This document shows positions 1 through 64,000 of a stretch of 64,000 nt of DNA, one piece after another. The notes beneath the pieces are model-generated. The model was not told where the DNA came from. It did not search any database and was given only the letters and a program-made list of their open reading frames with translations. The DNA is taken from positions 1-64,000 of the forward strand of contig NZ_CAJNBL010000006.1 of the NCBI RefSeq assembly GCF_905221025.1. The letters run 5' to 3'. Positions within the stretch are counted from its first letter, which is position 1, and every line of letters starts with the position of its first letter. Position numbers and translations under genes: made by a program. Source of the DNA: Candidatus Nitrotoga fabula (GTDB lineage: Bacteria; Pseudomonadota; Gammaproteobacteria; Burkholderiales; Gallionellaceae).

Positions 1-230
1 CGGGCAGCTTCCGCTTCTGCTCTTGCCTTGGCTTCTGCTTCCGCACGGGCACGGGCTGCTTCCTGTTCCGCCTTGTGTCGGGCAGCTTCCGCTTCTGCTT
101 TCGCTTTAGCCTCTGCACGGGCACGAGCTGCCTCCTGTTCCTCTTTCAACCGCGCAGCCTCCGCTTCGGCTTTTGCCTTGGCTTCTGCCTGAACCTTGGC
201 TTCAGCAGCTTCCCGCTCTGCCTTCAGTTT
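1..230. repeat. Imperfect tandem repeats inside tolA coding DNA
   Basis: The block beginning cgggcagcttccgcttctgc at position 1 recurs at position 79, that is 78 bp or 26 codons later, and a looser copy begins near 151. The units encode the Ala/Glu/Lys/Arg heptad-like helix of TolA. Unit lengths differ by multiples of 3 (for instance an extra gcttct-type hexamer in the first unit), so expansion or contraction keeps the frame. Confidence 0.75.
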
Positions 231-749
231 TTTCGCTTCCTGCATCGCCTGAAGGCGGGCAAGCTCCGCATCCACTTTTGCCTTGATTTCCGCCTGTGCT
301 TTAGCTTGCGCAGCTGCTTTCTCTGCCCGTGCTTTCTCCGCCTCCTCTTCAACTTTACGTTGCGCCGCTTCTGCCTCTTCTCTCGCCTTGGCTAAGGCAG
401 CTTCCTGCTCCAGCTTGGTTTTTTCAATTTCAGGCGGCGGAGAAACAGGATTTTCCTCCGGCTTATCCGGCTGCTTCACAGGTGGTTCAACAGGCAATGG
501 TTTCGGTGCCGGTTTTGCAACGGGTGGCTTGACCTTAACGGGTGCCGGAGCGGCAGGAAGTGGAGGTACAGGAGAATTATCCGCCACAAGAGTCACTTTC
601 ATTTCCTGTGCGTGTTTCTCCCTCCCATGGGAACTTGTGAGCGCGGGATAAAGGACGGCCAGATGCAACGCCAGCACGATCGAAACTATAGTCGTTTGTT
701 CAATCAGTTGCGGGGTGCGCGGCAACACATGGGGTAAATTGTTCAGCAT
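1..749 (-). CDS. tolA: TolA, cell-envelope integrity protein (5' part only)
   Basis: The frame is open from an ATG at 749 down to the left window edge (249 codons), so the C-terminal domain lies outside. The protein starts with a short cytoplasmic stretch, then one hydrophobic segment (about residues 22-37, TIVSIVLALHLAVLYPAL), then a Pro/Lys-rich linker, then a long Ala/Glu/Lys/Arg coiled-coil (from about residue 110). This single inner-membrane anchor plus long alanine-rich helix is the layout of TolA, which bridges TolQR in the inner membrane to TolB/Pal at the outer membrane. TonB would be Pro-rich but would lack such a long KAE-type helix. The C-terminal domain that would settle TolA versus another TonB-like protein is not in view. 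Confidence 0.8.
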   Translation of the reverse strand, partial: MLNNLPHVLPRTPQLIEQTTIVSIVLALHLAVLYPALTSSHGREKHAQEMKVTLVADNSPVPPLPAAPAPVKVKPPVAKPAPKPLPVEPPVKQPDKPEENPVSPPPEIEKTKLEQEAALAKAREEAEAAQRKVEEEAEKARAEKAAAQAKAQAEIKAKVDAELARLQAMQEAKKLKAEREAAEAKVQAEAKAKAEAEAARLKEEQEAARARAEAKAKAEAEAARHKAEQEAARARAEAEAKARAEAEAA

Positions 750-1530
750 TACCTCCACTGGGATGGATGGTATGGGCCAGCAGAACCCACCGGAACACCT
801 ACAACCGCCGCATATAATGTCTGCCTGCAGATTTTTTTCATAGTTGCTGCACTTGTCTATTGCCTACTTTCATTGAAACCCAACCCCATCCATAATTCTT
901 TGGATGGACAATAGAGCTTTTCCCCTGTGCACCGTTATGACCAGACTGAAATGCGCAGAATCCTCGCACCCCTTGAAAATTAATCTTCGTGACTGAGCAT
1001 TTGGACATTAATTTCATCCGCATTTCCAATATTGTCCCCAAACGTCACGATTATGTGCATAGCCATAACCGCCAGCTATTTAACTTGAAAAACCACTCAC
1101 AAATGTCACATGGCTCCTTGTCACCTGGCTTGCGCCTGATAGGCTGTATGGGGTTGTAACCAATGCCAGCATATCCCAAAAAGATATTCAGCTTGCAAAA
1201 TCAATCCGTAACAACATCTGCTTCAAGTGCCACACTACTATCAATGATAATTGTTAGCAATTATATTAACATCAAAATTCAAATGCAATATTCAGAAATT
1301 TCTTTTACATGGCACATACTCAGTAAGACAAGACTTACCTTGCCTTACAAACACCAAAGTTATCTGCTCAATATGCCCAATGCTGTCAAAAATGGATTTT
1401 CTGCAACCAGCTACAAGTAACAGGTTCACGCTACTTCCTGTTTTGCTGATTCTGAATCCCTGTCAGTAAGGATTCCCTGGCTTTTTGGCGCGACCCAGCA
1501 TAGTTAAAATCCTCTATCTACCGCTGGATG
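750..1530. other. Intergenic region without a convincing gene
   Basis: This 780 bp gap lies between the start of tolA and the stop of the thioredoxin-fold gene. Only short, compositionally odd ORFs occur (for example a 67-codon reverse frame at 838-1041), with no recognisable domain. The right half (1235-1340) is A+T-rich and holds a Fur-like inverted repeat. It presumably carries the tolA promoter. Confidence 0.5.
1247..1264. promoter_or_regulatory. Fur-box-like inverted repeat
   Basis: ATAATTG-TTAG-CAATTAT is a perfect 7-bp inverted repeat with a 4-bp centre in an A+T-rich stretch, close in composition to the proteobacterial Fur consensus built from GATAAT units. Which gene it would control is unclear: the nearest downstream gene on the reverse strand is tolA, about 500 bp away. 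This is pattern matching only. Confidence 0.35.
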
Positions 1531-2031
1531 CTAATTTTTCTTCCCGGTACTGCGTATCCATGATTCAATCTGAGCCTGCGTCAATTTACCGCTGAGCGCT
1601 ATCGCATGCCCCTGTGCATTGTAAAAATATGTCCGGGGCAGTTCACCGTACCACTGCCTGTCTATTTCATAGCGCAGTCGCTCCGCAAAGCTGTCTGCAA
1701 ACACCCAGGACTCCGCCTGTTTTAATGGGTATTTTTTCAACACTTTGGCAATCTCGCCAACCTGCTCTGCAGCATCGGTCGAAATCAGGACCAGATCAAG
1801 GCCTTGGTGTTTTTTCAACAACCTGCCAAAAATTTCCATATCATCAAAACAGTAGGTACATTCAAGGGACCACAGGCTGACAATGAAAGGTTTTCCTGTC
1901 CGGGACGCAACAATCTCCTGAAAACTGCCGCGCACAAAATGCCTGATTATTGGATCGGCAAAAACACTAACGAAACTAATGCTCAGCCACAGCCCCAACA
2001 GACACGACAAGATGCCCTTTCGGGATTTCAT
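1531..2031 (-). CDS. Periplasmic thioredoxin-fold (TlpA-like) protein
   Basis: The 166-residue protein has a signal peptide (residues 1-25, ending SVFA). The mature domain contains a CTYC motif at about residues 58-61 in the context SLECTYCFDDM, matching the CxxC redox site of TlpA/ResA-type thioredoxins, and a late proline (ELPRTYF) where the cis-Pro loop belongs. It should reduce or shuttle disulfides in the periplasm. Its start overlaps the stop of the upstream Asp-box gene by 4 bp (ATGA), so the two are translationally coupled and probably act on a shared target. The Cys-rich Asp-box protein is the obvious candidate substrate, which is an inference. Confidence 0.75.
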   Translation of the reverse strand: MKSRKGILSCLLGLWLSISFVSVFADPIIRHFVRGSFQEIVASRTGKPFIVSLWSLECTYCFDDMEIFGRLLKKHQGLDLVLISTDAAEQVGEIAKVLKKYPLKQAESWVFADSFAERLRYEIDRQWYGELPRTYFYNAQGHAIALSGKLTQAQIESWIRSTGKKN

Positions 2032-3308
2032 TGTACGCCCCCCGCTAAACGGATAAAACGGAACCCCTCCGCTACCGTATTCCAGGCAAGGTAAGACTGG
2101 TCACCATAACCAGCCAGGAATGGATAATCCGAAGTGTCTCCGGTTGAGGCAATATGCTGTGGAGCAGACCAACTTTTCCCCCCATCGGAAGAGTGCATCA
2201 GATAAACGCCGGTAACCTGCCCATCGAACTCTTTCCAGGCAACATAAACATGCTTGTTCAGGCTTAAAACATCCGGATGGGATGCTTGCGACTGGAAACG
2301 CCCGAAATTAACCGGGCTGGAAAAATGCCTTCCCTGGTCAGACGAATTTGCATAGAACAACCCGTGCCTTCCTGAAGCGTTGCTGAACCAGACAAAATGA
2401 TAGATCCCATCTTTCGCGATGGACACTGCAGGGCCATGATGAGGACATGCATTCGCCTCCCAGTTTTCACTGCTCAGACGGACAGGCTGCAAGTTTCCAT
2501 CTAAACGCATCATGGCATGATCACGTATGTTGTTACCAAAAATATTCCGCCAGACGATTACCGGAATACCATCGCTGTCCATTGACATGGCTACACGGCA
2601 GCATTCACAAGAGTGATCGGCGACTTTAATATTTTTGTGGAAGGTATTTCCACCATCATCTGAAATGGCGTAATAGATCGTCGCTCCCTGATATTTTTCT
2701 CCCTTCTTCTTGGCAATTATGCTGTCACGCTTGTCGATCCATGCAATATAAATTTGGCTCCGTTCATTTACAGCCATTGCATTAAAACCATGAGTTATCG
2801 GGTCCAGGTTATCATTGACCGTAATGGGGGGAGAAAAAGTTTTTCCGCTGTCCAGCGAGCGGCTATAGCGAATATGGCCGGCAAAAGGCGCTTCCAGGTT
2901 CTGGGTATAAGAAACATGAATGCCGCCGTTACGGTCTACGACTATTTTTGGCCGGTTCTCTCCTATTGCAGCCACTAATTCCGGCTCCGTATTAACAGCA
3001 ACTGGGGGAGTATAGCTTTTTCCATGGTTGTCAGAATGACTCACCAGAACATGGCCACCTTGTACATAAGCTTTCCAAAGCCCGCCTTTACCATCCAGTG
3101 CAACGGAAACCGCCTGCGGTTTGCGTGAGATAGCAGCTTTCCATACTTTTGCTTTATCGGACGCATGACTGGAGCTATGCTCTGCATGATCTGCCGCACT
3201 ACACAATCCGCTGGCTGCAATGCAGGCAATCCACAGCAGAATTCTGCAACTATTGCCAAACTGTCGTTCTACCCGATTCCACGCCCGGCCAACAATGGAT
3301 TTGTTCAT
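2028..3308 (-). CDS. Secreted Asp-box (sialidase-like) beta-propeller with Cys/His motifs
   Basis: The 426-residue protein has an N-terminal signal segment (about residues 20-39) followed by a His-rich spacer (DHAEHSSSHASD). At least five Asp-box-like repeats of the S-x-D-x-G-x-x-F/W type are visible (for example SRSLDSGKTF, ISDDGGNTF, NSSDQGRHF, HSSDGGKSW), which mark a sialidase-type propeller. The RIP/RLP arginine motif of true sialidases is not seen. Instead there are two unusual metal-ligand-like motifs, HSCECCR (about residue 235) and ACPHHG (about residue 290). I infer a metal-binding or redox role rather than glycosidase activity. It sits between a TonB receptor and a thioredoxin-fold protein on the same strand. 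Databases may label it exo-alpha-sialidase. Confidence 0.7.
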   Translation of the reverse strand: MNKSIVGRAWNRVERQFGNSCRILLWIACIAASGLCSAADHAEHSSSHASDKAKVWKAAISRKPQAVSVALDGKGGLWKAYVQGGHVLVSHSDNHGKSYTPPVAVNTEPELVAAIGENRPKIVVDRNGGIHVSYTQNLEAPFAGHIRYSRSLDSGKTFSPPITVNDNLDPITHGFNAMAVNERSQIYIAWIDKRDSIIAKKKGEKYQGATIYYAISDDGGNTFHKNIKVADHSCECCRVAMSMDSDGIPVIVWRNIFGNNIRDHAMMRLDGNLQPVRLSSENWEANACPHHGPAVSIAKDGIYHFVWFSNASGRHGLFYANSSDQGRHFSSPVNFGRFQSQASHPDVLSLNKHVYVAWKEFDGQVTGVYLMHSSDGGKSWSAPQHIASTGDTSDYPFLAGYGDQSYLAWNTVAEGFRFIRLAGGVQ

Positions 3309-3382
3309 GGTGTTATCCGAACATCGGACAAACTGCAGCTGTTATCGTGCTCTGCAGACATAATACGTTCTATAAATTTCAT
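3305..3382 (-). CDS. Small upstream ORF (25 aa) overlapping the Asp-box gene start
   Basis: ATG at 3382 is preceded by a good ribosome binding site (TAAGGA, 8 nt away) and opens 25 codons that begin MKFIERIMSAEHDNS. Its TGA stop overlaps the ATG of the Asp-box gene as ATGA. The downstream gene has no clear ribosome site of its own in this spot, so the small ORF may deliver ribosomes to it by termination-reinitiation. It holds one Cys and one His. Whether the peptide has its own function cannot be told. Confidence 0.45.
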   Translation of the reverse strand: MKFIERIMSAEHDNSCSLSDVRITP

Positions 3383-3490
3383 AAATGCATTCCTTAAGAA
3401 GGAGAAATTCAGCTTGATGGAACAAACTTAACTGCGCGCACGCATGAAACCACGATTGAATAAAGTATTTTGCAAACTTTATCATTGTAG

Positions 3491-3537
3491 AAAAAAAGGG
3501 GCAGTCGCAAATGCGACAAAGTGTCGCACCCTGCCCG
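3491..3537 (-). terminator. Rho-independent terminator of the TonB receptor gene
   Basis: On the reverse strand a nested hairpin (outer GGGCAG/CTGCCC, inner TGCGACA-CTT-TGTCGCA) is followed by CCTTTTTTT. It lies 50 bp after the receptor stop codon. The inner 7-bp repeat TGCGACA/TGTCGCA, with a further TGCGACT copy next to it, is more regular than a terminator needs. Confidence 0.75.
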
Positions 3538-3587
3538 ACCCTTCTTCATCGCAATCTCATGTACAAAATACATCCCATCCCGGCAAC

Positions 3588-6065
3588 CTAGAAAGTTCCA
3601 CGCACTCCCATGATGAACCCGCGACCTGGAAGAGGTGCGATTTCCTTTAGAAAAGAGGTGTGGGTCCGCGCTTCCTCGTTAAAAAGATTATTTCCTTTGA
3701 AGTAAGCATCCCAGTGGATTCCCTGTGTCTTGATGCGATAGGTCAACATGGCATCGGCAAGGGTATAGCTGCCAGTAGATAATTCACTGGATGCAACCCG
3801 ATCCTGCCGGAAGGAATGGGAAACATCGAATCTCGCACCGAAATTTCCAAGCTGGTAATCGAGACCGGCCCCCAGGCGCAAAGGAGCGATACGTGGCAAC
3901 GGCTCGCCAGTATCGCTGTTTTTCGCGCGCACGTAGTCGCCGCGCAGGTTTAGATCAAGATTTCCTTTTTGCTCATAAATCCTGGATTTGCCTTCCATCT
4001 CGAAACCGTAAAACTCGGCCTTGACCGGACGATAAAATGCTTCTGTCAGATCTTCCTGCTTCTGGCCGCTCTGAAGCAGTGCAATATAATTCTGGAAATG
4101 ATTATAGAAGCCGCCAATACTGACCGAATTCAGACCCGAGCGCCAGCGCAGATGCACATCTGCGCCATTTGATTTTTCCTTTTGAAGCGTTGAATCCCCC
4201 ACCACAAACTGGCCGGTCGCCACATGCCTGCCATTCGCAAACAGTTCGGCATACGTCGGGGCACGCTCGGTATGCGTCAGGTTTGCAGCCAGGGTGATTT
4301 TCGGATCAATGGAATAAAGCGCGCCCAAGGCTCCGCTGTTGGCGGTAAACTGGCGTGACTGTGCAGATCCGAAACGGGTCGTGTCCGGAGTATCCCCAGC
4401 CGATTCCACGGAGGCATGTTCGTTACGTCCACCGGCAGTCAGCTTTACTTTCCCGAATGTAGCCTCTTCATACAGGAACAGCGCCTTGGTATCTGTATTC
4501 ACTTGCGGCAGGAAGGCTGCTTCACCCAGTGCAGCGAAATCAACATTGGTAAGCTGCACCCCGAACGCGCCGGTAAAGGCACCCAACCGGGAATGAACAG
4601 CATCGATACGCGTATCATAGCCCTTGTTTTTGAATGTGGTGGCCACCTCCCCGCCCTCCAACTCATTGTGCAGGTAATCGGTATGGTTGTATTTGAATTT
4701 CAGCTCCTGCACGAACGTGTTCAGCTCGCGAATTTCTCCTGCCAAACCCAGCCGTTTACTGCTCATGTCAATGCGAACATCCGGTTCCGCCACAGTGCCG
4801 AAATTCGACTGCAAGTCGCTGTAGGAAAGGCCGAAATAGCCATTGTCCGAAGTGAGAGACGCGCCCACTGATCCACTGTCGCTACTGGATGAACTGTTGG
4901 GCAGACGTCCATATGGCTGCTCAATCTCGGGGCCATCCGCGGCCCACTGACGGCTGGAGCGTGCGTATCCAGGAATTCTGAGATCATCGGTGCGACGCGA
5001 AGCGATATCTGCATGAATTGCAAACTGGCCATTGCCGGCTTCCAGCATGGCTGCACCGCTGCGTTCACTGGCAGCACCGCCAAAGCGCGGCTCGAAACGT
5101 CCCGTAACCCCTTTGACAGGCGACTGCGGTATACGGTTATCCAGGGTATTCACTACGCCCCCAACCGCAGCACCTCCATACATCAAAGCAGCCGGGCCAC
5201 GTACCACCTCAACCCGGTCCACCAGCAACGGGTCCACAGCAGTGGCATGGTCCGGGCTCAGAGAAGAAACATCGAGCATCGCTACACCGTTTTGCAGGAT
5301 CCGTATGCGATCACCGTCGAGGCCGCGTATGATAGGTCGGCTCGCATTCGGACCGAAATAGGTCGAGCTGACGCCAGGAAGTTTGGAAAGCGTTTCCCCC
5401 AACGTAATTTCCTGCCGGAAAAGCATGTCTTTTTCCGTCAGTACGGAAACCGGCAACACAAGGTCGAGCAGGGCGCTGCCCATCGGGCTGGCGGTTACAA
5501 CAACCGATGGCAGAACCCCGGCTGAGCCATCCGTACCTGGAATGGCATCCCCGGTTGCCGGGAAACGGGATGTATCATGCTGGGTGCTGGCATGAGCATC
5601 CAGCGCATGAGGATCATGCAGATGATCTTGCTGCTCCTGGCCCTTCATTCCGGCAAGACCCATGGCCGCTTCTCCAGGTTGCAATGATTCACCAGCGGCT
5701 TTGAGCTGTGCCGCACCCGAAGGCACATCGACCTCAACATCCGCATTTTTCCCTATCCGGATTACCTGTTCAAAAATCAGAACAGGGACAGTGCCCATTC
5801 TTTTTTGCACTTTCAATCTCAGATCGCCTTCCGCGACCGCCTTCTCCAGCGGACAGGCACCGGTATATTCGTCATTGATGTACACATCGGCCCCCTTATC
5901 CTCCTCTACACAGGAAACTTTCAGCCTTGGGCCAGCTGCATACGCCTTGCTGCATTCCGCAAGGGTCAAAATTATCAGAAGCATTACACAGACAAACATT
6001 CTGGTCGCAGAATGCACAGGTAGCGGAGCACAGCATACTGTGCCCCGAAAGAGGTACGTAACCAT
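3588..6065 (-). CDS. TonB-dependent outer-membrane receptor with PEGA and His-rich N-terminus
   Basis: ATG at 6065 is chosen because GGAG sits 7 nt upstream. A longer frame to 6293 would run into the preceding gene. The product is about 825 residues: a signal region ending near the SKAYA site, a PEGA-like domain (about residues 45-125, VDV.VYINDEYTG type), a His-rich linker (DHLHDPHALDAH), a plug domain (IRGLDGDRIRILQNG, then VEVVRGPAALMYGG), and a 22-strand barrel ending in aromatic GVRGTF. Plug and linker resemble ZnuD-type zinc or OprC-type copper receptors, so the substrate is probably Zn or Cu and this is inferred. It depends on TonB-ExbBD, which are not in the window. A terminator follows directly. 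Confidence 0.85.
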   Translation of the reverse strand: MVTYLFRGTVCCAPLPVHSATRMFVCVMLLIILTLAECSKAYAAGPRLKVSCVEEDKGADVYINDEYTGACPLEKAVAEGDLRLKVQKRMGTVPVLIFEQVIRIGKNADVEVDVPSGAAQLKAAGESLQPGEAAMGLAGMKGQEQQDHLHDPHALDAHASTQHDTSRFPATGDAIPGTDGSAGVLPSVVVTASPMGSALLDLVLPVSVLTEKDMLFRQEITLGETLSKLPGVSSTYFGPNASRPIIRGLDGDRIRILQNGVAMLDVSSLSPDHATAVDPLLVDRVEVVRGPAALMYGGAAVGGVVNTLDNRIPQSPVKGVTGRFEPRFGGAASERSGAAMLEAGNGQFAIHADIASRRTDDLRIPGYARSSRQWAADGPEIEQPYGRLPNSSSSSDSGSVGASLTSDNGYFGLSYSDLQSNFGTVAEPDVRIDMSSKRLGLAGEIRELNTFVQELKFKYNHTDYLHNELEGGEVATTFKNKGYDTRIDAVHSRLGAFTGAFGVQLTNVDFAALGEAAFLPQVNTDTKALFLYEEATFGKVKLTAGGRNEHASVESAGDTPDTTRFGSAQSRQFTANSGALGALYSIDPKITLAANLTHTERAPTYAELFANGRHVATGQFVVGDSTLQKEKSNGADVHLRWRSGLNSVSIGGFYNHFQNYIALLQSGQKQEDLTEAFYRPVKAEFYGFEMEGKSRIYEQKGNLDLNLRGDYVRAKNSDTGEPLPRIAPLRLGAGLDYQLGNFGARFDVSHSFRQDRVASSELSTGSYTLADAMLTYRIKTQGIHWDAYFKGNNLFNEEARTHTSFLKEIAPLPGRGFIMGVRGTF

Positions 6066-6112
6066 AACAATTCTCCAAAAAAATGGCATCGCCCCACAAG
6101 CAGCGGGGAATA

Positions 6113-6439
6113 TCAGGCGATTTTCTGGAGAAGCCCGGGCGGGCCGCGCGCGATGGCAGTAACAGGCTGGTCGGAAGCAAATGCAACCACTCTGGACTGC
6201 ACTGTTCCGCTCGGCAGAAGAATAACGGTAAAAGGAGAAGGCGAACTGCCGATTGCGCTGCCGATCTGAGTGTAAGCCGCACAATACCCGCATGCCGATG
6301 AATGCGGGGCATGCTTGTCCTGTTGCTGACCCTGTTCAACAGCCACATGATTCAAAACGTGCACGAACCCTGATTGCTGGGCAAATAACAGCAGGAAGGT
6401 TAACAGTAGCGGGAAGAGTGCACGATAATGTCGCATCAT
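6113..6439 (-). CDS. DUF2946-type small protein upstream of a metal receptor
   Basis: The start is taken at one of the two ATGs at 6439/6436 (MMRHYRALFPLL); the frame extends to 6487 without support. The product is about 108 residues. It has a hydrophobic N-terminal segment (residues 5-25), then a His/Gln-rich stretch and the motif HSSACGYCAAYTQIG, the Cys-x2-Cys signature I associate with DUF2946 proteins found beside TonB-dependent copper receptors. It lies 47 bp upstream of the receptor start on the same strand, so the two are likely co-transcribed. Its molecular role is unknown. A metal chaperone or sensor at the inner membrane is a guess. Confidence 0.6.
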   Translation of the reverse strand: MMRHYRALFPLLLTFLLLFAQQSGFVHVLNHVAVEQGQQQDKHAPHSSACGYCAAYTQIGSAIGSSPSPFTVILLPSGTVQSRVVAFASDQPVTAIARGPPGLLQKIA

Positions 6440-6911
6440 GAGCCGAACCTTAGCAAAATTTGGATGATGCTGCAAGATAGAGGCCATTTACTGCAGGCGG
6501 AGAAAATATTTGGCATTTATACAACACATGGAATCCTGCGGATCCAGAAAAACATGGCAATATTCATATACGCCCCATTCACAGCCAACACCTCCTGCCG
6601 TTCCTGCAGCAATACCCGGTCAAAAATACTGATATTTTTTCAGCCAGAACAATCGATGTAACATTTTCAATATGTTATAATAATTTTGTCCATATTCATA
6701 TAGCGAAAGAAAGCTCTGAAACAGAACATATAGCCTGGCTCCACTTTCCTGCCGAAAGGAACCAGAGGGAATCACGGCCGGTAAAACCGGGATGCATAGC
6801 TTGAGCACCGCATGATATTCTTGTGTTTGCGGCTATCTGGATAACGACTATAATGAATCCTAGATTACTACTCTTAAAAAACTTAACTACAATTATTTCC
6901 CAGCCAGATTC
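6440..6911. promoter_or_regulatory. Divergent promoter region between the metal cluster and mlaA
   Basis: No gene is supported in these 470 bp. The region holds an A+T-rich core (6640-6690) with an inverted repeat TAACAT (6659-6664) / ATGTTA (6672-6677). ATGTTATAATA (from 6672) matches about the left two thirds of the Zur-type consensus TGTTATAATATAACA, and it also contains a TATAAT. This is a plausible but unproven place for metal control of the reverse-strand cluster. Confidence 0.3.
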
Positions 6912-7946
6912 ATGTTTTCTTCCAGACCCATACCCTTATCCAGAGTATTTATTTTGCTTGCCGGCCTTGCACTGGCAGGATCCGTTTTAAGCCAGGATAT
7001 GGGTTACGCGAGTGAACCAACCTCGACAAACGGGGAAAACGCCAAAAACACCAACAGTCCGGTAGCTCAGAAAACAAGAAACCCGAGGGATCCGCTGGAA
7101 GACTTTAACCGGAGCATGTACCAATTTAATGAAGGAGTGGACAAGGCCATTTTCAAACCCCTGGCAAAAACCTACAACTACATTCTGCCCGAACCCGCAC
7201 GGAAGATGGTATCCAATTTTTTTGGGAATTTATTCGACATTCGCACCACTATTAACGACTTGCTGCAACTGAAATTTGAACAAGCTGCAAACGATGCCGG
7301 GCGTGTGATCATTAATTCGACCTTCGGCGTTCTAGGTCTTTTTGATGTTGCCGATCACCTTGAGAAACATGACGAAGACTTCGGACAGACTCTCGGATAC
7401 TGGGGAGTAGGAAGCGGGCCTTATTTGGTTCTACCTATCCTGGGTCCTAGAAATATCCGCGACACCGCCGGTCTGGCGGTGGACTTTTCCACCAATCTCA
7501 ACCCAATTGGCTGGCTTGACAATGTCGCTGTACGTAACACGATGTATGGAACATTGTGGGTCGATATGCGCGCAGATTTACTGGATGACGAAAACATACT
7601 TGAAGAAGCCGCAATTGACCGCTATGCCTTTATCCGTGATGCCTATATGCAGCGACGTCAAAATCTGGTCTATGACGGTGATCCTCCACGAGAGAAATTC
7701 GATGACGAGGAATTCGATGACAAAGAGGACAATGCACGGTCCGGCATCTCTACCCAAACGGATTCTTCCAGTAACGGTCAGGAAGCCGGACAGCCTAAAG
7801 CTACTGACCCTGCAGCTGCTGACGTATCCATTATTCTGACTCTGCCAGAAGAAATGAAACAAGCTGCACAGCCAGCAACCACAGACGCAGCTGCTTCGTC
7901 TCCCAGTTTTTATCAGACTGCCCCTTTAACCCAACCGGACAGATAG
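6912..7946 (+). CDS. mlaA: MlaA (VacJ) outer-membrane phospholipid-retrograde transport protein
   Basis: The 344-residue protein carries the MlaA domain at about residues 55-255 (DPLEDFNRSMYQFNEGVDKA, then GVLGLFDVADHL, FGQTLGYWGVGSGPYLVLPILGP), which binds porins and pulls mislocalised phospholipids from the outer leaflet to MlaC. It has two oddities. The signal peptide lacks the lipobox cysteine expected in MlaA lipoproteins (the region reads LALAGSVLSQD and there is no Cys near it), so it may be a soluble or differently anchored form. It also has a long acidic, low-complexity C-terminal tail (about residues 255-344) absent from the roughly 250-residue E. coli protein. Other mla genes are not nearby. 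Confidence 0.9.
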   Translation: MFSSRPIPLSRVFILLAGLALAGSVLSQDMGYASEPTSTNGENAKNTNSPVAQKTRNPRDPLEDFNRSMYQFNEGVDKAIFKPLAKTYNYILPEPARKMVSNFFGNLFDIRTTINDLLQLKFEQAANDAGRVIINSTFGVLGLFDVADHLEKHDEDFGQTLGYWGVGSGPYLVLPILGPRNIRDTAGLAVDFSTNLNPIGWLDNVAVRNTMYGTLWVDMRADLLDDENILEEAAIDRYAFIRDAYMQRRQNLVYDGDPPREKFDDEEFDDKEDNARSGISTQTDSSSNGQEAGQPKATDPAAADVSIILTLPEEMKQAAQPATTDAAASSPSFYQTAPLTQPDR

Positions 7947-8097
7947 AACGGCTACCGCCAGATGAATGGCCCTACCTAAGCCTAAGCACACACCCACTTC
8001 CAGGCCACATCTGACCCAAGACATATCGGGTTGATTCTTCCTTCATGGGGGTCAAACACCGGAGGATTCTCCCTCTCCCTTTCAACTGACAACCCCA

Positions 8098-8973
8098 TCA
8101 GCCTCCTTTACGTAATGCCTCGATACGCTGCTCCAAGGACGGGTGGGTACTAAATAAACTTGCGATACGGCCCCCACCAGAAATGCCAAATGCTGCCATC
8201 TGTTCAGGGAGCGCAGACTGATCCCGATTCCTTGCCAGCTTTTCCAGCGCGGCGACCATCTTGTTTTTCCCTGCCAGGCTGGCTCCACCTGCATCAGCCC
8301 GAAATTCACGCTGCCGCGAAAACCACATGACAATGACACTGGCCAAAATACCCAGCACCATCTGGGCAACCATGCTCGTAACCCAATAGGCCGGCCCATA
8401 CTCGCGTTCGGTCTTGAACACCAGGCGATCCACCAGATGACCGATGATCCTGGAGAAAAAAATTACAAATGTATTGACCACCCCCTGAATCAGAGCAAGC
8501 GTGACCATATCACCATTGGCAACATGGCTGATCTCATGTGCCAGGACAGCTTCGACCTCATCCCGGTTCATGCCATGCAGCAACCCGGTACTGACTGCCA
8601 CCAAGGCATTATTGCGGTTCCAGCCGGTGGCAAAAGCATTTATGTCCGGAGCGTCATAGATCGCCACTTCCGGCATGCCAATTCCCGCGGCTTGAGCCTG
8701 TCTGCTCACGATATCCACCAGCCAACGCTCTGTAGGATCGATTGGGCTCGTAATAATCTGCGCTCCAACCATCCGTTTGGCGGACCACTTGGACAGGAAT
8801 AGCGAAATGATCGACCCAGCAAAACCCATGACTGCCGACATAACCAGAAGGGCGTTAAAATTAATACTGCCGCTTTCATCCAGGACTTTGTCGACGCCCA
8901 GCAGGCGCAGGGTAATGCTGATGACAAAAATTACGGCCAAATTGGTCAGGACAAACAAAAAAATTCGTTTCAT
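8098..8973 (-). CDS. htpX: HtpX, membrane zinc metalloprotease
   Basis: The 291-residue protein has four hydrophobic segments: two at the N-terminus (residues 3-22 and 38-60) and two after the active site (about 155-175 and 195-215). It contains the zinc site HEISH at about residue 145 ([13 protein letters not shown]), with a downstream Glu in the EFRADAGGA motif. HtpX cleaves misfolded inner-membrane proteins together with FtsH and is usually induced by envelope stress. AAGGA lies about 11 nt before the ATG. It is transcribed alone, convergent with mlaA. Confidence 0.95.
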
Positions 8974-9188
8974 GATGCAAATGTTCCTTGGGCTGAAAAT
9001 ATTATGAATAAGTTAATGTCAGTGCAAATCCGCAACCAATACCTCTTCAATATTGGGGATATAGCCTACCGTTTCAAGAGGTAGGCGCAGGTAAAAAATT
9101 GTATACTCGGATTTGACACGATCTCACCGGATAAATTCCCGTATGAGAATAAAAATACAAGCAAAAATCACTACAAAATAGACATCAT

Positions 9189-10004
9189 ATGGAAGAAACG
9201 CTGAATCATCCCGCCGTTCAAGGCGGTTTTGCTCCTTTTTTCATCGCACTGCTGGTAGCAGAATTACTGCAACGCGTACGACTAAGTGGCCTGGCAGCCA
9301 TCGCCGGATTTGCTGTCACTGTATATCTGGCCAGCGACTTTGCCATAGAGCCACTCACTACTTCACGCAAGATAGTGTTACTGGGCCTGCTCTCTGCTTT
9401 GCTTGCAGTGCTGCTCATGCGATTCACTTGGCGCCCTTTTCGCCTGGCACTCGCAGCGACAGGAGGGGGCGCAACCATATGGATGGCATTGCGTATACTG
9501 CAACAGCAGGACATGCAGAACATGCTGCTTTGGGGCACGGGCTGTGCTTTATATACTGGCTGGCTGATTTTCTGGATAGATACGCTTCATGAAAACCCGA
9601 TACGCGCTGGCAGCGCAGGAATGGCCCTGGGTGTAGGAACCGGAGGATCTGCATTGCTTGGCGCTTCTGCTCTGCTTGGCCAGTTTAGCATGGCTCTGGG
9701 TGCGGCAGCCAGTGCTTTTCTTCTGCTTCAGACAGTCTTTAACCAGAAAATGCCAGGCGGACGGGTCTTCACCCTGCCATTATCCCTTATCTGCGGATTA
9801 ACTGGTGGGCTTGCCGTATTAACCGCACGACTGCCATGGTACGCTTTAATTGTACTTGCCATAATTCCCCTGGCTGCAAAAATACCCATTCCCGACAAAA
9901 GGGGAATCAGGCTGCAATCTTTATCATTGTCCGCCTTCACCTTAACCTGTGCCGCAGGAGCCATCTATCTGACCTGGAGGGTGGCCGGAGCACCCCCGCT
10001 ATGA
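9189..10004 (+). CDS. Unknown multi-spanning membrane protein
   Basis: The 271-residue product is almost entirely hydrophobic, with about seven or eight predicted membrane segments (for example 15-30, 35-50, 63-82, 88-103, 115-130, 148-178, 195-212, 217-230, 243-262) and Gly/Ala-rich helices (GMALGVGTGGSALLGASALLG). No catalytic motif or known family signature is recognised. It is flanked by htpX (divergent) and by a region with a small putative transcript, so context gives no function. No strong ribosome site is seen before its ATG. Confidence 0.6.
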   Translation: MEETLNHPAVQGGFAPFFIALLVAELLQRVRLSGLAAIAGFAVTVYLASDFAIEPLTTSRKIVLLGLLSALLAVLLMRFTWRPFRLALAATGGGATIWMALRILQQQDMQNMLLWGTGCALYTGWLIFWIDTLHENPIRAGSAGMALGVGTGGSALLGASALLGQFSMALGAAASAFLLLQTVFNQKMPGGRVFTLPLSLICGLTGGLAVLTARLPWYALIVLAIIPLAAKIPIPDKRGIRLQSLSLSAFTLTCAAGAIYLTWRVAGAPPL

Positions 10005-10284
10005 TTATTCGTGGAAAGATAATAGCCAATTTACCGGGAATCCCGCCCCCCACACACCGCATCAAATAGACGATTACCATATGACGGGTTCAGAAAATCC
10101 TGTTTAGCGCCAAATCTCGCCGTACATACTTCAACGGAAACGCATAGCCTCTCTTAATCCGAAGCACGGGTCATATTCGGAACCCTACATGATACGGAAT
10201 AATGTTGCTATTTCCGCATTGTCATGATAATATTCTTTTAATTTCAGTTAGTTATGTTTATTTAAATCTGACGACTTAAAAGTT

Positions 10285-10488
10285 TTGAAGGTTTTATCAA
10301 GGTATCAGTATTCTTGGGGTGACAGCATTAGCAATAAGAAAATTCAAAAAGATAAAGTTTCGCTACCAGCGCACAACAATCAACCTGATTTCAGTTCAAT
10401 GGAAACCTTGATTTCCGCCATTCAAAAACTGGTTATCAAAGATGTTGTGCAGTACACAGATGAAAAATTGAAGCAACCAAGAAATTAG
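10285..10488 (+). CDS. Doubtful small ORF (TTG start, 67 aa)
   Basis: The frame opens with TTG at 10285 (an internal ATG lies at 10399) and ends at 10488. It codes a hydrophilic 67-residue or 34-residue peptide with no known domain. Support comes only from the Rho-independent terminator 43 bp downstream on the same strand, which shows that something is transcribed here. A small RNA is an equal possibility, since no ribosome binding site is visible before either start. Confidence 0.25.
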   Translation: MKVLSRYQYSWGDSISNKKIQKDKVSLPAHNNQPDFSSMETLISAIQKLVIKDVVQYTDEKLKQPRN

Positions 10489-10530
10489 TCAGCAGCAAAT
10501 CGTGAAGCGATAACGGGCAAAGTAGAAACA

Positions 10531-10566
10531 TAACCCCCATCCTAAAAAGATGGGGTTATTTTTTAG
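10531..10566 (+). terminator. Rho-independent terminator (+ strand)
   Basis: AACCCCCATC, a loop CTAAAAA, then GATGGGGTT forms a 9-10 bp stem followed by ATTTTTTAG. The T-tract is on the + side, so it ends a rightward transcript coming from 10.0-10.5 kb. The complementary direction has only TGTTTCT and would be weaker for nadC. Confidence 0.75.
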
Positions 10567-10568
10567 CG

Positions 10569-11453
10569 TCAGCAACACTGTTCCGTATCATGTAGTCGGA
10601 ACCGCATTGACAAATCGACTGCCTGAATATCCTTGGTCAGGCTGCCTATGGAAATACGTTCCACGCCGGTCTCAGCGATTGCCCGCACATTTTTCAGGGT
10701 AATTCCTCCCGAAGCCTCCAGCTCAGCGCGTCCTGCAGCGAGTTTGACTGCAGCCCGCATGTGATCGAGATCAAAGTTATCCAGCAAAATTAACCTGGCG
10801 CCTGCACCCAAGGCTTCTCGCAACTGCTCCAGGTTTTCTACTTCAATTTGAATGCTTATTCCCTCAGAAGTATTACGGTACGCCTGCTCCAGAACTGGAT
10901 GGATTCCGCCTGCAGCCAGAATATGGTTTTCCTTAATCAGCACTCCATCGAATAAACCAGCACGCTGGTTATATCCACCACCCGTTTTCACAGCATATTT
11001 CTGCGCTACCCGCAAACCCGGCAGAGTTTTACGTGTATCCAGAATTTTTGCTTGGGTACCACATACTGCTTCGACATAACGACGCGTCTGAGTTGCAGTG
11101 GCAGAAAGTGTCTGCAAAAAATTGAGCCCACACCGCTCAGCGGTCAGCATTGCACGCGCATCACCGTGAATTTCGCAAAGTACTTGCTTAGCGGCTATGG
11201 GATCCCCATCACGAGCAAACCAGCGTATCCGGCAACCCCGATCCATGGAATAAAAACATGCATCGAACCAGGCGGTTCCGCACAATACGGCATCCTGGCG
11301 CGTAATGACCGTGGCATAAGCTCTGGAACCAGATGGGATCAACTGGGCGGTGAGATCACTTCCGCCTACATCTTCATCCAGGGCATTGGTTACATTAGCA
11401 TGAATATGATAGGCCAGTTCATGTTGATTTGTCATTGAGTTCAATCCGGGCAC
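10569..11453 (-). CDS. nadC: Nicotinate-nucleotide pyrophosphorylase (carboxylating)
   Basis: NadC converts quinolinate and PRPP to nicotinate mononucleotide, CO2 and PPi in de novo NAD synthesis. The 294-residue frame starts with GTG at 11453; an ATG five codons later (11438) is an equally good start and would give 289 residues. Family signatures are clear: AERCGLNFLQTLSATAT, ILDTRKTLPGLR with the substrate-binding Arg/Lys, KENH, and the C-terminal barrel strands EASGGITLKNV and ISIGSLT. It is transcribed leftward with no adjoining nad genes. Confidence 0.95.
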   Translation of the reverse strand: MPGLNSMTNQHELAYHIHANVTNALDEDVGGSDLTAQLIPSGSRAYATVITRQDAVLCGTAWFDACFYSMDRGCRIRWFARDGDPIAAKQVLCEIHGDARAMLTAERCGLNFLQTLSATATQTRRYVEAVCGTQAKILDTRKTLPGLRVAQKYAVKTGGGYNQRAGLFDGVLIKENHILAAGGIHPVLEQAYRNTSEGISIQIEVENLEQLREALGAGARLILLDNFDLDHMRAAVKLAAGRAELEASGGITLKNVRAIAETGVERISIGSLTKDIQAVDLSMRFRLHDTEQCC

Positions 11454-11593
11454 CTGAATAAAGTCATAATCAGGATATTCGCTTCCAGAGAGATTGGCAA
11501 TCCAAGCCGCACCCTGGGCAGACTCAGTATTCCTGTATCCGTCTGTTGTGAATACAGATAAGCAGCCACTGAAATAAATGCCTATTCCGGGAA

Positions 11594-12469
<876 letters not shown>

Positions 12470-12522
12470 TCAATATAAATATAAATAGCAACAGACCCTC
12501 AGATTCGAAACCGTCAGACAGA

Positions 12523-13071
12523 TCAGGCAGACGCTTCCTTTAATACGGTTCTTTCAACTTGAATGCTGTGATTTCCGTCGCTTAACCATACTTGCCCATC
12601 CTGAATAATGCATTGCAATTGCATGCTGCGCTGAGCCAGCATGGCAATAGCACACGTATTTTCCATCGGCAGATTAATCACGCTCAGGTTTTTGAACCGC
12701 CCGAAATGACGGCCATACTGGGCAAACCACCTATCTGCCACATGTCCACCATAGGAATAAACGACCACCTCCCTTGAGCGGCCACATGCTTTCCGTACCA
12801 GTTTTTCGTCAGGAATACCAACGTCTATCCATAAATCAATTGCACCCGTAAAATCCTTTCGCCATAGATCCGCTTCATCATCCGCGGTCATCCCCTGGCC
12901 AAATTCCAGATATTGATCAGCATGCAACGCAAATGCAAGCAATCGCACCATCATTCGTTCATCTGTTTCGGATGGATGCCGTGCAAGAGTAATCACATGA
13001 TTTTGATAATAATGACGTTCCATATCCGCAATTTGCAGATTAGCTTTGAAAATTGTTGCCTTAATAGCCAT
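12523..13071 (-). CDS. yaeQ: YaeQ family protein
   Basis: The 182-residue protein shows the YaeQ pattern throughout: ATIFKANLQIADMERHYYQ at the start, HPSETDERMMVRLLAFALHA, and a core DLWIDVGIPDEKLVRKACGRSREV. The fold is related to PD-(D/E)xK nucleases, but no function is firmly established; early reports linked E. coli YaeQ to suppression of RfaH loss. It lies 86 bp upstream of cld on the same strand, and co-transcription is possible. Confidence 0.9.
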   Translation of the reverse strand: MAIKATIFKANLQIADMERHYYQNHVITLARHPSETDERMMVRLLAFALHADQYLEFGQGMTADDEADLWRKDFTGAIDLWIDVGIPDEKLVRKACGRSREVVVYSYGGHVADRWFAQYGRHFGRFKNLSVINLPMENTCAIAMLAQRSMQLQCIIQDGQVWLSDGNHSIQVERTVLKEASA

Positions 13072-13365
13072 ATCATCCTTGGATCAGCATACAACGATGA
13101 GATTGAGTTTCACTGCTTCCGCTCCTGTAAATACCGTAACACTGAAACTTGAGTACGTTCCAGAAAACGGTATGACATAACTCTGCCCATGATCGATTCA
13201 TCTGGAACAACCTTAATGGCTGGTCATTTCTATAGAATCTGCTCTACACATGCTTATGCACCTAATACCTGAGAATTGGGAAACTATCCCGCAAGCCTGG
13301 CAAGGGGGCATGATCCAAGCAATCTAACCGTGCCGTTATGAATGGGTTCGCATACCTAGCCAGAA

Positions 13366-13788
13366 TTAATCAATATATGCAGAAACTTTTCTCAAACGCT
13401 TGACCTTCCCCCGCTGCTGCTTCCCCTCAAGGCGCCGTTGTACGGATGTCCAGGTAGGTCTGGACTTTACCCGTGGTTTTGTAGGTTCGGCCGCAGCCCT
13501 GATAAGTTCAACCAATCTGTGCAGCGCATCCTGGCGATTTCTTCCTTGGGTTCGGAACCGGCTTGCTTCAATGATGATTATGCCCTCATCGGTCATACGC
13601 CTCCCGGACAGCCTGCGCAGGCGCTGCCGCACAGCTTCGGATAATTCCGGGCAATTTTCTGCATCAAATCTCAATTGAACAGCACTGGAAACTTTATTGA
13701 CATTTTGGCCACCTGGCCCGGAAGACCGGATGAAATGCAATTGAATTTGGCTTTCATCAATGAGCAGATTGGAAGTAATTGGTATCAT
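13366..13788 (-). CDS. arfB: ArfB (YaeJ), ribosome-rescue peptidyl-tRNA hydrolase
   Basis: The 140-residue protein contains the GGQ motif of class I release factors (SSGPGGQNVNKVSSAVQLRF at about residues 22-41) but no stop-codon recognition domain. It has the lysine/arginine-rich C-terminal tail (RRLEGKQQRGKVKRLRKV) that enters the empty mRNA channel of stalled ribosomes. It frees ribosomes stuck at mRNA ends. The neighbouring S4 protein and prfC make this a small translation-quality group on the same strand. Confidence 0.95.
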   Translation of the reverse strand: MIPITSNLLIDESQIQLHFIRSSGPGGQNVNKVSSAVQLRFDAENCPELSEAVRQRLRRLSGRRMTDEGIIIIEASRFRTQGRNRQDALHRLVELIRAAAEPTKPRVKSRPTWTSVQRRLEGKQQRGKVKRLRKVSAYID

Positions 13789-13837
13789 GCAGCCATGGTA
13801 ACAGGATGACCAAAGATACTGGAAGCATCTGCATGCG

Positions 13838-14062
13838 CTATGCAGAAATCACTTCGATGCTCGCATCACCCAAAACCACCACGGAACCCGGACCTATTTT
13901 GCATGTCTTGCGGGATTCTGGTTGCCCGTTCACCCGCACTCGCCCTTGTGCAACCAGAACTTTCCCTGCACCGCCACTGGTGCACAGGCCAGCAACTTTG
14001 AGTAATTGGTTCAACTCTATGAATTCACCATGAAGCTTGAATTTGAATGATGGCATATACAC
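13838..14062 (-). CDS. S4-domain RNA-binding protein (YbcJ-like)
   Basis: This is a 74-residue protein made almost entirely of one S4 domain: FIELNQLLKVAGLCTSGGAGKVLVAQGRVRVNGQPE followed by a short beta segment. It matches the YbcJ/YaaA-like family of small RNA-binding proteins whose target is unknown. Two ATGs (residues 1 and 3) could start it. It lies 50 bp upstream of arfB and is probably in one transcript with it. Confidence 0.85.
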   Translation of the reverse strand: MYMPSFKFKLHGEFIELNQLLKVAGLCTSGGAGKVLVAQGRVRVNGQPESRKTCKIGPGSVVVLGDASIEVISA

Positions 14063-14285
14063 ACCTTAATGGAATAAATGAGTGCATCTTTTGGCAATTT
14101 GTTTCAAAATTTTATCAATGGACCGGCCACGTTCTCCAGCCTGACATCCGTAATGCGCCAGGAATAAACATGAAAATTACGATTACATATCATCGACTGA
14201 TATCGTAACCCCGGCCAGTCATCTGAGCAGATACAAAAACCCCATACTTATGGGATCCAGATGCATCTGACAAATTCTTTTCAAT

Positions 14286-15929
14286 CTAAAATTTCACCGC
14301 ATGCTCACGTGTGGCATGAAACGCTATTTTCGGCCAGCGTTCCTGGGTGAGCCTCAGATTGACATTGTTTGGAGCAAGGTAAGTCAGATTGCTGGCAGCA
14401 TCATAAGCGACATTATGTGACAAGTTCTTTTCGAAATCAGCAAGCATTCTTTTGTCATCACAGGATACCCAGCGCGCGCAGGTAATGTTGGTACCATCAA
14501 AAACTGCATCCACTCCATACTCGCCCATCAATCGACTGGCAACCACATCAAACTGAAGTTCACCAACTGCACCCAGAATTAAATCTCCCCCACTGACAGG
14601 TTTGAATACCTGTACTGCGCCCTCCTCGCCAAGCTGCTGCAACCCCTTATGCAACTGCTTAATTTTAATTGGATTCCTGATACGAACGGAACGAAAAAAA
14701 TCAGGGGCAAAATAAGGGATACCCGTAAATTGCAACAGTTCACCCTCGGAGAAACTATCTCCGATCTGCATATTGCCATGATTGGGCAAGCCGATAATAT
14801 CACCGGCATAAGCTTCTTCTACCTGTTCTCGGGTGGATGCCATGAAAGTAACAACATTGGACACCCGAATTTCTCGATTCATGCGCAAGTGTTTGATCTT
14901 CATGCCGCGTTCGAAATGCCCGGAACACACCCGCAGGAAAGCGATACGATCACGATGGTTTGCATCCATATTAGCCTGGATCTTAAACACGAAACCAGAA
15001 AACTCCGGCTCAGTCGGTCCAACCACCCGTACCGTTGCATCCCGTGGCTGTGGCGCCGGTGCCCAATCCAGCAACGCATTGAGAATTTCTCGCACACCAA
15101 AATTATTAATAGCCGAACCAAAAAATACCGGGGTTTGCTTGCCTGCCAGAAATGCTGCATGATCAAAAGGGTGGGAAGCACCTTGAAGCAGTTCAATTTC
15201 TGATTTAAGTTGCTGTATTTCCATAGGAAACATCTCGGCAAGGCGCGGATTATCAATGCCCTGCACTACCTCAAGATCCTGGTCGGCTCGCTCCCCGCCT
15301 GCCTCGAACAGTAAAATTTCGTCACGCAACAAGTGATACACACCGCGAAAAGTCTTGCCCATGCCCACCGGCCAGGTTACCGGTGCACACTGGATATCAA
15401 GGACAGACTCAACCTCATCCAGCAGTTCAACCGGGTCGCGTGTTTCACGGTCCATTTTATTAATGAAAGTTATAATTGGCGTGTTACGCATGCGGCATAC
15501 ATTAAGCAACTTGATGGTTTGTGCTTCCACCCCCTTTGCAGCGTCAATCACCATAAGAGCAGAATCCACGGCCGTCAGCACTCGATAGGTATCTTCGGAA
15601 AAATCCTGGTGACCAGGAGTATCCAGCAGGTTTACCACATGATTTCGGTATTCGAACTGCATCACGGAACTGGCGACCGAAATTCCTCTTTGTTTCTCGA
15701 TATCCATCCAGTCGGAAGTTGCATGACGGCCACTCTTGCGTGCTTTCACCGTACCTGCCAGTTGAATTGCGCCGGAAAATAATAGTAATTTCTCGGTTAG
15801 CGTAGTTTTACCTGCGTCCGGATGAGAAATGATGCCGAAAGTCCGGCGACGTGTCACTTCGCGCGTGACTGAATCACGCCCGCCAACTGAAGTCTTATTC
15901 CCTGATAAAGCTACTGATCCTGTTTGCAT
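14286..15929 (-). CDS. prfC: Peptide chain release factor 3
   Basis: RF3 is the GTPase that removes RF1/RF2 from the ribosome after termination. The 547-residue length fits. The G-domain motifs are intact: [15 protein letters not shown] (P-loop), RGISVASSV (switch I), [14 protein letters not shown] (G3), NKMD (G4). The EF-G-like domains II and III follow. An N-terminal extension of about 20 residues precedes the usual [11 protein letters not shown] start. Confidence 0.97.
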
Positions 15930-15964
15930 AAGGCATGGTTCCAGCTAAAAAATGGTATTTTCAA

Positions 15965-16540
15965 TTATTTATTTTTCTGGCGCAGAACACTCTTGTCCAG
16001 CCCCAGATCACTCCACCCCGAATGACCCAGTTTACGCAAAGTTTCAATATTTTTTTCAAATATTTTATCTGCTTCAGGAAATGCAGAAACTGCCTGCAGG
16101 ACACTGGCTTCGCGAAGAATATGCAACATGGGGTAAGGTGACCGATTGGTATAATTTTCGATATCATCAGGTTGCGTTTCGGCAAACTGCCATTGCGGAT
16201 GGAAACCGGCTACTTGCAACTCCCCCTCCAGATCCATATCTTCCAGAGCGGCATCAACCACATCCAGAAAATCGTTGTATTCGATAAAATCAGTAAGCAC
16301 ATGAGGATGAATCAAAAGAGCGGTCTCGACCTTTTCAGCCGGTATTTCGGCCAGCATCTCCAGTTCCTGCATAAAATCTTTCAACAAAGACTCATGTGTG
16401 GCAGCATCGCTAATCACATATCGAATCTGATTTTTCACATGAACAGTGCTGGCGAATGGACAAAGGTTAAGGCCTATGACGGCCCGCTCCATCCAATATT
16501 TTGTTTCATCTATAATTTTTTCGTTAATTGTGCTATCCAC
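15965..16540 (-). CDS. DUF1415 family protein
   Basis: The 191-residue protein belongs to the DUF1415 family by its start (KYWMERAVIGLNLCPFA) and the blocks LLIHPHVLTDFIEYNDFLDVVD and VAGFHPQWQFAET, with the closing APYPMLHILRE-type motif (here RSPYPMLHILREASV). A conserved Cys (LCPF) and several His (HPH, FHP) are visible, but no activity has been assigned to the family as far as I know. It lies just upstream of prfC on the same strand. Confidence 0.85.
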   Translation of the reverse strand: MDSTINEKIIDETKYWMERAVIGLNLCPFASTVHVKNQIRYVISDAATHESLLKDFMQELEMLAEIPAEKVETALLIHPHVLTDFIEYNDFLDVVDAALEDMDLEGELQVAGFHPQWQFAETQPDDIENYTNRSPYPMLHILREASVLQAVSAFPEADKIFEKNIETLRKLGHSGWSDLGLDKSVLRQKNK

Positions 16541-16590
16541 CCCAGAAGCCCCAGAATATAAATTGATACCTGTATCAAGAAAAATTACTG

Positions 16591-17904
16591 TTACCGGCCG
16601 CGTCCACCAGAACGGTGATATACGGGTGAACTTGCAGCCGGTTTAGCCATGGCAGCCAGACTCCTGCCAGTACGATGTGCTTCCTGTACCTGCCCATTGC
16701 CTTGTAACCTTCTGTTTCCCTGGACACGATTCTTTCCGGTGATAATAGGCTCTGCCCTGATGCGCGGGTCCGGCTCAAAACCGGTCACCTGTTCCACAGG
16801 AATGCACCGTCCGATCAACCGTTCAACTCCCTGCAGCAGTTTATATTCATCTACGCACACCAGGGAACTTGCCTCACCTTCACTTCCCGCTCGTCCTGTC
16901 CGCCCGATACGATGAATATAATCTTCCGCCACATTGGGCATCTCAAAATTCACCACATGTGGTAACTCGATGATATCGATCCCTCGGGCTGCAATATCGG
17001 TAGCCACCAGAACCTGCAGCTTTCCACTTTTAAATTCTGCCAGCGCGCGGGTGCGCGCCGCCTGACTCTTATTGCCATGTATAGCCAGTGCTGGAATACC
17101 GCTTTTAACAAGCTGTTCCGCCAACTTGTTGGCACCGTGCTTGGTACGGGTAAATACCAAGACCTGATACCAGCCATGTTCCTTGATCAGATGAATTAGC
17201 AGCTCACGCTTCCTGTCGCGATCCACAGGGTAAATTTTCTGGCTGACCAGATCAGCAGCAGCATTGCGACGCGCCACTTCAATCATCTCTGGGTTGTCAA
17301 GCAACTCATCTGCCAGCAGCTTGATCTCATCCGAAAAAGTAGCGGAAAACAACAAGTTTTGCCGATTTTTTGGTAATTTCACGAGGATTTTTTTTATATC
17401 ACGGATAAATCCCATATCCAGCATACGATCTGCCTCATCCAGCACCAGAATTTCAATGCATGACAAATCTACTGTCTTTTGCTGAAGGTGATCAATCAAA
17501 CGGCCTGGGGTGGCAACCAGAATATCTACCCTGCTTTGCAAACGCTGTATCTGGGGATTAATATTTACTCCGCCGATCATGGTCATTGAGGTCAGTTTCA
17601 GATACTTGCCAAAGTTACGCACGCTGTCTTCCACTTGAACAGCCAGCTCACGAGTAGGTATGAGAACTAGCGCGCGCACTGGAGGTTTTCCACTCAAGAG
17701 TTTTGCAGGCATGGAAAGCTTTTGAAGTATCGGCAGGGTAAAACCAGCCGTCTTTCCGGTTCCAGTCTGGGCGCCGGCCAGAAGGTCACACCCGGACAGC
17801 ACTGCAGGAATGGCTTTTTCCTGAATTGGAGTTGGTTTTACATAGCCGAGCTCAGTAACCGCACGAACGATTTCATCGGACAAACCGAGAGCAGAGAAAG
17901 TCAT
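16591..17904 (-). CDS. rhlE: DEAD-box ATP-dependent RNA helicase, RhlE type
   Basis: The 437-residue helicase has all the core motifs in order: Q motif (TPIQEKAIP), motif I (AQTGTGKT), Ia (PTRELAVQ), motif II ([12 protein letters not shown]), motif III (SAT), and in RecA domain 2 the [11 protein letters not shown] and [10 protein letters not shown] motifs. The roughly 60-residue C-terminal tail is Arg/Gly-rich and basic, as in RhlE proteins that act in ribosome assembly and RNA turnover. It stands alone on its strand. Confidence 0.93.
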
Positions 17905-18246
17905 AAATTATTCCTGGAAAAAAACGGCCTGCCGCCTTTCAGTGACGCCAGTGTAGGACAGATAAACATTGAAATCAGTATGGATCGTGGCAGAAAGACA
18001 GAAACGGATACCACTTACTTTTTAAAATTATAGCAGAGATGACTGGTCTTCCGTCTTTGGTTCTATAATTGAAAAACAGGCCGGATACTGGTTCTGCCCT
18101 GCATTCATCGGAATATTCCATCCGTATATTGCCAACCGACAACCAATTCCTTCTCGATAAAATACAATCCAAGATATCTGCCTGCTCAGAAAAGTAAACG
18201 TTAACTACGAAAATGGCCTGCATCCAGCTGGAATAACAACCATCAC
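17905..18246. other. Intergenic region, nothing supported
   Basis: These 340 bp lie between rhlE and the ferredoxin gene. One reverse frame (17975-18223) exists, but it has no recognisable domain and no clear ribosome binding site, so I do not call it. The rhlE promoter must lie in the left part. Confidence 0.4.
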
Positions 18247-18507
<261 letters not shown>

Positions 18508-18528
18508 TTATCCTTATGTTCATCAGGT

Positions 18529-18999
18529 TCAATATTTGTCAATCAATTTTTCTGCAACCAGCGGCGAGACAAATTTCCCTACCTCTCCCCCAAAACGGGC
18601 TATCTCCCGCACCATACTGGCAGAGATAAACGTATAATGTTCAGCCGGGGTCAGGAACAAGGTTTCGACATCCGGGTGCAGGCTACGGTTCATTCCTGCC
18701 ATCTGAAATTCGTACTCGAAATCCGATACTGCACGCAAGCCGCGCAACACTACACGTGCATTTTGAGCTCGCACAAAATTCATCAGCAAACCCGAAAATC
18801 CTTCTACACGTACATTTGCATAATTGGAAAAAACTTCACGCGCCATGAACACACGTTCGGTCAGGGTAAAGAGAGTTAAGCTGCGACTTTCGGCCACCGC
18901 AACCACCACCTCACCAAACAGCCCGGCAGCACGACGAACCACATCTTCATGTCCACAAGTGATAGGATCAAACGTTCCCGGGTAAATTACTTTTATCAT
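18529..18999 (-). CDS. coaD: Phosphopantetheine adenylyltransferase
   Basis: CoaD joins 4'-phosphopantetheine and ATP to dephospho-CoA, the penultimate step to CoA. ATG at 18999 is preferred to the longer frame at 19056 because the protein family begins [14 protein letters not shown] and a GGAGAGAGGG ribosome site precedes it. The product is 156 residues. The nucleotidyltransferase motif reads TCGHEDVV (usually TNGHLD), and [10 protein letters not shown] near the C-terminus matches the ISSTxVR motif. It follows rsmD by 4 bp. Confidence 0.96.
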
Positions 19000-19003
19000 C
19001 CAA

Positions 19004-19543
19004 TTACCCTCTCTCCAGTCCCAATAACTGGTAATGCACTGCCCCCGCCTGAGCACGCTTCAATGCGTGCCAGCCATGTTCTGGCTCAAACACAACTCCG
19101 CTTTCCAGATAAATAACACCATTCTGGGTCAGCTTACACCCAAGCAACGGAAACAATGCTGGCAAATAGTCACTCTTAAAGGGGGGATCAAGAAATATTA
19201 CATCGAACAAACCATTTTCACGACGGACATATTCCAGCCCATTTTCACAACACAGCGACACATTCCTGCAACCCAGCTTCCTGGTGCTTTCCTGCAGGGC
19301 ACGATAAACTGTACGGTTGAACTCTACCATTACCACTTCAGACGCCCCGCGCGATATGGCTTCAAACCCTAATGCCCCACTTCCGGCAAACAAGTCAAGG
19401 CAACGCTTGCCATAAAGATCCTGGCCCAACCAGTTGAACAATGTTTCGCGCACGCGATCCGGGGTCGGGCGCAAATTTTCGGCATCAGGAAACTCGATCC
19501 AGCGGCGCCGATACATGCCTCCTATGATACGAACCCGGTTTAT
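19004..19543 (-). CDS. rsmD: 16S rRNA (guanine966-N2)-methyltransferase, apparent ATA start
   Basis: The first canonical start, ATG at 19516, leaves out the conserved N-terminal strand of RsmD. Directly upstream, in frame, the DNA reads ATA AAC CGG GTT CGT ATC ATA GGA GGC, that is (M)NRVRIIGG, exactly the usual family start. There is no ATG, GTG or TTG before the in-frame stop at 19562-19564. ATA (19543-19541) overlaps the TAA stop of the preceding peptidase gene as ATAA and has AGGGGA 6 nt upstream. Downstream motifs are intact: [25 protein letters not shown] (SAM site) and DPPF (catalytic). I take ATA as the probable start; 19516 is the fallback. Confidence 0.85.
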
Positions 19544-20883
19544 CTCCCGTCCCCTTTCCCCTTATGCGTATCCAGACTTTCTGGCGCACCAACGATCACC
19601 GTCGCCATTGCATCCGGATTGATTCGTCGCTTAAAGGCAGAACGGATTTGCTCACTCGTTACTCGATCAACATTACCGACAAAATCATCAAGATATGTCA
19701 AAGGTAACTCATAAAATCCAATTACGCTAAGATAATCTACTATTTTCCTGTTGCTATCAATGCGCAACGCAAACCCCCCGATAATGTTTTGCTTGGAAGC
19801 CTGCAACTCCTTTTCTGTTATCCCCTTGTCGATAAAATCACGTAGCGTGGAACGAACTAGTTGCAACGCTTCATCAGCCTGGTGTTTTTGGGTTTGCAGC
19901 CCAATCTGAAACGCTCCAGGCAGTTTCATTGGCATGAAATAACTGTAGACACTGTAAGCAAGGCCACGCTTTTCACGAATTTCGTGCATCAGGCGGGATA
20001 CGAACCCGCCCCCGCCAAGTATGTGGTTACCTACATAAAGCGGAAAGTAATCCGGATCCTTGCGGGCCAGACCAGGGGCTCCCATCAGAATGTGACTCTG
20101 CGTGGCAGGATGCGATATACGCTGCTCTACCGCTTTTATTTGCATAGTCACCGGGGCAACTTGTGCCAAATCCCCACCCTGTGGCAAATGCTCGGTAAGT
20201 TTTTGTGCTATCCATTCCGCTTCGGTACGCGTCACGTCGCCCATGATCGCAACTACTGCTGTTTTAGCCTGATAATGCTGACGGTAAAAATTTTCGATAT
20301 CTGAACGCTGAATTTTTTCCACACTGGCTATTTCACCTGAGACAGGAAAGCCATAGGAATGACTACCAAATACGGACTTGCCGAAGGCTTTTTCAGCAAT
20401 GCTGTCAGGCTTGGTTTCGCTTTCCTTCAAAGCCGCGACCAAGCGCGCCTTTTCCCTGGACAATACCTTTTCCGGAAACAGAGGATATTGCAACAAGCGC
20501 GCAACAATATCCAGAGACTGGGTTCGTTCTGCAATGCTGCTCAGCGTACGCAGGCTCACCCCGGCACGATCCGCATCAAAATTCATGCCCAGCTGGGCAC
20601 CGATATCCGCCAGACTCCGTGCGATATCATCCTCGCTCAAGCCCTCTGCACCGAGATCCAGCATGCTGTGGGTCAGCCCTGCCAGTCCGGATTTTTCGGT
20701 TGTATCAAAACTGCTTCCTGCAGCAAAGGTAACCGTCATATCCAACATCGGAAGATCATGGTTTTCTACAAAATATACCCGGGCACCGCTTGGTGCTTGC
20801 CAGTGCTGGATATGAGGAGCCGCAAATGCCGATGAAATGCTGACAATCAAAAACCACAAAGCGGCAAATAATTTAGTGTGCAT
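19540..20883 (-). CDS. M16 family peptidase homologue without the zinc motif
   Basis: The 447-residue exported protein (signal peptide 1-21, ending AFA) has the two-domain M16 fold. The HxxEH zinc site is missing: where it should be, the sequence reads GLAGLTHSMLDLGAEG. The C-terminal R/Y pair region (EKRGLAYSVYSYF) is present. Such inactive subunits pair with an active M16 partner, as in mitochondrial processing peptidase and PqqF/YmxG-type pairs. The gene lies 11 bp after the active partner on the same strand, so a heterodimer is likely. Confidence 0.9.
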   Translation of the reverse strand: MHTKLFAALWFLIVSISSAFAAPHIQHWQAPSGARVYFVENHDLPMLDMTVTFAAGSSFDTTEKSGLAGLTHSMLDLGAEGLSEDDIARSLADIGAQLGMNFDADRAGVSLRTLSSIAERTQSLDIVARLLQYPLFPEKVLSREKARLVAALKESETKPDSIAEKAFGKSVFGSHSYGFPVSGEIASVEKIQRSDIENFYRQHYQAKTAVVAIMGDVTRTEAEWIAQKLTEHLPQGGDLAQVAPVTMQIKAVEQRISHPATQSHILMGAPGLARKDPDYFPLYVGNHILGGGGFVSRLMHEIREKRGLAYSVYSYFMPMKLPGAFQIGLQTQKHQADEALQLVRSTLRDFIDKGITEKELQASKQNIIGGFALRIDSNRKIVDYLSVIGFYELPLTYLDDFVGNVDRVTSEQIRSAFKRRINPDAMATVIVGAPESLDTHKGKGDGR

Positions 20884-20894
20884 GAGTTGCCTCT

Positions 20895-22259
20895 TTAATC
20901 TGATTGTACCATCTTGCCCGGAAGCGGCTGCGGGTCAAGTACTGCAATGGTTAATTGGTCATCCGGCAAATACTCGCGGGCCACATCCTGCACCTGCCGG
21001 GGTGTTACCGCCTGCAATTTTTGCAGAATCACAGGGATATCCTTGAACGACAGACCAATGCTTTCCATTTGTCCAATCTGCATCGCCTGATAAAACAACG
21101 AGTCAAGCTTGTATACTTCGCTGGCAGTTACCTGGGCCTTTACCCGCTTCAGCTCATCTTCGCTAACGCCATCCCGTTTAAGCATGGCTATCTGTTCGCG
21201 CAGGCCGTTTTCTAATTCTGTCACGCTTCTACCTTCACTTGGAATACCTGCCAGCATGAACAGACTTGGCCCGCGTGAAGTGGAATCATATTCAACATTC
21301 ACGGCACTGGCCAGTTGCTGTTCGCGTACCAATGCCCTGTTCAGACGGGCAGAAGCATTGCCATCCAGTATCCCGGCCAGAATTTGCAGGGCGTAAGGTT
21401 GCCAGTCCTTTTCCGTATCGCGCAGCGTAGGAGCGTGATACGCCATTACCAGCTGAGGAAGCTTTGCCGGCGCCTTGACGACGATACGCTTGATGCCTGC
21501 CTGCGGGGGTTCGCTGAAAGGCTTGCGCAGGGGGAGACTTCTGGCAGGGATTCCACCATAATATCGCTGTGCCAGCGCAAACACCTCGCTTGCCTTTATA
21601 TCTCCAGCCACCACCAATGTGGCATTATTCGGCGCATACCAGTTTTTATACCATCTTTTTGCATCTTCTACGGAAAGAGTCTGCAGATCGTTCATCCAGC
21701 CAATTACCGGGTTGCGATATGGATGCTCCTGATAGGCAACAGCCATCAGCTTTTCATTCATTAAAGCCTGTGGATCATCATCCGTACGCATACGCCGTTC
21801 TTCCATGACTACTTTTATTTCCTTACTGAATTCTGTCCCGGTCAGATGCAGGTTACTCATGCGGTCCGATTCAAGCTTCATCGCAAGAGCCAATCTGGAT
21901 TTGTGCAACTGCTGGAAATAAGCAGTGTAATCATTGCTCGTGAAGGCATTCTCACGTCCCCCTGCGGCAGAAATCAGCTTGGAAAACTGACCTGTGGGCA
22001 CTTTTTTAGTGCCCTTGAACATCATATGTTCCAAAACATGTGCAATACCTGTAACTCCAATATTTTCATCCATACCGCCGGCGTGATACCAGATCTGCTG
22101 AACGACCACAGGGGCTCTGTGATCTTCCTTGACAATCACCTTCAGGCCGTTACTGAGTGTTTTTTCAAATATTTCTGCACTGGCTTGTGGCAATGACATA
22201 AACAAGACGGGCCACAAAACCGCTAGAACCAGCCAAAATTTTAATATTTGTGTACGCAT
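20895..22259 (-). CDS. M16 zinc peptidase (active subunit), periplasmic
   Basis: The 454-residue protein has a signal peptide (1-28, ending ASA), the inverted zinc motif HVLEH in GIAHVLEHMMFKGTKK, and the downstream Glu in the ENAFTSNDYTAYF/EERRMRTDDDP region that completes the site. The second domain follows from about residue 230. The catalytic partner of the adjacent inactive M16 protein, it probably degrades small peptides in the periplasm. It is divergent from ftsY, with which it shares the roughly 120 bp upstream region. Confidence 0.93.
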   Translation of the reverse strand: MRTQILKFWLVLAVLWPVLFMSLPQASAEIFEKTLSNGLKVIVKEDHRAPVVVQQIWYHAGGMDENIGVTGIAHVLEHMMFKGTKKVPTGQFSKLISAAGGRENAFTSNDYTAYFQQLHKSRLALAMKLESDRMSNLHLTGTEFSKEIKVVMEERRMRTDDDPQALMNEKLMAVAYQEHPYRNPVIGWMNDLQTLSVEDAKRWYKNWYAPNNATLVVAGDIKASEVFALAQRYYGGIPARSLPLRKPFSEPPQAGIKRIVVKAPAKLPQLVMAYHAPTLRDTEKDWQPYALQILAGILDGNASARLNRALVREQQLASAVNVEYDSTSRGPSLFMLAGIPSEGRSVTELENGLREQIAMLKRDGVSEDELKRVKAQVTASEVYKLDSLFYQAMQIGQMESIGLSFKDIPVILQKLQAVTPRQVQDVAREYLPDDQLTIAVLDPQPLPGKMVQSD

Positions 22260-22382
22260 TTTTTTAGCCTAAAACAACACATTCAGAATAAAATAACCAT
22301 GACGGCAAAAACCGCCATAATCCAAAAGATGCATTATGCGCTATTTGGTTCTATTTCTGCCACATCGACAAATTTCCAGAAT

Positions 22383-23357
22383 ATGTTTGGTTTTTTAAAA
22401 AAATCTGCAACCGAAAACAAAACCTCTCCTGCCGAAGACTTATCCCAAAAAGCTGGCTGGTTCAACCGGCTTAAGAGCGGGCTGACGCGTACTGCCAATC
22501 AGGTATCGGCTTTATTCGGGCGCGGCGGAAAAATCGACGACGAACTGTATGAAGAACTCGAAACCATTCTGATTACCGCTGACGTAGGTATGGAAGCCAC
22601 CCGTTTCCTGCTGGCTGAATTGCGTCAGCAGGTCAAAATTGAGCGACTCACGGAAGCAGCACAACTAAAAGAAGCACTGGCCTCCAGCCTGATCAGGTTA
22701 CTCCAACCACTCGCCCAGCCTCTGCAGACTAGCCTGCATCAGCCTTTCGTCATCATGCTGGCCGGGGTAAATGGCGCAGGCAAAACCACCTCCATTGGGA
22801 AGCTGGCCAAATACTTCCAGACCCAGGGGAAATCAGTACTGCTGGCTGCAGGCGACACATTCCGCGCTGCAGCGCGTGAACAACTGATCGAGTGGGGGGC
22901 GCGCAACAATGTTACCGTGATTGCACAGCAAGGCGGCGATGCGGCAGCGGTAATCTTTGACGCAGTGCAAGCCGCCCAGGCACGCAAGATTGACATTGTG
23001 TTGGCGGATACCGCCGGACGCCTTTCAACCCAGAGCCACCTGATGGAGGAAATCAAAAAAGTCAAACGCGTCATCGCAAAGGCGCTGCCCGGTGCTCCAC
23101 ACGAAGTGCTGCTGGTTCTGGATGCAAACACCGGGCAGAACGCACTTAGCCAGGTCAAGGCATTTGACGATGCACTCGCTGTTACTGGACTCATTTTGAC
23201 CAAGCTCGATGGCACTGCCAAAGGAGGAGTCATTGCTGCCATAGCCAAAGCTCATCCCATACCACTTCGCTTCATTGGCGTTGGAGAAAGTCTGGATGAC
23301 ATGCGCCCTTTCGTAGCAGAAGACTTCGTCGTTGCACTTTTGGGGCTGGACGAATGA
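22383..23357 (+). CDS. ftsY: FtsY, signal-recognition-particle receptor
   Basis: FtsY receives SRP-ribosome complexes at the inner membrane. The frame is open from 22248, but the family start MFGFLKK at 22383 is more likely, giving 324 residues. The acidic A domain is reduced to about 30 residues. The NG domain carries GVNGAGKTTSIGKLA (G1), DTFRAAA, DTAGRL (G3) and TKLDGTAKGG (G4-G5). Its stop overlaps the ftsE start by 4 bp, forming the ftsYEX operon. Confidence 0.95.
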   Translation: MFGFLKKSATENKTSPAEDLSQKAGWFNRLKSGLTRTANQVSALFGRGGKIDDELYEELETILITADVGMEATRFLLAELRQQVKIERLTEAAQLKEALASSLIRLLQPLAQPLQTSLHQPFVIMLAGVNGAGKTTSIGKLAKYFQTQGKSVLLAAGDTFRAAAREQLIEWGARNNVTVIAQQGGDAAAVIFDAVQAAQARKIDIVLADTAGRLSTQSHLMEEIKKVKRVIAKALPGAPHEVLLVLDANTGQNALSQVKAFDDALAVTGLILTKLDGTAKGGVIAAIAKAHPIPLRFIGVGESLDDMRPFVAEDFVVALLGLDE

Positions 23358-24007
23358 TCCAGTTCAGCAACGTATGTAAACGTTACCCAGGTGGAATTGA
23401 TGTACTGAAAAACATCAGTTTTACGATTGGGGAAGCGGAAATGGTTTTCCTTTCTGGCCATTCCGGCGCCGGGAAGAGTACCCTGCTCAAACTCATCGCC
23501 GCCATTGAACGCCCCAGCTCTGGCAGCATACTGGTCAATGGTCAAAACATCAGCTTGATCAAGGATGGAGCTTTGCCCTTTCTGCGGCGCAATTTTGGCC
23601 TGATTTTTCAGGATCACAAACTTCTATATGACCGCAGCATATTCGAGAATGTGGTGCTCCCCCTGAAAATCTGTGATTTCGATCATCGTGAAAGCGCCAA
23701 GCGCGTACGAGCCGCTCTGGATAAGGTAGGTTTGTTGAATCGCGAAAAGGCCAACCCGATCGCTTTGTCCGGAGGCGAGCAACAACGCCTATGTATTGCG
23801 CGTGCAATTGTAAACCGTCCTTCCATTTTGCTGGCAGATGAACCCACCGGCAACCTGGACACGGAATACTCCGGGGAAATCATGAAGATCTTTAGGTCAT
23901 TTCACCAGGTCGGCGTCACCTTGGTCATTTCTACCCATGATGAAGGTATGCTAGGCCAGTTCAATGGACGAGTGCTTGCACTCAAAAATGGGGAACTGCA
24001 CCCATGA
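23354..24007 (+). CDS. ftsE: FtsE, cell-division ATP-binding protein
   Basis: The 217-residue ABC ATPase has Walker [10 protein letters not shown], signature LSGGEQQR, Walker [13 protein letters not shown] and the H-loop STHD. With FtsX it links divisome assembly at FtsZ to activation of peptidoglycan hydrolases in the periplasm. It overlaps ftsY and ftsX by 4 bp each. Confidence 0.97.
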
Positions 24008-24912
24008 AAAACTGGCTGATTCTACATGTCCATGTATTTCTATCTGCCCTGCGCAAGTTTTTCTCCACACCCCTGTCCAGCCTGTTTAATATTCTGGTAA
24101 TAGGCATAGCGCTCAGCCTGCCAGCTGGCATGTATGTCATGCTTAAAAATATTCAGAACCTTGCAGAGCAAAAAATTGCATCGCCTCAGATCAGCCTGTT
24201 CTTGAGCATGGATACCAGCAAAGACGATATCACTCGCATTGACAGGCAGTTAAAGCAGCATGCTGCCGTTGGACAGGCTCGGTTCGTACCCCGTGAACAG
24301 GCACTGGAACAACTGAAACAGACCACCGGACTGGAGGATGTAATCGGCGGATTGGAGCATAATCCACTGCCGGATGCATATATCGTCCATCCAAAAATAT
24401 CCGATGCGAGTGCCCTCAAGACGTTGAAGCATGAATTGCAAAGATGGCCCAAAATTGAGCATGTGCAACTGGATCTGGACTGGGTTCAGAAGCTGGAAGC
24501 CATACTGAAATTTGGCCTGATGGCCATCCTGATTCTCTCCATGCTGCTCGGTTTTGCACTGGTAGCTGTCACCTTCAACACGATCCGCCTACAAATTCTT
24601 ACCCAGCGCGAGGAAATCGAGGTGTCCAGGCTAATTGGCGCTACCAGTGCCTTTATTCGCCGTCCATTCCTTTATTTTGGCTTACTCCAGGGATTACTCG
24701 GTGGTGCTGCAGCCTGGTTCATAATCAGCATAAGTCTCTATATGCTGAATAGCAACCTCTCCCAATTGACGGATTTATACTCCGCCAACTTTACGCTGCA
24801 CCTCCCCTCCACGGAAGATCAGCTCGCACTGTTGCTATTATCGGCATGCTTGGGCTGGATGGGTGCATGGCTGTCTGTTTCCCAGCATTTATGGAAAATT
24901 GAACCCAGGTAA
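24004..24912 (+). CDS. ftsX: FtsX, cell-division membrane protein
   Basis: The 302-residue protein has four membrane segments (about 26-46, 172-195, 222-245 and 270-290). A large periplasmic loop between the first two (residues 50-165) is the part that recruits hydrolase activators such as EnvC. The sequence blocks VEHVQLDLDWVQKL and RLIGATSAFIRRPFLY are typical. It ends the ftsYEX operon. Confidence 0.95.
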   Translation: MKNWLILHVHVFLSALRKFFSTPLSSLFNILVIGIALSLPAGMYVMLKNIQNLAEQKIASPQISLFLSMDTSKDDITRIDRQLKQHAAVGQARFVPREQALEQLKQTTGLEDVIGGLEHNPLPDAYIVHPKISDASALKTLKHELQRWPKIEHVQLDLDWVQKLEAILKFGLMAILILSMLLGFALVAVTFNTIRLQILTQREEIEVSRLIGATSAFIRRPFLYFGLLQGLLGGAAAWFIISISLYMLNSNLSQLTDLYSANFTLHLPSTEDQLALLLLSACLGWMGAWLSVSQHLWKIEPR

Positions 24913-25037
24913 ATGGCAGGTTTCAAAGGGCTGCAAAGCAAGATCCCAACCGTACGTACAAACCCGTGTAGGAGACAAGAATTCTCGTACATAACCTGCT
25001 CTGAAACCCATTACCGAGTAATTGAAATGAGGCGACC

Positions 25038-26255
25038 ATGAAATCCCGATCTGTATATTTTATTCTGACCACAGGTTTAATTTTTTGCCTGCACTCCAAA
25101 CTTGCAGCCGCCGATACCCCAGAACAAATTTTTGAGAAAGTGTCCCCATCTGTTGTAGTCGTGGACATCTTCAATATTCAGGATGAATATATCGGTCAGG
25201 GTAGTGGCGTGGTTATTGGCCCTGGCCAGATCATTACCAATTGCCATGTAGCAAAAAGAGGGAAAAGCCGCCAGGTGAGGCAATCCGGGAAAAGCTACTC
25301 AGCCACCCTGCAATACGCTGACCCAAGCCGCGACCTGTGTCAGCTGCATGCCCCCGATTTGCCGGCTCCTCCAGTTGAGCTGGGCACAACCAAAAAACTC
25401 AAGGTAGGCCAGCGCGTTTATGCAGTAGGTGCACCGGAAGAACTGGAACTAACTCTGAGCGAAGGCCTCATCTCCAGCCTGCGCCCCCATGAAGACTCCG
25501 AATATATCCAGAACTCTGCCGCAATTTCCCTTGGTTCCAGCGGCGGCGGACTATTTAATGACCAGGGACAATTAATTGGCATTACCACCTTTTATCATGC
25601 GGAAGGCCAAAACCTGAATTTCGCACTTCCTGTCGACTGGATAAACGAACTACCGCAGCGCGCGCAGGATGCAACACTGCTCACAAAGAAAAAGAAAAGC
25701 GGGTTATTCTGGTTGAACAGAGTAGCAGCCATGGAGCAGAATAAAGACTGGCAGGGAATGCTAACATTTTCCCAGCAATGGGCAAAAAGTGAACCAGTCA
25801 ATGCAGATGCATGGTTTAGCCTGGGCATAGCCCACAAAAATCTGAAACAATATGAACAGGCCATCAAAGCCTACCAGACAGCGTTACGCTTCCAGCCGGA
25901 GTACGCTGACGCGTGGAATAATCTTGGCAATATCCACAACAAAATCAAGCAATACGAACAAGCCGTCCTAGCATACCAGGAAGCGTTACGTGCTGAGCCG
26001 GATTTCTCCGCAGCCTGGAACAACCTGGGGATTGCATACGGGAATCTCAAACAATACAGGCAGGCAATTTCTGCCTATCAGGAAGCAGTTCGCATTGAAC
26101 CCGAAAAATCCAGTTTCTGGTATAACCTGGGCGAAGCCTATTTTCGCATTGGTGAATCAGACAAGGTACGAGAGGTATATCAATCTTTGCTAAAACTCGA
26201 CATGAACCTGGCCAGCGCATATTCCACCGCATTTATTTCCCTGCTAAAAAAATGA
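25038..26255 (+). CDS. Exported trypsin-like serine protease fused to TPR repeats
   Basis: The 405-residue protein starts after GAGGCGACC and has a signal peptide (1-24). The trypsin-like domain (about 30-205) shows the catalytic triad: His in TNCHVAK, Asp in DPSRDLCQL, and Ser in LGSSGGGLF, as in HtrA proteases. No PDZ domain follows. Instead residues 235-395 hold four tetratricopeptide repeats with the ADAWNNLGNIHNKIKQYEQA pattern. The TPR part probably binds substrate or partners in the periplasm, which is an inference. It stands alone between ftsX and a metallo-hydrolase gene. Confidence 0.88.
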   Translation: MKSRSVYFILTTGLIFCLHSKLAAADTPEQIFEKVSPSVVVVDIFNIQDEYIGQGSGVVIGPGQIITNCHVAKRGKSRQVRQSGKSYSATLQYADPSRDLCQLHAPDLPAPPVELGTTKKLKVGQRVYAVGAPEELELTLSEGLISSLRPHEDSEYIQNSAAISLGSSGGGLFNDQGQLIGITTFYHAEGQNLNFALPVDWINELPQRAQDATLLTKKKKSGLFWLNRVAAMEQNKDWQGMLTFSQQWAKSEPVNADAWFSLGIAHKNLKQYEQAIKAYQTALRFQPEYADAWNNLGNIHNKIKQYEQAVLAYQEALRAEPDFSAAWNNLGIAYGNLKQYRQAISAYQEAVRIEPEKSSFWYNLGEAYFRIGESDKVREVYQSLLKLDMNLASAYSTAFISLLKK

Positions 26256-26338
26256 GGCAAGCCAGATTCAGCATATTGCACACTGGCAAACACATCTGGT
26301 TCTACATCCCCTTCTTACTTTGATGGAAATCATAATAG

Positions 26339-27154
26339 ATGCAAAATATCCTCAAAAAAATCCTGCTGACCTTACTTCTGACGCAAGTCATTGCTGCTGC
26401 TCATGCAGCCCGCGTCGAATTCCGCTGGTATGGACATTCCGCATTCAAGATCACCACTCCTTCCGGAAAGGTGCTACTGATTGACCCATGGATTACCAAC
26501 CCTGCTAACAAACATGGGCAGGAAGACTTATCCAAAATCGACAAAGCCGACCTTATCCTGATTTCACATGGCCATTTCGACCATATAGGCGACAGTGCTG
26601 CAATCGCCAAAAAAACCGGGGCCAGACTAGTAGCAACATTTGATCTGGGAAAAGCTTTAACTCAGTATGGGGGCTATCCGCATGAGCAATCCGGCATGGA
26701 CACTCTGGGAAACTTTGGTGGTGAACTCACTCTTCTAGAAGGAGAAGTAAAGATTGCCTTTATCCCTGCTGTTCACAGCTCCACTGTTACCAAACCACAG
26801 GATACGCAGGACATCCGTGACGGAGGGAGTCCCGGTGGTTTCCTCATCACCATTAAAAATGGGCCTGCAATTTACCATGCCGGAGACACCGACCTGTTCA
26901 GCGATATGTCTCTGATAAATAAATTTCACAAAGTAAATATTATGCTGGTGCCAATCGGGGGACACTTCACGATGGGACCTGAACGCGCCGCAGAAGCGGT
27001 CAGACTGGTTAACCCGGCAATTGTCATCCCGATGCACTTCGGAACTTTCCCAATATTGAACGGCACGCCGGAATCACTTGAAAAAGCCTTGAAGGCAATC
27101 CGCTCCAGAACACGAGTAATCCCTCTGTCCGTAGGGGAATCCATCGAACTGTAA
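26339..27154 (+). CDS. Exported metallo-beta-lactamase-fold hydrolase (UPF0173 type)
   Basis: The 271-residue protein has a signal peptide (1-24, ending AHAA). The mature part is a UPF0173-type hydrolase with HGHFDHIGD (HxHxDH metal site), a middle His in AVHSS, an Asp in HAGDTDLFSDM, and the final His in IPMHFGTF. Most members of this family are cytoplasmic, so export is notable. The substrate is unknown. A strong terminator follows 16 bp after the stop. Confidence 0.88.
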   Translation: MQNILKKILLTLLLTQVIAAAHAARVEFRWYGHSAFKITTPSGKVLLIDPWITNPANKHGQEDLSKIDKADLILISHGHFDHIGDSAAIAKKTGARLVATFDLGKALTQYGGYPHEQSGMDTLGNFGGELTLLEGEVKIAFIPAVHSSTVTKPQDTQDIRDGGSPGGFLITIKNGPAIYHAGDTDLFSDMSLINKFHKVNIMLVPIGGHFTMGPERAAEAVRLVNPAIVIPMHFGTFPILNGTPESLEKALKAIRSRTRVIPLSVGESIEL

Positions 27155-27170
27155 GGACTCCCACCCAAAT

Positions 27171-27200
27171 AAAAAGCAGGGCTTTCGCCCTGCTTTTTAT
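27171..27200. terminator. Bidirectional Rho-independent terminator
   Basis: AAAAAGCAGGGC-TTTC-GCCCTGCTTTTT is a perfect 12-bp stem with A/T tracts on both sides. It terminates the metallo-hydrolase transcript (+) and can also terminate bfr (-), which ends at 27273. Confidence 0.9.
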
Positions 27201-27272
27201 TATTTCTGGTCATCTCAACTCAAGCAAAAATGACCAAGCTGATTAACCAGCGGGAATCCGGTAATGGATATT

Positions 27273-27737
27273 CTACATCTGGCTTTGAAGCCAATTCTGA
27301 ATACCGACTTTCTGCATTACCTCCACCTGGGTTTCCAGCCAGTCAATGTGTTCTTCAGTATCTTCCAGGATTTCCTTGAAAATCTCACGCGAAACATAAT
27401 CGCTCACCTTTTCACAGGCAGCCATTCCGGCTACCAGGTTCTCGCGTGAGGACAGTTCCAGCTTAAGATCGCAAGCCACACACTCCTCAGCCTTTTCTCC
27501 GATCATCAGCTTGCCGAGTTCCTGAAGATTAGGCAAGCCTTCCAGAAACAAGATCCGCTCTATGAGCAAGTCGGCGTGCTTCATCTCCTCGATGGATTCA
27601 TCATATTCATGCTTGCCCAAACTATTAAAACCCCAGTTTTTATACATCCGGGCATGAAGAAAATACTGGTTGATGGCAGTCAGCTCATGCTTCAGTTGAC
27701 GGTTAAGAAACTGAATAATTTCAGCATTACCTTTCAT
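27273..27737 (-). CDS. bfr: Bacterioferritin
   Basis: Bfr forms a 24-subunit heme-containing iron store. The 154-residue protein has the heme ligand Met52 and ferroxidase ligands Glu18, Glu51, His54, Glu94 and His130 in E. coli numbering, which aligns without gaps. The sixth ligand, Glu127, is Thr here (EDTEEH), with Glu at 128 and 129, so the ferroxidase site may be altered. A near-perfect AGGAGG lies 7 nt before the ATG. It follows bfd on the same strand. Confidence 0.95.
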
Positions 27738-27783
27738 GGTTAGCCTCCTAAGACTTAAGTTGTCGCTCCAGCCGTGGGCTGTA

Positions 27784-27978
27784 TTAATGTGAAATTATGC
27801 AGTCTTGTCTGGATTCTGCCAGGGTTTCATTCAAAATTTCTCTGGCATGGCAGGCGCATTTACCACACTGCGTACCTACGCCCAGACAGGTTTTCAAATC
27901 GCGCATGCAACATGCACCCTGACAAACTGCTTCACGTATAGCAGAATCAGTAATTGCCTTGCAGATACAGATATACAT
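27784..27978 (-). CDS. bfd: Bacterioferritin-associated ferredoxin
   Basis: The 64-residue [2Fe-2S] protein has the Bfd cysteine pattern C4-x-C6 and C38-x2-C41 ([18 protein letters not shown]). Bfd binds Bfr and supplies electrons to heme to release stored iron. It lies 46 bp upstream of bfr and has a Fur-like site about 115 bp before its start, which fits iron-starvation control. Confidence 0.93.
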
Positions 27979-28425
27979 AACTTCAGCCTTTAATTATATA
28001 CCAGTGAGTCAACCCACGTCTACCAAGCTAACCTAATTACCTGAAAATACAATATAATTTATAGTTATGTTTTGTAAGATTCTAAAACTAACAATAATGA
28101 GAATGATACTTAATAAAATGAAAAATGCAACTACTTTTTATCGCTCTCTGAGACATATTTTTCAGATTTTTTCGTAATCCGCAGAACCGGGATACCAGAC
28201 AGTTAGAATCATTTTGCCTGCTGGCCCCACTTTATCCATTTCCGGATGGGTTCAATATGCTCAAGATCATGTGGAGCAATCCAGAAATGCTTCAATTTAA
28301 TTGGCTCCCAGAAAACCCTTCCCTGATCTTGAAAAGCTCGGAAGACCGGAGGCATTTCTTGCCTGACACTCGCTGCAAAATGCATCCACGTTATAATTCA
28401 TATTTCCACACCACACCTATCCATC
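27979..28425. other. Divergent promoter region bfd / queD
   Basis: No gene is supported in this 450 bp gap. The left half is A+T-rich with the Fur-like site, and a TATAAT (28393-28398) lies 28 bp before the queD ATG, so queD may have a very short leader and no Shine-Dalgarno sequence. Confidence 0.45.
28093..28113. promoter_or_regulatory. Fur-box-like site upstream of bfd
   Basis: AATAATGAGAATGATACTTA resembles the proteobacterial Fur consensus built of NATAAT/GAATGAT hexamers. It lies about 115 bp upstream of bfd, a gene that is iron-regulated in several bacteria. The match is by eye. Confidence 0.45.
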
Positions 28426-28875
28426 ATGCAGATTACCCGAAGGCTAGAATTTGATGCAGGACACCGTATCCCCAGTCACTCCAGTCAGTGCCGCCACTTG
28501 CACGGCCACCGCTATATCATTGAAATCACCTTGTCCGGCGAAATTATCGCCACCGAAGGTTTATCCGAGCAAGGCATGGTGATGGATTACTCAGAAGTGA
28601 AGCGCATCGCCAAGGAACAGTTGGTAGACGCATGGGACCATGCTTTCCTGGTATATTGCAAAGATCAGGTAGTATTGAATTTCCTGAATTCCCTACCAGA
28701 CCACAAAACGGTAGTACTGGAAATGCCGCCTACCGCAGAAAACCTTGCAACGCTTGCATTCAGGAAACTCGACAGCGCATACCACCATAATTATGGGAAT
28801 AACCTGAAGCTGGAACGCGTGCGCATCTATGAAACCCCGAATAACTGGGCAGACTGCATGCGTAGCACAAGCTGA
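28426..28875 (+). CDS. queD: 6-carboxytetrahydropterin synthase
   Basis: QueD converts 7,8-dihydroneopterin triphosphate to 6-carboxy-tetrahydropterin in queuosine synthesis. The 149-residue protein has the zinc histidines (FDAGHR, HLHGH), the catalytic Cys in SQCRHLHGH, and the DHAFL and PTAEN motifs. The start has no Shine-Dalgarno sequence but lies just behind a TATAAT, so a near-leaderless mRNA is possible. Confidence 0.93.
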   Translation: MQITRRLEFDAGHRIPSHSSQCRHLHGHRYIIEITLSGEIIATEGLSEQGMVMDYSEVKRIAKEQLVDAWDHAFLVYCKDQVVLNFLNSLPDHKTVVLEMPPTAENLATLAFRKLDSAYHHNYGNNLKLERVRIYETPNNWADCMRSTS

Positions 28876-28944
28876 CGAAAATACCAAGGGGCCGCTGCTG
28901 CGGCCTGCCCAATCCCGGCTACACCTCACCGGCCAGTTCCGTCC

Positions 28945-28972
28945 AAAAAAAAGGCACGCCTGCTGGCGTGCC
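28945..28972 (-). terminator. Rho-independent terminator of leuA
   Basis: On the reverse strand GGCACGCC-AGCA-GGCGTGCC is a perfect 8-bp stem followed by eight T. It begins 27 bp after the leuA stop. The + side has no T-tract, so queD is not terminated by it. Confidence 0.9.
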
Positions 28973-28998
28973 ATGGATGTCCAAAAACTGTCAATAGC

Positions 28999-30534
28999 CT
29001 ACACTTGCGGGTGTGCACGCTCCGCTTCATTCCCCAGTTTATTCAATGCATGCAAATAAGCTTTGGCAGACGCAACCACGATATCCGTATCTGCGCCCTG
29101 ACCGTTGACCACCCTGCCTCCCTTGGACAGACGTACAGTAACTTCACCCTGTGCATCCGTACCGCTAGTTATATTGTTCACAGAATACAACTGTAATTCT
29201 GCCCCGCTATGCACGATCTGCTCAATGGCTTTAAATGTGGCGTCAACCGGGCCACCCCCCTTCGCCTCTGCTATCCGCTCTTCCCCACCAACATTCAATC
29301 GCACCTGTGCCAAAGGCAGAAGTCCTGTTTCCGAATGTGCACGCATACCTACCAAGCGATAATGTTCACTAACCTGCTCTACTACACTTTCGCTGACCAG
29401 CGCCTGCAAGTCCTCGTCAAAAATTTCTCGCTTACGGTCCGCCAGTTCCTTGAAACGTGCAAAAGCATCATTCACCATTTCTTCATTTTCCAGCACAATG
29501 CCCAGTTCATGCAAACGGGTACGGAAAGCATTACGACCGGAAAGTTTGCCCAGAGTCAATTTATTCATGCTCCAGCCCACATCCTCGGCCCGCATGATTT
29601 CATACGTCTCGCGATGCTTCAGCACTCCATCCTGGTGAATGCCGGATTCATGGGCAAAGGCATTTGCTCCTACGATTGCCTTGTTCGGCTGCACAGGATA
29701 ACCCGTGATACTGGACACCAGCTTGGAAGTGGGCACGATCTGCGTAGTGTCGATACGCGAATCGCAATTGAACACGTCCCGACGCGTCTTTACCGCCATC
29801 ACAATTTCTTCCAGGCTGGCATTCCCGGCGCGCTCTCCCAGTCCATTAATGGTACACTCCACCTGACGCGCGCCGTTCATGACCGCTGCCAGCGAGTTGG
29901 CAACCGCCATGCCAAGATCATTATGACAATGAGTAGACCAGATCACCTTTCCGGAATTCGGCACACGCTCTATCAGCTGCCGGATACGCTCGCCCCATAG
30001 CACCGGAATGCTATACCCAACCGTATCCGGGACATTCAGCGTACTTGCCCCGGCCTGAATGACGGCATCAAAAATCCGAACAAGAAAATCCATTTCTGAT
30101 CGCACCGCATCCTCTGCAGAAAACTCAACGTTATCGGTATATTCCCTTGCCAGCCTAACCGCTTTCACGGCAGCATCCACCACCTGGTCTGGATGCATGC
30201 GCAACTTCCTTTCCATGTGGATCGGGGAAGTGGCAATAAAAAGATGGATCCGTCCTGACCTGGCTGGCCGGATCGCCTCTCCTGCGGCACGAATATCTTT
30301 CTCGGTTGCGCGCGCCAGCGAACAGACTGTAGCAGACTCAATGACCTGCGCAACGCTGCGAATCGCATCCGCGTCCCCGGGACTGGCGGCAGCAAACCCT
30401 GCCTCGATCACATCCACGCCCAACTTTTCCAGTTGTCGCGCAATTCGGATTTTTTCTTCTCTGGTCATGGATGCACCCGGACTCTGCTCTCCATCACGCA
30501 AAGTGGTGTCAAAAACTATCAATTTTTCTGTCAT
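28999..30534 (-). CDS. leuA: 2-isopropylmalate synthase
   Basis: LeuA condenses acetyl-CoA with 2-oxoisovalerate, the first step of leucine synthesis. ATG at 30534 is chosen because GGAG lies 6 nt upstream (the frame also opens at 30546), giving 511 residues. The catalytic barrel shows [13 protein letters not shown] and the metal-binding STHCHNDLG. The C-terminal regulatory domain (from about residue 390) that binds leucine is present. A leucine-rich leader peptide upstream indicates attenuation, and a terminator follows. Confidence 0.96.
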
Positions 30535-30546
30535 GCCTGACTCCAA

Positions 30547-30634
30547 TGTAATTATTTAAATCATGTGGCCCGGATAAAAAAAATCCGGCCGCATGCTGCC
30601 TGCGTTAAAGCGGGGTAAGTTCAATGGTTATTTT
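30547..30634 (-). promoter_or_regulatory. leuA leader region with attenuator-like stem-loops
   Basis: This lies between the leader-peptide stop and leuA. On the reverse strand it contains CCGC...GCGG and CGCA-GGCAGCA-TGCG pairings ahead of GGCCGGATTTTTTTTATCC. The T8 run after the C+G-rich stem can end transcription, whereas pairing GGCC-GGAT with ATCCGGGCC across the T run would form an alternative hairpin. I cannot fold it, so which form is terminator and which antiterminator is left open. Confidence 0.5.
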
Positions 30635-30715
30635 TTAGCGCGCGAGGCGCAGCAGCAGCGCTGCGAGCAGGCTGGAGGTAGAATGCGATTGCGAGATCTG
30701 ACGGAAAAAATGCAT
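30635..30715 (-). CDS. leuA leader peptide (26 aa, Leu-rich)
   Basis: ATG at 30715 opens a 26-codon frame ending in TAA at 30635. It begins MHFFRQISQSHS and then runs SSLLAALLLRLAR: six leucines in nine positions, including CTG CTC and CTG CTG CTG. This is the composition of a leucine-sensing attenuator leader. It lies about 100 bp before leuA on the same strand. Slow translation at the Leu codons would favour leuA expression when charged leucyl-tRNA is low. Confidence 0.8.
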   Translation of the reverse strand: MHFFRQISQSHSTSSLLAALLLRLAR

Positions 30716-30770
30716 AGTGAATAATATAACGGCTTTTATTTAGTAGCGCAATACTCAGGCGACGTAAAGA

Positions 30771-31190
30771 TCATCGCAGCAGAATCAGTTCTGGAACTGC
30801 ACCCGCTCCATTCCAGACTATGGCGTTCTGCCCGTAATTCCTGCCTAGATCTCGGGCCTCTCCCAGAGTAAGCCCGAAAACCAGAAAACTGGCCTCGCCC
30901 GGCCAGAGATTGGACGGATGCTTTCCAGTACCATCGATAAAGGGGAAACCACGAGCAGCAAGTTCACGCGCCAGGGAGATATGGCGCTCCCGGTTTAAGA
31001 CAGGGTCAAGCGGGCGACTGAAGGGATTCGCGGCTGTAATAAAAGCGCTGCCACTGGAATGATAGGTTTTATGCAAAGCAGATAACTCAGCACATGCCTT
31101 ACCGATATTCAGAGTAAAAGGACAATCACCGTACACCTGGTAATCCGTTTCAAGATAAGCCTGAATTGTGGCGTGATCGACCTGTGTCAT
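30771..31190 (-). CDS. DUF3293 family protein
   Basis: The frame is open from 31241, but ATG at 31190 (MTQVDHATIQAYLETDYQV) matches the family start, with a purine-rich GGGGGA upstream, giving 139 residues. The blocks SGSAFITAANPFSRPL and EASFLVFGLTLGEARDLGRNYGQNAIVW are typical of DUF3293. It has no known function. It lies between leuA and the formaldehyde-oxidation genes and does not overlap either. Confidence 0.8.
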   Translation of the reverse strand: MTQVDHATIQAYLETDYQVYGDCPFTLNIGKACAELSALHKTYHSSGSAFITAANPFSRPLDPVLNRERHISLARELAARGFPFIDGTGKHPSNLWPGEASFLVFGLTLGEARDLGRNYGQNAIVWNGAGAVPELILLR

Positions 31191-31329
31191 AAAACCGCCA
31201 TCCCCCTGTCCTCCCATGATCGCTCTGAAAATTGCACACATGCATCAGCATGATGGCAATCGTCACCGACCGGGCACACAACAACAGAAAAACCATCCTG
31301 CAGGCCAGGTAGCACGATACCCGGAACCA

Positions 31330-32181
31330 CTATCGAGCGATACCGCTTAGTTTCCGATAGTGAAACCGGAGATGCTCTTCTGCAAACGTGGAAATAAAAT
31401 AATACCCGTGGTCATAATCAGGATGCATACGCAGTTCCAAAGGCTGCTGCACCTTCTGGCAGGCCAACTCAAATTCCTGCGGAAGCAATTGCTTTTCAAG
31501 AAACTGATCATTTAGCCCCTGATCAATCAGAATCCCGCCCGGAAATGGCGTTTGCCGCTGTTCCATCAGTACGCTGGCATCATACTGCTGCCAGTTCTTA
31601 TGCACGTTGCCCAGGTATCCGGTAAATGCTTTGATACCCCATGGGCATTGGCTCGGCGCACAGATCGGGGCGAATGCGGATACGGATTTAAACAGAGCCG
31701 GATTACGCAACGCCAGCACCAGCGCCCCATGTCCACCCATGGAATGCCCGGTAATGCCAATCCGGGAAGAAATTACCGGAAACTCGCGTACAACCAGCCC
31801 ATACAACTCCAGCATGTAGCTGTACATGCGGTAATGACGATTCCATGGCGCTTGGGTAGCATCAATATAGAAACCTGCCCCGACTCCGAAATCCCAGCTC
31901 TCTGTTTCGCCAAGGATATTGGCTCCCCTGGGGCTGGTATCAGGGGTGATCAGAATCATTCCAAGTTGTGCGGCAACACGCTGGGCGCCAGCCTTGATCA
32001 TGAAAGTTTCTTCGGTGCAGGTCAGGCCTGCCAGGCAAAACAATGCCGGGACTTTATCTTCCAGTGCCTGTGGGGGAAAAAACACCGAAAAACGCATCGG
32101 CAGACCGATTTCTTCAGAAGGATGGCGATAATAGCGCTGCATGCCTCCAAAACATGCATGTTCACTCATCAGTTCAAGCAT
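31330..32181 (-). CDS. fghA: S-formylglutathione hydrolase
   Basis: The enzyme hydrolyses S-formylglutathione to formate and glutathione, the second step of glutathione-dependent formaldehyde oxidation. The 283-residue alpha/beta hydrolase has the nucleophile elbow GHSMGGHGAL, the LTCTEETF loop, and the catalytic Asp/His of the LIDQGLNDQF and DYDHGYYFI regions. It lies 12 bp downstream of adhC on the same strand, so the two form one operon. Confidence 0.96.
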   Translation of the reverse strand: MLELMSEHACFGGMQRYYRHPSEEIGLPMRFSVFFPPQALEDKVPALFCLAGLTCTEETFMIKAGAQRVAAQLGMILITPDTSPRGANILGETESWDFGVGAGFYIDATQAPWNRHYRMYSYMLELYGLVVREFPVISSRIGITGHSMGGHGALVLALRNPALFKSVSAFAPICAPSQCPWGIKAFTGYLGNVHKNWQQYDASVLMEQRQTPFPGGILIDQGLNDQFLEKQLLPQEFELACQKVQQPLELRMHPDYDHGYYFISTFAEEHLRFHYRKLSGIAR

Positions 32182-32193
32182 GGGGCCAGCCGC

Positions 32194-33300
32194 TCAATAC
32201 AATACTACGGAGCGAATCGATTCGCCCAGCTTCATCAGGTCAAAACCCTCGTTGATGCGTTCCAACGGCAACGTATGGGTAATCAGATCATCAATATTCA
32301 ATTTTCCGTCCATGTACCAGTCGACAATTTTCGGAACATCCGTACGGCCGCGAGCCCCGCCAAAGGCAGAGCCTTTCCATTCGCGACCAGTAACCAGCTG
32401 GAAGGGACGGGTACTGATTTCTTCTCCTGCGGCAGCAACACCAATAATGTAGGACTGCCCCCAGCCCTTGTGACAACACTCCAGAGCCTGGCGCATGGTA
32501 GTGACGTTGCCGATGCATTCAAAAGAGTAATCTGCACCACCATCCGTCAATTGAATCAGGTGGCCGACAAGGTTTTCCACTTCATTTGGATTCACAAAAT
32601 CTGTCATGCCGAATTTGCGCGCAATCCCGATCCGCCTCGGATTGATGTCCACCCCGATAATCTTGTTGGCCCCCACCATCCTTGCCCCTTGAATCACGTT
32701 CAGGCCAATACCACCCAAACCAAACACCACTACATTCGCTCCAGCCTCCACCTTGGCTGAAAAAATCACGGCACCTACCCCGGTCGTCACGCCACAGCCA
32801 ACATAACAGGCCTTATCAAAGGGTGCATCCTCGCGGATTTTCGCCACGGCAATTTCAGGGACAACAATATAGTTGGAGAAAGTCGACGTTCCCATGTAAT
32901 GGTAGATAACCTTGCCGCCGATAGAAAAGCGCGACGTGGAATCCGGCATCAAACCCTTCCCCTGGGTCGAACGAATCGCCTGGCAAAGATTGGTCTTGCG
33001 CGAAAGGCAATACTTGCACTGACGGCATTCCGGAGTATAAAGAGGAATGACATGATCATATTTTTTAACCGAGGTAACTCCTGCGCCAGTCTCTACGACG
33101 ACACCCGCCCCTTCATGACCCAGTATGGCCGGAAAAATCCCTTCTGGATCCGCACCCGACAAAGTGTAATAATCGGTATGACAGATTCCGGTCGCTTTTA
33201 CCTCAATCAGCACCTCCCCTTCCCCTGGTCCGGCCAGATCCACCTCTTCAATCGTCAGCGGCGCTCCAGCCTTCCATGCGACTGCGGCTTTTGTTTTCAT
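32194..33300 (-). CDS. adhC: S-(hydroxymethyl)glutathione dehydrogenase (class III ADH)
   Basis: The enzyme oxidises S-hydroxymethylglutathione, the spontaneous formaldehyde adduct, to S-formylglutathione with NAD. ATG at 33300 has GGGAG 7 nt upstream and gives 368 residues (the frame opens at 33351). The catalytic zinc ligands (GICHTDYYTLSG, GHEGAGVV, YVGCGVTTG) and four structural-zinc Cys (ECRQCKYCLSRKTNLC) are present, as is the Rossmann motif GLGGIGLNV. It is the first gene of the adhC-fghA operon. Confidence 0.96.
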   Translation of the reverse strand: MKTKAAVAWKAGAPLTIEEVDLAGPGEGEVLIEVKATGICHTDYYTLSGADPEGIFPAILGHEGAGVVVETGAGVTSVKKYDHVIPLYTPECRQCKYCLSRKTNLCQAIRSTQGKGLMPDSTSRFSIGGKVIYHYMGTSTFSNYIVVPEIAVAKIREDAPFDKACYVGCGVTTGVGAVIFSAKVEAGANVVVFGLGGIGLNVIQGARMVGANKIIGVDINPRRIGIARKFGMTDFVNPNEVENLVGHLIQLTDGGADYSFECIGNVTTMRQALECCHKGWGQSYIIGVAAAGEEISTRPFQLVTGREWKGSAFGGARGRTDVPKIVDWYMDGKLNIDDLITHTLPLERINEGFDLMKLGESIRSVVLY

Positions 33301-33558
33301 CACGTTACTCCCTAAATATGTAATTGCACCGATACCCAACCCGTACGACAAACAACCCTACAAAAAATACCAGTCAAATGAACATGAATCAGGAAGCGAG
33401 GCTATCCACCAAAAATGAAGAGCCCATCCGCCTGTTCCCGGCCCCCAAACATTCCCGTTCACCATGCACCCAGACCTGCCGCATTCAATAAAATTATAGC
33501 CAAATACACAGGTCGATCACTGTAATATCCAGTCAAGCCAGATAGGCACAGCAACACC

Positions 33559-34248
33559 TTACTGGATAACCTCGACCGTTCCGGAAATCTGGACTTTTAT
33601 GGTACTTTCACCTCCCGCAAATTCCGGCGCAGGAATGGCCGTATCGGATAAGGCTGCGCGCGCCATCATTGGTCTCGGACCAGGGTAGGTTCCACCCTGA
33701 TTGATAGACATGCGTACAATTTTGTAGCCGCTCCCCCCCATTGCAGCGCTCACTGCGTTTGCACGCTTTCTGAAAGCATCAATGGCCTCGCCGATCAGCG
33801 TATTTTCCACCTGTTTACGGGTATCTGCCGCCAGGGAAAAATGAACCCCTTCCAATTGCATCTGCTCCTGCATCTGCGCAATCAGCTCACCCATGGACTT
33901 GAAATCCTGGCTCTCCAGGCGTAGCTCGGCATGTCCGCGCCAGCCCTCGATCTTTAAGTTATTTTTCCCATAAACGGGATAAGTGCTCTGATTCCCGCTG
34001 GTAACCCTGACAGTTCCGAATGCAGCGGCTCTTTTGAACTCCGCATTCAGCATCATATTGATTCGCTTCGCTATATTGGCCGGCTTGGGTTCGTTGATCT
34101 CTATGCTCAGCGTGGCAGACATCAGATCGTTGACCACCTTTCGTTCGGCCTCACTGCTGAAATCCACCTGGTTGTAGCTTTCAGTTGCGGCAATAGCAGG
34201 AAAGGACCACAAAAACCAAACATAAAGCAACATGGCAGGGAATTTCAT
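33559..34248 (-). CDS. SIMPL-domain (DUF541) periplasmic protein
   Basis: The start at 34248 is preferred because AAAGGA lies just upstream and a good signal peptide (MKFPAMLLYVWFLWSFPAIA) follows. The product is 229 residues. The SIMPL domain fills the mature protein (VNDLMSATLSIEINEPKPANIAKRIN; KVQISGTVEV end). Relatives such as BP26/OMP28 and YggE form channel-like oligomers or respond to oxidative stress, but the role here is unknown. Confidence 0.8.
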   Translation of the reverse strand: MKFPAMLLYVWFLWSFPAIAATESYNQVDFSSEAERKVVNDLMSATLSIEINEPKPANIAKRINMMLNAEFKRAAAFGTVRVTSGNQSTYPVYGKNNLKIEGWRGHAELRLESQDFKSMGELIAQMQEQMQLEGVHFSLAADTRKQVENTLIGEAIDAFRKRANAVSAAMGGSGYKIVRMSINQGGTYPGPRPMMARAALSDTAIPAPEFAGGESTIKVQISGTVEVIQ

Positions 34249-34714
34249 TTTTTTCCTTTCAGACCCAAAGGCCAGAGATTGTATGAAAACTGTATGAATC
34301 ATCCCCCGATTTTACCAGCAACCTGCACCTCCATACTTCAAATATAAACATAACCGCCCATGTACGAAAAAAAATTCTTACCCAGAAATCCGGAATATCC
34401 TTGCAGAAAAAACGAAAATGAGAAACAACATACCCGTTATGTGCATCTGGGTGACCTCCTGATTCACCTCCGGCTCTTTCTTCTGGCCCGGATAGAGCCT
34501 GCCGGTTTCAGTATCTATATCTGCAACAAAAGCAGGCCACGCCAATAATGCAAAATCCCGAGTAAAATTTTTTAAAATATATTATATTTAACCTAATAGC
34601 CATCTTAAATCTAGGCATACAGGAAGCCAGCCTGATCATTGCAAAACACTTACTTTTCATGCAGGTGCAACTTCATTACTCGACCCTGGCTATTCCATCA
34701 CAAAAAATAAAATC
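34249..34714. other. Intergenic region, promoter-like A+T-rich core
   Basis: These 465 bp separate the divergent SIMPL and lipoprotein genes. A 62-codon frame (34360-34548) has no support. The stretch TTTTTTAAAATATATTATATTTAA (about 34567-34590) is the likely promoter zone. Confidence 0.4.
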
Positions 34715-35554
34715 ATGAATGCAGGAAAAATCGCATCTGTCATATTGCTAACCCTGTCCCTCCTGGGCTGTGCCAATCTCGATGAAGTCAGGGAATATGC
34801 CACCGAATCGGCAAAATTCAGTGCCTACACCGAACTCACTACCCGGTTCCGCGATACCTATGAACGTGAACAACCTTATCTTTCAGGAGAAGCGGCCCAA
34901 CAGGCCCAAGAAAACGACAGGCGGCGCAAGGCTGCCTACAATGATCTGCTGAAAATCCATCGGGGAGTTGCCCTGTACATGCAGACCCTTGCGATTCTCG
35001 CCGGGGAAGACACATTCAGTCTTTCCGGGGAAATTGACTCTCTCGCCGGCGGAATCAAAGCCTATCCTGATCTCGGTATTGACGCAAAGCATGTGGATGC
35101 CCTCGCAGGCATCACAAAAACCGTCACCAAATGGATATCCGCGTCCCGTCAGCAAAATGCAGTTCGCAATATGGTCAGGGAAGGCCACGAGCCACTGCAA
35201 ACCACTCTGGATGGAATGAACTCGCTAATCCGTTATTACCGGAAGACCAACGAAAATGAACATAAAACAGTTCTGGGATTTTTTGAGGTAGAAATGCTGT
35301 TCCTTGACACACCAGAAAACAAACTACTTGAAGCGCTCGCGCGTGCTCATTTGCAAAATAAAGTGCGGGAATACAGTCAGGCACAACAAAAATATGACAA
35401 TGCCGAACAGGGGATCATGCGCATTGCAGAAGGTCACAGGAAACTGTTCGAGGGGATTGACAAGCTGTCCAGTGCCGAGATCCGATCCGCAATCAGCAAA
35501 TTCGCCAAGGATATCAAGTCTGTCAGGCAAAACCTTCAATACGTGCACGAATAA
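34715..35554 (+). CDS. Unknown alpha-helical lipoprotein
   Basis: The 279-residue product has a signal peptide with a clear lipobox (LSLLGC, Cys19; +2 Ala predicts the outer membrane). The mature part is predicted almost all helical, with long charged stretches (for example QQAQENDRRRKAAYNDLLKI and ARAHLQNKVREYSQAQQKYD), consistent with a helical bundle. I do not recognise a family. It is followed 33 bp later by a second helical protein, and the two probably form an operon. Confidence 0.65.
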   Translation: MNAGKIASVILLTLSLLGCANLDEVREYATESAKFSAYTELTTRFRDTYEREQPYLSGEAAQQAQENDRRRKAAYNDLLKIHRGVALYMQTLAILAGEDTFSLSGEIDSLAGGIKAYPDLGIDAKHVDALAGITKTVTKWISASRQQNAVRNMVREGHEPLQTTLDGMNSLIRYYRKTNENEHKTVLGFFEVEMLFLDTPENKLLEALARAHLQNKVREYSQAQQKYDNAEQGIMRIAEGHRKLFEGIDKLSSAEIRSAISKFAKDIKSVRQNLQYVHE

Positions 35555-35587
35555 TACAACCCCTGTTCCACAACCAAAGAGAATGAA

Positions 35588-36073
35588 ATGGCGCTAAAAA
35601 ATCAAAAACAGGTTGAAGCATTCGCTGACAACATAACCGCATGCGCGGATGACATTCATGGCCGGCTCATCGAAGCAATCAAGGACAAGAAAATCGACCA
35701 GATGACAGCCCAGCAAATATTTCAGAATGAAGCCAGCCTGCGGCAACACGCCAATACTCTATACATCGATGCCGCAAATTTTGTAGTAGACGGACTGGGG
35801 GAATCACATACAAGCCTGATCGACCTGATTGGCAGCGCCAGGGAAAGCATCCGAACCATGGAAAAATTGGCGGGCACTATCGGACTGATTGCCAATCTTA
35901 TACTGCTGGCTGCGGCGGCCTGCACCGCCAAACCCGGCCCGATCCTGTCTGCAATGAAGGCAGTACAGTCGGATATACTTGCGCTGAACAACAGCAGGGA
36001 ACCACTATCTGACGGCATTGACGATCTTGCTGGCGATAGCAGTGCCCATCACACAGCTATAATCCGGACGTAA
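35588..36073 (+). CDS. Unknown helical protein with one hydrophobic segment
   Basis: The 161-residue product is predicted helical, with a hydrophobic Gly/Ala/Leu segment at about residues 95-115 (AGTIGLIANLILLAAAACTA). There is no signal peptide and no known family. It lies 33 bp downstream of the lipoprotein gene, and the pair may form an envelope complex, which is an inference from gene pairing alone. Confidence 0.55.
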   Translation: MALKNQKQVEAFADNITACADDIHGRLIEAIKDKKIDQMTAQQIFQNEASLRQHANTLYIDAANFVVDGLGESHTSLIDLIGSARESIRTMEKLAGTIGLIANLILLAAAACTAKPGPILSAMKAVQSDILALNNSREPLSDGIDDLAGDSSAHHTAIIRT

Positions 36074-36148
36074 AATGGGCCGCTCACGGCAACCACTCTG
36101 TATCGGGATACCAGATCCGAACCATATGGCTGTCCGCCACCTGCCTCA

Positions 36149-36676
36149 TTACCCGGCCTTCCATAAAGGCAGGCCGCCGGTTTCAAGGTAAGTCAGGTAA
36201 ACTCGCAGGTCAAATTCCAGCTGATGATAAGCAGGCTCCATATGAGAACAAAGCTGATAAAAAGACTTGCCATGCTCCCGCTCCCGAATATGCGCCAGCT
36301 CATGCACAACAATCATGCGCAAGAAATCCAACGGCATCCACCTGAACAGAGAAGATATCCGGATTTCACACCGGTTTCTGAGCCTTGCCCCCTGTACCAT
36401 TGACTTGCTGCTATGCATGCCCAGCGCATTTCGGACAACATGCAGCTTTGCGTCAAACACCACCTTGTCCAGCTGTCCGGCATTTCGCAAATGCATCTCT
36501 TTGATCTTCATAACATACTCATACAGTGTTTTGTCCGTGCGCACCGTATGCATACCCGGGTATTTATGCAACAACACCCGGGCCAACCGATCTTGCTCGA
36601 TCAGACGTTGCACTTGCTCCACCATTACTACAGGATAACCAGCAAGATAATTAGCCTTATTTACGGCAGGGAGCAT
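36149..36676 (-). CDS. YgjP-type (WLM/DUF45) zinc metallopeptidase
   Basis: The frame opens at 36751, but the ATG at 36676 (MLPAVNKANYLAGYP) fits the family, giving 175 residues. The active-site motif VVHELAHIRE (HExxH) is followed by KSFYQLCSHMEPAYHQLEFDLR, closely like E. coli YgjP. Members are putative metal-dependent proteases that bind the M48-like WLM fold; the substrate is unknown. The start lies just past the stop of the MEKHLA gene. Confidence 0.85.
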   Translation of the reverse strand: MLPAVNKANYLAGYPVVMVEQVQRLIEQDRLARVLLHKYPGMHTVRTDKTLYEYVMKIKEMHLRNAGQLDKVVFDAKLHVVRNALGMHSSKSMVQGARLRNRCEIRISSLFRWMPLDFLRMIVVHELAHIREREHGKSFYQLCSHMEPAYHQLEFDLRVYLTYLETGGLPLWKAG

Positions 36677-36678
36677 GC

Positions 36679-37155
36679 TCAGACTGCACTCCATGAATTG
36701 AATGCTGCCGCCTGACCTCGGCAAACCCCGTGCAGGTTTATAAGATTCCACACCGTTGCACGCTGAATGAAGAAGCGCCGGCCCGACCTGGAAACCCGTA
36801 TCCCGGAATAATTATCGATGAACCCGTGAACAGCAACACGATCCAGAAATTTTTGCCTGTCGGCCCTCAGCACGGGTTCGGCAGATTTTCGCGACGGCAT
36901 CCTGACCATTTCATCCCATGTCATTTCAAACAATTTCTGGGCCATCTGGTTCGCATAGAAAAAAACCGGGTCGGCAGCTGTATCGTGGGCAAGAACAACG
37001 AATGGGGCCAGATACAGCATTCGCCCGGTTTCGGTTTCGTCGGGGCAGGCCAGCATTGATTGCCCAATCAGTCTCTGATAACTGCCGGTGATCAGCTCGG
37101 AAATTTCCGGCCGGTAATGGTTAACTTCGGCAGGTTCACTTCTATCTGTATGCAT
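36679..37155 (-). CDS. MEKHLA-domain protein (PAS-like)
   Basis: ATG at 37155 (MHTDRSEPAEVNHYRPE) gives 158 residues; the longer frame to 37314 adds a stretch with no family match. The PAS-like MEKHLA pattern is clear: PFVVLAHDTAADPVFFYANQMAQKLFEMTWDEMVRMPSRKSAEP and then GIRVSRSGRRFFIQRATVWNL. Ligand and partner are unknown. The gene precedes ygjP with no gap to speak of. Confidence 0.8.
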   Translation of the reverse strand: MHTDRSEPAEVNHYRPEISELITGSYQRLIGQSMLACPDETETGRMLYLAPFVVLAHDTAADPVFFYANQMAQKLFEMTWDEMVRMPSRKSAEPVLRADRQKFLDRVAVHGFIDNYSGIRVSRSGRRFFIQRATVWNLINLHGVCRGQAAAFNSWSAV

Positions 37156-37362
37156 GGAATCGTTTTTACCGGGTTTTGTGCATGATTGCGTACGCGAATA
37201 CTTTATCAGCAAAACGACCCTGTATGAATCATAACCAGAAAACTGCCATTCGCCGTTGTATTGCAATTGCAATGCATACCTTTCATATTCGTGTGGCATT
37301 GCCTGCCCTGACAAGTCTTAAATCTGGTATAAACCCATTCTGGCATCCATCCTGATTGGCAA

Positions 37363-37800
37363 ATGTCAAATAACAATAAACACATCGCTTCGCATTGGGA
37401 ACACTTTGCGCATGAAGCAGACATGGGAATACGCGGTTTCGGCCCTACTTGCGCTAAGGCCTTCGAGCAGGCAGCGCTGGCGCTAAGTAGCATCGTTTCC
37501 AGCCTTGCATCCATCCGGCCTGAGCATAAAATAACCATCGCCTGTGCTGCGCCGAATATAGAACTGCTTTTGGTCGACTGGCTGAACGCCATTATTTTTG
37601 AAATGTCCACACGCCACATGCTGTTCAGCCGCTATGAAGTGCAGATTGACAATGAAAAGCTGACCGGGGCTGCATGGGGCGAAACAGTAAAGATGGGGCG
37701 CCACTCGCCAGCGGTCGAACCGAAGGGTGCTACCTACACCAGCCTTTCCGTGCACCAGAAAAACGCAGGCTGGGTTGCACAATGCGTGGTGGACGTCTAG
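37363..37800 (+). CDS. Archease, RtcB activator
   Basis: The 145-residue protein has the archease fold signature: HFAHEADMGIRGFGPTCAKAFEQAALALSS with the metal-binding Asp and the late block EPKGATYTSLSVHQ. Archease speeds guanylylation and multiple turnover of RtcB RNA ligase. rtcB starts 109 bp downstream on the same strand. Confidence 0.93.
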   Translation: MSNNNKHIASHWEHFAHEADMGIRGFGPTCAKAFEQAALALSSIVSSLASIRPEHKITIACAAPNIELLLVDWLNAIIFEMSTRHMLFSRYEVQIDNEKLTGAAWGETVKMGRHSPAVEPKGATYTSLSVHQKNAGWVAQCVVDV

Positions 37801-37909
37801 CCACCTATATGTTCGAACACGGGGTCAGCAGAAAATACCCGGACCTGCATGCATCACGGAATCAAGGAACGAATACCCAGAGCGGGTGGATGACTGAATC
37901 GAGGCGACC

Positions 37910-39340
37910 ATGGAACTGAACGGCTTTGAGCGTTTGTCTGAACTGGAATGGCATTTGCCCGCAACTGACGCAATGCGGGTACCGGTCATTATCTATGCCG
38001 ACGAAGCCCTGATGCGCGACATGAATGACAAAGTTCGCGAACAGGCAGTTAACGTCGCCAAACTTCCCGGCATCGTGCAAGCATCCTACGCCATGCCGGA
38101 CGCACACTGGGACTATGGCTTCCCGATTGGTGGCGTCGCCGCCTTCGATCCGGAAGAAGGCGGGGTGATTTCCGCCGGTGGCGTGGGATTCGATATTTCC
38201 TGCGGCGTGCGTTGCCTGCATACGGGACTGAAGACACAGGATATTTCCCGGGTAAAAGAACAACTGGCCGATACACTGTTCCAGCGCATCCCGGCTGGGG
38301 TCGGCAGTACCGGGGCGATCTGTCTCGACAGCAGGGAAATGGACGAAATGCTGGCTGGGGGAGCAAGCTGGGCTGTCCAGAATGGGTTTGGCGAAACAGC
38401 CGATCTGGAACGTATCGAAGAAGGCGGCAAGATGACAGGCGCAGATCCTGCCCAGGTTTCGCAGCAGGCCAAGAAGCGCCAACGCGATGAAATGGGCACG
38501 CTCGGCTCGGGGAACCATTACCTGGAAGTGCAACGCGTGGTTGAAATCTATGACCAGCGTATTGCCATGGGTTACGGCCTGACCCAGGATGACGTAGTCA
38601 TCAGCATTCATTGCGGCTCGCGCGGACTGGGCCACCAGATCGGCACCGAATTCCTGAGAGAAATGGCTATCGCAGCAGCCAGTCTCAATATCCTACTGCC
38701 CGACCGCGAACTGGCCTGCGCACCAATCGGTTCACCGATTGCTCGCCGTTACCTCGGTGCCATGCGCGCCGCCATCAATTGCGCACTTGCCAACCGCCAG
38801 ATCCTGACGCATCTGGTGCGGCAGATTTTTTCCCAGCTGATCCCTCAAGCGAGGCTACCCTTGCTGTACGATGTTTCGCATAACACCTGCAAGGTTGAAC
38901 AACACGAAATAAACGGCCGGAAACGGAAGCTGCATGTGCACCGCAAGGGAGCCACCCGCGCCTTTGGCCCGGGCCACCCGGACCTTCCGCCGGCATTGCG
39001 CGCCACCGGGCAACCGGTACTCATTGGCGGCAGCATGGGCACGGCGTCCTACATTCTCGCCGGAACCGAACGCGGAATGCAGCTCGCCTTTGGATCTGCC
39101 TGCCACGGGGCCGGACGCGCCATGAGCCGCCACCAGGCCACCCGGCTCTGGCACGGTCGCGATATCATCAATCAACTGGCAAGGCGCGACATACTGATCC
39201 GAAGTCCATCCTGTCGTGGTGTAGCCGAAGAAGCCCCGGGCGCCTACAAGGACGTCAGCGCCGTGATTGAAGTAGCAGACAGGGCCGGGCTGGCGCACAA
39301 AGTGGCAAAACTGGTACCCCTGATATGCATCAAGGGATAA
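37910..39340 (+). CDS. rtcB: RtcB, GTP-dependent RNA ligase
   Basis: RtcB joins 2',3'-cyclic phosphate or 3'-phosphate ends to 5'-OH ends in RNA. The 476-residue protein starts after GAGGCGACC. It shows metal and guanylate-binding motifs: GFDISCGVR (Cys), GSGNHYLEV, HCGSRGLGHQIG, YDVSHNTCKVE and the C-terminal LICIKG. In bacteria it repairs rRNA or tRNA damage and is often under RtcR/sigma54 control; no rtcR is seen here. It partners the archease gene upstream. Confidence 0.96.
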   Translation: MELNGFERLSELEWHLPATDAMRVPVIIYADEALMRDMNDKVREQAVNVAKLPGIVQASYAMPDAHWDYGFPIGGVAAFDPEEGGVISAGGVGFDISCGVRCLHTGLKTQDISRVKEQLADTLFQRIPAGVGSTGAICLDSREMDEMLAGGASWAVQNGFGETADLERIEEGGKMTGADPAQVSQQAKKRQRDEMGTLGSGNHYLEVQRVVEIYDQRIAMGYGLTQDDVVISIHCGSRGLGHQIGTEFLREMAIAAASLNILLPDRELACAPIGSPIARRYLGAMRAAINCALANRQILTHLVRQIFSQLIPQARLPLLYDVSHNTCKVEQHEINGRKRKLHVHRKGATRAFGPGHPDLPPALRATGQPVLIGGSMGTASYILAGTERGMQLAFGSACHGAGRAMSRHQATRLWHGRDIINQLARRDILIRSPSCRGVAEEAPGAYKDVSAVIEVADRAGLAHKVAKLVPLICIKG

Positions 39341-39631
39341 CCCGATAGCCGCGCTGGACTGACCCGTTGATCTCATCCGCCAGATCCAGACCATGCCGGC
39401 AAACCGAAACAGAAAACTCATGCAGCCAAACCCGGCCTTGGCCATCCCCACTAAAACCCAGCCAGTAAAAACTCATACATCCGGATGAAATTCGAATCTG
39501 CCGCACCCTCCCCTGCCCAGACAGACCCCTCTGCAACCTCAGTCAAAAAACCCATGGAAGACACACGCCACGTCCAATGGCGGAGAAAACCAGGCCGGAC
39601 ATCCGGATCCCTGTAGCTGGATGGAGGCAAG

Positions 39632-40522
39632 ATGGAAATAACCCAAGGCATACCCATGGCTATCCCATTCGGATTGCTCGCATTATCAATGATCACAGTC
39701 TGGCTTCCCCCGCTGGCACTTGGGAAAGCCTGCCGCATGCCAGCATGGCTGCTGCTCTTCGCCGCTGCGAGTACAAGCGCGCTGGCAACCGGATATCTCG
39801 AATGGTCAGCCCTCCCCACCCTTGCTTTCTTCCTGACTGCCGCCTTCCTGGGAAGCCATCCAGAGGCAGGCCAGATACAGCGCACCCTGTTCAGCATCCT
39901 GACGGCGCTGACCGCCCTGGCACTTGCCCTGCATCTTCTGCCCGGGTTCAACAACCCGGTGCTTTTGTCAGGCGTCCGGCTCTCCCCTGACGCAGCGCCC
40001 TTAATGCAATATGCGAATTTCGACAAAGGGGCAGCCGGACTGGTTCTGCTCGCCTGGTTCTGCAACCGCACAACCTCTGCCTGGGAATGGAAAGAAATCG
40101 GGCGCAAAATCCCTGTGATCATCCTTGTCACCACCGCATCCGTACTGATTGCGGCTGTCCTCATGCATTACCTGCACTTCCAGCCGAAACTACCAGCCTT
40201 CACCCCCGTTTTTCTTGCCGCCAACCTCTTCTTCACCTGCGTCGCAGAGGAAGCATTCTTTCGCGGATTCCTGCAGGAACGTATCACATCCTCACTCAGC
40301 CAATTCCGCCCGGGCGTCATCATTGCCATTCTGTGCTCCGGCCTGCTGTTCGGCCTCGCCCATGCCGCAGGCGGAGTTTCATACATGTTGCTCGCCACAA
40401 TGGCTGGCCTGGGCTATGCCAGCGCATATGCCCGGGTGCGGCGCATAGAAGCTGCGATCATCACGCATTTCATCGTCAACACTACGCACTTCATCGGGTT
40501 CACCTATCCCCATGCCGCCTAA
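39632..40522 (+). CDS. CPBP-family intramembrane metalloprotease
   Basis: The 296-residue protein starts after GGAGGCAAG and has about eight membrane segments. The CPBP (Abi) motifs are all there: EEAFFRG (EExxxR) at about residue 207, FGLAHAAGG (FxxxH) near 240, and HFIVN (HxxxN) near 285. The family is related to CAAX prenyl proteases and to bacteriocin-immunity proteins; a substrate is unknown. Confidence 0.9.
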   Translation: MEITQGIPMAIPFGLLALSMITVWLPPLALGKACRMPAWLLLFAAASTSALATGYLEWSALPTLAFFLTAAFLGSHPEAGQIQRTLFSILTALTALALALHLLPGFNNPVLLSGVRLSPDAAPLMQYANFDKGAAGLVLLAWFCNRTTSAWEWKEIGRKIPVIILVTTASVLIAAVLMHYLHFQPKLPAFTPVFLAANLFFTCVAEEAFFRGFLQERITSSLSQFRPGVIIAILCSGLLFGLAHAAGGVSYMLLATMAGLGYASAYARVRRIEAAIITHFIVNTTHFIGFTYPHAA

Positions 40523-40691
40523 CGGAACACAGGCATCTGCCAGCTGCAACCCGGAAGCCTTTCCCGGGCAACAATCCACTTCCGAGAGATGTTTTACATG
40601 TTCCCGAACACGCAAATTCAGGTGACCCTCCCCAGCATTTTATCCAGCAGACAGACGTAGCACAGCCAGCTGCTTCTACCTCCTGATCAGA

Positions 40692-41198
40692 TCACCGGAC
40701 GGCATGAATGATCGGCGGCATATTCTTTGGGAAAAACTCGATGTAGGGAGTATTCAGTGCCTGGCCTGGAGGAACGGCCTCAGGTGCAGGCTGGCCCTTC
40801 GCCCCAAGACTGTGAATGAACCGGTACATGGCCTTCATATCCTTGTCGGACATCGCGGCCAGATTGAACCATGGCATGGGCGGAAGGCGCTTGGCGCGGG
40901 CATGGGTCAGCCATTTGGCTTCGCTCATAGACTGGACTACAAGACGCAGATTGGTGGGATAACTAGCCCCCCATGGCCCCTGAAAGGCTACCTGGCTACC
41001 GGTCAGCCAATCCGATTCGGGCACCTTGCCACCTGATTCTGGATAACCCGGGGTATGACAGTCGTTGCAGCCGCCTATCCTGACCAGGTAGCGTCCGCGT
41101 TCCAACTCTGCTTTGCTGAAGGATGGTGCTGCTTGAACCGTGACGCTTGCAAAAATTCCCATGCTCAGCAAACCCATCAAACAATAATTGATTTTCAT
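40692..41198 (-). CDS. Exported monoheme cytochrome c
   Basis: The start at 41198 (MKINYCLMGLLSMGIFASVTVQA) provides a signal peptide; the frame is open to 41267. The product is 168 residues. A single heme c site, CNDCH, lies at about residue 45, and an LPPMPWFN segment supplies the probable axial Met. Related proteins with this GGCNDCHTPG and LPPMPWFN layout are periplasmic electron carriers. The redox partner is unknown, and the nearby genes give no hint. A 20-bp palindrome lies about 300 bp upstream. Confidence 0.85.
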   Translation of the reverse strand: MKINYCLMGLLSMGIFASVTVQAAPSFSKAELERGRYLVRIGGCNDCHTPGYPESGGKVPESDWLTGSQVAFQGPWGASYPTNLRLVVQSMSEAKWLTHARAKRLPPMPWFNLAAMSDKDMKAMYRFIHSLGAKGQPAPEAVPPGQALNTPYIEFFPKNMPPIIHAVR

Positions 41199-41605
41199 TA
41201 TCATGTCTGTTTCTGTATGGTAAATAAATCTATTAAACTTGCGCGCAATAGTAAATCTTATTGCCATTAAAAATGTGATTCTTCAATTATTATATTCCAT
41301 ATCATTTAATTTATTTTTGTTAATCAGCGTTAAATTTTTGCAGTAAGAAGCGTGGTTTCTCTAAATAATTACATATATCTGTTTAATTTAAATAAACCGT
41401 CCTATACCTACAATTGATGGACGCTAAGGTGTTAGTTATTAAGCGCTGTTTAACAGTTCAGGCTGAGACAAACTGAAAAAATGGAATCCAATGTTTGTAA
41501 AATTTTACAAACTGAGGATAGAGATGGAACGAATATCAGATCCCAATAGGAACCCTACACTGGGATATGCATGGAACATGAACATCATTATATTCCGCCA
41601 TCCGC
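41199..41605. other. A+T-rich intergenic region at the island's left edge
   Basis: No gene is supported in these 400 bp. The DNA is clearly richer in A+T than its neighbours (41270-41460) and contains a perfect 20-bp palindrome near its right end. It separates the housekeeping cytochrome from the decayed island and is a likely boundary. Confidence 0.4.
41493..41512. promoter_or_regulatory. Perfect 20-bp palindrome (operator-like)
   Basis: GTTTGTAAAATTTTACAAAC is fully self-complementary. No T-tract follows on either strand, so it is not a typical terminator. Its length and symmetry suggest a dimeric transcription-factor site. The cytochrome c gene, about 300 bp downstream on the reverse strand, is the only candidate target. 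Confidence 0.4.
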
Positions 41606-42885
41606 CTAACACCGCGCCACGGCAATCTCTTTCCAGCTGGTGATATAGCACGGGCTCTTGTTGCCCGAGCGCATTTTCCAGTTCTGCGTAACGCCTTCCA
41701 ATGCATAGCGCAGGATATTCTTGCCCATCTTGCGGTTGATGCCGTCCAGTGCGGCCATGCGGGATTCGGATTGGTCCATGCGGGTTGTTGCAGAGAACAG
41801 GCATTGCTGAACGGCCGCTTTCGCAGTCAGTTCAGCCAGCATCACCCCCGCTTTCTGGTAACGAAATTCCGGGCGGTATATTCGCTTCAGGCCCCACAGA
41901 GCCGCCTTAATCAGCTGGCTGGTGTCATCGGTCGAAACCGGCAGCGTGATGGACAGGCTGGGAGCGTATTGCGGCGCCTTTGGTTGGTGCGGGCTGGTTT
42001 GCAGGAAAACCGAAATCGATCCAGCTACCGATCTTTGTCTGCGCAGTTTTTCTGCTGCCCGGGTGGTATAGAAGCTGATGGCTTCCTGCAGGGAGGGCAA
42101 ATCACTGATTCGCATCCCGAAAGAACGCGAGCAGACGATCTGCTGTTTCGGTGCGGTCATGGTTTCCAGGTCCAGGCAGGCGACTCCCTTCAGTTCCAGC
42201 ACGATCTTTTCCATCATTACGCCAAAACGCGAAGCAGCATGGCAGGGTTGGTCTGTCTCAGGTCCTGTACTGTGTGTATGCCGATTGCGGCCAGCCGGGG
42301 AGCCAGCTTGCGGCCGATGCCCCAGATTTCGCCTGCGAGGATGCGGGTGAACCATTCCTCCTGTTCCGCCGGGTTCAGGGCATTCAGGTCACAGACACCG
42401 TTGAACCGGGGATGCTTCTTGGCGATGTGATTGGCCAGCTTGGCCAGGGTTTTGGTGGCGGCAATGCCGGCACAGACCGGCAGGCCGGTCCATTGCCGGA
42501 TCTGCTTCTGGATGGCCTGGCCAATGGCGGCATGGGGTAGGGGCATGCCGGTGAGCTCCAGGAAGCATTCATCGATGGAATAGATCTCCTGTACTGGGGA
42601 GAACTGGGAAAGGCTGGTCATGACCCGGTTGCTCATGTCGGCATACAGGGAATAGTTGCTGGAATAGGCAAGAATGCCATGCTGCCGGGCCAGGTCACGC
42701 AGCTGGAACCAGGGGGTGCCCATCTGGATGCCGAGTGCCTTGGCTTCGTTGCTGCGGGCCACGGCACAGCCGTCGTTGTTGGAAAGAACGATGACAGGCT
42801 TGCCTTCGAGCGCCGGGTTGAATACCCGTTCGCAGGAGACATAGAAGTTGTTGACATCGATCAGCGCAATGCTGCGCATGGTCAT
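41606..42885 (-). pseudogene. umuC: umuC, Y-family DNA polymerase V subunit, frameshifted
   Basis: The 5' part (42885 to 42217, 222 residues) is a normal UmuC N-terminus: [41 protein letters not shown] and the helix-hairpin-helix [16 protein letters not shown]. It then reads AMLLRVLA and stops. The rest of UmuC ([21 protein letters not shown] to the end at 41606) continues in another frame. Around 42225-42236 the DNA CTTCGCGTTTTGGC looks as if one base has been lost. Without it the reading would be [12 protein letters not shown]. The gene is a recent pseudogene, or the base is a sequencing error. It begins 4 bp inside the umuD remnant. Confidence 0.88.
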
Positions 42886-43118
42886 TTTACCGAGTGGATG
42901 ACGTTGGTGACGACGCCCCAGATTACCAGTTCCTGTCCTTCCTTCAGTTCGATATCGGGAAATTCCGTGTTCTCGGCAACCAGGCGTGTTCTGCCCTGCT
43001 CCATCGAGAGCCGCTTGACGGTGAGTTCACCATCCACAGCCGCCACGACGATGTGGTGATGACGGATGTCGATGGAACGATCGACCACAATGGTGTCGCC
43101 ATCGAAGATGGCCGACCG
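42882..43118 (-). pseudogene. umuD: umuD, 3' part only
   Basis: About 75 codons match the C-terminal half of Umu[35 protein letters not shown], with the catalytic Lys in ELTVK, and the closing [11 protein letters not shown]. The N-terminal half, with the self-cleavage site and the catalytic Ser, is missing. Upstream of about 43110 the sequence switches to the helicase fragment on the opposite strand. A GTG at 43088 could start a shortened peptide, but it would be inactive. Confidence 0.85.
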
Positions 43119-43153
43119 AGCCGCATGAAGGAAAATGTACCGCCCTGCTGGGC

Positions 43154-43945
43154 TTGCTGCAATACCTGTGCAGCAACGAATCCAACCATAGTGAAGTCTA
43201 CCAGTGGGTTCTCAACTGGCTGGCCTATCCGATCCAGCACCCAGGGGCAAAGATGCAAAGCGCAATTGTCATGCATGGCGGACAGGGCACCGGCAAAAAC
43301 CTGTTCTTCGAGCATTACATGGAAATCTTCGGTCTCTATGCCACGGTGCTTGACCAGACCGCACTGGAGGATCGTTTCAATGCCGACTGGGCACAGAAGA
43401 AACTGTTCATCCTCGCGGATGAAGTGCTGGCCCGGCAGGATATGTATCACATCAAAAACCGCCTCAAGGGTTTCGTGACCGGCAAGCAGATCCGCGTCAA
43501 TCCGAAGAATATCACCGCCCATGAGGAAACCAACCACATGAACATCGTGTTCCTCTCCAACGAGAAGATGCTGATCGTTCTGGAAGACGATGACCGCCGC
43601 CACTGTGTGATCTGGGTGCCACCGAAACAGGAAGACGAATTTTACCAGGCGGTTCAGGAAGAATGCCGCAACGGCGGCGTGGCAGCGCTGCATCATTATC
43701 TGCTGAACCGGGACCTCGGCGATTTCCAGCCCTGGACCCGACCGCCAATGACGCAGAGCAAACAGGACCTGATCCAGCTGAGCCTGGGCAGCGAGGCGCG
43801 CTTCTTCAACGAATGGATTGCAGGAGACCTGGAACACACAAATGGCAGAACGATACCGTTCTGCCCATGCCTGGGCAGTCAATTACACGAGGTATATCAA
43901 GACTGGTGCCGGAAGCAATACTATGCAACACTGCTCGCTGCCTAA
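43154..43945 (+). pseudogene. Fragment of a phage/plasmid primase-helicase (DUF5906-like)
   Basis: The frame of about 263 codons (TTG at 43154; open a little further upstream) encodes the ATPase core of a D5/DUF5906-type replication helicase: Walker A MHGGQGTGKNLFFEHY, Walker B-like KLFILADEVLA, and NIVFLSNEKMLI. Family members are usually over 600 residues, so both ends are missing. The left end is fused to the umuD break and the right end stops at an unrelated sequence. It is a remnant of a prophage or plasmid. Confidence 0.8.
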
Positions 43946-44003
43946 CCTGTTGGACTCTACGATTGACAGCAAAGGTCAGACAGTGCTTTGTGTTCAAGTC
44001 AAA

Positions 44004-44432
44004 TTAGACTGGCACGAATACAGCTGGGCTAATGCAGAAGAACTTGCCCAATTTACCTGCCAAGGTTGCACTGATTTTTCGTTTCCCTGCCAGGATTGCC
44101 GACAGGTTGCTCTGTAGCACAACGGCTGACAGGTCTTCTTGCTTCAAGCCGCGAGCATCCATCAAGAAACGCAGGGCATCCTTGGGTTCTGCTGCCTCGA
44201 TGGCGTAATGCTCTTGCTCGTACTTCGAGACCATATCCCCAACCAAATCAAGCAAGCCTGACAGCGGATGGTCTTCGTCATCTCCGGTGGTATCCAGCAG
44301 GGAATTCATCAGAGCCACCATACGGACATAACTCTTTTTATCATGGATGGGGCGAAGATGCGCCATTGCATCCAAAGCCTGCCAAGAGGATTGAATAGCC
44401 TGGATGTCAAACTGAGTGTGTGCTGCGCGCAT
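44004..44432 (-). CDS. higA: HigA-type antitoxin
   Basis: The 142-residue protein ends in an XRE helix-turn-helix (about residues 88-130: LKQEDLSAVVLQSNLSAILAGKRKISATLAGKLGKFF). The N-terminal half is helical and likely binds the toxin. It starts 2 bp after the higB stop, so the toxin gene comes first as in other higBA modules. It would neutralise HigB and repress the operon at the palindrome upstream of higB. Confidence 0.88.
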   Translation of the reverse strand: MRAAHTQFDIQAIQSSWQALDAMAHLRPIHDKKSYVRMVALMNSLLDTTGDDEDHPLSGLLDLVGDMVSKYEQEHYAIEAAEPKDALRFLMDARGLKQEDLSAVVLQSNLSAILAGKRKISATLAGKLGKFFCISPAVFVPV

Positions 44433-44434
44433 GA

Positions 44435-44737
44435 TTAGTTTTTGCCTTTTCTATAGAGCTTGTTCCAGTAATCGTATTCCCGATGCGTCATCACCTTATG
44501 CACAAATATCTTCTTGAACCTGTATCTGACGACAACGACCAGACGATAGTTGTTTCCACCCACATCAAAGATCGTATAGGGTGGCACGTAATCGACGGAG
44601 CTGAAAAACTCACGAACATGGTTGAAGTCCCTGAATTCAGCGTGCTCCACAACTGAGTGCCACTCGCGTAGGAGCTTTTCCGCCTCTGGGTGTTTCTGCC
44701 AGAACTCGCGAAGCATTTTGATGGAGATGATGTGCAC
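44435..44737 (-). CDS. higB: HigB-type mRNA interferase toxin
   Basis: The 100-residue RelE-superfamily protein starts with GTG at 44737 (an ATG lies at 44716). The HigB pattern is clear: MHIISIKMLREFWQKHPEAEKLLREW, then GNNYRLVVVVRYRFKKIFVHKVMTHREYDYWN with the basic and aromatic active-site region. It cleaves mRNA on the ribosome in known members. Frame and residues look intact, unlike most of this island. Confidence 0.9.
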   Translation of the reverse strand: MHIISIKMLREFWQKHPEAEKLLREWHSVVEHAEFRDFNHVREFFSSVDYVPPYTIFDVGGNNYRLVVVVRYRFKKIFVHKVMTHREYDYWNKLYRKGKN

Positions 44738-44745
44738 GAGCGAAT

Positions 44746-44762
44746 TATATCAAACTGATATA
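44746..44762. promoter_or_regulatory. higBA operator-like inverted repeat
   Basis: TATATCA-AAC-TGATATA is a perfect 7-bp inverted repeat with a 3-bp centre, 9 bp upstream of the higB start. A+T content and position fit an operator overlapping the promoter that the HigA helix-turn-helix would bind. Confidence 0.7.
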
Positions 44763-44942
44763 CAGCGTCAAGGCTGTGTACAACGAAAATCCTGACAGTG
44801 TGCTGGAATTCGGCGCCAGGCGGTATCTAACCGGTGGGTATAGCTATCTCGGAAACCGCCATTGATGCCTTGCGTACGAACTTGAAATTGCTCAAGGAAA
44901 GCCATTCCCAAGTCACAGCACTGGACTGGGTGTCCAATTTCA

Positions 44943-45311
44943 GTGGAATACGCATACCTGGCACAATCGCCGGTATTGCAGGCGCTGTATTTTGCCAAGA
45001 AGCAATTGAATGGGTTTCTGGTGTTGCGTACTTTGAATGCCACACGGGCAGGCAAGATGCTCCCCAAATTCCTGAGGTTGATTCGTCAGTTTGAACAAAG
45101 TCCGGCCAAGGCGCTCGCCGCTACGTTATTATCGTGGCTCGAACCTATTGTGCGCATGTGGCGCTTCTCCAGATCGAACGGCATCACCGAAGGATTCCAC
45201 ACGAAGATGGAGATGCTCTCGCGCAGAGCATATGGGTTCAGGAATTTTGAAAATTACCGCATGCGAGTCTTGGCTCAGTGCGGATGGAACGGTGTAATTA
45301 ACCGGGTCTGA
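44943..45311 (+). pseudogene. ISL3-family transposase, C-terminal remnant
   Basis: About 122 codons match the end of ISL3 transposases: ALYFAKKQLNGFLVLRTLNAT and the diagnostic SNGITEGFHTKMEMLSRRAYGFRNFENYRMRV, which includes the final Glu of the DDE site. The N-terminal two thirds are missing, and no terminal inverted repeats are seen. The sequence before about 44930 does not look like transposase in any frame. Confidence 0.85.
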
Positions 45312-45343
45312 TGAATGCTCATCCCCCGTTAATGGGGTAGAGC

Positions 45344-45511
45344 CTATACCCCAAGCGCCAGCGTCTTGCGCTTGCCCTCAAAGCGGTAATCCATACGCCA
45401 GCACTTCGTACCCGAAGTTTGCACCAGTAGATACATTCCGCCGCCATCCGCCAGCTTCTTCGGCTTGTCGGATGCCTTTTCCTTTTTAACCTCCAGTTCA
45501 GTCAGTGCCAT
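45344..45511 (-). pseudogene. Tyrosine integrase, N-terminal stub
   Basis: ATG at 45511 (MALTELEVKKEKASDKPKKLADGGGMYLLV) encodes the arm-binding domain (DUF4102) of P4-type integrases. The frame stops after RKTLALGV, about 55 codons, where full enzymes have about 400 residues. It lies 180 bp from the 3' end of tRNA-Ser, where such integrases normally sit, so this is what remains of the island's integrase. Confidence 0.85.
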
Positions 45512-45686
45512 GCCTGCCCCCATGACGGTATCAAAATTACCGTGTCGGTATGCAGTGTGCAGGATACCGCCAAATGTTGCAAGATTCAATGAGATTGGTT
45601 GATACCGCCTGAACATAAAAAAACCCGCTAAAGCCTTATGCTGTGCGGGTTTGTGAGATAGCTTGATACTGGTTAAAACGCAGTAC

Positions 45687-45777
45687 TGGCGGAGAGGGGG
45701 GGATTCGAACCCCCGTCAGGATATTATCCTGAACACGCTTTCCAGGCGTGCGACTTAAACCACTCATCCACCTCTCC
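45687..45777 (-). tRNA. tRNA-Ser (anticodon GGA)
   Basis: On the reverse strand the sequence folds as a class II tRNA. The acceptor is GGAGAGG/CCTCTCC and the anticodon arm CACGC-CTGGAAA-GCGTG gives anticodon GGA. A long variable arm (TTCAGGATAATATCCTGA) follows, then the T arm CGGGGGTTCGAATCCCCC. The 3' GCCA is encoded. It reads UCC/UCU Ser codons and is the insertion site of the neighbouring island. Confidence 0.97.
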
Positions 45778-45830
45778 GAAGGTCGCGCAGCATAAACCAG
45801 AATGGGCTTTACCGCAATCAGAAAATCACA

Positions 45831-46595
45831 TCAAAAATGGTTCCGCAATGTACGAAGGGCAGAAAAGACACCGAACTCACCGGTATTGTTGACTTGCGTC
45901 AAGCCGGACACGCGGGCCACAATCTCTGGCACATTACAGCGCAGAAATGGATTGGTAGCTTTTTCCAGTGCGATTGTAGAAGGTAGCGTTGGAAGTCCTG
46001 CGGCACGCAAAGACTGCGTGTCTGCCTGACGTTGCCTGAGACGGGCATTCCCGGGTTCGCACGCCAGTGCGAAACGGATATTGACTTCGGTATATTCATG
46101 TGTGCAGTACACCCTGGTTTCATCCGGCAGGCTTGCCAGCCGCTTCAGGGAATGGAACAATTGTTCAACGGTTCCGTCAAATATCCTGCCGCAACCGCAG
46201 CCGAACAAGGTGTCACCGCAAAACACGCCGCTTGCTCCTGCATAGGCAATATGTCTTCTGGTATGCCCAGGGACATGCATCACCTGCATCCTGACTGGCA
46301 ATTCAGAAATCTCAATAATCTCGCCGTCGTCAGGGGTATGGCTGACGCAGGGGATCGCTTCAAGTGATGGCCCATATACGGGCACACTGTATAATTCATG
46401 GAGTCTGTGGATACCGTCGGTATGATCATGGTGATGATGGGTGCAAAGAATGGCAACCAACCGGAGATTGTGCCGATCCAGATAATCCAGAACCGGGGAG
46501 GCATCACCGGGATCGACCACTACCGCATATTGTTGATTGTGCAGCGTCCAGATATAGTTGTCCCTGAATGCAGGGAGAGCAATGATTTTTATCAT
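45831..46595 (-). CDS. gloB: Hydroxyacylglutathione hydrolase (glyoxalase II)
   Basis: GloB hydrolyses S-lactoylglutathione to lactate and glutathione. The 254-residue metallo-beta-lactamase-fold protein has the metal site THHHHDHTDGI, HVPGHTRRH, the Asp in FCGDTLFGCGCGR, and CTHEYTEVN. It is divergent from the yafS-like methyltransferase, as in E. coli, with about 48 bp between them. Confidence 0.95.
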   Translation of the reverse strand: MIKIIALPAFRDNYIWTLHNQQYAVVVDPGDASPVLDYLDRHNLRLVAILCTHHHHDHTDGIHRLHELYSVPVYGPSLEAIPCVSHTPDDGEIIEISELPVRMQVMHVPGHTRRHIAYAGASGVFCGDTLFGCGCGRIFDGTVEQLFHSLKRLASLPDETRVYCTHEYTEVNIRFALACEPGNARLRQRQADTQSLRAAGLPTLPSTIALEKATNPFLRCNVPEIVARVSGLTQVNNTGEFGVFSALRTLRNHF

Positions 46596-46643
46596 GAGAA
46601 TATCCGATCTTTAACTAGCCATACTCAAACGAAGCAGGATTGA

Positions 46644-47405
46644 ATGTCGACCATGAATACACTGAGCGAGTGGTTTTCCACCCCGCCCGGAAAATACCTG
46701 CTGGAATGTGAACAGGCTCTGTTCGATCATAGCGTGGCCGATATTTTTGGCTACAATGCGATCCAGTTCGGCCTGGCGGAGTACGATTTCCTGCGCACCA
46801 GTCGCATGCCACTGCGCGCAACAGCTGGAGACGAAATCGGAGTGCAGGTCCGCTTAGACGCGGAGGAACTGCCCTTCGGCTGCTGCAGTCTGGATCTGGT
46901 CATTCTACCGCATGTACTGGAATTTCATCCGCAACCGCACCAGATCCTGCGCGAAGTGGTGCGTGTACTCAGGCCGGAAGGTAATGTCATCATCAGTGGC
47001 TTCAACCCTCATAGCCTGTGGGGTGCCCGTCGCGCGCTGGGCGCGCAGATGAATTATCCCTGGTGCGGAAATTTTATTACATTGCCACGATTGAAGGACT
47101 GGCTGGCATTACTGGGACTGAATGTAATAACCGGGCGTTTTGCCTGTTACGCCCCGCCTTTATCCAACCCAAACTGGCTGAACCGATTTCATTTTATGGA
47201 ATCCGCTGGAGACCGCTGGTGGGCAGTATGGGGCGGGGTATATTTCCTGCAGGCAATCAAGCACGTATCGGGCATGCACTTAATCAAACCCCGGTGGAAC
47301 GAAGGGCTGGTTGGCAAGCTCATCCCCGCGACTCCCAAACTGAACCGGGAAATATCACAATGTACCGCGCAGAATCCGGAAGGGCGAACGATTCATAATG
47401 AATGA
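46644..47405 (+). CDS. SAM-dependent methyltransferase (YafS-like)
   Basis: The 253-residue protein belongs to the class I methyltransferases. The SAM-binding region is divergent at its first glycine motif, but the [19 protein letters not shown] and [27 protein letters not shown] blocks are typical of the YafS type that neighbours gloB and rnhA in many genomes. The substrate is unknown. It overlaps rnhA by 8 bp. Confidence 0.85.
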
Positions 47406-47853
47406 CGAAGCAGTAGAAATTTTTACCGATGGAGCCTGCCGTGGAAACCCAGGGGTGGGCGGCTGGGGTGCGCTGCTACAAATGATGGGCAAGGAGCGCG
47501 AGCTGTATGGCGGTGAGGCACATACCACCAACAACCGCATGGAACTGACCGCCGCAATTCGGGCGCTGGAAACATTGAAGTGGCCGTGCCGGGTAATTCT
47601 GCACACAGATTCAAAATATGTGCAGCAGGGCATCAGTGCCTGGATCCATGACTGGAAGCAGCGCGGTTGGAAGACTGCCGGCAAAAAACCAGTCAAGAAC
47701 GAGGATCTTTGGCGCAGGCTGGATGAACTGGCAAATATGCATCGGGTTCAGTGGGTATGGATCAAAGGACATGCGGGACATGACGGGAACGAGCGCGCCG
47801 ACAGGCTGGCCAATCGCGGGATTGATCAATTATTGGACGAAAGCATGAAATGA
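47398..47853 (+). CDS. rnhA: Ribonuclease HI
   Basis: RNase HI removes RNA from RNA-DNA hybrids. The 151-residue protein has [16 protein letters not shown] (first Asp), the Glu in NNRMELTA, the Asp in HTDSKYV, and the final Asp in [10 protein letters not shown]. It overlaps the methyltransferase and dnaQ genes, so the three form an operon. Confidence 0.97.
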
Positions 47854-48569
47854 GGCAGATCGTACTGGATACCGAAACTACCGGGCTTGACCCTGGAAAG
47901 GGACACCGCATTATTGAGATCGCGGCAATTGAATTATGCAACCGCAAGGTCTCTGAGCGGCGTTTTCACCGCTATCTCAACCCGGAACGGGAAATTGATG
48001 CCGGGGCGGCTGAAGTGCATGGCCTGACCCTGGAGCGCCTGCAGGACGAACCTAAATTCGCGGAAATTGCTTCTGCGCTGACCGAGTTTATCCGCGGCGC
48101 TGAGCTCATCATCCATAATGCACCCTTCGATGTCGGGTTTCTCAACCGGGAACTGGAATTATCCGGGCTGCCGATGCTGGATCACTACTGCACAAGCATT
48201 ATCGACACACTGAAACTGGCCAAGGAACTTCATCCGGGCAAAAAGAACAACCTCAATGCCCTGTGTGACCGCTACCAGATCAACAATTCCCACCGCACCC
48301 TGCACGGTGCACTGCTGGATACCGAACTACTGGCAGAAGTCTATCTGTCCATGACGCGCGGCCAGAAAAGCTTGCTGGATGAAGAGAACGCTCACTTGGA
48401 ATCACAATCAGGCTTGATTGCTCCCGGCCTGTCAAGCCTGAAAGTGCTTGTGTTACCCGCCAGCGATGAAGAACTGGCCAAGCACGAACAGCAACTGGAG
48501 GACATAGACAAAACCAGCAAGGGCAGCTGCCTCTGGAAAAAACTGAAGTCTATGGAGGTAACGCCCTGA
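47850..48569 (+). CDS. dnaQ: DNA polymerase III epsilon subunit (proofreading exonuclease)
   Basis: The 239-residue DEDDh exonuclease has motif [11 protein letters not shown], motif [15 protein letters not shown], and motif [17 protein letters not shown]. The C-terminal residues 190-239 serve binding to the alpha subunit. It starts in an ATGA overlap with rnhA, the usual rnhA-dnaQ arrangement. Confidence 0.97.
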
Positions 48570-48632
48570 CGGGGCTATTCCGGGATATGATCCAGTCAAA
48601 CCGGTCATTGAAACCGCTTCATTCTTTTTTAC

Positions 48633-49883
48633 ATGAATGACCGTGCAGATGTGCTGATCATCGGTGCCGGGGCAGCAGGCATGATGTGTGCCATTACTGC
48701 CGCACGCCGCGGGCGATCGGTGCTATTGCTGGATCACTCCAGAAAGCTTGCCGAAAAAATCCGCATTTCCGGCGGTGGCCGCTGCAATTTCACCAATCTG
48801 CACGCCGGGCCGGAAAATTACCTGTCCGGCAATCCGCATTTCTGCCGCTCCGCACTGGCGCGCTTCACTCCCCGACATTTTATTGCCTGGCTACAACAAC
48901 ATAACATCGGTTATCACGAGAAAAAACTCGGGCAACTGTTTTGCGATGAGGGCTCTTCGGCAATTATTGGCATGCTGAAAGAAGAATGCGATGCGGCAGG
49001 CGTCCGCTGGCTTTTTCCTTGCGAAGTTCATCAGGTAGAAAGCCTGCAGACCGCTGCTTCCACGCTGACCACCGAAGAAAATCCCATGGATACTTCGCCT
49101 CTTCCAACCGGCCGGTTTCGCATTCACACCTCCCGTGGCACTGTTTGCACGCAATCCCTGGTAATCGCCAGCGGTGGATTGTCCATCCCCAGGATCGGTG
49201 CAACTCCATTCGGTTACCGCCTGGCGCAACAGTTCGGTATCCCGGTAACCCGACTGAAGCCGGGACTGGTTCCGCTGAGTTTCCATCCGGAAGACTGGGC
49301 GCCTTTCGTGAATCTCGCCGGGATTTCTATGGATGCCACCATAGAATCCGGCGGCCAGTCGTTCCGGGAAAACCTTCTTTTTACCCACCGTGGACTCAGC
49401 GGCCCTGCCATCCTGCAAATCTCTTCATACTGGGAGCCTGGCAAGCCGCTTTCCATCAATCTGCTGCCCGATCATGACCTGGCGGTTTTGCTCGAGCAGC
49501 ACCGGGATCGTCGCCAGTTGCTGCACAATTTTCTGGCGCATTATTTACCGAAAAGATTTGTCGATACCTGGTGCGCACAGTTGGCCGGCAGCCATCTTTC
49601 ACCTGACAAGCCTCTGAACCAGTACTCGAACAAGGAAATATCCACATTGGCGGCCAGAATTCACCGCTGGCAAATCACACCCAGCGGAACGTTAGGCTAC
49701 GGCAAGGCAGAAGTAACCTGCGGCGGAATTGATACCCAGGCACTGTCCTCCAAAACCATGGAGGCAAGCAGGGTAAACGGGTTGTATTTTATTGGGGAAG
49801 TGGTGGATGTCACCGGACAACTGGGGGGCTTCAACTTTCAGTGGGCATGGGCATCCGGCCATGCCGCCGGTCAATATTGCTAG
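48633..49883 (+). CDS. BaiN/HI0933-family FAD-dependent oxidoreductase
   Basis: The 416-residue protein starts MNDRADVLIIGAGAAGMM, an FAD dinucleotide fold, then KIRISGGGRCNFTNLH and SGGLSIPRIGAT. The C-terminus GEVVDVTGQLGGFNFQWAWASGHAAG is diagnostic of the HI0933/YhiN/BaiN family. The physiological substrate is unknown in most members. It lies 63 bp after dnaQ, with a possible weak stem-loop between them. Confidence 0.92.
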   Translation: MNDRADVLIIGAGAAGMMCAITAARRGRSVLLLDHSRKLAEKIRISGGGRCNFTNLHAGPENYLSGNPHFCRSALARFTPRHFIAWLQQHNIGYHEKKLGQLFCDEGSSAIIGMLKEECDAAGVRWLFPCEVHQVESLQTAASTLTTEENPMDTSPLPTGRFRIHTSRGTVCTQSLVIASGGLSIPRIGATPFGYRLAQQFGIPVTRLKPGLVPLSFHPEDWAPFVNLAGISMDATIESGGQSFRENLLFTHRGLSGPAILQISSYWEPGKPLSINLLPDHDLAVLLEQHRDRRQLLHNFLAHYLPKRFVDTWCAQLAGSHLSPDKPLNQYSNKEISTLAARIHRWQITPSGTLGYGKAEVTCGGIDTQALSSKTMEASRVNGLYFIGEVVDVTGQLGGFNFQWAWASGHAAGQYC

Positions 49884-49979
49884 GGGTCACGGAGCATGGG
49901 TGCAGAAAAGGGGTATCGGTCTTGGCAGGCCGCATTAGGTTTGACCGCCAGTTCCCGCATCCGATAAAAATACTCCCGC

Positions 49980-50300
49980 TCAGCAGCAGCGCTGGATTCC
50001 GCCCCATTTTTTCTGTTGCTGGTTCCGGAAAAAATCCTTGCGCGCCAATGGCATGCTGCCCGAGTGACAGGCTGAATGATGCGCAAGATAGCGCTCATAG
50101 GCATCATCCCCACTCAATTCCCGTATGATACTCCATGCCCGCTGCCAGAATGACTGGGATTTACAGCCAGCCGCATGGACAACCGCATCCGGCTCAGTCT
50201 GCCTTGCCATATCCTTGCCAGCTGCCCATATCGACTGATCTCCGGCTCCTGCTGCTGACGTGGTTTCTTCCAAATTTTTTTCGACGACGCTGTTGCTCAT
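49980..50300 (-). CDS. YbdD/YjiX-family CstA partner protein
   Basis: The C-terminal 60 residues are the YbdD domain (FWQRAWSIIRELSGDDAYERYLAHHSACHSGSMPLARKDFFRNQQ), with the conserved His/Cys/Asp. An N-terminal extension of about 45 residues is unusual for a family whose E. coli member has 65. ATG at 50300 follows GGAG and overlaps the cstA stop (ATGA). It probably works with CstA in pyruvate or peptide uptake. Confidence 0.88.
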   Translation of the reverse strand: MSNSVVEKNLEETTSAAGAGDQSIWAAGKDMARQTEPDAVVHAAGCKSQSFWQRAWSIIRELSGDDAYERYLAHHSACHSGSMPLARKDFFRNQQQKKWGGIQRCC

Positions 50301-52357
50301 GCTTTCTCCAGCCTGGTCAACTGATAGGACGCTTCCGACAAGGGAGGTACCGGCTTGCCATATAGATAGCGGAAGCATACTCGCACCATGTCCAGCACAA
50401 TCACCCATAGCATGCAGGCAAAAAACACCGCCAGCACTGCATCCAGGCGCTGGTTGAAAATAAGTTGCGGCGCACTCGCCGCTTTTTCCGGACTCAGGAT
50501 ACCGGACGCAAGCTTGGCGGCAAGATCATCGGCCGCAGCAATCAAACCAACACGAACGTCACTACTGCTGATTTTTTCCCACACTGCACTGGTGGTGATG
50601 ATCACCAGCCAGAAAAGAGGCAAAGCGGTAATCCAGACATATTTCAGCTTACCCGACTTCACCAGAATCCCCGTAGCAACACATAGCGCAATCGCCGCCA
50701 GAATCTGATTGGCAATACCAAACAGGGGCCACAGGATGTTAACCCCGCCATTGGGGTCAATCACGCCAATATACAGAAAATAGCCCCAGGCAGCGACTAC
50801 AATGCCGCTGCTCAGCAAAACCGATGGATACCAGGAAGTACGCCCCAGCGGTTCCCAGATATTTCCCAGCATGTCCTGCAACATAAAGCGGCCGACGCGC
50901 GTACCGGCATCCAGCGTGGTAAGTATGAAGATTGCCTCGAACATGATGGCAAAGTGATACCAAAGGGCAAGCATGCCCTGCCCAAAGGCGCTGCCAAAAA
51001 TGCTGGCCATGCCGACTGCCAGGGATGGCGCACCGCCGGTACGTGCAAAAAGGGTGGCCTCCCCCATCTGGCGCGCCAGCAAGTCCATCTGCTCCACGGT
51101 AACCGGAAAACCCCAGCTGGAAATTTTTGCCACCGCCTCTGCGGCTTCCTTGCCGACTACTCCGGCTGGCGAATTGATGGCAAAGAACACACCGGGATCC
51201 AGTACTGTGGCTGCAATCATCGCCATAATGGCAACGAACGATTCCAGCGCCATGCCGCCATACCCGATCATGCGAATATCACGCTCATTGCTAAGCAGCT
51301 TGGGCGTCGTACCCGAAGCTATCAAAGCATGAAAACCGGAAATTGCACCGCAGGCAATCGTGATGAATACGAACGGAAACAGCGTGCCTCCGAATATGGG
51401 TCCGGTTCCGTCGATAAACTGGGTGAATGCGGGCATTTTAACGCTCGGCTGCATCCAGACAATGGCCAGCATCAAAAGGATGACCGTACCAAGCTTCATG
51501 TATGTGGAAAGATAATCCCGGGGTGCGAGCAGCAGCCAAACCGGAAGGATAGCAGCCGCGAACCCATATGCAATGACTGCCCAGGCCAGAGGCAGGCCAG
51601 AATAATCAAACAGTTCGCGCAAAACCGGCTGTTGCTCGACCCATCCTCCCCCCGCCACCGCCAGCAGCAGCAAGATGAGACCCAACAGCGAGCCTTCCAG
51701 TACGCGCCCAGGGCGTATGGAGTGCATGTATACCCCAACCAGCATGGCAATGGGAATCGTCGCAGCCACAGTAGAGGTAGCCCATGGGCTGTGTTTCATC
51801 GCATTGACTACCACCAGGCCAAGTACCGCGATCAGGATAATCATAATAAACAACGTGGTAATGAGCGCAGCTATCCCACCGATTGCACCCAGTTCGTCTC
51901 GCGCCATCTGACCAAGGCTGCGCCCGTTACGCCGCGTGGAATTGAACAGGGTAACCATGTCCTGGACGCATCCCCCGAGCACTGCACCGAATAATATCCA
52001 TAGCGTACCCGGCAGGTAACCGAACTGTGCCGCCAGAGTCGGGCCAACCAGTGGCCCCGGACCGGCAATTGCGGCAAAATGGTGACCGAATACCACCCAG
52101 CGGTTGGTCGGGACATAATCATGCCCATTATTCAGCCTCTCCGCAGGAGTCGCGCGCGAAGGATCTACCAGCAGAACTTTGGTGGCAATCCATACCGCAT
52201 AGAAACGATACCCGATCGCATAGATGCACAAAGCAGCAGTCACAAACCACAACGCGTTGACCGTTTCGCCGCGATTCAGTGCAATACCGCTGACTGCTGT
52301 GGCTCCAAGCATGGCTACTGCCAGCCAGACCAGCAGACTCAACAATGATTTTTTCAT
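50297..52357 (-). CDS. cstA: CstA, carbon-starvation / pyruvate transporter
   Basis: The 686-residue membrane protein has about 16-18 hydrophobic segments, the CstA blocks GHHFAAIAGPGPLVGPTLAAQFGYLPG and LFNSTRRNGRSLGQMARDELG, and the C-terminal conserved domain. CstA imports pyruvate and, in some bacteria, peptides when preferred carbon is lacking. The YbdD partner overlaps it downstream. Confidence 0.95.
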   Translation of the reverse strand: MKKSLLSLLVWLAVAMLGATAVSGIALNRGETVNALWFVTAALCIYAIGYRFYAVWIATKVLLVDPSRATPAERLNNGHDYVPTNRWVVFGHHFAAIAGPGPLVGPTLAAQFGYLPGTLWILFGAVLGGCVQDMVTLFNSTRRNGRSLGQMARDELGAIGGIAALITTLFIMIILIAVLGLVVVNAMKHSPWATSTVAATIPIAMLVGVYMHSIRPGRVLEGSLLGLILLLLAVAGGGWVEQQPVLRELFDYSGLPLAWAVIAYGFAAAILPVWLLLAPRDYLSTYMKLGTVILLMLAIVWMQPSVKMPAFTQFIDGTGPIFGGTLFPFVFITIACGAISGFHALIASGTTPKLLSNERDIRMIGYGGMALESFVAIMAMIAATVLDPGVFFAINSPAGVVGKEAAEAVAKISSWGFPVTVEQMDLLARQMGEATLFARTGGAPSLAVGMASIFGSAFGQGMLALWYHFAIMFEAIFILTTLDAGTRVGRFMLQDMLGNIWEPLGRTSWYPSVLLSSGIVVAAWGYFLYIGVIDPNGGVNILWPLFGIANQILAAIALCVATGILVKSGKLKYVWITALPLFWLVIITTSAVWEKISSSDVRVGLIAAADDLAAKLASGILSPEKAASAPQLIFNQRLDAVLAVFFACMLWVIVLDMVRVCFRYLYGKPVPPLSEASYQLTRLEKA

Positions 52358-52777
52358 GGTGAAATTTTTATAATCCTGGCAAGAAATTTATACACAAAAA
52401 CCAACAGCATGAATTATGTCATGCCTCCTGACAGTATGCTTCCAGTAACTCGATAAGCCATGCGGCCGAATTTTTTCCAGACCAAATTCCATTATAATCT
52501 TGTATTAACCAGCCGCTGCGATTCTTTGGTTTTCATGTCTCTACCATGCCGGCAGCAAGGAACATGCATGATCCATCAGTGCACACAATGGTGCTGCAAC
52601 ATGGAGCTATCCACGAATCGGATTAGCATGCGGATGTCATTCAATCAAATGGACTCTGGTTCTACGAGCATTGTACAATGCGATTTTTATCGACCTGATG
52701 CCGAACTGTTAATTTCCCCCTTTGCGTGACAGGGAAACACTGTCAAAATGACTGCATTATTCGTGCAGGAGATCTTT
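52358..52777. other. Intergenic region before mdh
   Basis: No gene is supported in these 420 bp. A 90-codon + frame (52460-52729) has no recognisable content. ATTATAATC (about 52490) is a possible -10 for mdh, which would give a long leader of about 280 nt. Confidence 0.35.
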
Positions 52778-53764
52778 ATGAAAGTACCTATTCGCATCGC
52801 CGTAACCGGCGCTGCAGGTCAAATCAGTTATAGTCTTTTGTTTCGCATTGCCAATGGAGACATGCTAGGTAAGGATCAGCCCGTCATTCTCCAGCTTCTG
52901 GACATCACGCCAGCCCAGCAGACCTTGCGTGGAGTGGCAATGGAACTGGAAGACTGCGTGTTTCCCATGTTGCATCAGGTCATTATTACCGACGATCCGA
53001 AAATCGCTTTCCGCAATGCTGAAATTGCCCTGCTCGTGGGAGCGCGCCCACGTTCCAAGGGGATGGAACGTTACGACCTGATCAAAGTCAATGCTGAAAC
53101 CTTTGCCGAACAGGGAAAAATCCTCAATACTTACGCCGCACCCCATGTCAAGATCCTGGTAGTAGGCAACCCAGCCAACACCAACGCACTCATTTTATTA
53201 CACAATGCTCCCAACTTGGATCCAAGAAACATCAGCTCCATGATGCGCCTGGATCATAACCGCGCCATCGGACTGGTTGCGCGCAAACTGTCGCAGCCAG
53301 TTACCAGCATCCGGAAAATGATAGTATGGGGCAATCATTCCAGCACGCAGTATCCTGATCTTTCCCATGCCGAAATGGACGGTCGCAGCATTCTCGAATT
53401 CCTGCCCGATCGCAACTGGGTTGAAAACGAATTTGTCCCCACCGTACAGTCGCGCGGAACTGTAGTCATCGAAGCTCGTGGCCTGAGCAGCGCTGCCAGC
53501 GCTGCCAACGCAATTGTTGGTCATATGCGGGACTGGATATTCGGCTCTCCACCGGATGACTGGGTCACAATGAGCGTACTTTCCGATGGCAGCTATGATA
53601 TTCCCGCAGGAGTGCTGTATGGTTTTCCGGTCACCTGCCAGAATGGAAATTACCGGATTATCCAGAACCTGCCGATAAGCGAAACCGGCCACCGAAACAT
53701 GATGGCCAGCTACCTTGAATTGCTGAAAGAAAAAGAGCAGGTAAAACACCTGCTACAACAATGA
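52778..53764 (+). CDS. mdh: Malate dehydrogenase
   Basis: The enzyme oxidises malate to oxaloacetate with NAD in the TCA cycle. ATG at 52778 is chosen because AGGAG lies 6 nt upstream, giving 328 residues (the frame opens at 52748). The motifs [37 protein letters not shown] (substrate Arg), [10 protein letters not shown] and [11 protein letters not shown], and the catalytic His in [12 protein letters not shown], place it in the cytosolic-type MDH group common in betaproteobacteria. Confidence 0.95.
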
Positions 53765-53923
53765 CCCTATCCATGGCCATACGGGATATCAATTCAGTCT
53801 TTTCCAGTAAATCGCCGGAAAACTGTAACTGTACAAGCCCCCCCACAGCATCCCTTATATCAACCCATAAATTATGTGCTGTAGAATATCCCCTGGCATC
53901 CGGAAAACATTGAGGTAAAAACT

Positions 53924-54040
53924 ATGAGCAGCGTATGGCGAAGTATCTGGGCTTTTTTCATGCTGATTTTTGCTATTCTCCTGATTTTTACGCTTATTGG
54001 TGTAATCGGTATTGTAGCGTTCCCGTCCCATTGGAAATGA
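53924..54040 (+). CDS. Single-span small membrane protein (38 aa)
   Basis: ATG at 53924 follows TGAGG by 8 nt. The 38-residue product begins MSSVWRSIWAFFMLIF, has one continuous hydrophobic segment (about residues 8-33) and ends FPSHWK. A terminator lies 100 bp downstream. It looks like a real small membrane protein of the kind missed by length cut-offs. The family is unknown. Confidence 0.6.
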   Translation: MSSVWRSIWAFFMLIFAILLIFTLIGVIGIVAFPSHWK

Positions 54041-54145
54041 CACTCGGTGGCAGATGAACCCGGGTTTCCTCCGCTGCCAGACAATCCCGTTATGGTTTTC
54101 ATCCAAAGCGGAAACCAACAGAAAAATTCAGCTCCAGCAAACAAA

Positions 54146-54169
54146 AATCCCGGTAGAACCGGGAGTTTT
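54146..54169. terminator. Bidirectional Rho-independent terminator
   Basis: AATCCCGGT-AGA-ACCGGGAGTTTTG holds a 6-bp CCCGGT/ACCGGG stem with AAAAA on the left and TTTTGTTT on the right. It can end the small-protein transcript (+) and pntB (-), whose stop is at 54203. Confidence 0.75.
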
Positions 54170-54202
54170 GTTTGCTGTTATTTACTGAAAATACCTGTTA
54201 AA

Positions 54203-55585
54203 TCAATACTGCAAAGCCTTGATCATATCCTCGACCACCTTCTTGGCATCGCCAAATACCATCATCGTCTTGTCCAGGTAAAACAGATCATTATCCAGTC
54301 CGGCATATCCAACGGCCATACTGCGCTTGACCACCAAAACAGTACGCGCCTTGTGCGCCTCAATTATCGGCATGCCGTAAATAGGTGAATGCGGATCGGT
54401 CTTGGCTGCCGGATTGACCACATCATTGGCGCCAATTACCAGCACCACATCCGTATCGGAAAATTCGTTATTGATCTCATCCATTTCAAAAACCTGGTCA
54501 TAAGGCACTTCGGCCTCGGCCAGTAACACATTCATGTGCCCCGGCATACGCCCAGCCACAGGATGGATCGCATAACGCACCTTGACGCCTTTTGCAATCA
54601 AAAGCTCGGCCATTTCGTTGATGGCATGCTGTGCTCGTGCCACTGCAAGACCATAACCCGGCACAATAATAACGCTGTCGGCATTCCCCATCAGGAAAGC
54701 CGCATCATCTGCGCTACCACTGCGCACTGGCCGCTGCTCGACTGCCCCACCGCCTGACCCACTGTCACCTTCCCCGCCAAAACCACCAAGAATCACATTG
54801 AAGAATGAACGGTTCATCGCCTTACACATGATGTACGACAGAATCGCTCCTGAACTGCCCACCAGTGAGCCGGCAATGATCAGCATATTGTTGTTCAGAG
54901 TAAACCCAATCCCTGCCGCAGCCCATCCAGAGTAGGAATTCAGCATTGACACCACAACCGGCATGTCCGCTCCCCCGATTGGCATGATGAGCAATACCCC
55001 GAGCAGCAACGCCAGAGCAATCATGATCAGGAACGGAGTCCAGCTTTGTGTGAACATAAAAACGATGCCGAAGGCAATCATCACAAGGCCCAGCAAAAGG
55101 TTCAACCAGTGCTGTCCGGCAAATACCAGCGGCTTGCTGCCGAGCTTTCCGGACAGCTTTCCAAAGGCAATGATAGACCCGGAAAAGGTGATCGCACCAA
55201 CAAATGTACCAATGAAGAGTTCCAGCAGATTGCTGGTATGCAGTGGCGCGATGCCATAGGCCACCGGGTTGTAAAATGCAGACATGGCGACCAGCACAGC
55301 CGCCAACCCGACCAGCGAGTGCATCGCTGCCACCAGTTCCGGCATAGCGGTCATTTCAATGCGCCGCGCAACCACCGCCCCTATCGCTCCGCCCACGATA
55401 ATTGCAAGCGCAATATAAAGCACGTTTTGAGTTATCGTCAGCGTCGTCAGCACGGCAATAGCCATGCCGATCATCCCAAACATATTTCCGCGGCGGGAGG
55501 AAACGGGGGAACTCAAACCTTTCAGCGCCAGAATGAATAAAACAGCGGCGATCAAATAGGCTAATGCAACAGAATTGGCCGACAT
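54203..55585 (-). CDS. pntB: NAD(P) transhydrogenase beta subunit
   Basis: The 460-residue subunit has about eight membrane segments (residues 1-260) that form the proton path with the PntA membrane domain. An NADP-binding domain III follows (SVIIVPGYGLAVARAQH, VRYAIHPVAGRMPGHMNVLLAEA, DVVNPAAK). The enzyme uses the proton gradient to reduce NADP with NADH. It is the third gene after pntAA and pntAB on this strand. Confidence 0.96.
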   Translation of the reverse strand: MSANSVALAYLIAAVLFILALKGLSSPVSSRRGNMFGMIGMAIAVLTTLTITQNVLYIALAIIVGGAIGAVVARRIEMTAMPELVAAMHSLVGLAAVLVAMSAFYNPVAYGIAPLHTSNLLELFIGTFVGAITFSGSIIAFGKLSGKLGSKPLVFAGQHWLNLLLGLVMIAFGIVFMFTQSWTPFLIMIALALLLGVLLIMPIGGADMPVVVSMLNSYSGWAAAGIGFTLNNNMLIIAGSLVGSSGAILSYIMCKAMNRSFFNVILGGFGGEGDSGSGGGAVEQRPVRSGSADDAAFLMGNADSVIIVPGYGLAVARAQHAINEMAELLIAKGVKVRYAIHPVAGRMPGHMNVLLAEAEVPYDQVFEMDEINNEFSDTDVVLVIGANDVVNPAAKTDPHSPIYGMPIIEAHKARTVLVVKRSMAVGYAGLDNDLFYLDKTMMVFGDAKKVVEDMIKALQY

Positions 55586-55726
55586 ATTTTTTCCTTGTTT
55601 ATTTTCTATGCAACTGCTTCACCACATTGCGGGGTAAAGCAGGGTAAAGCCCTTCGAACTGGGTAAAACCAATGATACGCAATGAATGAAGTAGTACTCC
55701 AGCAACCAGATATCTGGCTACTGTGT

Positions 55727-56014
55727 TTATTTATTTTTCTTCTTGAACATGGCCAGCATGCGCTGCGTTACCAGAAACCCTCCGAATACATTCACTGCCG
55801 CGAGCATAACGGCGCCCAGCCCCATCACTGTTCCGGCGTCGATCTGCTCCGGACCTGCCGCAAGCATGGCACCAACAATAATAATGCCACTGATCGCATT
55901 GGTCACAGCCATGAGCGGAGTATGCAGCGCTGGCGTAACATTCCAGACCACGTGATAGCCAACCACTACGGCCAGTACGAATACGGTCAGATTAATAATC
56001 ACAGGATCAACCAT
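55727..56014 (-). CDS. pntAB: NAD(P) transhydrogenase alpha subunit, membrane part
   Basis: The 95-residue protein has three membrane segments (about 5-22, 35-55, 60-82) and contains the PntA domain II block [33 protein letters not shown]. In E. coli this is fused to the soluble part; here it is a separate gene, as in many proteobacteria with the three-gene form. Confidence 0.93.
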
Positions 56015-56110
56015 TTCAATACACTCCTATTATGAAATTCATGAGTCTTAACCTTTTCGAGCCTTTGTTCCAAAACCAGGCCAATTCCCCGGCAAAGTCA
56101 GTATCTTCAA

Positions 56111-57232
56111 TCAAACCACAACGGCTCCGTCGATGCACAGCAGTGATCCGGCAATAATGTCATCTTCTCGGTTTAGGTTCATCTTCCCGCCACTCTTGGG
56201 ATCACATAACAGGTTCAGGAAATTAAGCAAATTACGCGCATACAATGCGCTGGCATCTGCCGCAACCAGGGCAGGCAGGTTCTCTTCCCCAACCAGCGTA
56301 ACACCATGCTTGACCACCGTTTTACCTAACTCGGACAACGGGCAATTGCCCCCTGCCTCAACTGCCATATCCACGATCACTGAACCGGGCTTCATCGACT
56401 TCACCATATCTTCCGTAACCAGTACAGGAGCAGGTTTACCGGGAATAAGTGCAGTAGTAATCACGATATCGGCCTGTGCAACCCGCTTGGCAACTTCTAC
56501 CTTCTGGCGTTCCACCCAACTGGCCGGCATAGGCCGTGCGTAACCACCCACGCCCTGGGCGATTTCCCGCTCTTCGTCGGTTTCAAAAGGCACATCAATA
56601 AATTTGGCGCCGAGAGATTCCACCTGTTCTTTTACAGCCGGGCGCACATCGGTTGCCTCGATCACCGCTCCCATGCGCTTGGCAGTGGCAATAGCCTGCA
56701 AACCGGCAACGCCCACACCCAATATCACCACGCGCGCGGCCTTTACTGTTCCGGCAGCCGTCATCAGCATAGGCATGAACCGTTTATATAAGTTTGCCGC
56801 AACCAGCACTGCCTTATATCCGGCAATATTTGCCTGCGACGACAATACATCCATCGCCTGCGCACGTGATGTACGCGGCAGTTTTTCCATTGCGAATGCA
56901 GTAATGCCCTGTTTGGCATAGGTTGCAACCAGTTCCGTCTGGTAGGGGGAAAGCAGGCCGATCAGCACTGTGCCCGCAGCCAGCCTGGACAATTCGTCAC
57001 CGGTCGGCGCTTTCACCTTGAGCATGATTTCCGCCTGGGCATACACCTCCTCGGCATTGACCAGCATTGCACCTGCTGCCTGATAGTCTGCATCGGGAAT
57101 ACTTGCCCCAGCGCCAGCACCCTGCTGAATCAGAACAGCATGCCCGGCAGCCAGCATTTTTTTTACCGTTTCCGGTGTTGCTGCAACACGTGTTTCACCT
57201 GCGCGCGTTTCCGTAGGAATGGCTATTCGCAT
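56111..57232 (-). CDS. pntAA: NAD(P) transhydrogenase alpha subunit, NAD-binding part
   Basis: The 373-residue soluble domain I starts MRIAIPTETRAGETRVAATPETV. It has the Rossmann motif VVILGVGVAGLQAIATAKRMGA and the QDVRPAVKEQ-type loop (here TDVRPAVKEQVESLGA), with TTALIPGKPAP. It is the first gene of pntAA-pntAB-pntB. The Nfn-like flavoprotein gene ends 190 bp upstream of the region before it, on the same strand. Confidence 0.95.
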   Translation of the reverse strand: MRIAIPTETRAGETRVAATPETVKKMLAAGHAVLIQQGAGAGASIPDADYQAAGAMLVNAEEVYAQAEIMLKVKAPTGDELSRLAAGTVLIGLLSPYQTELVATYAKQGITAFAMEKLPRTSRAQAMDVLSSQANIAGYKAVLVAANLYKRFMPMLMTAAGTVKAARVVILGVGVAGLQAIATAKRMGAVIEATDVRPAVKEQVESLGAKFIDVPFETDEEREIAQGVGGYARPMPASWVERQKVEVAKRVAQADIVITTALIPGKPAPVLVTEDMVKSMKPGSVIVDMAVEAGGNCPLSELGKTVVKHGVTLVGEENLPALVAADASALYARNLLNFLNLLCDPKSGGKMNLNREDDIIAGSLLCIDGAVVV

Positions 57233-57422
57233 GAAACATCTCCCTTTTTAAAAGACCCGGATAAATCCGGAAAAAGTAACGATTCCAGTCACGTAAACAA
57301 TGCCTCCTTTTGCAGAAATATAGCGGCTTGAGTTAAAACCACTTCAGCTCCGGATTGCATCATGGGGAAAGCAGTATTTTGTTCTGTTTATTCTGCAACC
57401 CAATAACTGAGTAATTTTATCA

Positions 57423-60400
57423 TCAAGCCGCACCTGTCGGCATCTGATCTTGTTCAACGCAATGCGCTATCCATTGCGCGGTCATTTTTTCCTGTACGGA
57501 ATTTTGCCTGAGCCTCGCATTCAGGGCGGGGAAATTCACGCAATCGAGCTTCTGGTCCTGATTAAAGCACGAGAACACATAAGTCTTTTCCCCGGTGGAA
57601 ATATCGTAATGCTCCTGAATACACTGACCACAAATTTCTTTCATCATGCATTGCATCGGAGAGTTGATCGAACCGTAAGCATGGTGATCCGGTTTCATAT
57701 AGGCTTTCAGCTCACCATGGCGGGCTGCAGCAACAGCGGCCATCATCCTGTCCGAGCCAATCGCAATAATGCGGTCAACCTGTTCCAGTCCGATCTCCGG
57801 ATGTCCGAGTTCTCCACTGGCATAGGCTTTAATGGCCTGTACAATATTGCCTACATAAGCACGATCCTGGGGACGGCCCGGAGTAAACCCAGGCGCATCA
57901 TCGCTGCACCAGACCACCACATCCGCCGCAAGTTCGATATCCTCTACCTTGTAGCGGTCAATCATTTTTTTATAACCGGCAAAATACAGAACCTTGGAAC
58001 CGATACTGCGGAATGCCTTGCCAATCGAGAACAGCACGGCATTACCCAGTCCGCCTCCTGCCAATAGAACAGTTTCTCCGGGTGCAATTTCCGTAGGCGC
58101 ACCCGTCGGACCCATGAGAACAACCGGCTCACCGTGCCTGAGTCTGGAGCATAATTGCGACGATCCGCCCATTTCCAGCACAATAGTGGAAAGCAGTCCC
58201 TGTTCGGCATCCACCCAGGCGCCCGTCAAAGCCAGACCCTCCATTATCATCCGTGTCCCATCCAACTGCGCGGAATCTGTCTCAAAATTCTGCAGCCGGT
58301 AGAATTGCCCGGGCTGGAAGCTGCGCGCAGCCGCAGGAGCCTTGACGATCACCTCAACAATATTGGGAGTAAGACGCTCCACCTTGTGAATTGTAGCGCG
58401 CAGATCATTCCCGAGACGAGCAAGAAAAGCCTGGTCACCTTCTTTCGCGGAAGAATGCACCTGTGACAGCACCCTGCTCAACACCGGATAACCCTGCTTC
58501 GCACTGCCCATGGCCTTGACCACATTACCCGAATAGGATGGATGCAAGTCTCCGAAAAAGCTCACAAACCTACCATCGTGATACCGGTACTGAAGCACAT
58601 GCGCACTGGATGGCTTGGCATTGCCCTTTTCTGGTCTTACGGGCTGCCCCTGTTCATCACATGCCTGGAAGTAACGTCCATCCAGCTTGAACTGATCGGG
58701 AAACTCGCGTGCCAGGACAGTATTCGGCTGGGTACCCGCGGCTACAAAAATAGTGCGTGCCGAAATCTGAATTTGTCCTGCCTTCTGCCAGTTTCCATCT
58801 GCATCCAACACCTGATTCATCACCACCATTGCAGTCGCATCGCCATTTTCATCTATTTCCACCCGCACCGGAGTCATCCCCTCGGCAAAGTAGATTCCTT
58901 CTTCCAGCGCCTTCTCCACTTCTTCATGGTTAAGCGTGTAGGAAGGACTATCAATCAAGCGCTTGCGGTAGACCAGGGTAACCCCACCCCACGATTTGAT
59001 AAGCTGCAGGATGTTCGGGCTGCGTCCTTCAGTTTCGGCCTGCGCACGCTCTGCCCGTATCGCCCGGGCATGGCCAAGAAACTCGTCACCGACAACCAAT
59101 TCTGCAGCGGACCATGCGCTACGCACTGCCGCTTCGCCTTTTTCTGCAACCAGCTTTTCATAGCGGTCGAGAAATTTTTCCACCTGTACCGGATAATAAG
59201 CGAGGGATTCAGTAGCCGTATCGATTGCAGTCAAACCGCCACCGATTACCACAACTGGCAGGCGAACCTGCATGTTGGCAATGGAATCCGGCTTGGCCGC
59301 CCCTGTCAACTGCAACGCCATCAGAAAATCCGATGCGGTGCGCACGCCGCATGCCATCCCGTTTGGAATATCCAGCAGGGTCGGGCGACCAGCACCTGCC
59401 GCCAGCGCAATATGATCAAACCCCATGGAAAACGCGCTCTCGGCGGTGATGGTTCCGCCAAAACGCACGCCCCCGAACAGGGCGAATTGCGAGCGACGTT
59501 CCAGAAGGAGCCGAATGATTTTGAGGAAATTTTTATCCCATCGGACTGTAATGCCATATTCGGCCACGCCGCCAAAACCAGCCATCACCCGGTTATCCAG
59601 CGGCTCTTTCAATATGCCCGCGTCGTAAATTGGGCTGAAAGGAACCCGGTTGCCATAAACATCCACGCCGGAAAGATCACCCGGCAGTGGTTCGATTTTC
59701 AACCCATCAATGCCGACAACGATATGACCATCATTCATTAAATGATGCGCCAGAGTAAAACCGGCAGGCCCCATTCCAACCACCAGCACGCGCTTGCCGG
59801 TGGCGGCGCGTGGATAGGGACGGTGAATATTCAGGGGATTCCATCTGGTAAGCAGGCTGTAGATTTCAAAACCCCAGGGCAGCTCCAGCACATCTTTCAG
59901 CGATCTGGTTTCTGACTGCGGGATATTGACCGACTCCTGTTTTTGATAAATGCAGGATTTCATGCAATCGTTGCAGATACGATGCCCCGTCGCGGCACAC
60001 ATCGGGTTGTCTACGGTAATGATGGCCAGCGCACCCAGTGCCAGGCCGGAAGCCTTGACTTTATGAAACTCGGAAATCTTCTCGTCCACCGGGCACCCTG
60101 CCAGAGGGATTCCAAAAACGCTTTTCTTGAATGGAGGAGGAGAACCATCAGAACCAGCCTTATCCCGCATTCCCACCGAGCAGGAATCCTTGCCTTGTTC
60201 ATGGCACCAGATGCAGTAGTTCGCTTCCCCCAGCGCGCCCGCCAAACCTGTGCCTTGATCTGTCAGGGCAAAACCCTCGCGATGGCGCAAATGACTGTCT
60301 GCCAGGCGGTGGGCAACATAAGGGACATTTTCAACCCGAATAACCGGCACCAGGCGCTGAAAATCCAGTTTGGCAGGAACACGGAACAGAACGCCCTGCC

Positions 60401-61007
60401 CGTGGCGCTTTTTACCTGCGCTGGTATGCACTGCCCAGGCAGCATAACGCATGGCGAGATCAATCCTGTCCGCATTTTCTGCCTCTGCGTCCAGCCAGCG
60501 ATTCACGTTGCGGGCAAAATTTAGTTCATCCAATTCACCTGAAGTGTCACCGAAAGCCTGCAGCAAGCCTGCCTTGAGAGCCTCACCATCAAAAGCTGCA
60601 GCATCAACGGCCTTGTATTTTTGCGCGGCCTTGCGCTGCACAAAAATTCGTTTGCAATGAAATAGCGGGGCCAGTTGGTTGTGTCTTTCAGCCAGTTCGC
60701 GTACCGATGACTGAATAGCAAACAAATTTCCCAGAAAATCTTCCAGGTGCGGCGCAAGATCAATGATAAGCTGCGACTCTTGCAGGCGCGTCAGCTGACC
60801 AGAATCCTTTCGTGCTGCCACCAGCCTTTCTGCCAACACTGAATCGCTATTAGCAAGTTCGGCGAGAAACGTGGAATCAATACGGGACAAACCATCACAA
60901 CTGTAAAGGTCTGCAAATTCCATCCCGAATCCCAGATTCAAAACTGGAGGTGAAGATTCCCCATGATCCGTTCCTCCGGCTCCTTGCCGTGAATATAAGC
61001 TTTCCAT
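57423..61007 (-). CDS. Nfn-like fused iron-sulfur flavoprotein (GltD-type plus PyrK-type)
   Basis: ATG at 61007 follows AGGAG (10 nt); the frame also opens with TTG at 61016. The product is about 1194 residues. Residues 1-260 are a helical domain I do not recognise. Two clusters of Cys follow (about 268-279 CIWC...CS; 340-355 CAATGHRICNDCMKSC), as in the N-terminus of GltD, which binds two [4Fe-4S]. Next come an FAD fold (VVGMGPAGFT, about 413) and an NAD(P) fold (VVVIGGGLTAIDTA, about 590). From about 880 there is a PyrK/ferredoxin-reductase domain with [2Fe-2S] cysteines at the end (QCMMKEICGQC...SC). This is NfnB plus NfnA in one chain. Bifurcating activity is unproven. Confidence 0.8.
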   Translation of the reverse strand: MESLYSRQGAGGTDHGESSPPVLNLGFGMEFADLYSCDGLSRIDSTFLAELANSDSVLAERLVAARKDSGQLTRLQESQLIIDLAPHLEDFLGNLFAIQSSVRELAERHNQLAPLFHCKRIFVQRKAAQKYKAVDAAAFDGEALKAGLLQAFGDTSGELDELNFARNVNRWLDAEAENADRIDLAMRYAAWAVHTSAGKKRHGQGVLFRVPAKLDFQRLVPVIRVENVPYVAHRLADSHLRHREGFALTDQGTGLAGALGEANYCIWCHEQGKDSCSVGMRDKAGSDGSPPPFKKSVFGIPLAGCPVDEKISEFHKVKASGLALGALAIITVDNPMCAATGHRICNDCMKSCIYQKQESVNIPQSETRSLKDVLELPWGFEIYSLLTRWNPLNIHRPYPRAATGKRVLVVGMGPAGFTLAHHLMNDGHIVVGIDGLKIEPLPGDLSGVDVYGNRVPFSPIYDAGILKEPLDNRVMAGFGGVAEYGITVRWDKNFLKIIRLLLERRSQFALFGGVRFGGTITAESAFSMGFDHIALAAGAGRPTLLDIPNGMACGVRTASDFLMALQLTGAAKPDSIANMQVRLPVVVIGGGLTAIDTATESLAYYPVQVEKFLDRYEKLVAEKGEAAVRSAWSAAELVVGDEFLGHARAIRAERAQAETEGRSPNILQLIKSWGGVTLVYRKRLIDSPSYTLNHEEVEKALEEGIYFAEGMTPVRVEIDENGDATAMVVMNQVLDADGNWQKAGQIQISARTIFVAAGTQPNTVLAREFPDQFKLDGRYFQACDEQGQPVRPEKGNAKPSSAHVLQYRYHDGRFVSFFGDLHPSYSGNVVKAMGSAKQGYPVLSRVLSQVHSSAKEGDQAFLARLGNDLRATIHKVERLTPNIVEVIVKAPAAARSFQPGQFYRLQNFETDSAQLDGTRMIMEGLALTGAWVDAEQGLLSTIVLEMGGSSQLCSRLRHGEPVVLMGPTGAPTEIAPGETVLLAGGGLGNAVLFSIGKAFRSIGSKVLYFAGYKKMIDRYKVEDIELAADVVVWCSDDAPGFTPGRPQDRAYVGNIVQAIKAYASGELGHPEIGLEQVDRIIAIGSDRMMAAVAAARHGELKAYMKPDHHAYGSINSPMQCMMKEICGQCIQEHYDISTGEKTYVFSCFNQDQKLDCVNFPALNARLRQNSVQEKMTAQWIAHCVEQDQMPTGAA

Positions 61008-61185
61008 GCAGTGCAAACTCCTAAATGTATTCTGCGCTTTGAATTAAAACCGTAAAACCGGGCACCCAGCACTTGCCGGACAACATTTCAGCAAACTTAT
61101 AATTATACAATTCTATCGCCACATTCGCACAGCAAAAGCATGAAAAAGTTATAATTGCCCTCCTGCTACCTGATGTAATTCATAC

Positions 61186-63066
61186 ATGTCCGCAATACAA
61201 CGGTTACCCGATTTACTCATTAATCAAATTGCTGCCGGGGAAGTGATCGAACGTCCTGCAGCAGCTCTCAAAGAACTGCTGGAAAACAGCCTGGACGCGG
61301 GAGCTACTGAAATCAGCGTGCATCTGGAAGGGGGTGGAATCAAACTGGTACGTGTGCGCGACAATGGGAACGGCATCACCCAAGAAGAACTGCCTTTAGC
61401 CCTGGAGCGCCATGCAACCAGTAAAATTGCCTCGCTTGCAGACTTGCAACAGGTGTCCAGTATGGGGTTTCGCGGTGAGGCTTTGGCCAGCATGGCCGCC
61501 ATAGCGCAGGTAACCATTACCAGTCGCCGCATGGAAAGCCCGCATGCCTGGCAAATCAAATCGATGGACGGCATACAGGGCGAAATAGCACCCGCAGCAC
61601 ATTCTCACGGCACCAGTGTAGAAATTCGTGAAATTTACTTCAACACCCCGGTGCGTCGCAAATTTCTCAAGTCCGAAGCCACCGAATTTACGTACTGCGA
61701 GGAAATATTCAAGCGGATCGCACTATCACGCCCGGATGTAGCCTTCAGCCTGCAGCACAACAACCGCACGGTCTGGCAATTGCCCCCGATGGCCTGTCCG
61801 GGCCAGACGCACCCTGCTTTTGCTTCCCGGCTTGCCGGAAGCGGACGGATAGAAAATGCAGATGGCTTACCCAAGCGGATCGAAGCCATATTGGGAACCG
61901 ATTTTGTCCAGAGCGCGGTAATGATCTCGCGCCAGACAGCCGGACTGCATTTGTCTGGAATGGTCTCCCTGCCGGTTTATTCCAGGGCTACGCGCGAGGC
62001 TCAATATTTTTTCGTGAATGACCGATTTATTCGCGACAAGGTCATTGCCCATGCCATTCGGCAGGCCTACCATGACATCCTCCATCTCCAGCGCCATCCG
62101 GCTTTCGTACTGTTTCTCGACATGCCGCCAGAGCTGGTGGACGTAAATGTACACCCATCCAAAAGCGAAGTCCGCTTTCGCGAAAGCAAGGCGATACACC
62201 AGTTCGTATTCCATACGCTGCACGATGCACTGAGCACGCCAGCATCCTCAACACCAACCGGTTCGGCACTCCCGGACCAAAGGTCTCCGGGTTCTTCTTC
62301 CGGACAGCGGATTACCTGGCTTTCGCAACCTGTGCAGCAACCCATGAATTTGCACATAGCTTCACAGCCCATGGCGTTGTATGACGCCCTTTACGGGGAC
62401 ATGGCCTCCAGGAAAGAACCCGCCGCGAACCCTTATGATTCCCCCACGGCATTTCCCCCCGCCCAGCCTCTCCAGTCCGGAATCCCGCCGCTCGGGTTCG
62501 CCCTTGCGCAGCTTGCCGGCATTTACATTCTGGCGCAGAACATACATGGCCTGGTTGTGGTGGACATGCACGCTGCACACGAACGGATTATTTACGAAAA
62601 TCTCAAGGCAGCACTGGATGAGCACCAGATTCCCATGCAAACGTTACTGATCCCGGCAAGCTTTTCAGCGGAAGCGCTGGACATTGCAACAGCCGAAGAA
62701 GAACGCTCGGCCATTGCCAGGCTTGGGTTTACGATCGACCCATTGCCCCCAACTACGCTGGCAGTACGTGCCATGCCTGCCATGCTCAAACAGGCGCACG
62801 CAGAGGCGGCCGCACGGGATGTTTTGCGCGAAATGCGGGAATACGGCTCCACGCGCGTACTGACTGAGCGGCGCAACGAGTTGCTATCCACTCTGGCTTG
62901 CCATTCTGCCGTGCGTGCCAACCAAAACCTTACCCTGCCAGAAATGAACAGCATCCTGCGTGAAATGGAGCGCACAGAGCGCTCCGGTCAGTGCAATCAT
63001 GGCCGGCCAACATGGTTCCAAATGAGCATCACTGAACTGGATACGCTGTTTATGCGAGGGAAATGA
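61186..63066 (+). CDS. mutL: MutL, DNA mismatch repair protein (endonuclease type)
   Basis: The 626-residue protein has the GHKL ATPase motifs [29 protein letters not shown] and [10 protein letters not shown]. After a long linker (about 340-430), the C-terminal domain carries [12 protein letters not shown], which fits the endonuclease motif DQHA-x2-E-x4-E with Met for Gln, plus ACHSAVRAN and the final CNHGRPT metal motif. This means MutL itself nicks DNA, as in bacteria without MutH. It overlaps miaA by 4 bp. Confidence 0.95.
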
Positions 63067-64000
63067 GTACCCTGCCCCCCGCCATTTTTCTAATGGGTCC
63101 TACCGCCTGCGGAAAAACCCTGGCTGCAGTTGAACTGGCACAACAGCTACCAGTGGAAATCATCAGCGTGGATTCCGCTCTGGTTTACCGGGACATGGAT
63201 ATCGGGACAGCCAAACCCGAAACTTCCCTGCTCGCCCAGGCTCCACACCATCTGATCGACATCATTGACCCAACCCAGTCCTATTCCGCTGCTGCTTTCC
63301 GTCATGACGCATTGAATCTGATGGATGAAATTACCCGGCGCGGACATATTCCTTTGCTGGTTGGCGGCACAATGTTGTATTTCCGGGCCTTGCACTACGG
63401 ACTGAATGCATTGCCTCAGGCTGACCACGATTTGCGCGCCGAGCTGAATGAAAAATCGGATCGCATCGGCTGGCCTGCGATGCATGCCGAACTGGCGCTG
63501 ATTGATCCGGAAATGGCCGCATTCCTGAAGCCAAACGATGCACAGCGTATCCAGCGTGCCTTGGAAATTTACTGGCTCACCGGCCAGCCAATGTCCGCAC
63601 TGCTGAAGCAGCAGCAGAGGCAACCCATGCCTTACCAAGCGATGCAGCTTGCACTGATTCCTGCGGAACGCGGCCAGCTGCATGCGCGCATCGCTGCAAG
63701 ATTTGCGGCCATGCTTGAGCTTGGCCTGGTAGAGGAATTGCGCGGTTTGCAGAAAAAATATTCCCTGCAACCCGGCCTGCCATCCATGCGATGTGTAGGC
63801 TATCGGCAGGCCTGGCAATATCTTGCGGGAGAAATAAACGAATCGGAACTATTGTCCCAGGGCATAGCAGCCACACGGCAGCTGGCCAAACGCCAGCTTA
63901 CGTGGCTTCGCGGCATGCCGGGCATCCTCCGGTTTGATTGCTTTGCCAGCGACCTTATGCAACAAATACTCGCCGCCGCGCGTCCTCTGCAAAAATCCTG
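63063..64000 (+). CDS. miaA: tRNA dimethylallyltransferase, cut by the window edge
   Basis: ATG at 63063 overlaps the mutL stop (ATGA). The frame remains open to the edge, about 312 codons, so nearly all of the protein is here. Motifs are GPTACGKT (P-loop), [18 protein letters not shown] (the catalytic Asp/Ser region), [10 protein letters not shown], and the [13 protein letters not shown] close. MiaA adds dimethylallyl to A37 of tRNAs reading UNN codons. Confidence 0.95.

Follow-up and report, generated by a model that had tools for sequence, protein, structure and literature searches.

A single-chain Nfn-like iron–sulfur flavoprotein beside the transhydrogenase genes of a nitrite-oxidising bacterium, with a possible role in supplying reductant for sulfur assimilation

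The closest described system is NfnAB, in which an arginine (R187 in T. maritima) lies at N5 of the bifurcating FAD (PMC6405883). The initial annotation described NfnAB as separate subunits; this needs correction, as fused Nfn homologs (patterns B, C and D) have already been described, and one homolog has been named in an aerobe (PMC6405883). PMC7596348 gives C39, C42, C47 and C100 as the distal [4Fe-4S] ligands of NfnB and Y310-R312 as its NADP-phosphate motif, and pairs a siroheme sulfite reductase with DsrL, a relative of NfnB, as its NAD(P)H partner. Homologs of any bifurcating enzyme were counted in 681 organisms, 74% of them strict anaerobes and 16% aerobes, with Fix homologs mostly in aerobes, according to PMC6085437. 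An assimilatory sulfite reductase has been assayed with ferredoxin, FNR and NADPH (PMC13188885). Our literature search returned no functional study of the Nfn-like family described here and no paper on PRK06567 (NF005128), its best family match. Candidatus Nitrotoga are nitrite oxidisers, and PntAB functions in making NADPH from NADH.

The window, the whole stretch of 64,000 nucleotides analysed here, carries the Nfn-like gene as an uninterrupted minus-strand ORF, which encodes 1,197 aa from a TTG or 1,194 aa from the ATG at 61007, with GGAG 10 nt upstream of that ATG. In one scan, its 80 top-ranked relatives share 62–87% identity with it, supporting a real gene, and those named Nitrotoga (L004, L005 and L036) match at 83–86%, which places the organism in Candidatus Nitrotoga. 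Its neighbourhood is as follows.

61186..63066, plus strand: mutL, divergent; marks a mutL–pntAA neighbourhood that is present without the Nfn-like gene in relatives
57423..61007, minus strand: Nfn-like iron–sulfur flavoprotein gene, 1,194 aa (P0001), from the ORF and its relatives
56111..57232, minus strand: pntAA, proton-translocating transhydrogenase (Pfam and NCBIfam match)
55727..56014, minus strand: pntAB (Pfam and NCBIfam match)
54203..55585, minus strand: pntB (Pfam and NCBIfam match)

The three pnt genes thus lie downstream of the Nfn-like gene on the same strand. Two weak terminator-like sites fall within the 190-bp gap before pntAA (the scanned stretch has 13 in all, against 8.4 expected), which leaves a shared transcript with pnt putative; a promoter scan of the stretch returned 4 sites against 7.4 expected.

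The intact ORF, domain matches and Foldseek all bear out the earlier description of GltD-type and PyrK-type halves in one 1,194-residue chain. Pfam matched Pyr_redox_2, with Fer4_20 at 23.3 bits, under its 25.8 cut-off, and PyrK-containing NCBIfam models covered the C-terminal part. Comparison of the predicted structure (pLDDT 89.5) with NfnAB, as the initial annotation had proposed, gave NfnI subunits as the best Foldseek matches of both halves, at 20–22% identity, with the candidate cluster ligands complete; sequence comparison likewise pointed to Nfn subunits for both halves.

60405..60920, minus strand: N-terminal helical domain, residues 30–201 (model of residues 22–262, pLDDT 89.7)
58464..60245, minus strand: GltD/NfnB-like half, residues 255–848 (domain matches; Foldseek 5jca_L, TM 0.79 on target)
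58989..59195, minus strand: insertion of ~70 residues (within 605–673), largely helical in the model and missing from aligned PRK12779 proteins
57450..58397, minus strand: PyrK/NfnA-like half, residues 871–1186 (domain matches; Foldseek 5jca_S, TM 0.90 on target)

The N-terminal domain, noted from the outset as unrecognised, still had no fold match when Foldseek was run against the PDB (best E 1.9), and it did not align to the N terminus of one PRK12779 protein.

Conservation of candidate ligands and motifs was counted over 52 aligned sequences.

60180..60215, minus strand: C265, C268 and C276 (with C352), inferred distal [4Fe-4S] ligands, kept in 52/52
59910..60095, minus strand: C305, C345, C348 and E366, inferred proximal [4Fe-4S] ligands, plus C352, kept in 52/52
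59760..59777, minus strand: GMGPAG, first dinucleotide (FAD) motif, residues 411–416, read from the sequence
59532..59573, minus strand: GGVAEYGITVRWDK loop with R489, present in 52/52 and aligned with Pf NfnL R201
58959..58970, minus strand: YRKR, residues 680–683, aligned at the place of the NfnB NADP-phosphate motif YRR
57567..57650, minus strand: C1120, C1126, C1129 and C1147, inferred [2Fe-2S] ligands, all Cys, kept in 52/52

The distal-cluster cysteines C265, C268, C276 and C352 correspond by order to NfnB C39, C42, C47 and C100, and the proximal C305, C345, C348 and E366 correspond in alignments to NfnB C51, C90, C96 and E117; the [4Fe-4S] ligand set, including the proximal-cluster Glu, thus appears to be that of NfnAB, with roles assigned by alignment. 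G411, G413, P414 and G416 of GMGPAG are invariant in alignment A1. Pairing R489 with Pf NfnL R201 requires a one-residue gap, and residues 477–483 in this loop region have pLDDT < 50 in the model. In YRKR, Y and R occur in 52/52 and the third position is K in 31, R in 20 and Q in 1; as K or R stands there in 51/52, we count the NADP-phosphate motif as present. Two motifs of NfnAB are missing: C1120 stands at the Asp position of the [2Fe-2S] motif DGTGMCGxC in 52/52, and EGLALT replaces the second-FAD motif ERxPxT (position 924 G in 50, A in 1 and L in 1; 926 A in 51 and P in 1; 928 T in 50 and S in 2). The C-terminal half has lost its GGGxG motif in two relatives, L087 and L094, which keep the clusters.

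With NfnAB (PDB 5JCA, 4YLF), the Nfn-like protein therefore shares the two halves, and candidate ligands of two [4Fe-4S] clusters, including the Glu, and of a [2Fe-2S] cluster; by alignment, R489 may stand at the N5 place. It differs in being one chain of order L–S with an additional N-terminal domain of ~200 residues, in insertions of ~40 and ~70 residues relative to PRK12779, in its all-Cys rather than Asp(Cys)3 [2Fe-2S] ligation, and in EGLALT in place of ERxPxT. PRK12779 (NF009415), which we take to be the likely model of fused Nfn pattern C, has the same GltD-like to PyrK-like order in one chain and also an N-terminal extension; however, the Nfn-like protein scores 97.6 bits against its cut-off of 1519, the two extensions could not be aligned (one sequence compared), and the Asp missing from the Nfn-like protein is present in L171, a PRK12779 protein with the motif VDATGMCGAC. 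The best family match, PRK06567, gives 763.1 bits, under its cut-off of 1072, with its best stretch over residues 24–737, and none of 13 matching genomes (299 scanned) passes that cut-off. DsrL is likewise an iron–sulfur flavoprotein and a relative of NfnB, and it works with a siroheme sulfite reductase; but one of its distal Cys is replaced by Ser or Thr, whereas the Nfn-like protein keeps all seven Cys, and it serves DsrAB, whereas the sulfur genes near the Nfn-like gene belong to assimilation. E. coli Fpr, whose NADPH-to-ferredoxin role is the one proposed below, has 248 aa and matches other families. Flavodoxin and FAD_binding_1, the domains sought for CysJ, are absent among the Pfam matches up to E = 1, and the GltD models score far below cut-off (TIGR01317, 45.0 bits against 447.7; TIGR01318, 37.6 against 483).

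Sulfur assimilation and ferredoxin are a context of the Nfn-like gene common to distant lineages. One representative of each cluster upstream of 73 anchored loci was named by HMM: the cysH, cysD and cysN clusters are present at 19 loci each and a sulfite/nitrite-reductase-like hemoprotein at 20, all with Nitroso- names, in the recurrent order sulfite-reductase-like gene, cysH, cysD, cysN and Nfn-like gene. In G063, from another class of the same phylum, the Nfn-like gene follows a CysI-type sulfite reductase (676.8 bits, cut-off 457), a siroheme-synthase-like gene, cysH, cysD and cysNC, with a 3-bp gap at the Nfn-like gene. The ferredoxin gene fdxA lies immediately upstream on an Acidithiobacillus caldus plasmid, accompanies a diverged branch of the family, and is in the same cluster in 5 of 20 further loci; 13 of these 20 have neither FdxA nor a cys cluster. 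The window genome encodes FdxA and has one match to the thioredoxin-reductase family. Its CysH, CysD and CysN (confirmed by HMM) form one cluster with a 581-aa hemoprotein and DUF934, on a different contig from the Nfn-like gene, and searches of this genome returned no CysJ-type FAD domain and no Fpr-like match.

Across 300 genomes of the window's order, 25 carry both the Nfn-like gene and Fpr, 58 the gene only, 149 Fpr only and 68 neither, a negative co-occurrence in a count that ignores kinship. G446 keeps the Nfn-like gene with a full-length CysJ a few genes away (L196), which weakens a strict reading of the gene as a substitute for CysJ; within family f3, 3 of 9 genomes have a CysJ-type FAD domain. 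All 60 sampled genomes of the window's family have NIR_SIR proteins, a count that takes in NirB and dissimilatory types, and 48 of them lack the Nfn-like gene. Among such gene-less genomes, the CysJ-type domain was absent in 5/5 and an Fpr-like match in 8/8, so other electron donors must exist; FdxA is equally common in them (3/3).

The Nfn-like gene occurs in 83 of the 300 genomes, which rules out a gene peculiar to nitrifiers. The pnt genes lie downstream in 21 of 80 loci, most of the 80 not being beside pnt; of these 21, 19 carry the name Nitrotoga or Nitroso- (25 loci have such names), and the other two are L006 and L007. Apart from these two, the loci outside those names among the 73 anchored ones have neither pnt nor these cys clusters within seven ORFs. 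Both pntB and the Nfn-like gene occur in 71 genomes, the gene alone in 12 of its 83, pntB alone in 150 and neither in 67, a modest association. Of 17 pnt regions fetched from outside family f3, 9 have mutL and pntAA together without the Nfn-like gene (7 of the 9 with <400 bp between matches), so part of the gene–pnt adjacency is positional history. The joint system with pnt suggested in the initial annotation is partly supported: the adjacency recurs in two nitrifier groups, but pnt also lies near mutL in gene-less relatives. In pnt trees, Nitrotoga groups with two members of the window's family, L179 and L183, whereas in the tree of the Nfn-like gene it stands beside Nitrosomonadaceae (weak support, 0.615); given these different placements, joint transfer of the gene and pnt into Nitrotoga was set aside.

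The predicted anatomy is Nfn-like, with a full set of candidate ligands. We tentatively favour, as possible though short of probable, a single-chain NADPH:ferredoxin oxidoreductase, possibly bifurcating, that is fed by Pnt and whose ferredoxin serves a sulfite reductase without CysJ. The FAD of the GltD-like half, close to R489, would take up a hydride from NADPH; of the two electrons, one would travel over the two [4Fe-4S] clusters to ferredoxin (candidate FdxA) and the other via the [2Fe-2S] cluster and the second FAD to NAD+. The net reaction would be 2 NADPH + 2 oxidised ferredoxin + NAD+ -> 2 NADP+ + 2 reduced ferredoxin + NADH, which is Nfn catalysis run backwards. PntAB would use the proton motive force (pmf) to keep NADPH reduced, so that the two enzymes together would convert pmf into reduced ferredoxin for CysJ-less sulfite reductase and, where Fpr is missing, other ferredoxin-dependent steps. 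Bifurcation itself is putative. In favour of the reading are the invariant candidate ligands and R489, the Nfn subunits as best structural matches, the retained NADP motif, the recurrent pnt, cys and FdxA neighbours, the Fpr counts, and the precedents of DsrL and of the sulfite reductase assay with ferredoxin and FNR. That 25 of 83 gene-bearing genomes also carry an Fpr-like gene speaks against it, as do the Asp-less [2Fe-2S] site, EGLALT at the second FAD, the alignment gap at R489, the missing GGGxG motif in L087 and L094, the 12 gene-bearing genomes without pntB, the separate contig of the Nitrotoga cys genes, the CysJ of G446, and the gene-less relatives that have FdxA but no CysJ or Fpr match. 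We regard as doubtful the fullest version, in which PntAB and the Nfn-like enzyme form, by true flavin-based electron bifurcation, a two-step module turning pmf into low-potential ferredoxin in aerobic nitrifiers and many other Proteobacteria, where it would take the functional place of Rnf and Fpr and provide the electrons for assimilatory sulfite reduction, whose source is missing where CysJ is absent.

Placement in cys operons of two distant lineages, the missing Asp ligand, the loss of the C-terminal glycine-rich motif with clusters kept in L087 and L094, and the DsrL precedent (PMC7596348) would also suit a non-bifurcating NAD(P)H:acceptor oxidoreductase. Such an enzyme would pass electrons straight to its partner, a siroheme sulfite reductase or some other protein, to which it might dock through the N-terminal helical domain, with the two nucleotide sites as alternatives. 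This is unlikely in our view: the arginine and Glu ligand are retained, the Nitrotoga gene lies apart from its cys genes, and the neighbours vary (a 688–698-aa hemoprotein, a 580-aa hemoprotein, a 583-aa CysI type, CysJ), which argues against tight docking to one partner. Still less likely is a purely positional adjacency, in which the gene entered an older mutL–pntAA neighbourhood and has its own, other substrate; the gene-less mutL–pntAA regions, the 190-bp gap, the modest pntB association and the lack of pnt or cys context at most other loci point that way, but the gene repeatedly stands upstream of pntAA in the same orientation at Nitrotoga and Nitroso- loci, and cys and FdxA contexts recur elsewhere.

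Resemblance to Nfn, with its physiology as described (PMC6405883), would allow the clostridial direction, NADH and reduced ferredoxin yielding NADPH; we consider this improbable, as the adjoining PntAB can make NADPH from NADH and the recurrent neighbours consume reductant. A glutamate synthase small subunit, after the NCBIfam name of PRK06567 (glutamate synthase subunit beta/hydroxylase), is hardly credible given the added PyrK half and N-terminal domain. The genome already encodes its own small subunit (753 bits against a cut-off of 448), beside a large-subunit-like ORF on contig C21, and this was the ground for rejecting that assignment. The comparison suggests that the database name, glutamate synthase beta/polyprenylphenol hydroxylase, is misleading.

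With an Nfn-like family common among nitrifiers and their relatives, the Nfn type would enter aerobic metabolism. If the favoured reading is true, the family would also explain, in a way open to testing, how some bacteria that lack Fpr and CysJ manage ferredoxin and sulfite reduction. The Nfn-like protein places the architecture of anaerobes' electron-splitting enzymes in a nitrite-oxidising bacterium, where it may supply strong reductant for sulfur assimilation.

A single uninterrupted open reading frame (57423-61007, minus strand; 1194 residues counted from the ATG at 61007) encodes both halves of the Nfn-like flavoprotein, and pntAA, pntAB and pntB (Pfam, NCBIfam) follow on the same strand, bearing out the initial annotation of one chain beside the transhydrogenase genes. 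Pfam recognized Pyr_redox_2, with Fer4_20 below threshold; the NCBIfam model PRK06567 (NF005128) scored 763 bits against a cut-off of 1072, its best stretch covering residues 24-737, and PyrK-containing NCBIfam fusion models matched the C-terminal part. A literature search with PRK06567 as the search name found no paper in the library covered. Three loci named Nitrotoga (L004, L005 and L036) match the protein at 83-86%. Elsewhere in the window, an RtcB-type RNA ligase gene lies at 37910-39340.

AlphaFold2, run on an alignment of 52 sequences in which the window protein was joined by 51 relatives sharing 38-78% identity with it, gave a model with mean pLDDT 89.5 and pTM 0.91, in which residues 477-483, directly preceding R489, were modelled poorly. 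P. furiosus NfnI L was the top Foldseek match in the PDB (TM 0.79 on target) and NfnI S ranked sixth (TM 0.90 on target), with DPD, GltD and adrenodoxin reductase below the NfnI subunits. Residues 22-262, modelled alone, formed a confident helical bundle (pLDDT 89.7) that had no Foldseek match in the PDB better than E 1.9 and no alignable similarity to the N terminus of the one PRK12779 protein compared, in keeping with its first description as an unrecognized domain.

All candidate cluster ligands, and R489, are kept: C265, C268, C276, C305, C345, C348, C352, E366, R489, C1120, C1126, C1129 and C1147 are invariant in 52 of 52 sequences. For T. maritima NfnB, PMC7596348 gives C39, C42, C47, C51, C90, C96, C100 and E117 as cluster ligands. 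By order, the first eight invariant residues, C265 to E366, would correspond to C39 to E117, our own correspondence, which the alignments support. A one-residue gap brings R489 into line with Arg201 of P. furiosus NfnL, which we take to be equivalent to R187 of T. maritima. In PMC6405883, Nfn is described as having an arginine (R187 of T. maritima) bound to N5 of its bifurcating FAD, and a [2Fe-2S] motif, DGTGMCGxC, that includes Asp; the C-terminal [2Fe-2S] site of the window protein instead has four Cys. The second-FAD motif also differs (ERxPxT in Nfn versus EGLALT here), and the NADP motif YRR of Nfn is YRK or YRR in the 52-sequence alignment, with YRQ once. Two distant relatives, L087 and L094, lack the GGGxG motif in the C-terminal half but keep the four [2Fe-2S] cysteines, so the second nucleotide site is dispensable in some members; L087 and another locus, L213, come from one 1.4-Mb genome (G289). 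The predicted anatomy speaks for an Nfn-like enzyme that could in principle bifurcate electrons.

NfnAB had initially been treated as separate subunits; the Nfn-like anatomy of the chain stands, whereas the separateness is not general, since PMC6405883 describes fused homologs. Pattern B occurs in Firmicutes, Bacteroidetes and Fusobacteria; pattern C, which has ~200 more residues and carries its NfnA part at the C terminus, in Actinobacteria, Alpha- and Gammaproteobacteria; and pattern D in diplomonads. The window protein shares its part order with pattern C as described there, but reaches 97.6 bits where the cut-off is 1519 for PRK12779 (NF009415), which we take to be a likely model of pattern C.

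The gene is common, if patchy. It occurs in 12 of 60 genomes (14 genera) of the window's family, all 12 in the window's genus, in 83 of 300 genomes and 39 of 139 genera of the order, and in 13 of 299 (family model) or 15 of 397 (protein query) genomes of the phylum, two samples that overlap. Three genomes of the order sample (G362, G515 and G541) carry two nearly full-length copies each. Three loci (L011, L021 and L022) are environmental MAGs recorded as Bordetella parapertussis, probably mislabelled, judged by isolate names.

The place beside pnt recurs: among the best 80 of at least 569 relatives from a contig scan, tblastn found pntAA, pntAB and pntB downstream in 21. These comprise L006 (the contig of G352, a genome belonging to the window's genus), L007 and 19 of the 25 loci that bear a Nitrotoga or Nitroso- name. 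L003 ends within pntAA; six named loci lack pnt, among them L031, which ends ~200 bp behind the gene. Copies from Nitrotoga and Nitrosomonadaceae group in the gene tree with weak support (0.615). The families f1 and f3 are read as Gallionellaceae and Nitrosomonadaceae from the names of relatives and the trees. Of 17 pnt regions fetched from outside f3, nine (L181, L183-L189 and L192) have mutL and pntAA together without the gene, with <400 bp between the matches in seven; five of the nine belong to the window's family, in genomes gene-less in the family survey. The gene thus occupies an older mutL-pntAA neighbourhood. Regions L179-L186, of the window's family, hold two distinct pnt types, ~84% and 56-57% identical to the window PntB. 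In five Nitrosomonas loci (L040, L041, L050, L054 and L063), a member of a PvrR-like c-di-GMP phosphodiesterase cluster directly precedes the gene, an assignment checked in L050 alone and below cut-off there.

In a subset of loci, upstream neighbours point to sulfur assimilation. Among 73 anchored loci from the best 80 of at least 569, clusters for cysH, cysD and cysN are each found upstream in 19, and 20 have a sulfite/nitrite-reductase-like hemoprotein there; every one of these loci bears a Nitroso- name. Clusters were named by HMM on one representative each, and the hemoprotein representative fell below every cut-off. In G063, of the window's phylum and by its label of another class, the gene comes after a CysI-type sulfite reductase (676.8 bits against a cut-off of 457), a siroheme-synthase-like gene, cysH, cysD and cysNC, across a gap of 3 bp; the ORFs listed around it include no match to pnt. 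Another 20 loci, taken from the surroundings of diverged or distant copies, comprise six of HEAT type, G063 and 13 with neither context. Those six have an upstream HEAT protein with FdxA (five), a PRK08275-like flavoprotein (three) or a Fer4 ferredoxin (one), and intervening ORFs of ABC-transporter size, HMM-checked in L206 only; in L213, one of the 13, FdxA lies five ORFs off on the opposite strand. On Acidithiobacillus caldus plasmid pTcM1 (L199:6564-13456), one cluster holds a PRK08275-like flavoprotein, a Fer4 ferredoxin, a HEAT protein, FdxA and, directly after FdxA, a 45% relative of the window protein. The plasmid is typed as mobilizable, and clusters resembling its own, with ABC-transporter-like ORFs, occur in L201, L203, L206, L207, L209 and L219. 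All 12 genomes tested for FdxA have it, including three that lack the gene, so its presence by itself tells little. The Nitrotoga genome carries its sulfate assimilation genes (a 581-aa hemoprotein reaching no NCBIfam cut-off, DUF934, CysH, CysD and CysN) on a different contig.

Across the same 300 genomes of the order, 25 had the gene and an Fpr-like match, 58 the gene only, 149 Fpr only and 68 neither (odds ratio 0.20, Fisher p 2e-9), Fpr-like meaning E <= 1e-25 to NF008178, whose cut-off 0 of 300 genomes pass. For pntB, the counts were 71 with both, 12 with the gene only, 150 with pntB only and 67 with neither (p 0.003). Because the genomes are related, both p values overstate independence. 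A CysJ-type FAD domain was found in none of seven genomes of the window's genus, none of five others of its family and three of nine of f3. A role as mere CysJ substitute does not fit G446, where the gene is still present between cysN and pntAA (L196) alongside a full CysJ (719.7 bits). Sulfite reductase set-ups adjoining the gene also differ between loci, and the 60 family genomes all contain NIR_SIR proteins, a count that takes in NirB and dissimilatory types, although 48 of the 60 are gene-less. Gene-less genomes of the family had neither a CysJ-type domain (0 of 5 tested) nor an Fpr-like match (0 of 8 tested) and must rely on other donors. We infer all of the reading beyond the anatomy: genomic context and co-occurrence speak for a supply of ferredoxin, or of electrons directly, to assimilation, sulfite reduction first, with PntAB that would provide NADPH to the window enzyme.
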